Source: Brachyspira sp. G79 (GTDB taxonomy: Bacteria; Spirochaetota; Brachyspiria; Brachyspirales; Brachyspiraceae). From it: a stretch of 45,474 bases of DNA. The notes below the pieces were generated by a model, which was not told the DNA's origin, ran no database searches, and was given only the letters and a program-made list of their open reading frames with translations. The translations under genes were made by a program, and so were the position numbers. The stretch spans positions 1,621,185 through 1,666,658 of the forward strand of contig NZ_JQIU01000008.1 of assembly GCF_002379365.1 (NCBI RefSeq), read 5' to 3'. Positions 1 to 45,474 of the stretch are shown piece by piece. How positions within the stretch are numbered: position 1 is the first letter of the stretch; every line of letters starts with the position of its first letter.

Positions 1-1
1 T

Positions 2-1027
2 TCTAACTTCTTAATAGAAGAACTTAAAATTAGAATAAAAGATTATAAACAAAAAATAGAAACTATATATTTGGGAGGAGGCACTCCTTCTGTATTGGGT
101 GCTGATTTATTAAAGTATTTATTAGATAATATATTAGATATTGTTTATAAACATAATGAAAATAAATATTTAATAAAAGAAATAACAATAGAATCTAATA
201 TAAATAACATAAATAATAAATACATTAATTTGCTTGAAAGTATAGAAAATATAAGGCTTTCACTAGGTATACAGACATTTAATGAAAAAAGTTTATCTAT
301 TATAAATAGACATACAAATAAAAAAGATATTATAAAATCACTTAAATTAATAAATAAATCTTCTTTAGAGAATATTTCTCTCGATTTTATATGCGGTCTT
401 CCTTTAAACTCAAAAACACAGATAAGAGATGATATATTATTTTCATTTGACCTTCTTCCAAAAATAAAGCATGCCTCTCTTTACTATTTGGAACTCACAG
501 AATCACTTAAAAATAAATGGGAAAAATTACTTCCAAGTGAAGAAGAATCAATCATTTATTATAAGCTAGCTTCTGATACATTATATAGTTTGGGATTAAA
601 ACGATACGAAGTGTCAAATTTTGCTTTTTCTAGTTATAGTTCTATTCATAACAGCAATTACTGGCTTATGAAAGATTATATAGGAATAGGAGTATCTGCT
701 TCAGGCTGTTATAATAATATAAGATATACGAATGTGAAAATGATTAATGATTATTTTAACTCTATATCTAAAAATCAGCTTGCAGAAAAAGAAAGAGAAT
801 ATTTAGATAAAGATACTAGAAAAAAAGAGTTTATATTCCTTTCACTGAGAACAGTAAAAGGAATAGACATAAACAAATATAATTGCATTTTCAATGAAGA
901 TTTTTATTTGAAACATAAAAAAACGATAAACAGCTATAGAGAATATTTTAATATATCCCCCAAATACTTATCTATAAAAAATTCTTATTTTAATTATGCT
1001 GATGAGATTAGTATATTACTGCTGTGA
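2..1027 (+). CDS. hemW: HemW-like radical SAM protein, 5' end outside window
   Basis: The reading frame is open to the left edge, so the true start lies upstream; the TTG at 71 is internal. The visible part begins just before the glycine-rich SAM-binding motif GGGTPS (base 74 on) and continues through RLSLGIQTF and the LDFICGLP block, as in the HemW/oxygen-independent coproporphyrinogen-oxidase-like family. The Cys cluster that binds the iron-sulfur cluster would lie outside the window and cannot be checked. HemW members are thought to be haem chaperones rather than true coproporphyrinogen dehydrogenases. The last 12 bases overlap the end of the convergent repressor gene. The family assignment is firm; the choice of HemW over a relative is based on general resemblance. 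Confidence 0.85.
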   Translation, partial: SNFLIEELKIRIKDYKQKIETIYLGGGTPSVLGADLLKYLLDNILDIVYKHNENKYLIKEITIESNINNINNKYINLLESIENIRLSLGIQTFNEKSLSIINRHTNKKDIIKSLKLINKSSLENISLDFICGLPLNSKTQIRDDILFSFDLLPKIKHASLYYLELTESLKNKWEKLLPSEEESIIYYKLASDTLYSLGLKRYEVSNFAFSSYSSIHNSNYWLMKDYIGIGVSASGCYNNIRYTNVKMINDYFNSISKNQLAEKEREYLDKDTRKKEFIFLSLRTVKGIDINKYNCIFNEDFYLKHKKTINSYREYFNISPKYLSIKNSYFNYADEISILLL

Positions 1028-1318
1028 TTTTATTAAAGATTCCTGAAAGTTTTTGTCGTTTATAAGATATTTATCAACTATTACTGCTAAAGCACTGTCT
1101 TCTTTTTTCAATTCTTTTGCTCCCCTTGTTATCGAACAAAGGCTTGCATTAAGATGTTTTGCTATTTCATACTGAGGCATTTTTTTCCTTAATAAAGTGA
1201 CTATCCTGAGCCTTTGCTGTATCATATCCTGCTCGTCCTTAGTAAAAAGTTCCCCTAAAAGCTTCTTAATAAACTCTTCATCTGTTTCTGTTGCTAGAAT
1301 ATGTGCTAAAAGTTCCAT
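1016..1318 (-). CDS. trpR: TrpR-family transcriptional repressor
   Basis: This is a 100-residue, all-helical protein of the size usual for Trp repressors. Residues 20-85 follow the TrpR/YerC pattern: LFTKDEQDMIQQRLRIV, then a helix-turn-helix with QYEIAKHLNASLCSITRG. The segment SITRGAKELKK matches the recognition-helix region of E. coli TrpR (ATITRGSNSLK). Known members bind L-tryptophan as corepressor and control tryptophan or aromatic genes. pheA and aroK lie about 2 kb away. A GGAG-type ribosome site precedes the ATG. A sigma70-like promoter with a dyad over the -10 box lies upstream, which suggests autoregulation. The ligand is inferred from the family; a YerC-type regulator without Trp binding is the alternative. 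Confidence 0.82.
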   Translation of the reverse strand: MELLAHILATETDEEFIKKLLGELFTKDEQDMIQQRLRIVTLLRKKMPQYEIAKHLNASLCSITRGAKELKKEDSALAVIVDKYLINDKNFQESLIKSQQ

Positions 1319-1350
1319 AATTTATTCTCCTTTAATTATTACTATTTAGA

Positions 1351-1387
1351 ATACTACTAAGTATAGAATAAATATTAATTTTTTCAA
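1351..1387 (-). promoter_or_regulatory. Promoter of trpR-like gene with overlapping dyad
   Basis: Read on the minus strand, a TTGAAA -35 (1382-1387) and a TATACT -10 (1360-1365) are separated by 16 bases. The -10 box sits inside the dyad ATACT-N4-AGTAT (1351-1364), where a self-repressing TrpR-like protein could bind. The half-site ATACT resembles the GNACT half-site of E. coli trp operators, but the spacing is shorter (4 instead of 8 bases), so the operator is tentative. Confidence 0.5.
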
Positions 1388-1628
1388 GTGAATTTTGTAT
1401 TATTACAGATAATAAAATATATTTTATTATTTTATAATGTATATTACAAGTATGTATAAATTACTGTTTATAAATAAAGGCATATTTATGAAAAAGACTA
1501 ATAAAAAAAATAATAATAGCAAAAAAAATAACTAAAAAAATAATCCACAAAAGAAAATGGTATTAATAATATTTTTATCATTATATTTATAATATTTATT
1601 ACAGTAATAACTACTATATATATATACC

Positions 1629-2075
1629 ATGAATAAAAAAAACAATAAAAATATAATAAAAAATATAAACGAAATAGATTCTTCAGGTCTTACAATAGTA
1701 ATGAAAGCACTCCTTAATGAAAATAATAATATAAATATTAATGATATAAAAAGACTTGTAAGAGAAAATAGAAAAAATATAGACTATAAAATAAGGGATA
1801 GTGAAAGCAAAACACTTTTAATGTATGCTGTATTTAACGGAAATACAGAAATAATAAAAGACATATCAAACTATGGAAACCTATTAGACGAAACTGATAA
1901 CAATGGAAGAACCGCTTTGCATTGGGCTGTTTATTATAATAAGTATGATGCTGTTGTTACATTAATAGAACTTGGTGCTAAAGATTACATAAAAGATAAT
2001 TATTCTCTCACGCCGATAGACATAGCACAATATGAAGGATATGGAGATATATACAAATACTTATCTTCATTATAG
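1629..2075 (+). CDS. Ankyrin-repeat protein with a broken N-terminal membrane segment
   Basis: The intact frame encodes 148 residues with about three ankyrin repeats. The clearest are around residues 62-90 (TLLMYAVFNGNTEI) and 95-125 (GRTALHWAVYYNKYDAVVTL). Ankyrin repeats mediate protein binding; the partner is unknown. The ATG at 1629 has no ribosome site. A better start with AAAGG lies at 1488 and opens an Asn/Lys-rich stretch that stops after 15 codons. Between the two, in other frames, is a hydrophobic stretch (IIFIIFITVITTIYIYH) that would be the membrane anchor. The original gene was probably 1488-2075, anchored in the membrane, and has lost its frame in A-rich tracts. Whether the remaining ORF is translated is uncertain. 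Confidence 0.65.
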   Translation: MNKKNNKNIIKNINEIDSSGLTIVMKALLNENNNININDIKRLVRENRKNIDYKIRDSESKTLLMYAVFNGNTEIIKDISNYGNLLDETDNNGRTALHWAVYYNKYDAVVTLIELGAKDYIKDNYSLTPIDIAQYEGYGDIYKYLSSL

Positions 2076-2310
2076 TAAATAATACTTTCTGCAAAAGTAC
2101 TTGATAAAATTAGCTATAAAATATTTCATTTCTCTAATTATAATATTATGTATATATTGTGTAAGTAACAATTAAAAAAAACAAAAAATTAATACAGGTA
2201 AAAGTTTAATATTTATGGAGTTATAAGAAATAAAAATTATTTTTTATTTACAAAATACTACATAGTTATATAATATGCCTATTAAAATATAAAATTTTTT
2301 GGAGAAAATA

Positions 2311-2838
2311 TTGAAAAAAATAATATTAGTTTTTATATTAATTTTATCATTATCATCATGTGCGGCTAAAGTTCATTTGGTAGAAGACTCTTTTTACGGT
2401 AAGAAATTCTATCAAACAGATTATGTATCTATAACTTTTTGGTCAGCAACTATAAAATTCAGATTAAAAAATATAAGTGGTACGAGTAATATAATATTGG
2501 AAGCTCAGTATATTACAGACGGTTCTTTTAATATTACAGAAAAAAGCAAGATAGTTATAAAATTTTCTGACGGTACATTTTTAGATCTATACTATACATC
2601 TTTAATTCCAAAAACGGATACTGAAGTAATATATGGTACTTCTATATATTTTATGGATACGGCCTATGTGGATAGAACATACAGCATACAGGCAGAAAAT
2701 AAAATAACAGATATGAAAACAATAACAGATATACGCGTAGAAACTGCTGACGGATTTAAAAATTTCAAAGTAAAAGAAAGTGCAGCAAATAATATTATAA
2801 AATTATATAATGAAATGAAAGAACTTTTATCAAAATAA
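2311..2838 (+). CDS. Putative lipoprotein, unknown function
   Basis: The protein has 175 residues. I start it at TTG 2311 because a GGAG ribosome site (2301-2304) lies six bases upstream; an in-frame TTG at 2299 would place that site inside the gene. The N-terminus MKKIILVFILILSLSSCAAK is a lipoprotein signal peptide with lipobox LSSC, so Cys-17 would be lipidated and the protein membrane-anchored outside the cytoplasm. The remainder (about 150 residues) is polar with alternating beta-like segments and no family I recognise. A small inverted-repeat element begins three bases after the stop, and its hairpin could end transcription. Confidence 0.7.
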   Translation: MKKIILVFILILSLSSCAAKVHLVEDSFYGKKFYQTDYVSITFWSATIKFRLKNISGTSNIILEAQYITDGSFNITEKSKIVIKFSDGTFLDLYYTSLIPKTDTEVIYGTSIYFMDTAYVDRTYSIQAENKITDMKTITDIRVETADGFKNFKVKESAANNIIKLYNEMKELLSK

Positions 2839-2840
2839 AA

Positions 2841-3000
2841 TATATACTGGAACAATTTTATTTTGTCAATTGATACACATTATAGAGAATAATAAACTTT
2901 TTTGTGCAACAAAAAAGTTAATAATTCTATATAAAGAGCATCGGTTGACAAACTTAAAATTTATTTTTTGACAAATTATAATTGTTTAGGTATATATACT
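2841..3000. repeat. Small IS630-related inverted-repeat element (MITE-like)
   Basis: The left end (2841-2872) begins TATATACTGGAACAAT and contains TGTCAA. The right end (2970-2998) carries TTGACA, 17 bases, then TATATA. The inverse of the left end has the same layout. The centre (about 2882-2932) is a long hairpin whose core is a perfect 10-bp stem (2895-2904 with 2910-2919) and a 5-base loop. There is no coding capacity. Ends of the same design border the IS630 remnant at 16636-17697, so this is probably a non-autonomous relative. Its right end could act as a promoter toward pheA. Bases 3001-3162 hold nothing recognisable. Confidence 0.6.
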
Positions 3001-3162
3001 TTTTTTGATATATATGTTGTACATATAGACAGAATAAAATTGTTTAATTTTCGTTTTTAAGACTTTTTATATTTTTATTTATATACTTAAAACTTATTTA
3101 TAGAGTATAAAAATTACTATTTGTAGTTATTAATATAAAATGATATAATATTTTTAAATCAC

Positions 3163-3190
3163 TTTACAATTTACATCTATTTAGTATAAT
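3163..3190 (+). promoter_or_regulatory. Probable pheA promoter
   Basis: TTTACA (3163-3168), a 16-base spacer and a consensus TATAAT (3185-3190) lie 44 bases before the pheA ATG. The -10 box lies within an imperfect dyad, TAGTA (3182-3186) and TACTA (3196-3200), that might bind a regulator. This is a sequence call only. Confidence 0.5.
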
Positions 3191-3234
3191 CTTATTACTA
3201 CAATAAGAAATATTTTATATTTAAGGATATTGTT

Positions 3235-4358
3235 ATGTTAGCTGAAGAATTACAGGAATTAAGAAAAGAAATTGATAGAATTGATAAACAAATAGTAAAT
3301 TTGATAGATGAGAGAATGAAAGTAAGTTTGAAAGTAGGGGAAACAAAAAAAAATATAATGCCCCTATATTTGATCCAAAAAGAGAAAAGGAAGTTATATC
3401 AAAAAAAATAGAACTTCTTGAAAATAAAGATTTATCATCATTAATAATAACCATATATAATGATATAATGTACACATCAAAACAGCTTCAGAAACATTTA
3501 ATTGATGAGAGTAGTAATAATAAAAAAGAAAATGGCAATAATAAAGAAAAAATAAAATATGATAAGGTGGTAGTTTATCAAGGAAGAGAAGGTGGAAACG
3601 GACATGAGGCTGCTTTAAAATTTTTTGGTGAAAATGCATGTCTCATAAAAAAAGCATATTTTAATGATGTGCTTGAAAGTATAAGAAATGGAGATAGTTA
3701 TTATGGAGTTTTACCTTTGGAAAATTCTTCTACTGGTATGGTTAATGAGGTTTTGGATATACTTGCTGATTATAACTGCAAAATTGTAGGGGAAATATAT
3801 TTACCTATAGAATACGGACTTATGGCTAAAAAGGGAAGCAGCATAAAAGATATTAAAAAAGTTATATCTCATCATCAGGCTTTGAAGCAGTGTTCTAATT
3901 TTATAAAAGAAAATGGTTTTGAAGAGATAACAGCATCAAATACTGCTGAGGCTGCTTTTATAGTCTCTAAAGGAGATGATAAAACTATTGCATCTATTTC
4001 AAATAAAAATGCTTGTAAGATTTATGATTTAGAAATGATTGAAGAAAATATTGAAAATATAAAAGGAAATACTACACGCTTTATAATAGTAGCTAATTAT
4101 GATAATGCTTTAAATAGCGGAAACAAAATGACTATGAGGTTTTTGCTTCCTCATGAAAACGGAAGTTTGGCTAATTCTCTTGATAAATTAAAAAGTTTTA
4201 ATTTAACTTCTATAGTAAGCCGTCCGCATAGTGACAGAAAATGGCAGTATTATTTTTATATTGATATGACTGGAGACTTTGATAAATATAGAGAAGAGTT
4301 TGAAGATTTTAAAAGAAGTGTGGAGAATTTGATAATATTGGGGCAGTATGATGAATAA
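3235..4358 (+). CDS. pheA: Chorismate mutase / prephenate dehydratase (P-protein), frame broken at an A9 run
   Basis: The product converts chorismate to prephenate and then phenylpyruvate, for phenylalanine synthesis. ATG 3235 follows AAGGA (3223-3227). The chorismate mutase domain begins LRKEIDRIDKQIVNLIDERM. The frame then stops at 3409 after 58 codons, while the continuation (YNAPIFDPKREKEVI) is in the -1 frame after nine As (3345-3353). Downstream come the prephenate dehydratase domain (LPLENSSTGMVNE; GNTTRF near its end) and a C-terminal ACT domain (GSLANSL, SRPHSDRKW), the usual phenylalanine-feedback site. A tenth A, or a -1 slip on A-AAA-AAA, restores one continuous protein. If unrepaired, translation could restart near 3468 and give the dehydratase part only. 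The gene overlaps aroK by 11 bases, indicating an operon. Confidence 0.82.
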
Positions 4359-4881
4359 TAATATAGATAATAAAATAATATTTATAATAGGTCTTCCGGG
4401 CTCTGGAAAAAGTGCTTTATCAAAACTTCTAGCAGAAAAATTAAATTATACTCTTTATGATATGGACTCACTTATAGAGAAAAAAGAAAATAAAACAATA
4501 ACTAATATTTTTTCTGAAAATGGAGAAGAATATTTTAGAAAAGTAGAGAGTAAAATTTTAGAGGAGCTTGCAGGCATGAATAATGTTGTAATATCCACTG
4601 GTGGAGGGATAGTACTTGCAGAAAAAAATAGAAATATTATGAAAGAAAAAGGACTTACTATTTTTATAGACAGAAATCCAGAAATTATACTTCAAAATAT
4701 AGATCCAAGAGAGCGTCCTTTGCTTGCGAAAGATAAAAATAAATTATTAGAGCTTTCAAAACAGAGGGATAGTTTATACAGAGAGAGTGCTGATGTAATA
4801 TTTACACATAACACTTGGGAAGATGATATTAATAGAACCTTTGAACAATTAGAATATGATTTAAAAAGTTTTATTAATTAA
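4348..4881 (+). CDS. aroK: Shikimate kinase
   Basis: The product phosphorylates shikimate at the 3-hydroxyl, the fifth step of the chorismate pathway, in the cytoplasm. The 177 residues are close to the usual 170-175. Visible motifs are the Walker A GLPGSGKS (residues 15-22), the substrate Asp in YDMDSLIE, STGGGIV (the glycine-rich substrate loop), and the lid arginine region ERPLL followed by RDSLYRE near the C-terminus. ATG codons at 4348 and 4351 both lie inside the end of pheA, so translation is probably coupled and the pair forms an aromatic amino-acid operon. There is no obvious terminator directly after the stop. Confidence 0.9.
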   Translation: MMNNNIDNKIIFIIGLPGSGKSALSKLLAEKLNYTLYDMDSLIEKKENKTITNIFSENGEEYFRKVESKILEELAGMNNVVISTGGGIVLAEKNRNIMKEKGLTIFIDRNPEIILQNIDPRERPLLAKDKNKLLELSKQRDSLYRESADVIFTHNTWEDDINRTFEQLEYDLKSFIN

Positions 4882-5189
4882 TATAGTATGGGTGTTATAA
4901 TTTTGTATTTTTATAAATTTGATGTTTAAAATATATACCATAATTTTTATTTATAGTAATTTTTTTAATATTATTTTTTGTTTTTAATATTTGTATACAT
5001 AGAGTCGTACCAACTTATATTTATCTTATGACACTGTATGACTGTTACCAAAAAAATACCGTTGGTATGGTATGAAATAACCAAGGATCTGTCCATTTAT
5101 TGCAAAAACTGTATTTTAGATATTACGATACATTTAATAGAATAACTAACATATAAAGCTGTAGTAATTGTATTTTCGAAAAGAGTATC

Positions 5190-5589
5190 CTAAAGATAAA
5201 AACTTTAACTAAGTCGCTGCAAAAAAGTTGATAATACATTTATAAAAATATAGAAATTAACAAAATAAAATTGTTTCAGTATATGATTAAACAAATATAG
5301 TTTATCAAAATTAATTTTTTAACTTTTAAATATTTGAACTTTTCCATGTACACTGTTTATTTTGTTGTGACAAATAAGCAGGCACAGACCTCTGTCTAGA
5401 AATGCTATATTTCACACTAATTTATAAATTATCCTACATATAAAATTAGTACTATTTAGTATTATTTTTACACTTGCACTTTCTAGAAGTGTATCTGAGC
5501 TTGTCTAGGATATAATGTTATTTAACTAAGTTCGCCTATTGTGTGAGGTGGGCTTAACCAAAAGTTAAATAAAAAAAATTACAAACTTA
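5190..5589. repeat. Composite of abutting small inverted-repeat elements
   Basis: One element end (5265-5285, TTAACA-17-TATATG reading right) directly meets the inward end of a second element (5283-5307), suggesting insertion into the TA terminus of a neighbour. Inside is a reverse copy of a conserved cassette (about 5418-5485, containing TAGTACTAATTTTATATG in reverse sense) followed by TCTGAGCTTGTCTAGGATAT, also found near 14376-14400. The stretch 4882-5189 before it is AT-rich with no gene I can support. Confidence 0.5.
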
Positions 5590-6296
5590 AAAATTTTAGT
5601 TTATGGTATAATTAAAATATGGATTTTCATTTAACATACAAAGAAATAAAATTATTGAAATCTTTTCATAAAAGAGTTTAAATATAGAAGAATATCTGAC
5701 AGGGTAAAGTGTGTTGTTGCTTTGACTCAGGGTTTTAGTTTTGATGATATAGCAAATTTCTATTAATTGATGAAAGAACTGCTAAAAGATATTTTATATA
5801 TACAGAAAAGAAGGTATAGAAAAATATAGAATTGTTAAAAGAAGAGTTAAGAAATAATTGTTATAGTTATGCCAAAAATATTAAAAAATATATCGAAAAA
5901 ACTTTTAAAATAAAATATACAGTAGCTGGTTTATTTATCTTATTACACCGTATCAGTTTTCTCTATAAGAAGACTAAAGTGTATATGCCCGTTGTGATAT
6001 AGCTTTACAAAAAGAATTTCTCGAAAAATATAAAAAACTTCGTAAAAATCTCAAAGAAAATAAAGAAAAATAATGAAGAAATATTCTTTATGGATGACGT
6101 TCATGCCACATGTAACATAATGACTGCCTATGCTTGGATTGAAAAGGAAAAGATAAAACTGTCAAACACAATACGTAAAAAGAAAGAATTAATATTAATG
6201 GAGTTTACAGTCAGATTTGCCAAGATATAGTGGTGAGTAGTCCTTAGAAGTTATATTCTGTTAAATATAGTTAATCTTATTAAACGCATAGAATAG
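5590..6296 (+). mobile_element. IS630-family transposase remnant, copy 1 (3' truncated)
   Basis: This is a decayed transposase gene that aligns by eye, base for base, with the copy starting at 16636. ATG 5619 opens a helix-turn-helix region (LTYKEIKLLKSFHKRV), broken by several stops and shifts. Later frames give AGLFILLHRISFLYKKTKV and the catalytic block FFMDDVHAT...AYAWIEKEK, the second Asp region of the DDE domain of IS630/Tc1-mariner transposases. The similarity to copy 2 ends near 6296, so the final catalytic Glu region is missing and the copy cannot be active. It abuts the GH32 remnant. Confidence 0.75.
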
Positions 6297-6304
6297 GTAT
6301 ATTA

Positions 6305-6701
6305 ATTGTATTTTATGATATTTAACTCCTGTATAAAATATATGTAATTTACCGTATTTTTCTATTGCACTTCCAGAAAAAACATCCGTTTTTATCATAT
6401 TCATTATCATACTTTAGGGCTATATCTTCATACTTCCAATTTAGCATATCTTTACTAGCATGACCCCAATGAATAGTACCAAAGCAAGGAGCAAAAGGAT
6501 TATACTGATAATATAGATTAAATATACCATTATAATAGCATAGCCTGTTAACCCATTTTTATTCTGGTGTGAAATTGTATTTTGGTCTTAGATTTGAATT
6601 AAAATTTTTCTTATCAAAAGTTTTATATTATAAGTTAATATACTGATTCCAGTTATTATAAATACTATAAAAATACCTAATTTTTTATTAATTAATTTCA
6701 T
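6305..6701 (-). pseudogene. Fragment of a GH32 beta-fructosidase / sucrose-6-phosphate hydrolase
   Basis: Read on the minus strand, ATG 6701 follows AGGATG and opens a hydrophobic N-terminus (LGIFIVFIITGISIL). After a frameshift come RPKYNFTPE, a stop, then YYQYNPFAP, TIHWGHASKDMLNW and DIALKYDNEYDKNGC. After another shift come FSGSAIEKYGKLHIFYTG. This order matches glycoside hydrolase family 32 (RPxYHFTP-WMNDPNG-YQYNP-MHWGHA-SKD-FSGSA). The nucleophile motif NDPNG is degraded (WVNRLCYYNG). Only the first quarter of the enzyme remains; the rest is lost at the IS remnant. The family is clear. The original substrate (sucrose, fructan) is not known, but the hydrophobic N-terminus suggests an exported enzyme. 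Confidence 0.72.
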
Positions 6702-6970
6702 ATTTCATCCTATTTTTGTATTTTTATATTTTATTAATAATTTTTTAATAGAAAATTAATGCTTAATATTATATTAAAAAACATTTATATAATTATTAAA
6801 AATAATTATTTTTTATTTTGATAGGTTATATTTGAACTGAATGTAATATAAATAATAAAACTTCTAGAGAATCTTCTGTATTATTATTCTATATAATACA
6901 AAAGTAAATGTCGAGAAAAAGTATTTGATATTTAATAACAAGAATTATATTGAGTTTTATAAGTTTGTAT

Positions 6971-7006
6971 AAAAAATAAAGGAGGCAGAATAATTATGCC
7001 CCCTTT
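6971..7006 (-). terminator. Intrinsic terminator of the outer-membrane protein gene
   Basis: On the minus strand a GGGGGCA / TGCCTCC stem with an 8-12 base loop is followed by a T-rich tail, 16 bases past the stop of the gene at 7023. Confidence 0.6.
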
Positions 7007-7022
7007 TTATATTATGTATTAA

Positions 7023-7667
7023 TTAAAATCTTAATCCCACTTCAGCACCTAAATCAAAAGAAGAGAATTTAGTATTGAATGAAGGGTTTGTAGTTTCTGC
7101 CAAAGGTATATCATAAGAGGCATATACACCAAGAACTATATTGAGAGGCAATATAAAATCGACAGAAGCCTTAACATAAGGTATGTATGGATTTTTAAAA
7201 TTTTCTTTTATCTTTTTTAAATCATATCCTTGAGAAGTATATCCTCCGTCGCTTTCTCTAAAATAGCTGTTTCCTCCTAAAGGTATTTTTACTCCAGCAC
7301 CTACTCCTATAGATACAAACCAAACATCTATTCTTGGCAATATACCTATCATTAAGCTGTCAAAAACAAGACCTCCTCTTGATTTTTCATCTATTGCTGA
7401 TTTAAATGCAAATACATCTCTGTTATATCCTAAATCTAATCCTAAACCAAATGACAAATATTCAAAACCAAAATAATAAGCAGGCTGAACATGAACCCCA
7501 AATTCAAAACCAACATCAGATTTTAAACTTGATGAATCATTACCGCTAAAACTACTAAAACTTGCTCCAAGAGGAACAAGCAACCCTAAACTAAATCCTG
7601 TTTTTGCCATTAATCCACTGCTTATACTCATAATTAATATACTTGTTATTATTATTAATTTTTTCAT
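7023..7667 (-). CDS. Putative outer-membrane beta-barrel protein
   Basis: The 214-residue protein has a Sec signal peptide (MKKLIIITSILIMSISSGLMA, cleavage likely after MA-K). The mature part consists of short amphipathic beta-type segments rich in Gly and aromatics (GFEFGVHVQPAYYFGFEYLS, FVSIGVGAGVKIPL) and ends in Phe (AEVGLRF), as in proteins inserted by BamA. I know no specific family for it; it resembles generic spirochaete outer-membrane barrel proteins of unknown function. It stands alone with its own terminator. It could be a surface antigen or pore, but the sequence does not decide. Confidence 0.65.
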   Translation of the reverse strand: MKKLIIITSILIMSISSGLMAKTGFSLGLLVPLGASFSSFSGNDSSSLKSDVGFEFGVHVQPAYYFGFEYLSFGLGLDLGYNRDVFAFKSAIDEKSRGGLVFDSLMIGILPRIDVWFVSIGVGAGVKIPLGGNSYFRESDGGYTSQGYDLKKIKENFKNPYIPYVKASVDFILPLNIVLGVYASYDIPLAETTNPSFNTKFSSFDLGAEVGLRF

Positions 7668-7856
7668 TTTATTATCCTTTTTTGATTATTATCTATATAA
7701 TAAACTACAGCTATAGAAAAAAATAAACTATATATAGTTTGCTTTTGTTTATTGATTCTATGTGCTGTAATGTAGCTTGTATTGCAAATTGTAAGAGAAA
7801 TCTAACTTTTTTGCAAGTTCTTTTTTATATTTTTAAACTTTCGACCAAATTGTTAT

Positions 7857-8153
7857 AATATACTAAAAATTCTTAAGTTTCTCAATTTTTTTATTGTTCT
7901 TTTTCACGCCGCAAAAGTTGCTGCCAAAGGCACGCTTTGCGAAAGTGCAAGTCCAAAAAACAATACTAAATAGTACTAATTATGTTTTATATGTAGAATA
8001 AATTATTAAATTTATCCTTAAATATAGTCTTTTTGCTTCTTTGTGCCACACCTGCCTACGGCACAGACAGCGTCACAAAAGAAATGGTGGGATAAAGCCC
8101 TGTAATATTTTAAAAAATTAATTTTTTGGCAAACTATAATTGTTTAGGTATAT
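7857..8153. repeat. IS630-related inverted-repeat element with conserved cassette
   Basis: The left end (7857-7887) matches the left end of the IS630 copy at 16636 (TACTAAAAATTCTTAAGTTT against TACTGAAAATTTTTAAGTTT). The right end (about 8131-8153) contains TTGGCA-17-TATATA. The interior holds relatively G+C-rich patches (CACGCCGCAAAAG; GCCTGCCTACGGCAC) and one copy of the cassette AGTACTAATTATGTTTTATA (about 7945-8011). No ORF. The remaining intergenic bases 7668-7856 and 8154-8275 show nothing further apart from a repeat at 7832. Confidence 0.55.
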
Positions 8154-8275
8154 ACAAAAAATATATAATTGAATTACTGCATTTTTATAAGTGTATAGAT
8201 ATTGTTATAAATAGCTTTGAAATAAGTTTAATATATTTTTATTTATGAGATGATTTTTTTAAATTATTAGTTAAA

Positions 8276-8311
8276 TAAAAAAGGACATTCTCTATTAAAG
8301 AAAATATCCTA
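8276..8311 (-). terminator. Intrinsic terminator of the lipoprotein gene at 8342
   Basis: On the minus strand an 11-bp stem (AGGATATTTTC with GAGAATGTCCT, three G-U pairs) is followed by a run of six or more Ts. Confidence 0.6.
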
Positions 8312-8341
8312 ATAATTATTATAAATTAATTTTTTGTTTAA

Positions 8342-8875
8342 TTATTTAGAAGTAGCAATAACATCTGTCCAAGTAGCATTGTTAGGAGTTATATCAAGCC
8401 AAAATGTTATCTTTTGAGCTGTTGTCTGAGCAGTATCATTAAGACCGCCATTTATAAAGCTATTTACATCAAATTCACCACTTGTTGGGGTCATTACAAT
8501 TTCATATGAAACAACATCAGTTGTTGATGTAGGGAATGAATCTTGAGTTACTGTATATTTTATTTTTGAATTAGCTATGCCATTTAAAGCAGTCTGCATT
8601 TTTGTTGCAGCATCTTCAGATGAAGCAGTAGCATTATTTGCACCTGTTACTTGAATGTTTATGGTATTTTCGCTACCAGTAGCTGCATAAGTAATAGCAG
8701 GTATTGGCATTTGACCTGTTGTAGCTATATCCAAACCTTCTAATGAATTTGATATTTCATCTCTAAAATCATCAAAAGTTACTTTAGTTGTTGCTGTGCT
8801 GTCTGTTGTATTATTTTTACAGCTTACAGCTAATACTAAAACTAATAAAATGGATAAAAGAATTTTTTTATTCAT
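8342..8875 (-). CDS. Putative lipoprotein, unknown function
   Basis: The 177-residue protein has a clear lipoprotein signal: MNKKILLSILLVLVLAVSCKN with lipobox LAVSC, so Cys-19 would be lipidated. The mature part is Thr/Ser/Ala-rich and low in charge (TTGQMPIPAITYAATGSENT), with no domain I recognise. The start has a GGAG ribosome site (from CTCC at 8881-8884 on the plus strand). It is divergent from the lipoprotein gene at 9309, with a 430-base gap that holds only AT-rich sequence and a short repeat at 9122. The location (periplasmic or surface) is not decided by sequence. Confidence 0.7.
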   Translation of the reverse strand: MNKKILLSILLVLVLAVSCKNNTTDSTATTKVTFDDFRDEISNSLEGLDIATTGQMPIPAITYAATGSENTINIQVTGANNATASSEDAATKMQTALNGIANSKIKYTVTQDSFPTSTTDVVSYEIVMTPTSGEFDVNSFINGGLNDTAQTTAQKITFWLDITPNNATWTDVIATSK

Positions 8876-9308
8876 AATTTCTCCTTTGGGTTATTATTTT
8901 ACAATATTCTATGTCATACTAATAATATTGTCAAGTTTATATTTGCATAGATAACAACTACATATTTTTTAATGAATTTTTATTTGTATACTAAATACCC
9001 AGTTACAAAAATGATAAATCTATTTAAAATTATTAAAAAATAATTATTGTTAAAATAGCTTTGCTTTTATTGTTTAAAGTTATAAAAATATCTTATTACA
9101 TTATTTGTTTTTTATAAAAAATTTAAACTTTCGACTAAATTTTTAAAACATACAAAGTTATATATTATATATAATCAATATTAATTTTTAAAATATAAGC
9201 AGAAAACTAAAAATAGTAAATAAATTTATATTTACTATTTGTCATATTGTTTTTTAGATTTTTTGTATTATACTGTTTAAATGAATTAATTTATTTAAAG
9301 GATTTATT

Positions 9309-10129
9309 ATGAAAGGTAAAATTTATATATTATTATTATTATTATTTGTTATAAGCTGCAGTAACCCATCTACAGATCCAAATAACAATAATACTAATAA
9401 TCCTACAACAGGAGATAAATATGTTGCTTCAGGTATACCATCTAGCTACGATGGAACTGCTTGGAAACTTTATAGTGCAGATGGTAATACTTATGATGTT
9501 ACAATTAAAGATGGCGGAATATCAGGTTTGAAATATGATAATAATTCTGCTGCTGTTTCATTTGACAAATCTCAGATATACAAATCTGCTACCTATAAAA
9601 ATATATTATTAGTTTATGCTGATTCTTATAAGGGATATATAGAGATATATGATGCATCAGATGCTGCATACTTATATATAACAGATGGAACTAAAGTGAT
9701 AAACGGCTTTATTGATAATAGAACTATTCAGGAAAGAGGAGTTTCTAGTCAATGTGAGGGTACTTGGGAATATGTAGAAAAAGCAGTAATATCTGATGCA
9801 TCTAGAACACATAAGCTAGTAATTGATAAAACATTAATATCATACTCTCTTATTTATGATACGCAAGGTGAAAATGTAAATGCAAGACTAAGTATACCTG
9901 TTTCTTGGTTTAAAGTTGATGGACAGGAGCATCAGCTATATATACAGATTTTGTAGTTTATTCAGATGGACTTGTAATTGACAGTGAAGGAAAATTAACA
10001 TTTAATTATACTCCTATTCAATACTACTATTATCCTATGGTAGAAAATGGAAAAGTTGTAGGCGAGACTTCTTCATATATTGATGTAAATACATTAAATC
10101 AATATACTTATACAAAATCTGGTCAATAA
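9309..10129 (+). CDS. Putative lipoprotein with a two-base frameshift near its end
   Basis: The signal peptide MKGKIYILLLLLFVISCSNP has lipobox VISC. An Asn/Thr-rich linker follows, then a beta-rich region with the phrase CEGTWEYVE (around residue 150), reminiscent of lipocalin-like GTW modules. The frame stops at 9956 after 215 residues, but the next 170 bases in another frame are clearly coding (DFVVYSDGLVIDSEGKLTF to KSGQ, stop at 10127). The junction is a TA repeat (9938-9943, in CTATATATACAG). Removing one TA unit gives QLYTDFVV with no other change, about 272 residues in total. The product lacks its C-terminus if the shift is real. Function unknown. Confidence 0.65.
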
Positions 10130-10145
10130 GTTTGTGAAAAAATAA

Positions 10146-10376
10146 TAGACTTGTTTCAAAAGTACTTGACAAACAATTTTTACGAGTTTGTTATTTTATG
10201 CTAAATTAAATAATATTAATCATGGTTTAATTAAATGTTTTACATGATGCAGTTCTTTTGGCTCTTTTATACCAATAAAAGAACTGGGGGTTTGGGGCAA
10301 AGCCCCAACTATAATTAAAAAAATATTAAATTAAAAAAGTATAAATATTAAGAAATTGAGTTTTGAAACAAGTCTA
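10146..10376. repeat. MITE-like element with perfect 16-bp terminal inverted repeats
   Basis: The ends are TAGACTTGTTTCAAAA (10146-10161) and its exact reverse complement (10361-10376), bounded by TA as expected for Tc1/mariner-type insertion. The interior has a hairpin (CAGTTCTTTTGG ... CCAATAAAAGAACTG) and GGGGCAAAGCCCC, but no ORF. A related element lies at 14272-14587. It separates the lipoprotein gene from a terminator-like hairpin at 10395-10425. Confidence 0.65.
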
Positions 10377-10394
10377 TATAGTAAAAAATAAAAA

Positions 10395-10428
10395 TAGGGG
10401 ATTTCTAATAAAATCCCCTATTTTATTA
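10395..10428. terminator. Strong hairpin terminator, probably for the upstream lipoprotein gene
   Basis: AAATAGGGGATTT pairs with AAATCCCCTATTT across a 6-base loop and is followed by TTATTAAT. It lies beyond the 10146-10376 element. This suggests that the element was inserted between the lipoprotein gene and its terminator. Confidence 0.55.
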
Positions 10429-10515
10429 ATATAAATGTTTAGTTTTAGTCAATCAAAAAAATAATTATTATATTTATTAAATTTATTAATTCTAATATTC
10501 AATAATAAAGCAGGA

Positions 10516-10550
10516 TTTAAACTTTCGACTAAATTGTTAAAACATACAAA
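10516..10550. repeat. Short dispersed repeat (three copies)
   Basis: TTTAAACTTTCGACTAAATT followed by GTTAAAACATACA recurs at 9122-9154 (one difference in the middle) and in diverged form at 7832-7862. The rest of 10130-10651 outside the listed repeats and hairpin shows no gene. The repeat may be another end type of the local inverted-repeat elements; its role is unknown. Confidence 0.5.
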
Positions 10551-10651
10551 AGTTGTAAAATAAGATTGCAATAAATAATAAATAGTATATGTTTTATAAA
10601 GGCATTAAAATCTAATAATTAGACAAAAAATCTAATAAGGACTAAAAAAAT

Positions 10652-12196
10652 ATGCAAGAAAAAATCAATGAACTTAGAAAAAGAAAAGAGAAAATAGAAA
10701 AGGCTGGCGGAGAAGACAAAATAGAGGAACGCCATAAAAAAGGAAAATTAACTGCAAGAGAACGTATTTTACAGTTATTAGATGAAAATACTTTCTGTGA
10801 GATTGATGCTTTTATAGAGCATAGATGCAGTGATTTTGGTATGGAAAAAAACAAAGTAGCTGGGGAAGGAGTAGTTACAGGATACGGTAAAATTAATGGA
10901 AGACAAGTATGTATATATGCTCAGGACTTTACTGTAATAGGCGGTTCATTAGGACAAATGCATGCTGCCAAAATTTGTAAAGTACAGGATATGGCAATAA
11001 AGCTGGGATGTCCTTGCATAGGTATTAATGATTCTGGCGGAGCTAGAATACAGGAAGGTATTGACTCATTAAGAGGATACGGCGATATTTTCTACAGAAA
11101 CGTTCAGGCTTCTGGGGTTATACCGCAGATATGTGTTATAATGGGACCTTGTGCGGGAGGAGCTGTTTATTCGCCTGCTTTGATGGACTTTATATTTATG
11201 ACTGATAAAAGTTCAAACATGTTTATTACTGGTCCTCAGGTAGTAAAAGCTGTAACTGGAGAACAGGTTACTTCTGAAGAGCTTGGTGGAGCTTATGTTC
11301 ACAGTAAAACCTCTGGTGTTGCTTCTTTGATGTTTCCAGATGAGGTTTCTACTTTGGAGGGAGTAAAAACACTACTTTCTTATATACCTCAAAATAACTT
11401 GGAAGATGTGCCTTTAGAAAATACAGGTGATGACCCTAATAGAAACGATGAAGAATTGTCTAATATACTTCCAGACAGTCCTAATAAACCATATGATATA
11501 AAAGAAGTTATAAAAAGAGTGGTTGATAATGGAGAGTTCTTTGAGCTTCAGCCTTTATTTGCTACTAATATAGTGATATGTTTTGCACGTCTTGATGGAA
11601 AGTCAGTTGGTATAATAGCTAATCAGCCTAATTCTATGGCAGGCGTACTCGATATTAATGCAGCAGATAAAGCAGCGAGATTTATACGTTTCTGCGATAG
11701 TTTTAATATTCCTTTGATTACATTAGTTGATACTGCGGGATATTTACCGGGCGTAGGTCAGGAGCATAATGGAGTTATAAGACATGGTGCTAAACTTTTA
11801 TATGCTTATTCAGAGGCTACTGCTCCTAAAATTACTCTTATCATAAGAAAATCATACGGCGGAGCTTATATTGCTATGTGTTCTAAACATTTGGGTGCTG
11901 ATATGGTTTATGCTTGGCCTTCTGCTGAGATTGCTGTTATGGGGCCAGACGGAGCTGCTAATATAATATTTAAAAAAGAAATAGATAAAGCTGATGACCC
12001 TAAAAAAGTAAGAGCTGAAAAAATAGAAGAGTATAAAAAAGAGTTTGCTAATCCTTATAGAGCTGCGGTAAGAGGTTATGTTGATGATGTAATTGAGCCT
12101 GAATACACTAGAAGCTATCTTATTAATGCTTTGCATCTTTTAAAAAGCAAAAGAGAAACAAGACTTCCTAGAAAACATGGTAATATACCTCTATAA
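10652..12196 (+). CDS. mmdA: Methylmalonyl-CoA decarboxylase, alpha (carboxyltransferase) subunit
   Basis: The 514-residue protein is of the acyl-CoA carboxylase beta/decarboxylase alpha family. Motifs: KGKLTARERILQLLDE at the N-terminus, the oxyanion-hole block GGSLGQMHAAKI, DSGGARIQEGI and GPCAGGAVYSPAL in the N-lobe, and DTAGYLPGVGQEH and RKSYGGAYIAM in the C-lobe. It transfers the carboxyl group from the acyl-CoA to biotin on MmdC. Its three partners follow at once, which marks a sodium-pumping decarboxylase and not a propionyl-CoA carboxylase. The gene order A-D-C-B is that known for Propionigenium modestum. Glutaconyl-CoA as substrate cannot be excluded by eye. An AAGGA site precedes the ATG. 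Confidence 0.87.
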   Translation: MQEKINELRKRKEKIEKAGGEDKIEERHKKGKLTARERILQLLDENTFCEIDAFIEHRCSDFGMEKNKVAGEGVVTGYGKINGRQVCIYAQDFTVIGGSLGQMHAAKICKVQDMAIKLGCPCIGINDSGGARIQEGIDSLRGYGDIFYRNVQASGVIPQICVIMGPCAGGAVYSPALMDFIFMTDKSSNMFITGPQVVKAVTGEQVTSEELGGAYVHSKTSGVASLMFPDEVSTLEGVKTLLSYIPQNNLEDVPLENTGDDPNRNDEELSNILPDSPNKPYDIKEVIKRVVDNGEFFELQPLFATNIVICFARLDGKSVGIIANQPNSMAGVLDINAADKAARFIRFCDSFNIPLITLVDTAGYLPGVGQEHNGVIRHGAKLLYAYSEATAPKITLIIRKSYGGAYIAMCSKHLGADMVYAWPSAEIAVMGPDGAANIIFKKEIDKADDPKKVRAEKIEEYKKEFANPYRAAVRGYVDDVIEPEYTRSYLINALHLLKSKRETRLPRKHGNIPL

Positions 12197-12227
12197 AATT
12201 TAATTTTAAATTAAAAAGGAGAATTAA

Positions 12228-12545
12228 ATGGAACATAATGCCGCTATTACAATATTTGGTATACTATCTGTTTTTATAGTCGCTTTAGTTTTTTATATAT
12301 TATCCCTAGTTTTGGGTATTATATTCAAAAGCAGAAATATTAAAAAAGAAGAGGAAATAAGCAAGGTTGTAGAAGAGAGTAAAACTAAAGAAGAAGACTT
12401 ACTTGATGATACCGAGCTTGTCGCTGTTATTACTGCAGCAATTTCATCTTATACAGGTATGTCTAATAATAAATTTATAATTACTTCTATAGAGGAATCT
12501 AAAACTCCTATATGGGGTATGGCTGACAGAGTAAATATAAAATAA
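12228..12545 (+). CDS. mmdD: Decarboxylase sodium pump, delta/gamma subunit (OadG family)
   Basis: This is a small 105-residue protein with one N-terminal transmembrane helix (about residues 8-32, FGILSVFIVALVFYILSLVL), a charged Lys/Glu linker, and the short OadG-type tail that begins ELVAVITAAISSYTG. In known pumps this subunit anchors and stabilises the complex between the membrane beta subunit and the soluble alpha subunit. A consensus AAGGAG ribosome site lies 31 bases after mmdA, and mmdC follows after 104 bases. The identification rests on size, topology and position in the operon. Confidence 0.82.
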   Translation: MEHNAAITIFGILSVFIVALVFYILSLVLGIIFKSRNIKKEEEISKVVEESKTKEEDLLDDTELVAVITAAISSYTGMSNNKFIITSIEESKTPIWGMADRVNIK

Positions 12546-12649
12546 TTATTTTTTATCTGTAAACTACAATTTTTAATAAAGTTTTAAATAAGTAAATTAA
12601 CTTTTATCATAAAATAAATATTAATAAATATTTTGGAGAAGATATCATT

Positions 12650-13048
12650 ATGACTAAACAATATAAAATCACTGTTAATGGAAAAACTTATGATGTATCA
12701 GTAGAAGAAGTAAAACAAGAGAAAGTAAGAGTTTCTGCCCCTCTTGTTCAGCAAGCACAAACCCAAGCACCTAAACCAGCAGCTCCAAAACCTGCTGTTC
12801 AGGCTGCTTCTCCTTCTGCTACTATAGATGAAAATGCTGTATCAGTAAAAGCAACTATGCCGGGTACTATAGTATCATTCAGTGTTGCTGTTGGAGATAA
12901 AGTTACTGAAGGTCAGGTTGTGGCTATATTAGAGGCTATGAAAATGGAAAATGAACTTACTGCTCCTGCTTCTGGAGAGGTAAAATCTATACATGTTGAA
13001 AAAGGTTCATCTGTAGTTGAAGGTCAAGTTATATTGCAGATTAAGTAA
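12650..13048 (+). CDS. mmdC: Biotin carboxyl carrier subunit of the decarboxylase
   Basis: The 132-residue protein has a short N-terminal segment (YKITVNGKTYDVSVEEV), an Ala/Pro/Gln-rich flexible linker (residues about 35-65, KPAAPKPAVQAA), and a biotinyl domain with the attachment motif EAMKMEN (the Lys near residue 98). GTIVSFSVAVGDKV and VEKGSSVVEGQVIL are the two symmetric halves typical of this fold. The carried carboxybiotin swings between MmdA and the membrane subunit MmdB. The gene is 16 bases from mmdB. A biotin-protein ligase is required but is not in this window. Confidence 0.9.
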   Translation: MTKQYKITVNGKTYDVSVEEVKQEKVRVSAPLVQQAQTQAPKPAAPKPAVQAASPSATIDENAVSVKATMPGTIVSFSVAVGDKVTEGQVVAILEAMKMENELTAPASGEVKSIHVEKGSSVVEGQVILQIK

Positions 13049-13064
13049 TATTGAAGGGGTAGAT

Positions 13065-14192
13065 ATGAATAATGCTTTAGGTTTGGATTTTAACAATTTA
13101 CTTACTGGTTTTTATCCGCCGACTGTAGCCCAAATTATAATGATACTTTTAGGAGCTTATCTTATATATATGTCAATATATTATAAGAGAAAACCTTTGC
13201 TTCTTCTTCCTATGGGGGTTGCAATACTCGCTTCTAACATGCCTCTTCCTAAACTTACAGAAGATGTTGTAAGCGGATTTTTAGGGCTTCTTCATCAGGG
13301 AGCTGACAGCGGTATTTATCCAGTATTGGTATTTTTTGCGGTAGGTACTATGATAGATTTAGGTCTTGTACTTGCTGACCCTAAAAATTTTTTTATTGGA
13401 GCTAGTTCTCAGATAGGTATACTTGTAGTATTTTATATTATGAGTTCTTTGAATATATCAGAAGGTTTATCGGCTGCGACTGCTATTATTGGTGCTGCTG
13501 ACGGAGCTTTAGCTATGTATATGTCTTCGCTTATTACAGAGCCTAAATATTTTGCTGCTATTGTTATGGCTGCTTATCTTTATATGGAGCTTCTTCCAGT
13601 ACTTCAGTCTGGGCTTACAAAAGTTTTAACTACTTCAAAAGAAAGAAAAATTCCTATGAATTATTTAAGACAGGTTTCAAGAGGTGAGAAAATTATATTT
13701 GCTGTTATTGCTATGGGGCTTTGCGGTATATTTTTAGCTAATTCTTTTCCTCTTATAGCTGCTCTTTTATTTGGAAGCATTTTAAGAGAATCTGACATTA
13801 TTAAAAATTTTTCTGTTACTTTACAGAAATCTTTAACTGGTATACTTACTATGCTTATAGGAATGGCAATAGGATCTTCTGCAACAGCTGATTATTTTAT
13901 GACATTAGATACTGTTTTAATATTTGTATTTGGAATAGTGTCATTAGTATTAAGTACAGCGATCGGTATACTTGCAGCAAAACTTATTAATGTATTATCA
14001 GGCGGAAAAGTTAATCCTATAATAGGTTCTGCAGGTTTGAGTGCTTTTCCAGTTCCTGCTTGGGGAGCACATGTTTACGGTCAGGAGAATAGCTCTTCCA
14101 ACTGTCTGCTTCTTCATGCTATGGCTGTTAATATATCTGGTATTATATCAGGTGCTGTTGTTATGGGTATACTTCTTACATTTTTTCATTGA
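13065..14192 (+). CDS. mmdB: Sodium-pumping decarboxylase beta subunit
   Basis: This membrane subunit decarboxylates carboxybiotin and exports Na+. I start it at ATG 13065, which follows AAGGGG at 13054-13059; an upstream in-frame ATG at 13017 lies inside mmdC. The 375 residues match the family length. Around nine to eleven hydrophobic segments are visible. GFLGLLHQGADSGIYP and AVGTMIDLGLVLADPK are family blocks, and GAADGALAMYMSS corresponds to the GGADGPT region that holds the Na+-binding Asp in OadB/MmdB. Pro-Thr of that motif is replaced by Ala-Leu here. A strong hairpin terminator follows. Confidence 0.9.
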   Translation: MNNALGLDFNNLLTGFYPPTVAQIIMILLGAYLIYMSIYYKRKPLLLLPMGVAILASNMPLPKLTEDVVSGFLGLLHQGADSGIYPVLVFFAVGTMIDLGLVLADPKNFFIGASSQIGILVVFYIMSSLNISEGLSAATAIIGAADGALAMYMSSLITEPKYFAAIVMAAYLYMELLPVLQSGLTKVLTTSKERKIPMNYLRQVSRGEKIIFAVIAMGLCGIFLANSFPLIAALLFGSILRESDIIKNFSVTLQKSLTGILTMLIGMAIGSSATADYFMTLDTVLIFVFGIVSLVLSTAIGILAAKLINVLSGGKVNPIIGSAGLSAFPVPAWGAHVYGQENSSSNCLLLHAMAVNISGIISGAVVMGILLTFFH

Positions 14193-14229
14193 TATATAAT
14201 AATATTTTTGAATAAATTAATTGTTTTTT

Positions 14230-14266
14230 GCTCTGCTGTTTTTTACAAAAATAGCAGAGTTTTTTA
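14230..14266 (+). terminator. Terminator of the mmdADCB operon
   Basis: CTCTGCTGTTTTT pairs with AAAAATAGCAGAG (one G-U pair) around a short loop and is followed by TTTTTTATTTATT, about 40 bases after the mmdB stop. Confidence 0.75.
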
Positions 14267-14271
14267 TTTAT

Positions 14272-14587
14272 TAGACTTGTTTCAAAACTATTTTTATTCA
14301 ACTTTTTCCAGCCGCACACCATACTTAAACAGTACTTACTTCGGTCGCAGGAGGACTTTGTCAAAAGAACCTTATATCCTCGACAAGCTCGGATACGCTT
14401 CGCAAAAGTGAAGTATTGAAATTATTATTAAATCGCACTAATTATGTTTTATATAAGAATAAATTGTTAAATTTAGTATAATATATATAGCCTTTCACAA
14501 CTGCGGGCTGTGCCTGCTTCTCACCTGCCTACGGCACGACTGTGTGCTTCGCAGGGCTAGTCCCAAAATAGTTTTTAAATAAGTCTA
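14272..14587. repeat. MITE-like element with TAGACTTGTTTC ends and cassette
   Basis: The left end, TAGACTTGTTTCAAAACTAT (14272 on), and the inverse of the right end, TAGACTTATTTAAAAACTAT (14587 back), agree in 18 of 20 positions and are TA-bounded. The interior carries a cassette copy (about 14406-14478, with ACTAATTATGTTTTATAT) flanked by G+C-rich patches (CTGCCTACGGCACGAC). An overlapping small ORF here (14208-14411) is not supported. Confidence 0.6.
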
Positions 14588-14603
14588 ATTAGATTTATTA
14601 GTT

Positions 14604-14690
14604 TTAACACACGCAGAATAAAATTAACAATATAGATTTATTTGTAATTAAAATTTTATCATATTGTTAATTTTGTTTACCGTGCGTTAA
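14604..14690. repeat. Long hairpin repeat with CGTGCGTTAA ends
   Basis: TTAACACACGC (14604-14614) pairs with GTGCGTTAA (14682-14690), and an inner arm AAATTAACAATAT pairs with ATATTGTTAATTTT. The whole forms an imperfect hairpin of about 87 bases. A sister copy lies at 31509-31591. Confidence 0.55.
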
Positions 14691-14708
14691 ATAATTTTTC
14701 AATCTAAT

Positions 14709-14817
14709 CAACACTTGGGAATATACTGAAATTTATAATTATGAGTTTTAAAGTGATAAACGAGCAGCTGATAACTGACGAAGGAAGTTCTCAGCTATTT
14801 CTTAGCTAGTTTATCAC
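14709..14817 (+). other. Structured remnant, possibly the tail of a lipoprotein gene
   Basis: GTGATAAAC (14753-14761) pairs exactly with GTTTATCAC (14809-14817), with an inner CAGCTGATAACT / AGTTCTCAGCT arm. In two frames the sequence also reads TWEYTEIYNYEF and VINEQLITDEGSSQLFLS. This is similar in style to the GTWEY phrase of the lipoprotein at 9309. I cannot tell a decayed gene end from an RNA structure. Confidence 0.35.
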
Positions 14818-14833
14818 TAGCAACAATAATAAA

Positions 14834-15433
14834 TTAAATGTATTTGCTTGCTTCTTTTATACTTAGATTAGCCATGTTTTCTTTATGCCTTTCTATAAAG
14901 TCTCTTACCCAGTTGGGATTGGTTTTGCTGTAATCTCTTAATGCCCATCCTATTGCTTTGTTTATAAAAAACTCTTTATTGTTTAAATTGTTTATTATAA
15001 TTTTCTCTAATAATTCTGTATTTGTTTTTTCTTTTCTTGAAAGCTGATGATCTATAGATATTCTTCTAAGCCAAATATTATCAGATAAAGACCATTCTAA
15101 AAGTATACTATTAACTGTTTCATCTCTTAAAACAATATCACCTATAATTCTGTCCAAAAAATCTATAGTATCCCACCATGATTTTGTGAGTGCATATTCT
15201 TTCAATTTTTCTATATGTTTTTTATTTAAATATTTCTTTTTTAATATAATATAATCTATTGCGGCATACTGAAATTCTCTATATTTATTTTTATAACATT
15301 TGTCTGTAAAGTTAAAATCGATATATTCTTTTTCATCTTTTGGAATTGTTTTAAATATTTGCTTTTCTGCCAATTTTCTCTCTTTTGAATGAATACCCAA
15401 AAACTCAAAATTATTTTTCATATATTTAGACAT
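14834..15433 (-). CDS. DNA alkylation repair protein (AlkD-like), N-terminus shifted
   Basis: AlkD proteins are HEAT-like-repeat DNA glycosylases that remove alkylated purines. The 199 residues carry the family phrases YMKNNFEFLGI (N-terminal), KSWWDTIDFLD (centre, containing Trp/Asp residues of the DNA-binding cleft) and DYSKTNPNWVRDFIERH (C-terminal). A better start is ATG 15503: reading on gives MNNLYDNLSKEFDILK and then a stop. Removing one base from the T7 run on the plus strand (15453-15459) joins it in frame to NDKEAASMSKYMKN, the usual AlkD beginning. The first 20-25 residues are therefore split off by a one-base insertion. Translation from ATG 15433 would still contain the catalytic repeats. 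Confidence 0.75.
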   Translation of the reverse strand: MSKYMKNNFEFLGIHSKERKLAEKQIFKTIPKDEKEYIDFNFTDKCYKNKYREFQYAAIDYIILKKKYLNKKHIEKLKEYALTKSWWDTIDFLDRIIGDIVLRDETVNSILLEWSLSDNIWLRRISIDHQLSRKEKTNTELLEKIIINNLNNKEFFINKAIGWALRDYSKTNPNWVRDFIERHKENMANLSIKEASKYI

Positions 15434-15520
15434 TGAAGCAGCTTCTTTATCATTTTTTTAGAATATCAAATTCTTTTGAGAGATTATCATATAAATTATT
15501 CATTTAATAAAACCTTAAAA

Positions 15521-16525
15521 TTACTTATTAAAAATATATTTATAAACATGCTCTGATAAAGGTATTCCTTCTTTTAAATAATTCCTTGAACAAGCCTCTT
15601 TTCTCTCCCCAGGTATTGATATAGTTTCACCTTCTTTTAAGGCTGGCTCTTTTTTTATATCATCAATGAATGACTGAACAGTATTTAAATAAGTATCTAA
15701 ATCATTATAAATAGCAGGGTCAATAACAAGTATAAAAGTAGAAAGGTTTCTTTTTTTATCCATATCTCCATACATCTTTACTAAATTATTGCAGTAAGCC
15801 TGACCTATTAATAACCCTGTAAAAGCTTCAACCATAGTCATTATCAAATATCCCTTAACTCCTCCGAAAGGCACAACATACTTTATTTCATTAGGGTCGG
15901 AACTAGGATTACCATTTTTATCAACTCCCCAATGCATAGGTACTGTTTCATTATTCTCTCTTGCTGTAAATATGCGTCCTAGTGATACCTCGCTTGTAGC
16001 CATATCACCTAATATAAAATCTTTTTTGGCAGGAAATCCGTAGCTTATTGGATTAGTTCCAAAGAATGACCTTTTTCCTCCGAAAGGTATAACACAAGGA
16101 TCAGTATTAACCATTATAAGAGAGACCTTGTTTTGATCTATTGCCATTTTATTATAGTATCCTAAAGCTCCTGCATGGCTATTATTTTTTATTCCTATTA
16201 AAGCTATTCCTTGTTTTTCAACAGTTTCTAAAGCCCATTCCATAGCATACTGACTTGCCACATGCCCGAATCCTCCGTCAGCATCCATCAATGCAAAGGA
16301 TGGTCTTTTTGTCTCTATATTAAATTCAGATTGTAAATTTATTCCGCCTTGTTTTATTCTATTTATATAATGTTCTACTCTTAATACCCCATGAGAATGT
16401 ATGCCTCTAATATCAGCATAAATAAGTACATCTGTTACAATGCCTGCCTGCTCGTTTGATACTCCTGCTGATTTAAACTTATTAAATACAGCATCCATCA
16501 ATTTTTCTGCTTTGACTTTTATCAT
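15521..16525 (-). CDS. Ldh_2-family malate/L-lactate/ureidoglycolate-type dehydrogenase
   Basis: This is an NAD(P)-dependent 2-hydroxyacid oxidoreductase of the Ldh_2 fold (YiaK, AllD, malate dehydrogenase Mdh II). I start at ATG 16525 (AAAGG ten bases upstream), which gives 334 residues; the upstream extension to 16594 is Tyr/Phe-rich and not family-like. Motifs: IRGIHSHGVLRVEHYI with the catalytic His, NNSHAGALGYY, MVNTDPCVIPFGG, FGTNPISYGFP, and VPFGGVKGYLIMTMVEAFTG. The substrate is not set by sequence: 2,3-diketogulonate, ureidoglycolate and malate/lactate are all possible. It is a single gene with no pathway partners beside it. Confidence 0.78.
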   Translation of the reverse strand: MIKVKAEKLMDAVFNKFKSAGVSNEQAGIVTDVLIYADIRGIHSHGVLRVEHYINRIKQGGINLQSEFNIETKRPSFALMDADGGFGHVASQYAMEWALETVEKQGIALIGIKNNSHAGALGYYNKMAIDQNKVSLIMVNTDPCVIPFGGKRSFFGTNPISYGFPAKKDFILGDMATSEVSLGRIFTARENNETVPMHWGVDKNGNPSSDPNEIKYVVPFGGVKGYLIMTMVEAFTGLLIGQAYCNNLVKMYGDMDKKRNLSTFILVIDPAIYNDLDTYLNTVQSFIDDIKKEPALKEGETISIPGERKEACSRNYLKEGIPLSEHVYKYIFNK

Positions 16526-16635
16526 AATTGCAAAACCTTTATTATATTTTTTAACAAATATAATAAAGTTTACATAATTATAATATAATGTCAATAACTA
16601 TTATTTCGTTTTTTATAATAGATTATTAATTTTTT

Positions 16636-17697
16636 GTATATACTGAAAATTTTTAAGTTTATCAAAATTTTAGTTTATAGTATAATTAAAATATGTGTTT
16701 TCATTTAACGGACGAAGAAATAAAATTATTGAAATATTTTCATAAAAAAGTTAAAGATAGAAGAATAGCTGACAGAGTAAAGTGTGTTATTGCTTTGGTT
16801 CAGGATTTTGGTTTTGATGATATAACAAATATTCTATTAATTAATGAGAGAACTGCTAGAAGATATCTTGATATATACAGAAAAGAAGGTATAGAAAAAT
16901 ATAGAATTGTTAAAATAAGAGTTAAGAAATAATTGTTATAGTTATGCTAAAAAAATTAAAAAATATATCTAAAAAATTTTTAAAATAAAATATGCAGTAG
17001 CTGGTTTATTTATCTTATTACACCGTATCAGTTTTCTTTATAAAAAGACTAAAGTAATACATGCCCGTTGTTATATAGCTTTACAAAAAGAATTTCTCGA
17101 AAAATATCAAAAACTTCATGAAAATATCAAAGAAAATAAAGAAAAATAATGAAGAAATATTCTTTATGGATGACGTTCATGCTACATATAACACAATGAC
17201 TGCCTATGCTTGGATTGAAAAGTAAAAGATAAAGCTGTCAAATCCAATACAGAAATAGAAAGAATTGATATTAAATGGGATTACAGTCCGATTAGTAAAT
17301 AATAGCAGTGAGCAGTTCTCAGAAGTTAGATGCTGTTAGTATAGTTAATTTTATTAACTTCCTAGAAATAAAATATAAAGAAAAATCTATTTAATTTGTT
17401 ATAATGCTCGTTATTATAAAAGTAAATTGCTTATAAAATATTTACTATACTGAAAAGTAGAAATTCTTTATCTGCCTTCATATTCTCAAAACTTAAATTT
17501 AATAGAACGGCTTTAGAGATTAATGAAGAAGAAAATTTTATACAACCGATACCGTAAAGGCTATCAAAGTTTCTCTACTCGGATTTTAAACTTTTTAGGA
17601 ATAAAAGTAGTAAATGGAAACTAGAACTATCAATAGCATTGTCAGAAAATTTTCATCTGTTTGAAAATTGATAAATCATAGTTGTTTAGGTATATAC
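16636..17697 (+). mobile_element. IS630-family element, copy 2 (full length, degenerate)
   Basis: At 1062 bases it has the usual IS630 size. The left end starts GTATATACTGAAAATTTTTA; the right end contains TTGATA-17-TATATAC. The intact start of the transposase (16693-16932, 79 residues) holds the helix-turn-helix FDDITNILLINERTARRYL. Then stops intervene, and later frames give FFMDDVHAT..AYAWIEK and LPSYSQNLNLIERLWRLMKK, the second Asp and the final Glu regions of the DDE domain. It is not active as read. Copy 1 at 5590 is the same family. It lies downstream of the Ldh_2 promoter side and beyond the glyQ terminator, so no gene is interrupted. Confidence 0.8.
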
Positions 17698-17725
17698 AAA
17701 ATTGGATATGGTTAATTTTTATTGA

Positions 17726-17766
17726 TAAATAAAAAGGTCTATGATGGTTTTATCAGAGACCTTTTA
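17726..17766 (-). terminator. Terminator of glyQ
   Basis: On the minus strand AAAAGGTCTCTGAT pairs with ATCATAGACCTTTTT around AAAACC, followed by a T-rich tail, about 40 bases after the glyQ stop. Confidence 0.75.
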
Positions 17767-17803
17767 TTAAAGTTAAAAATCAGCAAAAATATATAATAAA
17801 ATG

Positions 17804-18676
17804 TTACTTATTTTTTATTAAAGGATATCCCATTTTTTCTCTTGATTCTATATAGGCAGCAGAAACCTTTTTCATAAGCTCTCTTACCCTTGCAATGTAT
17901 CCAGCACGCTCAGTAACACTTATAGCATTCCTAGCATCAAGCATATTAAATACATGTGAACTTTTCATAACCATATCATAAGCAGGAAGTACGCAGCCTT
18001 GAGCTAAACATCTATCACATTCTTCTTCATATTCTTTAAAATGCCTGAAATACATATCTGTATCAGCTACTTCAAAGTTATATTTAGAAAACTCTCTTTC
18101 ACTCTGCAAGTGTACATCACCATATTTTATTCCATGTCCCCATTCTAAATCATATACATTATCAACATTTTGAAGATACATACATATTCTTTCAAGTCCG
18201 TAAGTTATTTCTCCAGCTATAGGCTTTAAATTTACACCTCCAACAGCTTGGAAATATGTAAACTGAGTAATTTCCATACCGTCAAGCCAAACTTCCCATC
18301 CAAGTCCCCAAGCTCCAAGGGTAGGCGACTCCCAGTCATCATGAACAAAACGTATATCATGATCTTTAAAACTTATTCCTAATGCCTCCAAACTCTGTAT
18401 ATATAAATCCTGAATGTTTTCAGGAGATGGTTTCATTATAACTTGATATTGATAATAATGCTGAAGTCTGTTTGGGTTTTCACCATATCTTCCATCTGTT
18501 GGTCTTCTTGAAGGTTCTACATATGCCACATTAAAAGGTTCAGGTCCTAACACTCTTAATGCAGTTGCTGGGTTGAAAGTACCTGCACCTACTTCTAAGT
18601 CATAACCTTGCTGTATTATACAATTATTCTCGCTCCAGAATTTGTTTAAATTCATAATTAAATCTGTGAAAGTCAT
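17804..18676 (-). CDS. glyQ: Glycyl-tRNA synthetase alpha subunit
   Basis: This is the catalytic subunit of the alpha2beta2 bacterial GlyRS. The 290 residues are the normal full length. Strongly conserved family sequence is visible throughout: [77 protein letters not shown] and [11 protein letters not shown]. It charges tRNA-Gly only together with the beta subunit (GlyS). Unlike the common glyQS arrangement, glyS does not follow: a terminator and an IS remnant come next, so glyS must be elsewhere. A GGGAGAG ribosome site precedes the ATG. No T-box leader was found in the 95 bases upstream. Confidence 0.95.
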
Positions 18677-18773
18677 AATAAATCTCTCCCATTTTTTATC
18701 TATTAAATAATAATAGAAGTAATTATATAACAGTATTAATTAAAATGCTATAACTTTATTAAAATATTTTATA

Positions 18774-19331
18774 TATACCTAAACAAATATAATTTGTCAG
18801 AAAATAAATTTTTAAATTTTAGTATTTGTGTGGACTAGTCCTACGAAACACACAGTCGTACCACGCTCTGGGTGCAGACGAAGTCCACCTGTGGTGTCGG
18901 CAGCGAAAGACCACATTTTATGATAAATTTAGCAATTTATACCACATATAAAATATAATTAGTACGACTTAATAATAATTTCAATACTTGCACTTTAGCC
19001 GCAGGCATACAGCGTATGGTTCTTTTGGGAAGCCAGCAGAGCTAAGGCTGGAAAAATAATAAAAAAGTGCAAATGGAAAATAATACTAAATTGTACTAAT
19101 TATGTTTTACATTTGAAATAAATTATTGAATTTAGTATAAAATATAGAATTTTGAGATTATAGACTGTACCTGCTTCTTGTCTGCCGAAGACACACAGAG
19201 TAAGGCGTACTTCGTGTGACACACGGACAAGCATCATAAAAGAACTGTGGTCTGTGTACCAGTAAAGTCAAAGACCTCAAATATCCAAATCTTAAAAATT
19301 AATTTTAGCAAATCATATTTGTTTAAGTATA
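18774..19331. repeat. Large palindromic repeat element with two inverted cassette copies
   Basis: The ends are ATATACCTAAACAAATATAA (from 18774) and its near inverse (19308-19331, TTTGTTTAAGTATAA). Inside, one cassette lies at about 18929-19004 in reverse sense and another at about 19061-19142 in forward sense; they share ACTAATTATxTTTTA and AATAAATTxxTxAATTTA. G+C-rich patches (CACACAGTCGTACCACGC; GACACACGGACAAGC) lie outside both. The whole 558-base element is therefore roughly self-complementary. No ORF is supported. Confidence 0.55.
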
Positions 19332-19364
19332 ATTTAATTAATTTCTAATATCGGATAATAAAAA

Positions 19365-20616
19365 ATGAATTTATTGACAAATTCTAATGATAAACATGAC
19401 TTTTTAAAAACAGCATTGAAGTATAGTATAAAAGAAATGATGATATATTTATAGCAACTGCATTTTTTAATGATACAGAAATAATAAATAATGCCATATA
19501 AAAAATTGTAATATAAAAACTTATTGTAAGATTATTATTAGAAACCTCCATATAAAGATTAAAAGAATTATATAATAAAAAAATGTTCATATTAGATTTT
19601 TTACATCCGAAAGTTTTCATCCAAAACTGTATATATATTCGGCAATTCTGTAGCATTTATAGGTTCATCAAATTTAACTAAAAGCGGTATATTATCTAAT
19701 AAAGAAATAAATGTTTAAATAGATTCTAATAATATAATTTTTGATGATTTAATAAATTGTTTTTATGATTATTGGGAAGTGCTGAAGTAGTAAATGATAA
19801 TATAATAGAAAAATATTCAAAAATAGAAGAAGAATGTTATAATGTGGATATACAAATAAAAAAACTTTAGACAAAAATTAAAAGAAGAAATAGGCGATTT
19901 TAAATTTGATAATATTATAACTATTAATAATACTAAAAAAACAAAAAACTATCATATATTTCAGATTTTAAAAGAAAATATCAAATATTTTTGGACTGTT
20001 ATAAAAGATTAAGCAAAATGTATAAATCATCTCTTATAAAACTTAAAATTAATAGAAAGTACAATAATTTACCATTAAAAATAGAAATAGATCAGTTTTT
20101 AAACTGGATAAAAGAAATAAAAATAATAGAAGAAAAAACTTATACAAAAATTAATGATGATAATATAGAACTAAAGTTACAATATCTTATTAAAGAAGAT
20201 TATTATAATTATAACATTGAATATAAATATATTACAAATTATAACAGATGTAGAGATACTTTAAAAGAAAATAATATAAATACAGTATCTTATGATAAAT
20301 TATATAAAGCTTTATTATTTATTAATGCTTTTAACGATAGAAGACGCTTTTTTTCAAATAATTCTATGAAAGAAGAATTTTTGAATACAAATAATGGTTT
20401 AGAAAATATAAAAAGAATAATTTATTATATAATGATAAACCGTATGAAATAAAAATGGCTAACTGCATATATAATAAAGATTTAAAATTAAAAGTTTTTG
20501 CTCAAAGCTGTGTCAAAGAGTTATTTGGAGTTATGAGTAACGATGAAAATATTCCTTTATGTAATGATAGAATATTTAAATCTATGGAATATCTAGGATT
20601 TGGTAATTTGAAATAA
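19365..20616 (+). pseudogene. Decayed phospholipase-D-like nuclease domain protein
   Basis: ATG 19365 opens LTNSNDKHDFLKTALKYSI. After a shift come NDDIFIATAFFNDTEIINN, then SFHPKLYIY and, in another frame, VAFIGSSNLTKSGILSNKE. The HxK followed by GSSNLT is the PLD-superfamily catalytic layout seen in restriction-type and helicase-linked PLD nucleases. The longest intact piece is 19991-20452 (153 residues, coiled and Lys/Tyr-rich). After a last shift come ELFGVMSNDENIPLCNDRIF and EYLGFGNLK, stop at 20614. At least four lesions are needed to explain it, so it is a true pseudogene. Restriction-like or anti-phage nuclease function is an inference. It sits 34 bases from a repeat element. Confidence 0.68.
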
Positions 20617-20624
20617 TTTTTTAT

Positions 20625-20667
20625 GACAAATAAATAAGGCTTGCTAATATAGCATTAACAAGCCCTG
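20625..20667 (-). terminator. Terminator of metK
   Basis: On the minus strand GGCTTGTTAATGC / TAGCAAGCC form a stem whose tail is TTATTTATTTGTC, about 40 bases past the metK stop. Confidence 0.65.
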
Positions 20668-20708
20668 AATGTTTAAAACTTTTTATATTTTATTTTTATT
20701 AAGGTCAA

Positions 20709-21893
20709 TTATTTAGCATTAGCAAACAAGTCTTTTATATCTGTTTTCTCCCAAGTGAACTCTGGAAGCTCTCTACCGAAGTGCCCATAAGCAGTAGTTT
20801 TTTCGTAAATAGGTCTTCTTAAATCTAATTTTTTGATTATACCAGCTGGGGTTAAATCAAGTTCTTTAGAAACTATATTAGCCAATACTTCATCATGTAC
20901 TTTTGCTGTACCGAAAGTATTAACATATACAGATAAAGGCTCTGGAACTCCTATAGCATAAGCAAATTGTACTAATGCTCTGTCAGCTATACCAGAAGCT
21001 ACTATATTTTTAGCTACATATCTAGCCATATAGCATGCACTTCTATCTACTTTTGTAGGGTCTTTACCAGAGAAAGCACCGCCGCCATGTGCACCATGTC
21101 CACCGTAGCTGTCTACAATAATTTTTCTACCTGTTAATCCGCAATCTCCCATAGGACCGCCTACTACAAATAAACCTGTTGGGTTGATGTAGTATTTGGT
21201 GTTTTCATCTAGCATATTAGCTGGACATATTTCATTTATAACATGTTTTTTTATGTCTGCTTCTATTTGTTTATGCTCAACACCTGCTGCATGCTGAGTA
21301 GAAATAACAACAGCTTCTATTCTTGCAGCTTTACCGTCTTTATATTCAACAGTAACCTGACTTTTACCATCTGGTCTTAAATAGTCAACTATTTTTTCTT
21401 TTCTAACTTTAGCCAAACGTTCAGCCAATCTATGAGCTAAATGTATAGTTAAAGGCATAAATGTTTCAGTTTCATTTATAGCATAACCGAACATTATACC
21501 TTGGTCACCTGCACCTTCAGAAACATTTGATGATTCAGAATTAAACAATCCTTTACCAGCACTAACACCCATATCTATATCTGGAGACTGCTCAGCAATA
21601 GCCTCCATTACAGCACAAGTATCAGCGTCAAAACCCATTTCGCTGCTTGTGTATCCTATTCGCCTTACGGTATCTCTAGCGATTTTTTGATAATCCAATC
21701 TAGCTTTTGTAGTGATTTCTCCAGCGATTAAAATCATTCCAGTTTTTGCCAAAGTTTCACAAGCTACTCTAGAATTAGGATCTTGTTTTAAACATTCGTC
21801 TAAGACTGCATCGCTTACAGCATCGCAGATCTTATCAGGATGGCCTTCTGTTACCGATTCAGAAGAGAAATAATAATTTTTTATCTCTGCCAT
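20709..21893 (-). CDS. metK: S-adenosylmethionine synthetase
   Basis: It makes SAM from methionine and ATP. The 394 residues are the usual length. Visible motifs: [19 protein letters not shown] (ATP and methionine site, with His-18 region), the hexapeptide loop [32 protein letters not shown], and the [16 protein letters not shown] phosphate loop. All key blocks are intact. It is transcribed from its own promoter (21925-21952) and ends in a hairpin. No SAM riboswitch is visible in its short leader. It consumes the methionine made by the metY/metX locus at 32928, which lies elsewhere in the window. Confidence 0.97.
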
Positions 21894-21924
21894 AGTTTTA
21901 CCTCTTTTTTAAAATAATCAATCT

Positions 21925-21952
21925 ATTGTATATTGCTTAATATAAAAGTCAA
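21925..21952 (-). promoter_or_regulatory. Promoter of metK
   Basis: On the minus strand TTGACT (21947-21952), a 16-base spacer and TACAAT (21925-21930) lie about 32 bases before the ATG, leaving a very short untranslated leader. Confidence 0.55.
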
Positions 21953-22054
21953 GGAAATATTTGATAATTATTACAATTTAGTATAAATAACTATTAATTT
22001 ATCTAAAAATTATTATTGTATATAGTATTAATTAATATTATAATACATATCAAA

Positions 22055-23041
22055 CTATGGTATTATCAAAAATCTAGTAGTAGAGAGTATAACACTAATG
22101 CACAAGAAAATAAGAGCTAATACAATAAACGGTTTATAAAGCTCATCATACTGAATAAGATCATCGTCAAGTATAGGCTTTTTTTCTATTCTATCTATTG
22201 TATTATAAACATTATCCAGAGCAGAAGCATTTTGTGCATTAAAATATTTACCGCCTGTAGTTGAAGCTATATCAATTAAAGCCTCTTCATTAAGACTAAA
22301 ATCCGCCCTTATTCTTCTTTTTCCATAATTAGGATCATCATAAGTTACCCAAGCATGACTTCCATTAGCATCGCCTATACCTATTGTATATATTTTTATA
22401 TTAAAGTTTGAAGCTATTTCTGAAGCTAACTTTGGATCTATTTCTCCTGAATTATTTTCTCCGTCTGTAAGTAGTATAATAATCTTTTCATTATCACCTT
22501 TTACACTTCTAAGCATATCAACAGCAGTAGCTATTCCAAGTCCTATTGAAGTAGAACCTTCTTCATCTATTTTAATATTTTTAATCTCTTCTTCAAGCAA
22601 AGTATAATCAAATGTAGAAGGCGAAAGAACAGAAGCACGCAATGCAAAAGCTACTAAACTAATTTTATCAAAGTTTCTTTTTTTTATAAAATCTATCATA
22701 GTTTTTTTAGAAGCTTCAAGTCTTGTAGGCATCATATCCTCAGCCATCATAGAAGGCGAAACATCTACAACAAGTGAAATATAAATACCATCACCGTTAA
22801 TATCTGATAAATGAGCTACTTTAGCAGGACGTGCAAGACCTATAATAGAAAAAAGAAGGGCTAAAATAATAAGAGCAAATGGTATATCTTTAACATAGTA
22901 TCTTGATTTTAATACTTTTGACATACTTACCCTTGGGTGTTTAACTGAATATGAATGATTCTTCCTAGTTTGTATATATAAAAATATTATAATTGGTAAT
23001 ATAAAAAGTAAGAATAAAAATTTAGGCGATACAAAAGTCAT
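22055..23041 (-). CDS. BatA-like von Willebrand factor A membrane protein
   Basis: The 328-residue protein has two N-terminal membrane segments (about 7-24 and 54-74), a VWA domain (about 85-270) and a C-terminal membrane helix (about 305-325). The metal-ion-dependent adhesion site is visible: VVDVSPSM (DxSxS) and a later ILLTDGENNSG. This layout is that of BatA/BatB proteins of the Bacteroides aerotolerance-type loci, which are linked to MoxR ATPases in other bacteria. No MoxR, BatB or BatD gene is beside it here, so the gene appears to stand alone. Its molecular role, perhaps envelope stress or chaperoning, is not settled in the family. Confidence 0.8.
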   Translation of the reverse strand: MTFVSPKFLFLLFILPIIIFLYIQTRKNHSYSVKHPRVSMSKVLKSRYYVKDIPFALIILALLFSIIGLARPAKVAHLSDINGDGIYISLVVDVSPSMMAEDMMPTRLEASKKTMIDFIKKRNFDKISLVAFALRASVLSPSTFDYTLLEEEIKNIKIDEEGSTSIGLGIATAVDMLRSVKGDNEKIIILLTDGENNSGEIDPKLASEIASNFNIKIYTIGIGDANGSHAWVTYDDPNYGKRRIRADFSLNEEALIDIASTTGGKYFNAQNASALDNVYNTIDRIEKKPILDDDLIQYDELYKPFIVLALIFLCISVILSTTRFLIIP

Positions 23042-23242
23042 TTAAACATTTTCCTAATCATAATTTTATTATTTTGAAAACTATTATACTAAAATACAAA
23101 TAAAAGTAAAGTTAACAATTTTTTATTTATATACAATGTGTAAATAAAACTTTATAATTATACATATGTAAAAAATTATAATATTAATAAAAGTTAGACT
23201 ATCTTTTATAGACAGACTTCATTTTTTAGTAACATTAATTAA

Positions 23243-24115
23243 TCACCATTTTCTATTAATAACTTCATTATAATTTGGTATAGAATCTATAGCACCTTTT
23301 CTAGTAACAGTAATATTTGATACCTTCACCGCAAAAATGATAGCCTCTTCCATAGTTTTATCATCAGCAAGCATTCTTACAACTCCTCCCAAAAAACTAT
23401 CTCCTGCCGCAGTGGTATCAGCAGCATGAACATTATATGCATCAAAATGCTTTCTTTTTTCTTTAGTTATTAAATCGCATCCTTCAGCCCCTAAAGTTAA
23501 TATAATATTTTTAACTCCACATTCAAGTATATAATCTACACCTCCTATAATACCTATTTCAGTTTCATTCGGTATTAATATATCAATACAGCTTAAAAAC
23601 TCTTTATCAAGTTTAACTGCAGGAGATGGATTTAAAACAACTGTTTTACCTAGCTTTTTAGCCATGCATGCTGCATATTTTGCTATATCTAAAGGTATCT
23701 CAAGCTGCATAACTATTATATCATACATAGATATAAGTTCTTCTTTAATATCATCTTTCATTATTAAAGCATTAGCTCCCTGTACTACAATTATATTATT
23801 TGCTCCGCTTTTGGTAACCGTGATCAAAGCTATTCCAGTAGAAACGTTATCTTTAACTATCAAATTATCTATATTAACATTATTTGAAGATAAAGCATCT
23901 GATAAATCCTTTCCAAAATTGTCATTTCCAACTACACCAAGTATGCTTACATTTCCGCCTAATTTTCCTATAGCACATGCCTGATTAGCACCTTTTCCTC
24001 CATTATTTGTAGTAAAACTATTACCAAGTATAGTTTCTCCCGCTTCAGGAAAACGCTCTGTATTAACAACCAAATCTTTATTTATACTTCCTATCACCAA
24101 AATACTTTTACTCAC
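23243..24115 (-). CDS. rbsK: Ribokinase (PfkB family)
   Basis: It phosphorylates D-ribose at O5 with ATP. The 290 residues are close to E. coli RbsK (about 309). Motifs: GSINKDLVVNTERFPEAGET and NNGGKGANQACAIGKLGG at the substrate site, NPSPAV, PNETEIGIIGG, the ATP region LTLGAEGCDLI, and the catalytic-base motif DTTAAGDSFLGG. The DTTAAGD form is the one found in true ribokinases. No ribose transporter lies next to it. Other PfkB sugar kinases are less likely given the motif set. Confidence 0.85.
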   Translation of the reverse strand: MSKSILVIGSINKDLVVNTERFPEAGETILGNSFTTNNGGKGANQACAIGKLGGNVSILGVVGNDNFGKDLSDALSSNNVNIDNLIVKDNVSTGIALITVTKSGANNIIVVQGANALIMKDDIKEELISMYDIIVMQLEIPLDIAKYAACMAKKLGKTVVLNPSPAVKLDKEFLSCIDILIPNETEIGIIGGVDYILECGVKNIILTLGAEGCDLITKEKRKHFDAYNVHAADTTAAGDSFLGGVVRMLADDKTMEEAIIFAVKVSNITVTRKGAIDSIPNYNEVINRKW

Positions 24116-24409
24116 ATTTTACCCCTTAATTTTATATAAAATTCATATAATAATTATTATACAATGTTATTTAAAAACTTAAAAATTATAAAATATAACA
24201 ATCATTTTGTAATTGATTTATTATTTTATAATTTTTATATAAATTCTTATAATATAATTTACTCATAATTAACAAATACTTTATATAAAAAAAATTATAA
24301 AAGTTCTATTATAGTCAATATATATTTTTATTAAAAACATATATTGACTATTTATATATTAAATTTAGAATTATATATTATCAGTAATTTTTTTAAATGG
24401 TTTATTTAT

Positions 24410-24877
24410 ATGATTAAAAAAATATTTTTCATTTCTGTAACAGTAATACAAGTTTTATTTGTAATATCAGCATTGGCATTACAATTCTTATCAAAAAAGA
24501 AAATGGGCATTATGAGACATTTTGTATATTATAACAAAAAACTTGAAACTATTCACAACATGCCTTTCTTAATAAATACGGTATCTTTTATAGTATTAAT
24601 CATAATTATACTTGCCGCAATTGTATTTTTTTATTTTTTAAAATCAAAAATACAGAACAATAAATATATGATGTTTTTAAATATTTCTCTGTTTGTTTTG
24701 GGAATACTTTTTATCATTTTTTTAAGAATATTTTCAGGAGAAAGTTTATTAGCATATTATTATATGACTTTAATATTCTTTATAGTTTATATAGTGGAGC
24801 TTATAAAAACTTCTTTGTATTATTTATTTATAAAAAAATCAAAAAAAATATTAAAAAATAAAAAAGCGGGCATATAA
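24410..24877 (+). CDS. Small four-helix membrane protein, unknown function
   Basis: I start at ATG 24410, where a typical Lys-flanked membrane start (MIKKIFFISVTVIQVLFVIS) begins; the upstream extension to 24344 is not convincing. This gives 155 residues with four hydrophobic segments (about 5-24, 50-75, 83-105, 112-140) and a very basic C-terminus (KKSKKILKNKKAGI). I recognise no family. It lies between the divergently read ribokinase and the convergent rhodanese gene, and ends inside a terminator hairpin. Confidence 0.5.
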   Translation: MIKKIFFISVTVIQVLFVISALALQFLSKKKMGIMRHFVYYNKKLETIHNMPFLINTVSFIVLIIIILAAIVFFYFLKSKIQNNKYMMFLNISLFVLGILFIIFLRIFSGESLLAYYYMTLIFFIVYIVELIKTSLYYLFIKKSKKILKNKKAGI

Positions 24878-24893
24878 AAATAATGTCCGCTTT
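24864..24893. terminator. Hairpin between convergent genes
   Basis: AAAGCGGGCAT pairs with ATGTCCGCTTT (one G-U pair) over an 8-base loop, overlapping the stop of the membrane protein gene. It can serve both the plus gene and the minus-strand rhodanese gene. Confidence 0.65.
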
Positions 24894-24919
24894 AATTAGA
24901 ATCTATGCTTAAAAATAAA

Positions 24920-25893
24920 TTAATTATTAGTATTTTCTCTAGGGTCTCCTAATTGAACAGGAAGTTCTGGATTCATCTGCCATACATACCAGCCGCCGTC
25001 AAATAAAGTTACATTAGTCCATCCTTCCTGATAAGCTATTAAAAATGGTATAGCAGCTCTCCAGCCAGTACCGCAGTAGAATGATATCTCATTATCTTTA
25101 GTTACGCCCCATTCATTCCATATTTTTTGAGCTTCATCTATACTTATAATTTTACCATTATCATCAACATAATCAAATTCATCTCTTCCCCAAACAGCTC
25201 CTTTAGGCTCACCCACTCTTTCTATATAGCTGTATCCGCTCACCTTTCCAGTAAACTCGTCCCAGCTTCTTATACTTACAAGTTTGAAATTAGGGTCTTT
25301 CTGTTTTTCTATTATCTGTTCTGGAAGTGATATAATATATTCTGGGTTAGCTGGAACTGCAACTCCTACGTCATCTATAGGTTTAGCTATTTCAGTGCTG
25401 CTTGAAGTAGCATAACCCATATCAGTCCATGCTTTTAAATTGCCGTCTAATACATGCACTTCATCAACACCAGCCCAAAGAAGAGTAGTAGCAACTCTTG
25501 CTGCAGGAGAAGGCTCTCCATATACTATAACAGCAGTATCTTTTGATATACCAAAATCTTTCATCACCTGTTCTATTTCTTTAGGCGTTCTTACATTCCA
25601 ATACTCAGGCTCTTCTATCAAATCAGTATTAATATGCAAAGCACCTGGTATATGAGCTTTTTTATAGTCAGCACTTGCATCTCCCCAAGAAGCCTCTAAA
25701 ATAACATAATTAGATGACTGAGGCTGATTTCCGTCTATAACGCTTTTTAGCCAATCAGCATTTACATATACTCTTGTCTTTTCAACAGGGGCAGCATTTA
25801 CTGATGACTGATTAGTATTGGAATTAGTTTCCGTTTTAGAACATGAAGCTAATAGAGACAGTATTAGAATTAAAAAAATAAAAACTTTTTCAT
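24920..25893 (-). CDS. Rhodanese-type sulfurtransferase lipoprotein, signal peptide frameshifted
   Basis: Tandem rhodanese domains are visible. The first is inactive-like and begins VYVNADWLKSVIDG; the second ends in the active-site loop FYCGTGWRAAIPFL, whose Cys would carry the persulfide. Such enzymes move sulfur from thiosulfate or mercaptopyruvate to acceptors. ATG 25893, with GGGAG eight bases upstream, encodes MKKFLFF and then stops. Adding one base to the A7 run (25872-25878) yields MKKFLFFLILILSLLASCSK, a textbook lipoprotein signal with lipobox LASC. As read, the long frame has only a TTG at 25639 and would lack export signal and half of domain 1. A one-base deletion or read error is likely. 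Mature length would be about 300 residues. Confidence 0.8.
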
Positions 25894-26027
25894 ACTTTTT
25901 TCTCCCGAAATAAATTTATAAATTTGTATGCGGGATATTATATTATAATTATGATATTCGTCAATAATTATAGAAGAATATTTACAAGAATGTTCATAAG
26001 TAATTTTATTTAATAATTTTAAATATT

Positions 26028-29000
26028 TCACATATTATTAACAGCATCATTTAAAGCAAAATCATTAGCACTGTCTCTATCTTTTTGATCATAATCTTTA
26101 AGAGGTATTTTATTTCTTATAGCAGCATATATTGTTGGTACTATTATTAAAGTAAATAATGTAGAAACGCTAAGCCCGCCAAGAAGTGCTGTAGCAAGAG
26201 GCTTATACATTTCATTACCGCTTCCAATTCCTAAAGCCATAGGAAGTATACCAAGTATAGTAGTTAAAGTAGTCATAAGTACTGGTCTTAACCTTCTCTG
26301 CCCAGCAATCAAAGCTGCTTCATCACCTTTAATATGCTTTTCATGCATAAGTTGATTCATATAATCAATTAAAACTATCCCATTATTAACAACTATTCCT
26401 ATGAGTACTATACAGCCTATAGCACTGTATGCACTCAAAGTGGTATTTGTTATTATAAGGGCAGCAAGTGATCCTGCAAAACCGAAAGGAATTGCAAATG
26501 CTATTACAAAAGGAGCTATCAAAGATTCAAACTGACTAGCCATTATTGCATATACTAATACCAATGCCAATATTAAAGTCTGAAGAAGCTGAGAAAATGC
26601 CTCATTCATATCTTCAAAATCTCCTCCGTAATTTATAGATATACCGCTTGGTACAAATACATCTTGTTTTATTACTTGTTTTACTTCATCTATTATTTCA
26701 TTCAAAGGTCTTCCATAAGTATTTGCTATTACAACTGTAAATCTTTTTCTGTCTTTTCTCTCTATTCTATTTGGTCCGTAACTTTTTACTATATCAGCTA
26801 TTGAAGATAAAGGTATTAATACTCCTTTAACTGGTATGCTTATCTTTTCTACATCTTCTATAGTAACTCTATCAATATTTTCAAGCTGAACATTAACATC
26901 TATATCAGTATAATCAGAATTCTCTGGAGTAATTGTAGTTGCAGTTCTTCCTGCAAAACTCGTATTTATTATTCTTGCCACATCATTAACTTTAAGCCCC
27001 ATTTTAGCAGCAATATCTCTATTAACATAAACTTGAAGCTCTCTGTTTGATTCATCAATATCAACCATAGCACCTCTTACACCTTCTATATTGGATATTG
27101 CACTAACTATTCTGTCTCCAAGCTCTTTAGCCTGAACTGTATCATATCCAAGCATCTCTATTCTTATAGCCTCTCCCCCTGAAGAACTAGACATTGATCC
27201 TAATAATCTTACATTTATTTTGGCTGGATATAACTGCAGTTTTTCTCTTGTTCTCTCAGCATATTCATTGATATCACCAATTCTTCCAGCATTCTTTGCT
27301 TTTAATTGTATTCTTATATTAGCACTGTTTGCTTCGCTTCCTTTTCTTATTCTTGACTGAATTCTAGTTAAATCATCTTTAATAATTTCTCTTATATCAT
27401 TTTCCATTAATGCAACGAAAGACTCAGTCTGCTCATATTTAGTACCTATAGGCATAGTTACCTGAACCATAAACTGACCTTCATCTGTTCTTGGAAAGCC
27501 TTCCTTACCTATAAATTTTAAACCAAATATTATAACACAAAATACTAATATCATAGAAGGAAGAAGTACTACTAATTTCCTTTTAATAGAAAAAGAAAGT
27601 ATTTTGTTATAAATATTGTTTATATTGCTGTGTATATATTTATTGGTTAGAGTTTCTAATTTGCCTAATAATTTTAGTCTCTTATTTGTAACAAGCCTAG
27701 CCCCGAACATAGGAACTATCAAAAGAGCAACTAATAAAGAAGCTATCATCGATATTGTAACTGTTATACATAAATCTCTAAACATTTGGCTAACCATACC
27801 TTCAAGATAGAGAAAAGGAAGAAATACAGCAATAGTTGTAAAAGTGGAAGCTGAAATTGCAAGCGATACTTTTGAAGTACCATTTATAGCAGAAGAGTAT
27901 TTTCCAAATCCGTTATTTCTGTAATAAAATATATTCTCAAGTACAACAATAGAATTATCTACCATCATACCTATTCCAAGAACAAGACCAGAAAGCGATA
28001 TAACATTTAAAGTAATTTTCATAAAATACATAAGTGTAAAAGTTACTATTATAGAAAGCGGTATTGATATTGCTATTATAGATACAGTTCTTATATTCCA
28101 CATATAAAGCATAAGCACTATAACTGCAAAAAGTCCCCCCTGCCAAGCTGCATCAAGTACTCCGCTTATAGATTCATTAATACTGTCCGCCGTATTAAAC
28201 ATTATCTGATATTTTACACCGTCTGGGAAATTATACTCTTCAAGCTGCTTTATTACATTTTTTGATACTTCTACAGTATTAGCTCCAGACTCTTTACTTA
28301 CAGCTATTGATATAGAGTTCTCTCCATTAACTCTTATAATATTAACATTATCATCATACCCCTCATACACTTCAGCCAAATCCTGAACCTTTATTACAGA
28401 ACTATTTTCTCCGTCTTTTATTAAAGTAATAGTAGTATTTTTTATATCATCAATACTTGTTATTTCCCCCATAGTTCTTATGGTATATTTATAAAATCCC
28501 TGATCTGCCTGACCGCCTACAAGATTATTATTATCGCGTGATAATGCTGAAGCTATTTCATTGATATTAATATTGTATGCTTTTAATCTGTTTAGATTAA
28601 CATCAATCTTTATTTGGCTTTTTAATCCTCCCATAACTTCCGCCTGTGCTACACCCTTAGCCTGTTTTATCTGCGGAGCTATCTGATTATCTGCTATATT
28701 ATACAATGTAGACTGGTCATCAATACCATAAACAGCAACTTCCATTAATGATGTATCGTCCATATTAAATTTTCTTATCACTGGTTTATCAGCATTATCT
28801 GGAAGCAAATCTGTAATCTGCTCTAAAGCCTCTCTTATATCTTCTGTTGCCTCCGTTAAATCAGTACCCCAATTAAACTCTACAAGTACATTTGAAGAAT
28901 TTTCTCTTGAAGTAGAAGTTATATTTTTAATATTATTGACAGTTGCAACAGCACCTTCAACTAATTTTGTAACAGATTTTTCTATTTCTTCAGGTCCTGA

Positions 29001-29162
29001 ATTTCTATAGCTTGTATATATGCTTATATAAGGAATTTGCATGTTCGGCATAAAATCTATAGAAAGCCTAGATAAACTAATAAGCCCTAATATAAGTATT
29101 GAAACTATTACCATAAGTATGGTTACAGGTCTTTTTACAACTATCTCTATTAATTTACTCAT
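26028..29162 (-). CDS. RND-family efflux transporter (AcrB/HAE1 type)
   Basis: The 1044 residues are the standard length. Features: an N-terminal helix (PVTILMVIVSILILGLISL), a first periplasmic loop, central helices with VLGIGMMVDNSIVVLENI (the proton-relay Asp; E. coli AcrB has two Asp here), a second large loop, and a second helix bundle with GIVVNNGIVLIDY and LRPVLMTTLTTILGILPMALG. It would export drugs or lipophilic compounds with the proton gradient. The usual periplasmic adaptor and outer-membrane channel genes are not adjacent: upstream lie only repeats, downstream the rhodanese gene. A partner elsewhere, or solo function, is possible. Confidence 0.9.
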   Translation of the reverse strand: MSKLIEIVVKRPVTILMVIVSILILGLISLSRLSIDFMPNMQIPYISIYTSYRNSGPEEIEKSVTKLVEGAVATVNNIKNITSTSRENSSNVLVEFNWGTDLTEATEDIREALEQITDLLPDNADKPVIRKFNMDDTSLMEVAVYGIDDQSTLYNIADNQIAPQIKQAKGVAQAEVMGGLKSQIKIDVNLNRLKAYNININEIASALSRDNNNLVGGQADQGFYKYTIRTMGEITSIDDIKNTTITLIKDGENSSVIKVQDLAEVYEGYDDNVNIIRVNGENSISIAVSKESGANTVEVSKNVIKQLEEYNFPDGVKYQIMFNTADSINESISGVLDAAWQGGLFAVIVLMLYMWNIRTVSIIAISIPLSIIVTFTLMYFMKITLNVISLSGLVLGIGMMVDNSIVVLENIFYYRNNGFGKYSSAINGTSKVSLAISASTFTTIAVFLPFLYLEGMVSQMFRDLCITVTISMIASLLVALLIVPMFGARLVTNKRLKLLGKLETLTNKYIHSNINNIYNKILSFSIKRKLVVLLPSMILVFCVIIFGLKFIGKEGFPRTDEGQFMVQVTMPIGTKYEQTESFVALMENDIREIIKDDLTRIQSRIRKGSEANSANIRIQLKAKNAGRIGDINEYAERTREKLQLYPAKINVRLLGSMSSSSGGEAIRIEMLGYDTVQAKELGDRIVSAISNIEGVRGAMVDIDESNRELQVYVNRDIAAKMGLKVNDVARIINTSFAGRTATTITPENSDYTDIDVNVQLENIDRVTIEDVEKISIPVKGVLIPLSSIADIVKSYGPNRIERKDRKRFTVVIANTYGRPLNEIIDEVKQVIKQDVFVPSGISINYGGDFEDMNEAFSQLLQTLILALVLVYAIMASQFESLIAPFVIAFAIPFGFAGSLAALIITNTTLSAYSAIGCIVLIGIVVNNGIVLIDYMNQLMHEKHIKGDEAALIAGQRRLRPVLMTTLTTILGILPMALGIGSGNEMYKPLATALLGGLSVSTLFTLIIVPTIYAAIRNKIPLKDYDQKDRDSANDFALNDAVNNM

Positions 29163-29389
29163 AAACCAATTTCTTAATTTTTATTTTTTATCTTTTTAAT
29201 AATATAATATACATTTAGTTATTATATCATATTAGACGATAAAATGTAAAAAAAGTTTTAAATTCTAAAAACAGCTGAAATATAATTGCTATTTAAATTT
29301 ATCTTGTTTTCAATATAATTTTATTTTATACTAAATTAAATTTATATTGAATAATATTTTACTTATAACTATTTTAATAATGATAAATC

Positions 29390-29889
29390 TAAAAAATACA
29401 GTTTATCAAAAATTAGTTTTTATGTTTTTATTATTTTATGAAACTAGCCCTGCGAATCACACAGTCGCGTGCCTTTGTCAAAAACTTTGACTAAGCCATG
29501 CAAAAAAGTTATAATTCTGTATAATGTGCAGCAATTGACAAAATAAAATTGTTCCAGTATATATTTAAACAAATATGATTTGTCAGTTTTAAGTTATTAA
29601 TAAATGTAATTATAAGTTATAAAAACATAAAGTATTATTAGTTGTTAATAACATAAGTTTTATAAGTTATAAATGTAAAATAAATAATTTATTTTTTATA
29701 ATAATAGGTAATCAGCAGCATACCATCACCACAGGCGGACTTCGTCTCGGGTACTTCCTCACTTCGTTCAGTCGCGTTGACATTTGATAAGAATAAACAA
29801 TACCGTGCGGGAAGGTGCACGCGAAGCGTCCCGAACGAAGATGAGGGGGAGCTCGCTGTTGACAAACTTAAAAATTTTCAGTATATAAT
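29390..29889. repeat. Two abutting inverted-repeat elements upstream of rtcB
   Basis: The first element (about 29390-29571) ends in TTGACA-17-TATATA, where the -35 hexamer follows GCAGCAA. The second starts at once (TTAAACAAATATGATTTGTCA, in two parts 29573-29593) and ends with TTGACA-17-TATATA at 29859-29887. Between them is AT-rich sequence and then an unusually G+C-rich patch (29730-29856: CTTCGTCTCGGGTACTTCC, GCGAAGCGTCCCGAACG). The open frame through this patch into rtcB is an accident. Bases 29163-29389 hold nothing recognisable. Confidence 0.55.
29859..29889 (+). promoter_or_regulatory. Promoter for rtcB carried by a repeat-element end
   Basis: A perfect TTGACA (29859-29864), 17 bases and TATATA (29882-29887; TATAAT at 29884-29889) lie about 70 bases before the rtcB ATG. 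The same bases are the terminal repeat of the element ending here. Confidence 0.55.
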
Positions 29890-29956
29890 AATGACAATTT
29901 CTGACATTATAATAATTTATGATATTATTAATAATAAAAGTAAGGAGTATACCTTT

Positions 29957-31221
29957 ATGATAGAACTAAAAGGAAAATACAACAAAGATTGCAAAATATT
30001 TACTGATAATGTTGATGAAGAATCTTATTCATTAATTTATAATATTTTAAATGAAAAAGCAAGCGAAAATGTTAAAGTTAGGATAATGCCAGACACTCAT
30101 ATTGGAAAGGGTATAGTGATAGGTTTTACAATGCCTTTAACGGACAGAGTAAATCCTTTTCATATAGGCGTTGATATAGGATGCGGAATGCTTACTTCAA
30201 AATTAAATGATAATATCAAAAATATTGAGCTTGAAAAAATTGATAAAACTATAAAACAAAATATTCCTATGGGTGTTAAAACTCATAAAAAAAGTAATTA
30301 TTCATTTTTTAATTTCAAAGAATTAAATGAAATTATGAGAAACTTTATAATTGCTTATAATAAAAGATATAATACAGACTTTGCACTCTTTGAAATAGAT
30401 AATGACTATATAGAAAAATTATGCCAAAGAATAGAAATGGATTTAGAAAAGTTTCATAACTCTATTGGAACATTAGGAGGAGGAAATCATTTTATAGAGA
30501 TAGGAAGTTCAATAAATAATGATTACTTTCTTACTATACATTCAGGATCAAGAAATTTCGGTACAATGGTATGCCAATATCATGTAAGAAAAAATAAAAA
30601 AGAATAGAAGAAGCAAAAGATTTTTTTAATAGTGTAAATGATACTAATGATAAAACAACAAAAGAATATAATGAGTATAATGAAATAGTAAGAAGCGGAG
30701 ATTATATATATGGCAAAGCTATGTTTGACTACTGCATTGACATGGTAATAGCTCAGTATTATGCCAAAATCAATCGAGAGGCTATGCTTAACATTATAAA
30801 AGATTCTCTTAATATAAAATTAGAAGATACTTTTTCATCTATACATAATTTTATAGATTTTGAAGATTTTATAATAAGAAAAGGTGCTATAAGAAGTTAT
30901 AAGGGAGAAAAAATGATAATTCCTTTTAACATGCGTGACGGTATATTAATATGCGAAGGAAAAAGTAATGAAGATTGGAATTTTTCAGCACCTCATGGAG
31001 CTGGAAGAGTACTTTCAAGAATGCAGGCAAGAAAACAAATAGAGATGAAAGATTTTATAGAATCTATGAAAGGTATTTATTCAAGCAGCATATCAAAAAA
31101 TACTTTAGATGAAGCACCACAGGCATATAAAGATTCAAAGGAAATAGAAAAATTAATAATGCCTACAGCAGATATAATAGACAGATTAAAGCCTGTATTA
31201 AATATAAAAGCTGCTTCATAA
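29957..31221 (+). pseudogene. rtcB: RtcB-family RNA ligase, one-base frameshift
   Basis: RtcB joins RNA 2',3'-cyclic phosphate ends to 5'-OH ends with GTP and Mn2+. ATG 29957 follows TAAGGAG. First part: MPDTHIGKGIVIGFTMP, GVDIGCGM with its metal-binding Cys, GTLGGGNHFIEIG, and HSGSRNFG; stop at 30605. The second part, in another frame from about 30598, runs IEEAKDFFNSV to KPVLNIKAAS and holds SAPHGAGRVLSR, whose His is the guanylylation site. One extra A in the run 30596-30601 joins them into a 421-residue protein of normal domain order. Split as read, neither half could work. The intact motifs on both sides suggest a very recent change or a base-calling error. No RNA-cyclase gene is adjacent. 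Confidence 0.8.
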
Positions 31222-31270
31222 AAAATATTAATATATAATTTTTTATTACAATTTAGTTAAACATAATATA

Positions 31271-31411
31271 AGCTTGAGCAGGGACTAAAATTTATAAGTA
31301 TGTTATAAAGATAATTAAAGTTGATTTTTTTTAATAAAGTGCTATGGAATAAATGGCATGGTATGTGAATCAAGTTTTAAAACTTATTTTAAGTCCCCGC
31401 CCTTTAGGCTT
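31271..31411. repeat. Imperfect inverted repeat
   Basis: AGCTTGAGCAGGGACT (31271-31286) and AGTCCCCGCCCTTTAGGCT (31392-31410) are partly complementary (GGGACT/AGTCCC and outer AAGC/GCTT) and enclose about 105 AT-rich bases. It could fold after the rtcB stop; its role is unknown. Confidence 0.35.
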
Positions 31412-31508
31412 ATAATTTTAATCTGCTATTTTGTCTCATTTTTATTTTTAAGTTTACACTGTTATTTATACGGCCCACCCTAGATTTATTTAAATTTATT
31501 GCTTACAC

Positions 31509-31591
31509 AACGCACGAAGAATTTTATTTATAAAATATACAAAATAAAAAATATAATGAATTGATAGATAAAAGCTCATTCACCGTGCGTT
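31509..31591. repeat. Long hairpin repeat, sister of 14604-14690
   Basis: AACGCACG (31509-31516) is the exact complement of CGTGCGTT (31584-31591), enclosing about 67 AT-rich bases. The ends match those of the 14604 copy while the interior differs. Confidence 0.5.
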
Positions 31592-31643
31592 ATTTATAAT
31601 TTTTTATTAATTATTAAGATAAAAAATATTATATAAAAATACT

Positions 31644-32378
31644 TTAATTCAGAAGTTCTCTTAATTTTTTTATGTCCTCAGTATTTTCGTACGGATCTTC
31701 TTCATCGACATAATCCAAAAGATCAGTAGTTAAACCCAATGTATTAACTAAATATTCGAATACTTCTATATTCCCATACAAATAAGCTATATCAAGTCCA
31801 TTCTCATTAAGGCTAGATATAGAATCAACTAAATCAGAGTCAAAATCTACAATCATCTTTATTATATCAACATTTCCGAAACCGCAAGCAAGTAAAAATA
31901 CATTCCGTCCATGTTCATCTTGAATAATATTAGGATCAGCACCATTATCAAGCAAATATTTCATTATACCTAAATCCCTATAAAATACTGCAAACATTAA
32001 AGGAGTAGCTCCATCAAGATAATAATCATAATTAAGAACCTCACTATATTTTCTGCCGCCTCTGTAAGTATGACCTATATCATTGCCTTCTGCTATTAAT
32101 TCCCGAACTCTTTTTAAACTATGATTTTCTATAGCTTCAAATATATCATAATCTTCACTGTATTCTCCTTCCTCTCTGTTTACGTAAGAGAAAGCAGAAT
32201 TCATATTAACAAATTTACCATGAATCTTTACAATATTTGTATATACTGCATGATATATATTTTCTGGAGAACTCACATATGAAGTATTTCCTCCTATACC
32301 TACACTTGCTTCTTCTTTCTTTTTACATGAAATAATAAAAATAATTAATAGCAAAGAAATTAATAATATCTTTTTCAT
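31644..32378 (-). CDS. Ankyrin-repeat lipoprotein
   Basis: I start at the second ATG (32378), since GGCGG at a normal distance precedes it. The protein has 244 residues. MKKILLISLLLIIFIISCKKK is a lipoprotein signal with lipobox IISC. The mature part carries about four ankyrin repeats, best seen at GATPLMFAVFYRDLGIMKYL with LDNGADPNI and at GRNVFLLACGFGNVDIIKMI. It would be a membrane-anchored protein-binding scaffold outside the cytoplasm. The partner is unknown. It is the second ankyrin gene in the window, here with its signal intact. No operon partners. Confidence 0.78.
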   Translation of the reverse strand: MKKILLISLLLIIFIISCKKKEEASVGIGGNTSYVSSPENIYHAVYTNIVKIHGKFVNMNSAFSYVNREEGEYSEDYDIFEAIENHSLKRVRELIAEGNDIGHTYRGGRKYSEVLNYDYYLDGATPLMFAVFYRDLGIMKYLLDNGADPNIIQDEHGRNVFLLACGFGNVDIIKMIVDFDSDLVDSISSLNENGLDIAYLYGNIEVFEYLVNTLGLTTDLLDYVDEEDPYENTEDIKKLRELLN

Positions 32379-32683
32379 AAATACCGCCATATAGTAAATT
32401 GATAATTTATAAAGTATAATACAATAAAAACAAATTATTTTCTATTATTAATAATAAAAAATTGTGAAATAAGTTTTTATAAATAAACGAACATAGAAAA
32501 ATACAAAAATATAAGTAATATAATAAAATACAAACATACATGGCATAGCTGGCATTATAGTGTATTTTAAAAATTAGATATACCATTTTTAGATAAAATT
32601 TTATTATTTAATGCTGATTCTATAGTTTTAGATAATATAAAAGCCTCTTAAATACAAATATATAAAAAATGATTAAATTACTA

Positions 32684-32712
32684 TTGAAAATAATTATATA
32701 TTGTTATATACT
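32684..32712 (+). promoter_or_regulatory. Promoter of the metY leader
   Basis: TTGAAA (32684-32689), 17 bases and TATACT (32707-32712) lie 37 bases before the leader-peptide ATG. The expected transcript starts near 32719 and would carry an untranslated region of about 210 bases before metY. The remainder of 32391-32683 is AT-rich with no supported feature. Confidence 0.55.
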
Positions 32713-32748
32713 GTAAAAAATAAGATTTAATTTTAGGAATTATAAAGA

Positions 32749-32829
32749 ATGAAATCAATCATCGTTATGAATCAAATGCACTGCCTCATGCAAATGTGTA
32801 TGTTTAATAATGATGGCTGTATAATATAA
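32749..32829 (+). CDS. Methionine-rich leader peptide of metY
   Basis: This is a 26-codon ORF with AGGA (32735-32738) ten bases before the ATG. Six of 26 codons are ATG, five of them crowded into codons 7-18 (7, 10, 14, 16 and 18: MNQMHCLMQMCM); Cys codons are at 12, 17 and 24. Such a cluster is far above what a short random AT-rich ORF would show. The Met codons lie in the loop of the first hairpin, and the last codons (GAT GGC TGT) form the antiterminator arm. The peptide itself is probably inert. The ribosome translating it would sense charged Met-tRNA, or possibly Cys-tRNA. No homologue is known to me. Confidence 0.7.
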   Translation: MKSIIVMNQMHCLMQMCMFNNDGCII

Positions 32830-32890
32830 TATATTTTTTATTTTGTAATTTCAGCCGTCAAATTAATTTTTGGCGGCTTTTTTATTTTTA
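32759..32890 (+). promoter_or_regulatory. Transcription attenuator upstream of metY
   Basis: Three pairings compete. Stem 1:2 joins 32760-32768 (CATCGTTAT) with 32807-32815 (ATAATGATG), nine pairs including one G-U. Stem 2:3 (antiterminator) joins 32811-32819 (TGATGGCTG) with 32852-32860 (CAGCCGTCA), nine pairs with one G-U. Stem 3:4 (terminator) joins 32853-32862 (AGCCGTCAAA) with 32869-32878 (TTTGGCGGCT is the relevant arm), ten pairs followed by TTTTTT-A-TTTTT. A ribosome stalled on the Met cluster would cover arm 1 and free arm 2 to block the terminator. A ribosome reaching the stop at 32827 would cover arm 2 and let it form. Confidence 0.72.
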
Positions 32891-32927
32891 AAATTAAATT
32901 TTTATGAAAAATCATAAAGGAGAGTAT

Positions 32928-34223
32928 ATGTCAAGAGAACTAAAGTTTGAAACAATAGCAGCACATGCAGGTCAGGATTTTGATGATAAGTTCGCAAGCA
33001 GAGGAGTACCAGTATACAGAACAACTTCGTATTTATTTAGAAATTCTAAACATGCAGCAGATTTATTTGATTTAAAAGAACTTGGATATATATATTCAAG
33101 AATGGGAGATCCTACAACCGATGTACTAGAAAAAAGAATTACCGCTATGGAAGGAGGACTTGCTTCTATTGCTGTATCTTCTGGTACTAATGCAATATTT
33201 TATACTATAATTACAATATGCGAGGCTGGAGATGAAATAGTTTCTGCATTTAATGTTTATGGTGGAACATATTCTCAGTTTGGGGCAATACTTCCAAAGT
33301 TTGGTATTAATACAAAATTTGTTGATGCCAAAAATCCAGAAAACTTTGCTAAGGCTATTACTGATAAAACAAAATTAATATTTATAGAAACAATATCAAA
33401 TCCTTCGCTTGATTTTACAGATATTGAAAAAGTAGCTGAAATAGCTCATAATTCTGGAATACCTCTTGTAATAGACGGTACTTTTACAACTCCTTATCTT
33501 TTGCAGACTATTAAACATGGTGCTGATATTGTAATAAACTCTCTTACAAAATGGATAGGCGGACATGGAAATGCTATAGGGGGCATTATTACTGACAGCG
33601 GTAATTTTAATTGGCAAAGCGATAAGTTTCCTTTATTTTCAAAACCAGACTCAAATTATCATGGACTTCGATGGGCTTATGATTTGCCTGATGAACTTAA
33701 AAATGCTGCTTTTGCTTTGAGAGTAAGAACAGTACCTCTTAGAAATTTGGGAGCTTGTCTTTCAGCTGATAATTCTTGGATATTTATTCAGGGTACAGAA
33801 TCTTTATCTCTAAGAATGGAAAGACATTCGTATAATGCTTTAAAAGTTGCTGAGTTCTTAGAAAAAGATAATAGAGTTGAGTGGGTAAGATACCCTGGTC
33901 TAAAAAATGATCCTTCATATGCTTTGGCAAGCAAATATTTAAAAGATAAATTCGGCGGAATGGTTGTATTTGGCATTAAAGGTGGATATGATGCTGCTGT
34001 TAAATTTATAGACAACATAAAACTATTCTCTCATTTAGTTAATGTAGGAGACGTAAAAAGTTTAGTTGCTCACCCTGCTTCTACTACACACTCTCAATTA
34101 TCAGAAGAAGAATTAATAAAGGGCGGAATAAGCAAAAACTTTATAAGGCTTTCTATAGGAATAGAACATATTGATGATATACTCTATTATTTAGATGAAG
34201 CTTTAACTATAGCAAGCAAATAA
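32928..34223 (+). CDS. metY: O-acetylhomoserine sulfhydrylase
   Basis: It makes homocysteine from O-acetylhomoserine and sulfide with PLP. I start at ATG 32928 behind the strong AAAGGAGAG site; the in-frame ATG at 32904 has none. The protein has 431 residues, the usual length for MetY (about 430), and longer than cystathionine-type relatives. Motifs: FETIAAHAGQ, RTTSYLFRN, YIYSRMGDPTTDVLEKR (phosphate site), ETISNPSLDF, NSLTKWIGGHG with the PLP lysine, and SHLVNVGDVKSLVAHPASTTH. It is expressed from a leader with Met-rich attenuator and is followed by a terminator before metX. Confidence 0.94.
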   Translation: MSRELKFETIAAHAGQDFDDKFASRGVPVYRTTSYLFRNSKHAADLFDLKELGYIYSRMGDPTTDVLEKRITAMEGGLASIAVSSGTNAIFYTIITICEAGDEIVSAFNVYGGTYSQFGAILPKFGINTKFVDAKNPENFAKAITDKTKLIFIETISNPSLDFTDIEKVAEIAHNSGIPLVIDGTFTTPYLLQTIKHGADIVINSLTKWIGGHGNAIGGIITDSGNFNWQSDKFPLFSKPDSNYHGLRWAYDLPDELKNAAFALRVRTVPLRNLGACLSADNSWIFIQGTESLSLRMERHSYNALKVAEFLEKDNRVEWVRYPGLKNDPSYALASKYLKDKFGGMVVFGIKGGYDAAVKFIDNIKLFSHLVNVGDVKSLVAHPASTTHSQLSEEELIKGGISKNFIRLSIGIEHIDDILYYLDEALTIASK

Positions 34224-34236
34224 TTATAAGCATAAA

Positions 34237-34274
34237 AACAAGGGTGATAACAATATAAATCACTCTTGTTTTTG
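34237..34274 (+). terminator. Terminator-like hairpin between metY and metX
   Basis: AACAAGGGTGAT (34237-34248) pairs over all 12 positions (one G-U) with ATCACTCTTGTT (34259-34270), followed by TTTTGTTG. It would reduce or stop readthrough into metX. Confidence 0.7.
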
Positions 34275-34302
34275 TTGATAATATTTATTAGGGGTTTATT
34301 TT

Positions 34303-35432
34303 ATGGAGAATATAAAAAATATAATAAAAGATAAAAAAAATAAAATTAAAGAACAAATCAATAAAATCGAAGAAACTATAATAGAAGAGAAAGGTAATCT
34401 TAAATTTTTTCACTATGATAAATCATTTAAATTTGAAAATGGAGCTTCTATATCAGAGCTTACAATAGCTTATACTGCCTCAGGACATTTAAATATTAAT
34501 AGGGATAATGCTATTTTAATATGCCATGCCTTTACAGGTGATGCAGATGTACTTTCTTGGTGGAGTAATTTTGTAGGCAAATGCAAAGCAATAGATACTA
34601 ATAAATATTTTGTCATATGTTCAAATGTGTTAGGAGGCTGCAGCGGAACCACAGGACCTTCCTCAAAAAAACCAAATAGTAATTTATGCTACGGGACAGA
34701 TTTTCCTACATTTACAATTAAAGATATAGTAAAGGTACAAAAAATATTAGTAGATTCATTAGGTATAAAAAAACTTTACTGTGTAGTAGGAGGCTCTATG
34801 GGAGGAATGCAGGCTTTGCAATGGACTGCTTCTTATCCTCAAATGATGGAAAAAGCAATTATAATAGCAAGCACAATGACACATTCGCCTATGCAGATAG
34901 CTTTTAATGAAATAGCAAGAGAAGCTATAACAGAAGACAATGAATGGTACGGCGGAAAATATTATGGAATGTCCTCTCCAGATAAAGGCCTTGCTTTGGC
35001 CAGAATGCTTGGACATATTACATATATGAGTGAAGAATATATGAGAAAAAAATTCGGAAGAAGAAGAAAAAAGGCATTAAAATATTTTACTCCTTCTTTT
35101 GAAGTAGAAAATTATCTTCATTACAATGGAGAGAAATTTACAGCTAGATTTGATGCTAACAGTTTCTTATATCTTACTAAAGCTATGGATTTTTTTGATG
35201 CTAAAGATGATATAAAAAAATTAAAAATAAGAAAAATGTATCTCTTAATAAAGTACTTGTTATATCATTTATATCTGATTGGCTATATCCTAGTACTCAG
35301 TCAGCTGAAATAGTTTCCGCATATCAGCATGCTAATATAGACACTTTATTTTATGAAATAGAATCCAATTACGGACATGATGCTTTTTTAATAAAAAATA
35401 CTGAACAAACTAAATGTATAAAAAATTTTTAA
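34303..35432 (+). pseudogene. metX: Homoserine O-acetyltransferase, one-base frameshift
   Basis: An alpha/beta-hydrolase-fold enzyme that acetylates homoserine to feed MetY. An AGGGG site precedes ATG 34303. Visible: ICHAFTGDADV, GGCSGTTGPSS, the nucleophile elbow VVGGSMGGMQALQW, and FTARFDANSFLYLTKAMD. The frame stops at 35313, before the last two catalytic residues. These are present in the next frame: VISFISDWLYPSTQSAE (catalytic Asp) and ESNYGHDAFLI (catalytic His), ending at 35432. One extra A in the A7 run at 35214-35220 or the A5 run at 35232-35236 restores a protein of about 376 residues. As read it would be inactive. An error or very recent mutation is likely. Confidence 0.82.
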
Positions 35433-35522
35433 ATAGTTAAAGCATATATATTTTTTATAAAACACTTGTTTTTTTGCTAATATTGTTTAGTATATAAAAA
35501 ATATATTTAAGGTATTAAAAAA

Positions 35523-36197
35523 ATGAAATTTATATTTTCAAGATTCTTGATAGGAAGTATTGTAATAATAATAGGTGCTTATATACTGCTTCAGTATGTT
35601 TTTCATATTTATATTCCAGCATTGGCATATACACCTGTATTTACAATAATTGTTTCTTTTTTAATAATTGCTTGGGGTATTGCAATGATATTTGGAAGAG
35701 GCTTTTATGCTTCTAAACTCCTTTTAGGATTATTTGTAATAGGAGGCGGTATATACATACTAATAAGATACTGCTTCAACATTAATATGCCTTTTATACT
35801 ATACACTCCTATATTTAGAATGATTATAGGAATGATTATCATTTTTTTGGGGGCATACATACTATTAGGAATGCATTATGTTGGAGATAGTGTTCCTAAA
35901 AATAAAAGAACTAAGTATGATGTATATTTCAAAACAAAAAATATAGACTTATCAGATTTAGAAATAGACAGAAACAGAGTTATAGACATAAACACTGTAT
36001 TTTCAGATACTGTTATTTTTATAAGTGATAGGGTTCAAGTTCATATAAAGGCTTCAAGTGCTTTTGGAAGTGTATCTCTTCCTACTGGAGACAGTGTAAG
36101 TTTTGGAGAAACGAATTTTGTTATGGGAACACATGACAATATACTTTATTTAAATGTGAATGCTGCTTTCGCTCAGATTAGAGTTTTATATAAATAA
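35523..36197 (+). CDS. LiaF-like membrane protein
   Basis: The 224-residue protein has about four hydrophobic helices in its first 120 residues, arranged as two similar pairs (FLIGSIVIIIGAYILLQY and LLLGLFVIGGGIYILIRY). A C-terminal cytoplasmic or periplasmic beta-type domain follows (residues about 140-224, NTVFSDTVIFISDRV, SSAFGSVSLPTGD). This is the layout of LiaF / cell-wall-active-antibiotic-response proteins, with DUF5668-type membrane helices. In Firmicutes LiaF restrains the LiaRS two-component system; no LiaRS is next to it here, so the role is open. It is 18 bases upstream of rsmD and probably cotranscribed. Confidence 0.65.
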   Translation: MKFIFSRFLIGSIVIIIGAYILLQYVFHIYIPALAYTPVFTIIVSFLIIAWGIAMIFGRGFYASKLLLGLFVIGGGIYILIRYCFNINMPFILYTPIFRMIIGMIIIFLGAYILLGMHYVGDSVPKNKRTKYDVYFKTKNIDLSDLEIDRNRVIDINTVFSDTVIFISDRVQVHIKASSAFGSVSLPTGDSVSFGETNFVMGTHDNILYLNVNAAFAQIRVLYK

Positions 36198-36215
36198 TTT
36201 TTATTTGGAAAAAAC

Positions 36216-36785
36216 ATGTATATTATATCTGGAAATAAAAAGGGAAGAAAAATAATAACTCCAAAAAGAGATTTCAGACCTACTCAGTCAAAGGTAAGAG
36301 AGGCTTTTTTTAATATAGTTAATGTTGAAAATAAAACTTTATTAGATTTATGTTCTGGAAGCGGTGCTATTGCCTTTGAGGCTTTAAGCAGAAATGCTAA
36401 ACATGCCACACTTATAGAAATAGACAGAGATGCTGTAAAAACTATATTTATAAATGCAAAAGCTATATTTGTAAATGATAATTCACTTTATAAAGTAAAA
36501 AGAATATCTGCTTTAGATTATGTAAGAAGAACTAGTAATAAATTTGATATAATATACTTTGATCCTCCTTACCATTCAAATATATATTTTGACTGCTTAA
36601 ATGCTATAATAGAAAGAAAACTATTAAATAATGATGGAATTTTAGCAGTAGAGTTTGGTGCTGATTATTATAAAAGTTTTTTAGAAACAGGAAATTTTAA
36701 AGATCTTATAAAAGATAGAATGCATTATGATATAAAAAGTTATGGTGAAAGTATTTTGGTAATATTTAAGTATATGAAAATATAA
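36216..36785 (+). CDS. rsmD: 16S rRNA (guanine-966-N2)-methyltransferase
   Basis: It methylates G966 of 16S rRNA with SAM. The 189 residues are the usual size. Visible: ISGNKKGRKIITP and FRPTQSKVREAFFNI at the N-terminus (family signature), the SAM-binding motif LLDLCSGSGAIAFEAL, the acidic motif LIEIDRDAV, and the N-methyltransferase catalytic motif YFDPPYHSN. It starts 18 bases after the LiaF-like gene behind a weak GGA site and is convergent with pncB. Confidence 0.92.
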   Translation: MYIISGNKKGRKIITPKRDFRPTQSKVREAFFNIVNVENKTLLDLCSGSGAIAFEALSRNAKHATLIEIDRDAVKTIFINAKAIFVNDNSLYKVKRISALDYVRRTSNKFDIIYFDPPYHSNIYFDCLNAIIERKLLNNDGILAVEFGADYYKSFLETGNFKDLIKDRMHYDIKSYGESILVIFKYMKI

Positions 36786-36846
36786 TAAATATTAATATTA
36801 TAGCATTAGAAATTTGAGAATTCAAAATATATTTATTTTTGTTTCT

Positions 36847-38046
36847 TCACTCTTTTGCAACTATCTTTAAATAATTCAAAAATGCTTCATCTTCGCAAAT
36901 AGTCTTACCCTCATCATCAGATAGTTTTGCTACAGGTTTGCCATTAACACTTTGAAGTTTCATAACTATATTTAAGGGCTTGGAAACTGGTTCAAAATCG
37001 TTTGTAATATATGTACCTATACCAAATGTTACATTAGCTTCGTCTTTGAACTCTTTATATATAACATATGCTTTATCAAAATTTAGGCTGTCACTAAAAA
37101 GCAGAGTTTTTGTTTTGGGGTCAACCCTAAGACTTTTATAATGATTTATAACTTTATATCCCCAAGCTATAGGATCTCCAGAATCATGCCTTATTCCGTC
37201 ATAAAGTTTTGCAAAATACAAATCAAAATCTTTTAAAAATTTATCAGTACCCAATGTATCGGACAATGCTATACCTAAATCGCCTCTATATTCATTAACC
37301 CAAGACTGAAGCATGAATTTCTGACTTTCTGCAAGCCTTACTTTATCCAATGCCTGCCCTATTTGATAATATTCATGAGCATTTGTACCTACAGCAAGCA
37401 AATCATATTTTTTAGCAAAATAAACATTACTTGTACCAACCAAACATGAAGAAGGAAGTTTTTTCTTTAGTATATCAACAACTTTATTCTGCCAATCAAA
37501 AGAAAATCTTCTTCTAGTTCCAAACTCAGAAAGCTTAAATCCATTTTCTTCCTTATGCATAGGTATTAATTTACCATCTATTTTTTTTAATAAATTAATC
37601 TCAGCCTGTTCATATGCTTTTCTTCCATTATCCTCCCTACAAACAGTATATGTATAATAAATCTCACTAATCATAGCAAGCATAGGTATTTCCCAAAGTA
37701 TAGTCTGATACCAAGGACCTTCTATTTCAACTGTTAATTTATCATTATCAAATAAGGCTTTTACATGTTCTTCTAAAGGTCTGTATAATTTTAGAAACTC
37801 TATATAATCCTTTTTTATAAATCTTAAAGAAGCCAAATATTCAAGTTCATCTTTTTTGAAATTTAAGCCGCAGAAATATTTTATTTGTCTTAAAAGCTCC
37901 TCATGCATCTCAAAAGTCCACTCTAGTATATTTCTGCTTTTAAATACATAACGTACCCAAACATCAGAGAACTGTCTTAAAGCACATTGCTGCATGGTAA
38001 ATTTATATAAATCAGTATCCAATAAACTATTTATTATAGGCTTCAT
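36847..38046 (-). CDS. pncB: Nicotinate phosphoribosyltransferase
   Basis: It makes nicotinate mononucleotide from nicotinate and PRPP, with ATP, in NAD salvage. The 399 residues are like those of E. coli PncB. Motifs: LLDTDLYKFTMQQCALRQF, FGTRRRFSFDWQ, VGTNAHEYYQIGQALD (with the phosphorylated-His position), DGIRHDSGDPIAWG and FGIGTYITNDF. It lies three bases from the AtpZ-like gene, so it is probably the last member of the run amidase / LytM / AtpZ / pncB. Confidence 0.93.
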   Translation of the reverse strand: MKPIINSLLDTDLYKFTMQQCALRQFSDVWVRYVFKSRNILEWTFEMHEELLRQIKYFCGLNFKKDELEYLASLRFIKKDYIEFLKLYRPLEEHVKALFDNDKLTVEIEGPWYQTILWEIPMLAMISEIYYTYTVCREDNGRKAYEQAEINLLKKIDGKLIPMHKEENGFKLSEFGTRRRFSFDWQNKVVDILKKKLPSSCLVGTSNVYFAKKYDLLAVGTNAHEYYQIGQALDKVRLAESQKFMLQSWVNEYRGDLGIALSDTLGTDKFLKDFDLYFAKLYDGIRHDSGDPIAWGYKVINHYKSLRVDPKTKTLLFSDSLNFDKAYVIYKEFKDEANVTFGIGTYITNDFEPVSKPLNIVMKLQSVNGKPVAKLSDDEGKTICEDEAFLNYLKIVAKE

Positions 38047-38049
38047 AGT

Positions 38050-38283
38050 TTAATCCTTGTTATTTTTATTCATTTTATCAAAAGCCTTTGATATCTTGTA
38101 AAGTCTGTAAATACCAGAAACAAACCCAACAAATATACCTATTATTGTAAATAAAGGTCTGCTGTTAAAGTGTTTGTCGGCATAATGCCCTACAAAAGCT
38201 AAACCAAGTACCATACTTCCAAACTCAGCACCAAGAGCTGCATATCTTACCGCGTTTTTTAAACTCTTATTCTCCATCTTCAT
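38050..38283 (-). CDS. AtpZ/AtpI-like small membrane protein
   Basis: The 77-residue protein has two membrane helices (about 18-33 and 43-60), the first with Gly-rich GAEFGSMVLGLAFVGHYAD, and a Lys-rich tail. This is the pattern of AtpZ/AtpI-type proteins (YALxGxEFxxxxxxGxxxGxxxD). Family members sit before ATP synthase genes and help c-ring assembly or ion uptake; no atp gene is adjacent here. The first ATG (38283) overlaps the LytM gene by 17 bases and a second ATG lies two codons in. The choice between them is not decided by a ribosome site. Confidence 0.7.
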   Translation of the reverse strand: MKMENKSLKNAVRYAALGAEFGSMVLGLAFVGHYADKHFNSRPLFTIIGIFVGFVSGIYRLYKISKAFDKMNKNNKD

Positions 38284-39175
38284 ATTCTAAAGTAGTAAAT
38301 ATCAAAGGATTAACATATTTTGTAGCTATTTTAAGATCATAGTCAAAAATACCTGTTTTAGCATTTCCTAATATTTCACCCTTTTTTACAGTCATCTTCT
38401 CAGATACAGCAGAAGTAGCAAGTCCGCTGTATCTTGTAACAATACCGAATCTATGATAAATAGTTATGGTAAATCCGCTGTCTTTATCATATGATATATC
38501 ATTAACAGTACCTGAAGCAGCTGCCCTTATTAAAGTACCAGCTATGGTTTCAAAACCTATACCCTTAGATATAATAGATCCGTCCTGATATGGTCTTGAT
38601 ATAACAGCATATCTTGAATCTATAGGAAGTATTGAAGGAATAGATTCAAGTGAATTATTTTTAGAGTTAATATTTGCTCTTAATTCTTCTAAATATAATC
38701 TTATTTTTTCTAATTCATCTGCCCTTGAGTTCATAAGCATAATATTATCTACATAGTTATTAGAAAAAGATATGGCATTATCATCTATTTTTAATATACC
38801 TGCAATATTAGACATATCAGTTATATAATAATCATTAGTTACTACTGAATTAAAAATAGTTTCTAAAGAATTTATTTCTGCCAATTTATCTTTATAGCTT
38901 CCGCTTAATATTTCAGTTTTACTTGCAAGTACAGTATTTTTGGTTAGAAAAGAAAAAGTAGAAAGTAATGCCGAGATAATTATTATAATTATTATTATTA
39001 AAGAATATACTGGAATCGATAATGTTTTAGTTTTCTTTTTTGAATGCGGTATAAACATAAAAAATATTTTATGCGTAAGAAACTGACCGATTTTTTTAAA
39101 AAATAAATAAAACGCAGAAGGTTTTTTATTAATATATTTACTACTTTTTTTTCTCTTATGTTTTATATGCATCAT
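38267..39175 (-). CDS. LytM/M23-fold protein without metal ligands
   Basis: The 302-residue protein has a basic cytoplasmic start, one membrane helix (about 53-72), a coiled region (about 85-175), then an M23-like domain (about 195-295): GIGFETIAGTLIRAAASGTVNDISYDKDSG, cut here into GIGFETIAGTLIRAAAS and GTVNDISYDKDSG, then TIYHRFGIVTRYSGLAT and KKGEILGNAKTGIFDYDLKIA. Active M23 enzymes have HxxxD, YAHL and HLH(Y/F)E. Here these read GIGFE, YSGL and DYDLKI, so the zinc ligands are gone. Degenerate LytM proteins such as EnvC and NlpD activate amidases, and the next gene upstream is an amidase. An activator role is therefore likely. Confidence 0.72.
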   Translation of the reverse strand: MMHIKHKRKKSSKYINKKPSAFYLFFKKIGQFLTHKIFFMFIPHSKKKTKTLSIPVYSLIIIIIIIISALLSTFSFLTKNTVLASKTEILSGSYKDKLAEINSLETIFNSVVTNDYYITDMSNIAGILKIDDNAISFSNNYVDNIMLMNSRADELEKIRLYLEELRANINSKNNSLESIPSILPIDSRYAVISRPYQDGSIISKGIGFETIAGTLIRAAASGTVNDISYDKDSGFTITIYHRFGIVTRYSGLATSAVSEKMTVKKGEILGNAKTGIFDYDLKIATKYVNPLIFTTLEYEDGE

Positions 39176-39253
39176 AATCTGCTGCCTAATAATTGATAAC
39201 TATTTTAACAAAATATTGATATTTAATCAATAATAATAAAACAGTTCAAATAC

Positions 39254-40198
39254 CTATTTTGTAGTATATACATCAACCAAAGCCTCATACATTTGATTTG
39301 CTAATTCTCTTATAGCTTTGATACTTCCAAACTGCCATTCATGTATAAAGGCAGATTCTATGAGTACTGAAGGCACATCTTTTTTTATTTCCTGTTTATT
39401 ATAGGCATTCTCATAAGCATCACCTATAACTATCAATCCTCTTAAAGATATTCCCTCTTTAATTAATTCGTCTTTATCATAAAACTTCCATACATTATTA
39501 GGAAGCACTCTGTCATGACCTATAACAGGAGAGATTTTATATTTTTCCTGCATGCGTTCAGATAATTTATATGCAACCTGCATAGAAGCTGGAAACTCTT
39601 TATTATAAGGGCTTACTATAACATGGAAACCAGAAGTTTTAGCCCTTCTGCTAATATAAGGCATATAATCAAAATGTATACTAAGTAAAAGGTCAAAATT
39701 ATTATCTATAGCATAATGTCTTATGGCATACATCTCTAAAGTCTGATATCTTGTTAAATTTCCGCTTCTCTCTTCGCCTTTTACTTTTGTATTGTATATT
39801 CCTAAAAGCTCAGCATAATTATTAGTCATGTATTCTTTAATAGGTCTGCTGTAATATGCTCCGTCTCTGCTTAAAAAATATTCAAATCTGTCATCTTCTG
39901 AAAGTATTTTAGCTAATTCTCTAGCCACTCTTAAATTAACATAATATTCATAACCCAAATATCCTAATGCACCTTTAGTAGCAGCATTATGACCTGGATC
40001 TATAAGTATCCTAATCTTTCTATTTTCTATTATATCATTAAATTTCTCACTAGGTGTAGAAACTTTATTTACTTCGCTTTCTCTTACTATATTTTCAGAA
40101 ACTTTAGTATTTGCTGTAACAATAAGTGATGAGAAAGATACAATTATTAAAACGATAATAACTACTGAAAAAATTATAAAACGGTTTTTGTTATTCAT
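39254..40198 (-). CDS. N-acetylmuramoyl-L-alanine amidase (Amidase_3)
   Basis: A zinc amidase that cuts the amide bond between MurNAc and the peptide stem. The 314-residue protein has an N-terminal membrane helix (about 7-27) that places it in the periplasm. Ligands are visible: ILIDPGHN (first His), the Glu in YEYYVNLRVARELA, LSIHFD (second His), and VLIESAFI with the catalytic Glu. The enzyme is compact, with an unusual insertion around residues 110-165. The degenerate LytM-fold gene lies 78 bases downstream on the same strand, which fits an AmiA/EnvC-type pair acting in cell separation. It is upstream-adjacent to fliN but separated from it by 190 bases. Confidence 0.85.
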   Translation of the reverse strand: MNNKNRFIIFSVVIIVLIIVSFSSLIVTANTKVSENIVRESEVNKVSTPSEKFNDIIENRKIRILIDPGHNAATKGALGYLGYEYYVNLRVARELAKILSEDDRFEYFLSRDGAYYSRPIKEYMTNNYAELLGIYNTKVKGEERSGNLTRYQTLEMYAIRHYAIDNNFDLLLSIHFDYMPYISRRAKTSGFHVIVSPYNKEFPASMQVAYKLSERMQEKYKISPVIGHDRVLPNNVWKFYDKDELIKEGISLRGLIVIGDAYENAYNKQEIKKDVPSVLIESAFIHEWQFGSIKAIRELANQMYEALVDVYTTK

Positions 40199-40389
40199 AA
40201 TAATTAAATTATCGTAAAGAATTTTATTAAATTAAAGCTCAAGTAAATAATTTTTATATTATAAAGCACTTGATTATACAAATATTTTTTAATTATTAGA
40301 AATTATAATATTGCCATTATTTAAATCTTTAAATTTGAAAGCTATTATCCTATTTATAATTTTTTAACGATACAATAATTATAAAAATA

Positions 40390-40722
40390 TTATTTAATTT
40401 CTTCTTTGGACTTTTCTTCTTCAGATTTTTCAGGAACTATATTATTTATAGAATCAACAATTTCTGTAATACGCACACCGAAACATTCATCTATAACAAC
40501 AACTTCTCCTCTTGCTATTAGCTTACCATTAACAAGCAAATCTACAGGCTCACCTGCTAATTTCTGAAGTTCTATAATAGAACCTTCTCCAAGACTTAAT
40601 ATTTCTCTTACAGTTAAGCGTGCTCTTCCTAGTTCTACAGTTACATTAATAGTAACGTCCATAAGCAAACTGATATTGCCTGAATTGTTAGGATTATTAG
40701 TTACTGTCTTTTTATCCGCCAT
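40390..40722 (-). CDS. fliN: Flagellar motor switch protein FliN (second SpoA-domain gene)
   Basis: The 110-residue protein has a short polar start, a SpoA/FliN domain (about 16-92) and a Glu/Lys tail. [39 protein letters not shown] and [20 protein letters not shown] are nearly the same as the end of FliY in the next gene, at both protein and DNA level. This points to duplication of the FliY tail or of an ancestral fliN. FliN forms the bottom of the C-ring. A terminator separates the two genes, so this one may have its own expression. Confidence 0.88.
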
Positions 40723-40811
40723 TATTTTACTTCTATATATTTATAATAAATATATTATATATGTTTCAAATATAATTTCAATTAAGTTATAAAAAAAATT
40801 TTACTATTTAA

Positions 40812-40848
40812 AATAAAAAAGCGAGGATTTTACTCCCCGCTTTAATTT
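40812..40848 (-). terminator. Terminator of the fliL-fliM-fliY transcript
   Basis: On the minus strand AAAGCGGGG pairs with CCTCGCTTT (one G-U pair) across AGTAAAAT, followed by TTTATTTT. It lies between fliY and fliN. Confidence 0.7.
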
Positions 40849-40871
40849 ATTGGTAATTATTTTAACTTATA

Positions 40872-41948
40872 TTATCTAGGTTTATTAGTAAGTCTGTCCA
40901 TAGGGTTAATAATATCAGTAACACGAACACCGAAGTTTTCATCTATTACTACAACCTCCCCTTTAGCTATCAATTTACCATTAACAAGCAAATCTACAGG
41001 CTCACCTGCTAATTTTTGAAGCTCTATGATAGAACCTTCACCAAGTCCTAAAATATCTCTGATAGTCATAGTAGCTCTTCCTAGTTCTACGGTCATATTC
41101 ATGGTAACATCCATAAGAAGACCTATATTACCAGTTCCCTGTACATCAGAAGCAGGCATTAAAGAATTAAACTCTGCATGCTGTACACCAAGCTGAGGAG
41201 AAGAATCAAATGCCTGATTATCTACAAGACCAGCCATAGGGTTTGAAGCAGCACTGCCAGCACTTGAAGCTGCTGCATTTGAAGCAGGAGCTTGAGAAGA
41301 TGAAGAAGCAGAACCTAAAAGGCTTTGTAATAAAGGAAGTTCCAAAGCAAATACATATGGAGCATTTTCCACTTCACCTTCAATAGACAAAGAACCGCTT
41401 ACTATAGCCAAAGGTCCAGGTATATTGATACTGAAAGCATCTTCTAGTATAGAAGTTTCTATAGGCGAATTAGTAAAACTGCCTCCAAACCTAGAAGATA
41501 AAGCACTATCAGAAACTCCCACCATTTGTGAGAAAGCCTCTTTTAATACCTGAGCTACCATATCATTTAAAGCAGCTTCTTTTTGTCCCATCATAAGAGA
41601 AGCAACTATTAAAGCCTCATTTTCTCCCATGAAATAGTAAACATTTCCAGTAATAGAGCCTGTATAACCCACTTTAGCTTCTATCATTTTACCAGAAAGC
41701 ATTTGATGTAAGTTATTAACATCTCCAACTGTAGTAGTAATATTAGTAATGGATACAGTCTTAGTAGAAATAGATGATAGTGAAAAGGCTTGATTTTCTG
41801 CTATCATTTTAGCAGCTTCATTAAAAAGTTGTTTATCTACATTTCCGCCGCCATTACTAGATGCTTTGGAATCGCCTCCAAAAGCTTCATCGGCACCTTT
41901 TAGCAAAGCTTCTATTTCGTCTTGAGATAATGCACCGTCACTCATCAT
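40872..41948 (-). CDS. fliY: Flagellar motor switch phosphatase/protein FliY
   Basis: The 358-residue protein begins with a CheY-P-binding type motif (LSQDEIEALLKGADEA), has a CheC-like middle (about 45-200, with IAENQAFSLSSISTK and MMGQKEAALNDMVAQVLKEAFSQMVG), an Ala/Ser-rich linker (about 215-245), and a C-terminal SpoA domain (about 270-345). It is part of the switch complex, and in other bacteria FliY also dephosphorylates CheY-P. It starts four bases after fliM. In spirochaetes a long FliY/FliN in this place is normal; a separate FliN with almost the same tail is less usual. Confidence 0.9.
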   Translation of the reverse strand: MMSDGALSQDEIEALLKGADEAFGGDSKASSNGGGNVDKQLFNEAAKMIAENQAFSLSSISTKTVSITNITTTVGDVNNLHQMLSGKMIEAKVGYTGSITGNVYYFMGENEALIVASLMMGQKEAALNDMVAQVLKEAFSQMVGVSDSALSSRFGGSFTNSPIETSILEDAFSINIPGPLAIVSGSLSIEGEVENAPYVFALELPLLQSLLGSASSSSQAPASNAAASSAGSAASNPMAGLVDNQAFDSSPQLGVQHAEFNSLMPASDVQGTGNIGLLMDVTMNMTVELGRATMTIRDILGLGEGSIIELQKLAGEPVDLLVNGKLIAKGEVVVIDENFGVRVTDIINPMDRLTNKPR

Positions 41949-41952
41949 AACC

Positions 41953-42984
41953 TTAATCCTCCTCTTTTAATAAATCGTCTTCGGTTATATCAGCCTCTCC
42001 ATCCATAACACCTGTAAGCTGTACAGCCATTCTGCTGCCTGATATACCAGGACGACATAAGAATTTCTTTCTGTTTCCTATCTTGAATATAACAGGATCT
42101 GTAATCTTAGTATCAGTAAACTTAACAACATCGCCTTTCTGAAGATTGAGAATGTCTGATAGCGGTAATTGCATAGATCCAAGTTCCGCCGAAGTTTCAA
42201 CAAATATATTTTGTAATTTTTCTTTTATTATCTTTAAATTTTCGCTAGTGCTTCCTCTTCTAATAGATGCATACCAGTATTGAGCTGAGAACTTAGAAAG
42301 TATAGGCTCAATAGTAATATATGGTATACAAAAGTTCATCATACCTTCCACATCGGCTACTTTAGTCTCCAAAGTAATAAGTACAACCATGTCATTAGGG
42401 CTAACCATCTGAGCAAACTGAGGGTTAGTTTCAATAGAACCCAAACGCGGTCTTAAGTCTATTACCTGAGACCAAGCCTCCCTTAAGTTACCAAGTATTC
42501 TTACTATAATACCTTCCATAACTGATAACTCAATATCTGTAAGCTCCCTATTTAAATTCTTAGGACTTTCACCAGGTCCGCCAAACAATCTATCAATTAT
42601 AGTAAAAGTGATAGATGGGTCAATCTCTAGTATAGAACTGCCTTTCAAAGGATCCATACTAACTATAGCCAAAGTAGAAGGATTACTAACACTTCTTATA
42701 AACTCTTCATAAGTAAGCTGGTCTACACTTGCTACGTGAATACCTACTAATGTTCTCAACTGTGCTGATAATGAAGTTGTAGTAACACGTGCGAAGTTTT
42801 CATGCATCATTTGAAGCGTTCTAATTTGGTCTTTTGAAAACTTATCTGGACGTTTGAAGTCGTATATCTTTATCTTTCTATGCTCTACTTCTACACGCTT
42901 AGTATCAATATTATCTAAACTTTCACCAGACGATATAGCACTTAGTAACGCATCTATTTCGCTTTGTGACAATACTTCTGTCAT
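41953..42984 (-). CDS. fliM: Flagellar motor switch protein FliM
   Basis: The 343-residue protein has the CheY-P-binding N-terminus VLSQSEIDALLSAI, the middle CheC-like domain with the FliG-binding segment (VEHRKIKIYDFKRPDKFSKDQIRTL split into VEHRKIKIYDFKRPDKF and SKDQIRTL; IDRLFGGPGESPKN near residue 125), and a C-terminal SpoA domain (about 255-325, LPLSDILNLQKGDVV). It connects FliG to FliY/FliN in the C-ring and receives the CheY signal that sets rotation direction. It lies between fliL and fliY in one transcription unit. Confidence 0.95.
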   Translation of the reverse strand: MTEVLSQSEIDALLSAISSGESLDNIDTKRVEVEHRKIKIYDFKRPDKFSKDQIRTLQMMHENFARVTTTSLSAQLRTLVGIHVASVDQLTYEEFIRSVSNPSTLAIVSMDPLKGSSILEIDPSITFTIIDRLFGGPGESPKNLNRELTDIELSVMEGIIVRILGNLREAWSQVIDLRPRLGSIETNPQFAQMVSPNDMVVLITLETKVADVEGMMNFCIPYITIEPILSKFSAQYWYASIRRGSTSENLKIIKEKLQNIFVETSAELGSMQLPLSDILNLQKGDVVKFTDTKITDPVIFKIGNRKKFLCRPGISGSRMAVQLTGVMDGEADITEDDLLKEED

Positions 42985-43025
42985 ACGAGTATCCTTCTAT
43001 AAATATTTTTTCCGTTCTTCTTTAA

Positions 43026-43574
43026 TTAGCTTAATAAGAAGTTATCAAATAATATACCATCTATTTGACCATTTCTAAGCATACTATTAATCTCTCGCTT
43101 AATATCAGCTTTTAACTGCTCTCTGCCTTCATTAGTTCTTAACTGATCATAAGTGTAAGAACTAAGGATTGTAGTAATTCTATCTCTTATCATATAGAAT
43201 CTTTCTGGAAGTTCTACTGCAAGCTGTTTAACATTAGTAGTATAAGTTAATATAATACTTACTTTTACATATCTAGCTACATCCATGTCAGCTGTGTTTA
43301 CATTGAACTCTGGATCTATACGATATATTGATGGAGGCGGCTGTTTTACCATATCGTCCACCACTCCACCTTGAACTCCTGCAGCTTTTCCTACACTTTT
43401 AGATACAAAAAATGCTATAAGCCCAGATATTAAAGCCACAACTAAAATGGCAGCAACTCCCATAAGGATTTTAACAATCATAGGGCTTAAACCAAATTTT
43501 TTCTTTGGTGCAGCTTCGGCTTGCTCTTCTTCGCCTTCATCCAATTCTTCGTCTAAGTTTTCTTCGTCTGCCAT
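43026..43574 (-). CDS. fliL: Flagellar basal-body protein FliL
   Basis: The 182-residue protein has an acidic cytoplasmic start (EENLDEELDEGEEEQAEA), one membrane helix (about 34-54, VKILMGVAAILVVALISGLI) and a periplasmic stomatin-like domain that ends SMLRNGQIDGILFDNFLLS. The phrase ELPERFYMIRDRITTILSSY corresponds to the conserved FliL block LRDxxIxxLSxxT. FliL assists stator function. The gene starts a fliL-fliM-fliY unit with GAGG before the ATG and a plausible promoter upstream. Stator genes motAB, often before fliL in spirochaetes, are not here. Confidence 0.9.
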   Translation of the reverse strand: MADEENLDEELDEGEEEQAEAAPKKKFGLSPMIVKILMGVAAILVVALISGLIAFFVSKSVGKAAGVQGGVVDDMVKQPPPSIYRIDPEFNVNTADMDVARYVKVSIILTYTTNVKQLAVELPERFYMIRDRITTILSSYTYDQLRTNEGREQLKADIKREINSMLRNGQIDGILFDNFLLS

Positions 43575-43610
43575 ATAATTTCCTCACTTAAATTAATATG
43601 TTTGTTTTCA

Positions 43611-43639
43611 ATTATATAACAGTAAAATAAAATTAGCAA
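43611..43639 (-). promoter_or_regulatory. Possible promoter of fliL-fliM-fliY
   Basis: On the minus strand TTGCTA (43634-43639), 17 bases and TATAAT (43611-43616) lie about 37 bases before fliL. No sigma28-type motif was noticed. Confidence 0.45.
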
Positions 43640-43743
43640 CTCTTATGTTAACTTTAACTTTTTTTACTGTCTTTATATATAATATCGGTAAAGTATTAAA
43701 ACACTTAACATATTTTTTATGCAAAAGTAAAAAAATAATTATG

Positions 43744-43772
43744 TTGATTTTTTTCTTTTTAATCGTTATAAT
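43744..43772 (+). promoter_or_regulatory. Promoter of pyrR
   Basis: TTGATT (43744-43749), 17 bases and TATAAT (43767-43772) lie 55 bases before the pyrR ATG. The leader is too short to hold a PyrR-type attenuator. Confidence 0.55.
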
Positions 43773-43827
43773 TTTCAAAAATTACTTAAATTCATAAAAA
43801 TAAAGTAATATCTTAAGGAGTATAAAA

Positions 43828-44355
43828 ATGAGAGTTTTATTAAAAGCTGAAGAATATGAAAAAGTCCTTCCTCGATTAGCAGCAGAAATCATAGAAAAAG
43901 AAGATATTGAAAAGCTTGCTATTGTAGGAATAAGAAGACGCGGTGATTTCCTTGGTATAAGATTAAAAAAACTTTTGGAAGAAAAAGTAAAAACAGAGAT
44001 ACCTATTGGAGCAATAGATATTAACCTTTACAGAGATGATTTATCTTCACTTTCAGAGTTTCCTGAAATTAAAGAAACTGATATACCTTTTGATATTACT
44101 GGAAAAACTATACTTCTTGTAGACGATGTACTTTATACAGGAAGAACTATTAGAGCAGCTTTGAATGCTTTATTTGAGTATGGAAGACCTAAAAAAGTAG
44201 CATTATTGGTATTGGTTGATAGATTTGGAAGAGAACTGCCTGTATCGGCAAATTATGTAGGACTTGCTCTTAATGTACCAGAAGACCAGTATGTATCTGT
44301 GAGAGTTAAAGAATTAGAAGGTGAAGATTTGGTACTATTAAAAGACAGAAATTAA
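43828..44355 (+). CDS. pyrR: PyrR, pyrimidine regulator / uracil phosphoribosyltransferase
   Basis: The 175 residues match the family (about 180). The PRPP-binding motif ILLVDDVLYTGRTIRAALNA (residues about 93-112) is intact, with the N-terminal IVGIRRRGDFLGIRL and GAIDINLYRDDLS, and C-terminal VDRFGRELPVSANYVG. In Bacillus PyrR binds pyr mRNA when UMP is high and causes termination; it also has uracil phosphoribosyltransferase activity. No pyr biosynthesis gene follows here, so any RNA target must be elsewhere, or the enzyme acts in salvage. AAGGAG lies upstream of the ATG and a hairpin terminator follows. Confidence 0.92.
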   Translation: MRVLLKAEEYEKVLPRLAAEIIEKEDIEKLAIVGIRRRGDFLGIRLKKLLEEKVKTEIPIGAIDINLYRDDLSSLSEFPEIKETDIPFDITGKTILLVDDVLYTGRTIRAALNALFEYGRPKKVALLVLVDRFGRELPVSANYVGLALNVPEDQYVSVRVKELEGEDLVLLKDRN

Positions 44356-44377
44356 TAATAGTTATAATAAAAACTAA

Positions 44378-44410
44378 TAAAAAAGGGGCTTTGTTTAAGC
44401 CCCTTTTATT
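44378..44410. terminator. Bidirectional terminator between pyrR and the acidic protein gene
   Basis: AAAAGGGGCTT pairs with AAGCCCCTTTT over a short TGTTT-type loop, with A-rich sequence before it and T-rich sequence after it. Confidence 0.75.
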
Positions 44411-44412
44411 TT

Positions 44413-45474
44413 TTAATCTCCAAATTTCCTGAATAATGATGAATACATATCATAAAACTCTGTTTTAGAAAAATCATTTAAATCCTCAGGAGACATTTTC
44501 TCTACAATATTTTTGAAATAACAAAAGAGTTTTTTAAATTTATTAATTTCATTTTCTGATAATAAAATATCCTGTTTAGAACTATATTCATTACTGCTTC
44601 CGCTTGTTTCTTCTGATTCAAACAGTTTTATAGCATAATCTAAATCAGACTGTGTTATCTCTCCGTCAAAATCATCATCATCGCTGTCATTGGAAGGCTT
44701 ATGTTCTTCTTCAATCAGTATAGGTCCATTATCATCACCCAATTTAAACTCATCTTCAACTGCAACACTGCTATCTACATTATCTTTCTCTATAGTTTGT
44801 AATTCTTTTTCTTCAGACATATTTGTCTCCTTATTTAAAAGCTCTTCCATAGAATCAAAATTTTCTACAGATTTAACAGCCTTAGTTTCATCTTTATCAT
44901 CATTTTCATTTACTTTACTATTATTTATACGTATGAGCTCTTCACCATCTTCCTCTTCATTACCCTTGATGATATTTTCAAGCATATTCAAATCAGAATC
45001 ACGTATTTCATCTATTTTGGCATCATTAGTAGATAAAATACTTTGAATATCTTCATCTACTGTCTTATCCAAATGTTTTTTATACATTTCTTTTTCTTCA
45101 AGTATATCATCGTCTTTTAAATCATCTTTTTTATCATTTTCTTTAACTTCTTCTTGTAATTCATCATTTTTTACATCAGCTTGTTCTGTTGTTTCTGTTT
45201 CTTCTATATTAGAAGATTGCTCACCATTCAAATAACTATGATACATTGCTTTTTCTTCTTCGGATAAATCCTCTTCTGCATGATTGTCTACTTTATCCAA
45301 ATAGCCCTCATACATAGCTTTATCTTCTTCTGTCAAATCTTCTTCATTATTGATTATCTCTTCTTCTGGTAATTCTTCTTTTACTTCTGAAACTTCTTCA
45401 GTTTGTTCTATCTCTTCTGATAAAGGCTCTTCTATACTTTCTTCTTCATCTATTTTTTCTGAGCCCTCATTCTT
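44413..45474 (-). CDS. Acidic Glu-rich repeat protein, 5' end outside window
   Basis: The minus-strand frame is open to the right edge, so at least 353 residues are present and the start lies beyond 45474; the TTG at 45336 is internal. The sequence is very rich in Glu, Asp, Lys and Asn. A motif repeats at least three times: LTEEDKAMYEGYLDK, LSEEEKAMYHSYLNG and LEEKEMYKKHLDK. The C-terminal 50 residues (INKFKKLFCYFKNIVEKMSP to SLFRKFGD) are different, helical and less acidic. No signal or membrane helix is seen in the visible part. I recognise no family. It lies next to the flagellar cluster and pyrR, which gives no firm clue. Confidence 0.6.
   Translation of the reverse strand, partial: KNEGSEKIDEEESIEEPLSEEIEQTEEVSEVKEELPEEEIINNEEDLTEEDKAMYEGYLDKVDNHAEEDLSEEEKAMYHSYLNGEQSSNIEETETTEQADVKNDELQEEVKENDKKDDLKDDDILEEKEMYKKHLDKTVDEDIQSILSTNDAKIDEIRDSDLNMLENIIKGNEEEDGEELIRINNSKVNENDDKDETKAVKSVENFDSMEELLNKETNMSEEKELQTIEKDNVDSSVAVEDEFKLGDDNGPILIEEEHKPSNDSDDDDFDGEITQSDLDYAIKLFESEETSGSSNEYSSKQDILLSENEINKFKKLFCYFKNIVEKMSPEDLNDFSKTEFYDMYSSLFRKFGD

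Follow-up and report, generated by a model that had tools for sequence, protein, structure and literature searches.

The window, i.e., the whole stretch of 45,474 nucleotides analysed, comes from Brachyspira sp. G79 and carries a pheA gene distributed over two reading frames (Table 1). The locus shares domain order and sequence with the bifunctional chorismate mutase-prephenate dehydratase (PheA, P-protein; Pfam CM_2 and PDT): CM_2 is followed by PDT, although across two frames. The zero-frame ORF begins with ATG at 3235 and is closed by a stop codon at 3409–3411, and the A9 tract inside it is preceded by C and followed by T. The −1 frame is open from 3312 to the stop codon ending at 4358, with no stop across the 335 codons counted from 3351. 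An antisense ORF of 80 aa (3233–3475, minus strand) overlaps the pheA tract and is almost certainly due to chance.

Table 1. Features of the pheA locus (positions in the window)
Feature	Position	Strand	Basis
Zero-frame start of pheA (58 aa) with the first half of the chorismate mutase domain (CM_2)	3235..3411	+	CM_2 1-47/80, E 8e-11 (Pfam profile search)
A9 tract at which the frame changes; A6-G-A3 in the nearest relatives has one base more	3345..3353	+	sequence and alignment
pheA 3′ part, −1 frame: remaining CM domain, linker, full prephenate dehydratase domain, C-terminal part	3351..4358	+	CM_2 34-80, PDT 1-178/181, E 7e-57 (profile search)
GUAGGGG...CCCCUAU hairpin with A9 in the loop	3333..3372	+	fold z −2.5; unconserved, probably incidental
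Shikimate kinase (aroK), overlaps the end of pheA	4348..4881	+	SKI E 4e-44

When a −1 step at 3351 joins the two frames, the product has 374 residues (375 letters including the stop). Either a −1 slip or an extra A in the mRNA restores GETKKKYNAP, the family sequence of the intact relatives. The PDT-side part shares 95–96% identity with the unbroken proteins of the two nearest species. An earlier note on this DNA had described a pheA split at A9 by a −1 frame change, with a 58-residue product unless a slip on A-AAA-AAA yields the intact protein, and with the remaining domains intact. This description holds in every part: the CM_2 halves lie in two frames around the tract, the short ORF has the predicted length, the −1 step leads to the family sequence and no stop interrupts the domains that follow.

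The locus was compared with 25 other Brachyspira species; the window's species is represented by one genome (3.29 Mb, 14 scaffolds). CM_2 is unbroken in all 25 species, and in 24 of them it lies in a frame of 366–451 residues, a length that accommodates both domains in one frame, which is not the case here. PheA of the sister species is a single-frame protein of about 370–390 aa, whereas here one base is missing inside the CM domain. In fourteen species ACAAAAAAGAAA is found in phase at the site (ACA AAA AAG AAA TAT or a TAT-like form), i.e., A6-G-A3 after C; the remaining species have forms such as ACT AAG AAA AAA AAT. The longest uninterrupted A run at this site in any aligned relative is 8, and the A9 tract is absent from all other aligned Brachyspira species. 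Measured against the sister species, the frame change at A9 is real, and the tract is one base shorter than in the nearest relatives. The missing base may be the G itself, or AAG may have changed to AAA with subsequent loss of one A. The earlier note had named ten As in other strains beforehand as the observation that would speak for a consensus error or a strain-specific mutation; across species the longer stretch was indeed found, in the form A6-G-A3 and not A10. In G010, which has the smallest genome of the genus, CM_2 lies only in an 86-aa frame (G010:C14:51631-51867); this species may encode its mutase apart from PDT, or the gene may be broken there too. The A9 junction was also looked for in viral contigs and was not found in them.

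The earlier note had offered slippage on a canonical heptamer or a deletion as explanations of the split. The heptamer X_XXY_YYZ is present in phase, but this is unavoidable, since nine consecutive As always contain A_AAA_AAA in each of the three phases; its presence is therefore no evidence for recoding, and in tracts of nine or more As a "canonical heptamer" carries no evidential weight alone. Programmed frameshifting with a stimulator was considered and rejected. The 100 bases 3′ of the tract fold no better than shuffled sequences (z −0.37; 67 of 200 shuffles as good; pseudoknots outside the test). The hairpin that spans the tract folds better (3 of 200 shuffles as good) and is specific to this sequence: in several relatives the left arm reads GGAG or GGTG, which breaks the stem, so the hairpin is not kept. 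Neither the tract, the hairpin nor any downstream structure is conserved among the relatives, and the same is true of the two-frame arrangement. An Rfam search upstream of and at the site gave no credible RNA element, only two sub-threshold matches. Nothing in these comparisons indicates programmed recoding, which fails on both conservation and the stimulator. Thus, the programmed half of the earlier proposal is not supported, and the deletion (or miscount) half is supported by sister species that are one base longer, in phase and devoid of A9.

Profile searches of the window's genome revealed one copy of PDT and one of CM_2 (the latter as two pieces); no second mutase or dehydratase and no AroH-type mutase were found in it. 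In this genome pheA alone covers the first two steps towards phenylalanine. Chorismate synthase (377 aa), TyrA-type prephenate dehydrogenase (290 aa) and shikimate kinase have open frames, so that, this single base excepted, the pathway is preserved, and the broken enzyme should serve the synthesis of both phenylalanine and tyrosine. Such a pathway would be seen if the base was lost recently, if it was miscounted or if the gene is rescued, but not with a long-dead gene. Substitutions on the window branch, polarised with genome G011, comprise 9 nonsynonymous and 17 synonymous changes in the −1-frame part (816 and 189 sites, respectively; ratio about 0.12). For the nearest closed genome the branch counts are 4 and 25, and the two branches do not differ significantly (Fisher p 0.11). 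The ratio near 0.12 shows that the −1 frame was constrained during most of the window branch. Such constraint is equally expected from rescue by slippage.

The best explanation (probability about 0.9) is an ordinary bifunctional pheA with one base missing from an A-rich Lys-Lys-Lys stretch, by recent loss or by miscount. Since both domains lie in an unbroken frame in 24 of 25 sister species, the break points to an isolated mutation or a sequencing miscount and not to a new decoding signal. The break is a real feature of the given sequence and ordinary in kind, a metabolic gene put out of frame by one base within an A tract. There is nearly an even chance that recent replication slippage removed the base from this strain or species, and about the same chance that the cell has the base and only the assembled consensus lacks it. 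With a real loss, the main product would be a useless 58-residue fragment. A little full-length enzyme could arise when the polymerase adds an A to the mRNA or the ribosome slips by −1 on A9, neither of them programmed, so that incidental leakiness may rescue some activity, and some prephenate dehydratase without the mutase could come from a downstream restart. For annotation, the choice decides whether the strain is called auxotrophic for phenylalanine and tyrosine, the gene being the only chorismate mutase found.

Miscount and mutation were weighed by setting 800 kb of the window's genome against 1.2 Mb from a closed relative (G017). Among 328 orthologous ORFs, 17 frame-breaking events flanked by conserved codons on both sides were found in 14 genes of the window's genome. 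In the reverse direction six events were counted, three of which were judged genuine by eye; the others are products of breaks in the window's genome, antisense ORFs or 5′ extensions. The excess (17 vs. 3) corresponds to p about 0.003. Most events in the window's genome alter a short A or T run by one base. A/T runs of at least 7 are shorter in it than in the closed relative 39 times and longer 17 times (p 0.005), while runs of 5–6 are without length bias. The same 800 kb (G000:C8:1420001-2220000) includes 44 N gaps of 258–5164 bases, 45,229 Ns in total, and the window is exactly one gap-free piece with an N gap at either side. The gaps, the excess and the short runs fit a draft with some homopolymer undercalls. 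In favour of a real mutation, the excess comprises insertions as well as deletions, and several genes carry more than one lesion; the broken genes that were read look, by eye, accessory in function and as a set are slightly less conserved than the rest (p 0.04). Seven other coding-strand A9 tracts inside ORFs of the genome leave their frames open; miscalling of A9 is therefore not general in it. The gapped scaffold, the frame-break excess and the slightly short A/T runs make a miscount about as likely as a real recent mutation.

Two rival readings were weighed. The gene could be maintained by recoding, A9 being kept because A addition by RNA polymerase or a −1 ribosomal slip on A_AAA_AAA supplies enough PheA. 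Both slips lead to exactly the family peptide, the downstream frame is intact and constrained, and a tract of about nine or more A/T with an out-of-frame but constrained downstream part is what maintained transcriptional slippage would leave. Transcription insertions increase with A/T run length (PMC5574713), and precedents are available. In Blochmannia, frameshifted genes occur in poly-A tracts, for which PMC3017870 proposes slippage or cites it as shown. As here, AT-rich genomes are concerned in Blochmannia and Buchnera, and the frame downstream of the one-base shift in the A tract is intact; some of those shifts are common to species or populations, with slippage demonstrated according to work cited in that paper, whereas the present case concerns one genome known from sequence. 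In Citrobacter rodentium tssM1, as here, an A tract precedes a stop and an inserted A would restore the full protein, but that tract is A11 with about 20–25% transcriptional frameshifting (PMC4256274), against A9 in pheA. On the other side, a reporter study in E. coli found that the bacterial RNA polymerase slips rarely on poly-A: insertion reached 0.39% on an A7 run, and in one assay slippage of the poly-A reporter was below detection (PMC6260861). The tract occurs in a single species and is interrupted by G in relatives; tract and shift are not common to several lineages among the aligned species. With the heptamer automatic in A9 and neither a downstream structure nor a conserved hairpin, maintained recoding is considered quite improbable.

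Even less probable is that the species lives with a shifted single-copy pheA and depends on polymerase or ribosome slippage at A9 for its phenylalanine and tyrosine; if this were true, we know of no earlier such case in a host-associated spirochaete. It is scarcely credible that the gene is becoming two, with a non-functional 58-aa piece and a monofunctional prephenate dehydratase of 296 aa translated from ATG 3468. The ORF 3468–4358 does contain the whole PDT domain, but by eye no convincing ribosome-binding site precedes it, and the CM remnant in the −1 frame is still open and constrained. Moreover, since no other chorismate mutase was found in the genome, prephenate would not be made under such an arrangement.

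Some other genes of the window were noted in passing. At least three indels disrupt a 417-codon gene (19365–20613, plus strand) whose counterpart in the closed relative is intact; the window's copy is a genuine pseudogene, and by eye its protein looks like a phospholipase-D-like or helicase-associated factor. In an ankyrin-repeat gene (1488–2074, plus strand) the N-terminal hydrophobic stretch of the relative is out of frame, and the window ORF starts at 1629 without it. A literature search on phenylalanine synthesis in Brachyspira returned nothing useful. A TrpR-family regulator (1016–1318, minus strand; Pfam Trp_repressor, E 2e-17) lies about 1.9 kb before pheA and is a possible candidate regulator of aromatic genes.

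Follow-up and report, generated by a model that had tools for sequence, protein, structure and literature searches.

The window analysed here, a stretch of 45,474 nucleotides from Brachyspira sp. G79, carries metY and metX on the plus strand, preceded by a leader region. The parts of this region are the following.

32684..32712, + strand: sigma-70-type promoter, TTGAAA, 17 nt, TATACT; also conserved in the alignment of relatives
32733..32738, + strand: likely Shine-Dalgarno sequence TTAGGA of the leader ORF, read off the sequence
32749..32829, + strand: leader peptide ORF of 26 codons, encoding MKSIIVMNQMHCLMQMCMFNNDGCII*, with the stop codon at 32827
32759..32768, + strand: arm 1 of the protector stem 1:2 (10 pairs with 32807-32816)
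32782..32796, + strand: core of the leader ORF, TGC CTC ATG CAA ATG, i.e. Cys-Leu-Met-Gln-Met
32807..32816, + strand: arm 2, in the register that pairs with arm 1
32812..32819, + strand: arm 2, in the antiterminator register that pairs with arm 3, GATGGCTG (8 pairs with 32852-32859)
32852..32859, + strand: arm 3, CAGCCGTC, common to antiterminator and terminator
32853..32883, + strand: intrinsic terminator 3:4 and T-run (32853-32862 with 32869-32878, 10 pairs)
32928..34223, + strand: metY, O-acetylhomoserine sulfhydrylase (TIGR01326, 601 bits, cut-off 495)
34303..35313, + strand: metX, homoserine O-acetyltransferase, with a reading-frame shift close to the 3' terminus in this strain

The leader ORF has internal Met codons at positions 7, 10, 14, 16 and 18, and Cys codons at 12, 17 and 24. 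A sequence-only reading of the window had already pointed to a 26-codon ORF with five internal Met between codons 7 and 18, to three overlapping arms, a terminator and a promoter; all of these are confirmed, with coordinates right to a base or two. The transcription start of the leader probably lies near 32719.

In terms of chance expectation, an ATG-started ORF of 12-40 codons with at least five internal ATGs appeared in 8 of 20,000 first-order Markov resamplings of a 250-nt region. The window leader is enriched in Met (5 of 25 codons vs a background of 2.6%, P = 4e-4). One terminator-like site is observed in 32400-33000, against a shuffle mean of 0.0 (sd 0.3), and the fold of the 182-nt leader has a z of -4.7, with 0 of 200 shuffles being equally good. 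Promoter matches in this AT-rich region are close to expectation (9 observed vs 7.5 expected from shuffles); the TTGAAA/TATACT one is conserved in relatives.

As for the neighbouring genes, the frame shift near the 3' end of metX belongs to the window strain, and the usual end is reached at the other 21 of the 22 metY-linked loci. An RtcB-like gene is apparently split into two ORFs (window positions 29777-30607 and 30721-31221), the 3' one giving RtcB profile matches below cut-off. The ORF at 31644-32390 on the minus strand is lipoprotein-like with repeats by eye, and its NCBIfam matches, ankyrin-type and others, are weak and far below cut-off.

Conservation and copies across Brachyspira

The genus sample comprises 26 Brachyspira genomes and the phylum sample 392 genomes. 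A metY of the window type is present in 22 of the 26 (82-100% identity), always with metX directly downstream, and the leader precedes it at all 22 loci. The alignment that had been suggested as a check shows that leader ORF, core Met codons, pairing arms, terminator and promoter are all conserved at 22/22 orthologous metY loci. In the remaining genomes, G001 and G003 have another type of metY (43% identity), G019 is without a close metY, and metY of G017 is a fragment with stops, whose leader has decayed along with it (61.7 bits vs 104-154 for intact metY leaders).

The promoter is recovered by a regular expression in 18 of the 22 leaders, and the other four have a -10 TATAAC in the alignment. 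Upstream of the leader ORF, a site of the AGGA/GGAG/AAGG type is found in 21 of 22, L024 being without; this Shine-Dalgarno-type site is unusually distant from the start codon in L022, L023, L025 and L026.

Upstream of arm 2, every one of the 22 metY leaders has 2-5 internal Met codons. Cys-Leu-Met-Gln is invariant (22/22) and the second core Met is present in 21, with the one leader lacking it reading MQK. The 12-nt core has two variable columns only, both at third codon positions (TGC 17, TGT 5; CTC 20, CTT 2). Start codon and core are separated by 30, 33 or 36 nt, in frame throughout. Over the 39 nt compared, the leader frame contains 0 stops vs 20 and 4 in the other two frames, and its mean BLOSUM score is 3.26 vs 2.64 and 2.60. 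With the frame kept to the core, triplet distances and no stops, the short ORF is conserved as an ORF, its translation being putative. Downstream of the core, the spacing is not kept to multiples of three, and L015-L017 and L022-L026 enter arm 2 in a different frame. Despite this change of frame, the leader stop codon ends 10-15 nt past the first base of GGCTG in 22/22 leaders, a constancy that is weak alone because AT-rich sequence readily gives stops past arm 2 in any frame.

A first covariance model was built from the 22 metY leaders and run over the 392 phylum genomes, with stricter filters under which weak copies could be missed. It recovers all 22, the decayed copy and five further Brachyspira copies (61.5-80.8 bits). 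Its matches fall in 25 Brachyspira genomes, plus two weak ones in G188 and G194, both rejected because they overlap an unrelated gene's end and terminator. Three of the five further copies are found before metNI (methionine transporter) and two before metX. The metNI copies, in G002, G018 and G020, start 225-254 nt upstream of an ABC transporter operon. MetN of G002, the one scanned, matches TIGR02314 best (398 bits, below the cut-off of 499.7) and has a NIL domain above the Pfam gathering score, while MetI of the same genome reaches 191 bits (cut-off 212). The metX copies belong to G001 and G003, i.e. to the genomes having the other-type metY, and the gene behind the G001 leader was scanned as MetX (PRK00175, 434 bits).

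A second model, run over the 26 genus genomes, gives 28 matches of at least 55.4 bits (27 intact, 1 decayed), followed by a gap down to 33.5. The weak tail consists of 50 matches at or below 33.5 bits (E up to 1). Eleven of these 50 were inspected and rejected: nine are gene-end terminators, one (L142) overlaps coding sequence and one (L145) belongs to an unrelated leader. Two of 23 core-pattern matches, L052 and L074, were also set aside, being away from metY and having surroundings that are not leader-like.

The core peptide reads CLMQM at metY, NSMQM or KSMQM at metNI and SMMQM at metX. ATG CAA is present in 27/27 intact leaders, and Met-Gln-Met in 26 of them. At metX, the part of both leaders that precedes arm 2 contains three Met codons and no Cys codon. 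Since metN is present in 26/26 Brachyspira genomes and the leader before it in 3 (upstream DNA covered by a script in 22 genomes, and by the model search in G001, G003, G015 and G023), the metNI copy appears to be lineage-specific. What stays constant in all copies is the presence of Met codons, the spacing between them and arm 2, and the methionine genes that follow; the leaders are best read as a small portable methionine regulon.

Outside the genus, we found no comparable leader upstream of 15 metY relatives (L047-L050, L075-L082, L083, L084, L087). Matches to metY at E 1e-100 or better occur in 259 of the 392 genomes, 24 of them Brachyspira and 235 outside the genus. A short ORF MMMRV... 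before L047 was rejected, as the DNA apparently runs, by eye, through a cysteine-synthase-like gene in another frame.

Other leader-like elements were seen along the way. Upstream of the non-orthologous metY of G003 (L027) and G001 (L028) lies another kind of leader ORF, whose peptide ends in ...SMMMRV(V/C)AR*. A GC-rich hairpin is located at its stop, and a clear terminator is absent; among the 392 phylum genomes, the SMMMRV-type pattern is limited to these two. The G001 leader may be a derived copy of the metX leader of the same genome, because its TTTTTCTATGATG-ATGCG resembles it. A second, unrelated leader-like element is located at L145 1277-1405 (in the window's own genome, G000:C8:2201076-2201204) before an antiporter-like gene, whose best NCBIfam matches, Tet(35)-type and NhaC, are both far below cut-off. 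This element combines an ORF MNNSFL..KK.K..F..WEC*, an arm TTGGGAG at the stop, an arm CTCCC(A/T)AA and a terminator. Such DNA (L174-L191) is present in 18 of the 26 genomes, with the ORF recovered in 14 of the 18 loci (WEC 13, WEY 1), and it is possibly another leader-peptide attenuator.

Stems, folding and ribosome geometry

Two structural features are found at the metY leaders: a protector stem 1:2 overlapping arm 2, and a mutually exclusive antiterminator and terminator with a common arm and a U-tract, 5' of the first gene, with the pairing conserved. Stem statistics were calculated on 19 distinct rows of metY leaders with 500 shuffles. The percentage of cells paired is 93.2% for 1:2, 91.4% for 2:3 and 99.5% for 3:4.

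Two-sided covariation, which the sequence-only reading had proposed to look for in the three stems, is thin. In stem 1:2, one pair is changed on both sides, in five of the 19 distinct rows and in one clade. Few shuffles reach the values of this stem (2/500 for cells paired, 2/500 for cells changed on both sides, 15/500 for the covariation score), while the count of two-sided changed pairs is not above shuffles (465/500 reach it). Stems 2:3 and 3:4 have no covariation signal, with 500/500 shuffles reaching every measure, because both are nearly invariant. If the 1:2 partner is slid by 3 columns, 76-81% of cells still pair, because the arms are near-repetitive. Furthermore, two of the ten 1:2 pairs are broken in all five of L022-L026, and the probability of the stem as defined here is 0.84-0.98 in L005-L021 vs 0.24-0.60 in L022-L026. 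The evidence for stem 1:2 is supportive, not strong.

Independently of any folding model, GGCTG lies 15-20 nt from the start of the last Met codon preceding arm 2 in 27/27 leaders; the distance from core to arm 2, unlike this spacing, varies between leaders. Folding of the 24 distinct leaders, with the RNA ending immediately 5' of arm 4, was then modelled with a ribosome placed at each codon in turn. With the downstream reach set at 14 nt, the permissive codons end at the last Met codon or no more than two codons past it in 23/24, and one codon before it in 1/24. With 13 nt they likewise end at the last Met codon or within two codons of it on the 3' side in 23/24. The geometry in which a stall frees arm 2 and the stop covers it is found in 24/24 leaders for a reach of 12 nt and in 23/24 for 13 and for 14 nt. 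When the reach is 16 nt, 13/24 leaders have their last Met codon past the permissive limit, vs 1/24 at 13 or 14 nt. In this model, the antiterminator could form with the ribosome at codons as far as roughly the last Met codon and no farther, the exact limit being footprint-dependent.

As for naked RNA, equilibrium folding of the full-length leader gives the terminator a probability of 1.00 in 22/22, and antitermination must therefore be kinetic. In untranslated RNA before arm 4, the probability of 2:3 goes from 0.01 to 0.99 depending on the species.

Proposed mechanism and its alternatives

The leader is very probably a ribosome-mediated transcription attenuator, sensing methionine supply via translation of a Met-rich leader peptide. 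It is best read as the classic attenuator type with a new amino-acid specificity and in a new lineage. The trp/his-type attenuator first suggested from the window's letters gains support from the 22/22 metY loci and from the copies at metNI and metX. We infer from the anatomy of the leaders that the switch would depend on methionine and on leader translation; the transcript itself, the translation of the ORF, the stalling and the methionine response are all predicted.

In the proposed mechanism, transcription would begin near 32719 and a ribosome would translate the leader. When Met-tRNA is plentiful, the ribosome would reach the stop at 32827 and cover arm 2; arm 3 would then pair with arm 4, leading to termination before metY-metX. 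When Met-tRNA is short, it would wait at Met codon 14 or 16, or at 18 where present. These codons follow arm 1 and precede the arm-2 GGCTG by 15-27 nt. With the ribosome waiting there, arm 2 would stay free to pair with arm 3, and RNA polymerase would read on.

A shortage of methionine would be expected to impair translation initiation on the leader as well. In addition, the invariant ATG CAA and the retained rare CTC (20/22) exceed what Met sensing alone explains, CTC being 2.4% of the Leu codons in the window's long ORFs, yet the Leu codon in 20/22 metY leaders. An elaborated scheme, which we regard as rather unlikely, is that the fixed Met-Gln core senses, that codon choice and the nascent peptide set the stall in a portable regulon, and that the initiation problem is possibly solved. 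The solution may be, for example, that untranslated RNA itself forms the antiterminator in several species.

A constraint on the core beyond the need of Met codons alone also favours another reading, to which we give a small probability: the invariant Met-Gln core (ATG CAA) would stall the ribosome by nascent-peptide or codon-context arrest, acting on the same downstream switch, with a metabolite such as homocysteine, O-acetylhomoserine or SAM as the trigger and not low Met-tRNA. In agreement with arrest, all 27 leaders keep ATG CAA, with CAA always used although CAG makes up 60% of the Gln codons in the window's long ORFs, and the metY leaders prefer the rare CTC. However, the residues preceding Met-Gln differ between the metY, metNI and metX copies, extra Met codons recur at varying positions, and one metY leader reads MQK.

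Sensing of cysteine, or of cysteine plus methionine, via the Cys codons is less probable again. The three Cys codons that had been taken to leave room for it are there; all 22 metY leaders keep Cys at codon 12 or its counterpart, 10 of them have another Cys codon before arm 2, and each of the three metNI leaders contains two or three. MetY uses sulfide. The idea is weakened because the two metX leaders are without a Cys codon upstream of arm 2, where they have three Met, and the module is also found 5' of a methionine-transporter operon.

Improbable too, and slightly behind it, is a new riboswitch, in which a conserved hairpin TTTGC-CTCAT-GCAAA would belong to a ligand-binding aptamer and be merely ORF-like. 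Nucleotide conservation is high, a short hairpin around the core is possible by eye in other metY leaders, and TTTGC...GCAAA occurs again in two of the three metNI copies. Against an aptamer, the variation within the 12-nt core is limited to two third codon positions and start-to-core distances are multiples of three. Two of the hairpin pairs are broken in the window's own copy, the metNI copies have another loop, and the metX copies do not preserve the hairpin. A related candidate, the core hairpin as a synthetase-binding operator whose CTCAT would mimic what we take to be the tRNA-Met anticodon loop, was rejected: two of 22 metY leaders read CTT ATG, and the metNI and metX copies are without CTC.

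Finally, an ordinary upstream terminator or small RNA gene, with metY unregulated, is hardly credible: a terminator alone could end an upstream transcript, but this one has its own promoter, keeps an antiterminator arm and a leader ORF, stands in the same place at 22/22 metY loci and is found again at methionine loci of two further kinds.

Relation to known systems and meaning for Brachyspira

SAM riboswitches, T-boxes or repressors are the controls usually reported for methionine genes. The SAM riboswitch RF00162 and the T-box RF00230, known RNA switches of methionine genes, match 0/26 Brachyspira genomes, with 3/14 and 5/14 control genomes matched, respectively. At gathering score, Rfam has no match in the window, a scan that covered the other SAM riboswitch classes.

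The trp, his and leu attenuators of Proteobacteria have their own promoter, a short leader ORF rich in the relevant amino acid, 1:2, 2:3 and 3:4 alternatives and a terminator before the operon. The Brachyspira leader resembles them in its promoter, Met-rich short ORF, three alternative pairings and terminator just 5' of the operon. It differs in having methionine as the amino acid and a spirochaete as the host. Its key Met codons, furthermore, lie in the 1:2 loop, 15-27 nt before GGCTG, with no tight run, and the sensed amino acid also starts the leader.

Within the open-licence literature, we found no methionine leader-peptide attenuator that is complete in its parts and has comparative support; the 2010 survey of Lopatovskaya and colleagues, reportedly a comparative survey of attenuators, is outside this scope. 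The earlier statement that no such leader was known in spirochaetes stands within the same literature, with the addition that a methionine leader has been proposed in Streptomyces lividans (PMC8079986). This is metL of strain TK24, located before metNIQ and encoding the peptide MSTTSDRTPATEATTTPGARCMCRRMCAF (PMC8079986). Like the Brachyspira leaders, it contains Met and precedes methionine genes, with a transporter as target as in the three metNI copies. Unlike them, its transcript is leaderless, the authors state that a typical Rho-independent structure is missing, and comparative support is absent from what PMC8079986 reports on metL. Judged from that report, metL appears to be the nearest methionine precedent.

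Leader-peptide systems are discussed in parts of PMC2965389 and PMC1262725. The latter describes actinobacterial cys operons having leader ORFs with runs of Cys codons, those of Mycobacterium being without a conserved terminator hairpin in that account; as sulfur amino-acid leader peptides, these are like the Brachyspira leader. The metXZ RNA element of beta-proteobacteria is a candidate terminator/antiterminator before metX or metZ, and unlike the Brachyspira leader it has six conserved regions and a possible pseudoknot (PMC4239095); the term "leader peptide" is absent from the main text of that paper. The Pelagibacter motif before metY is presented as a simple pseudoknot (PMC2704228). In the Xanthomonas met 5'UTR, the methionine response is reported as mainly translational, with a smaller transcriptional effect (PMC6230763).

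With the leader read as a methionine-sensing attenuator, the genes behind it appear to switch on when methionine runs short, and copies stand before other methionine genes in related species. Brachyspira, a genus of gut spirochaetes without a match to RF00162 or RF00230, would thereby have a control that is specific to methionine synthesis, extends to uptake in some species and can be tested. It also raises the question of how methionine can be sensed by translation while methionine is needed to start that same translation.
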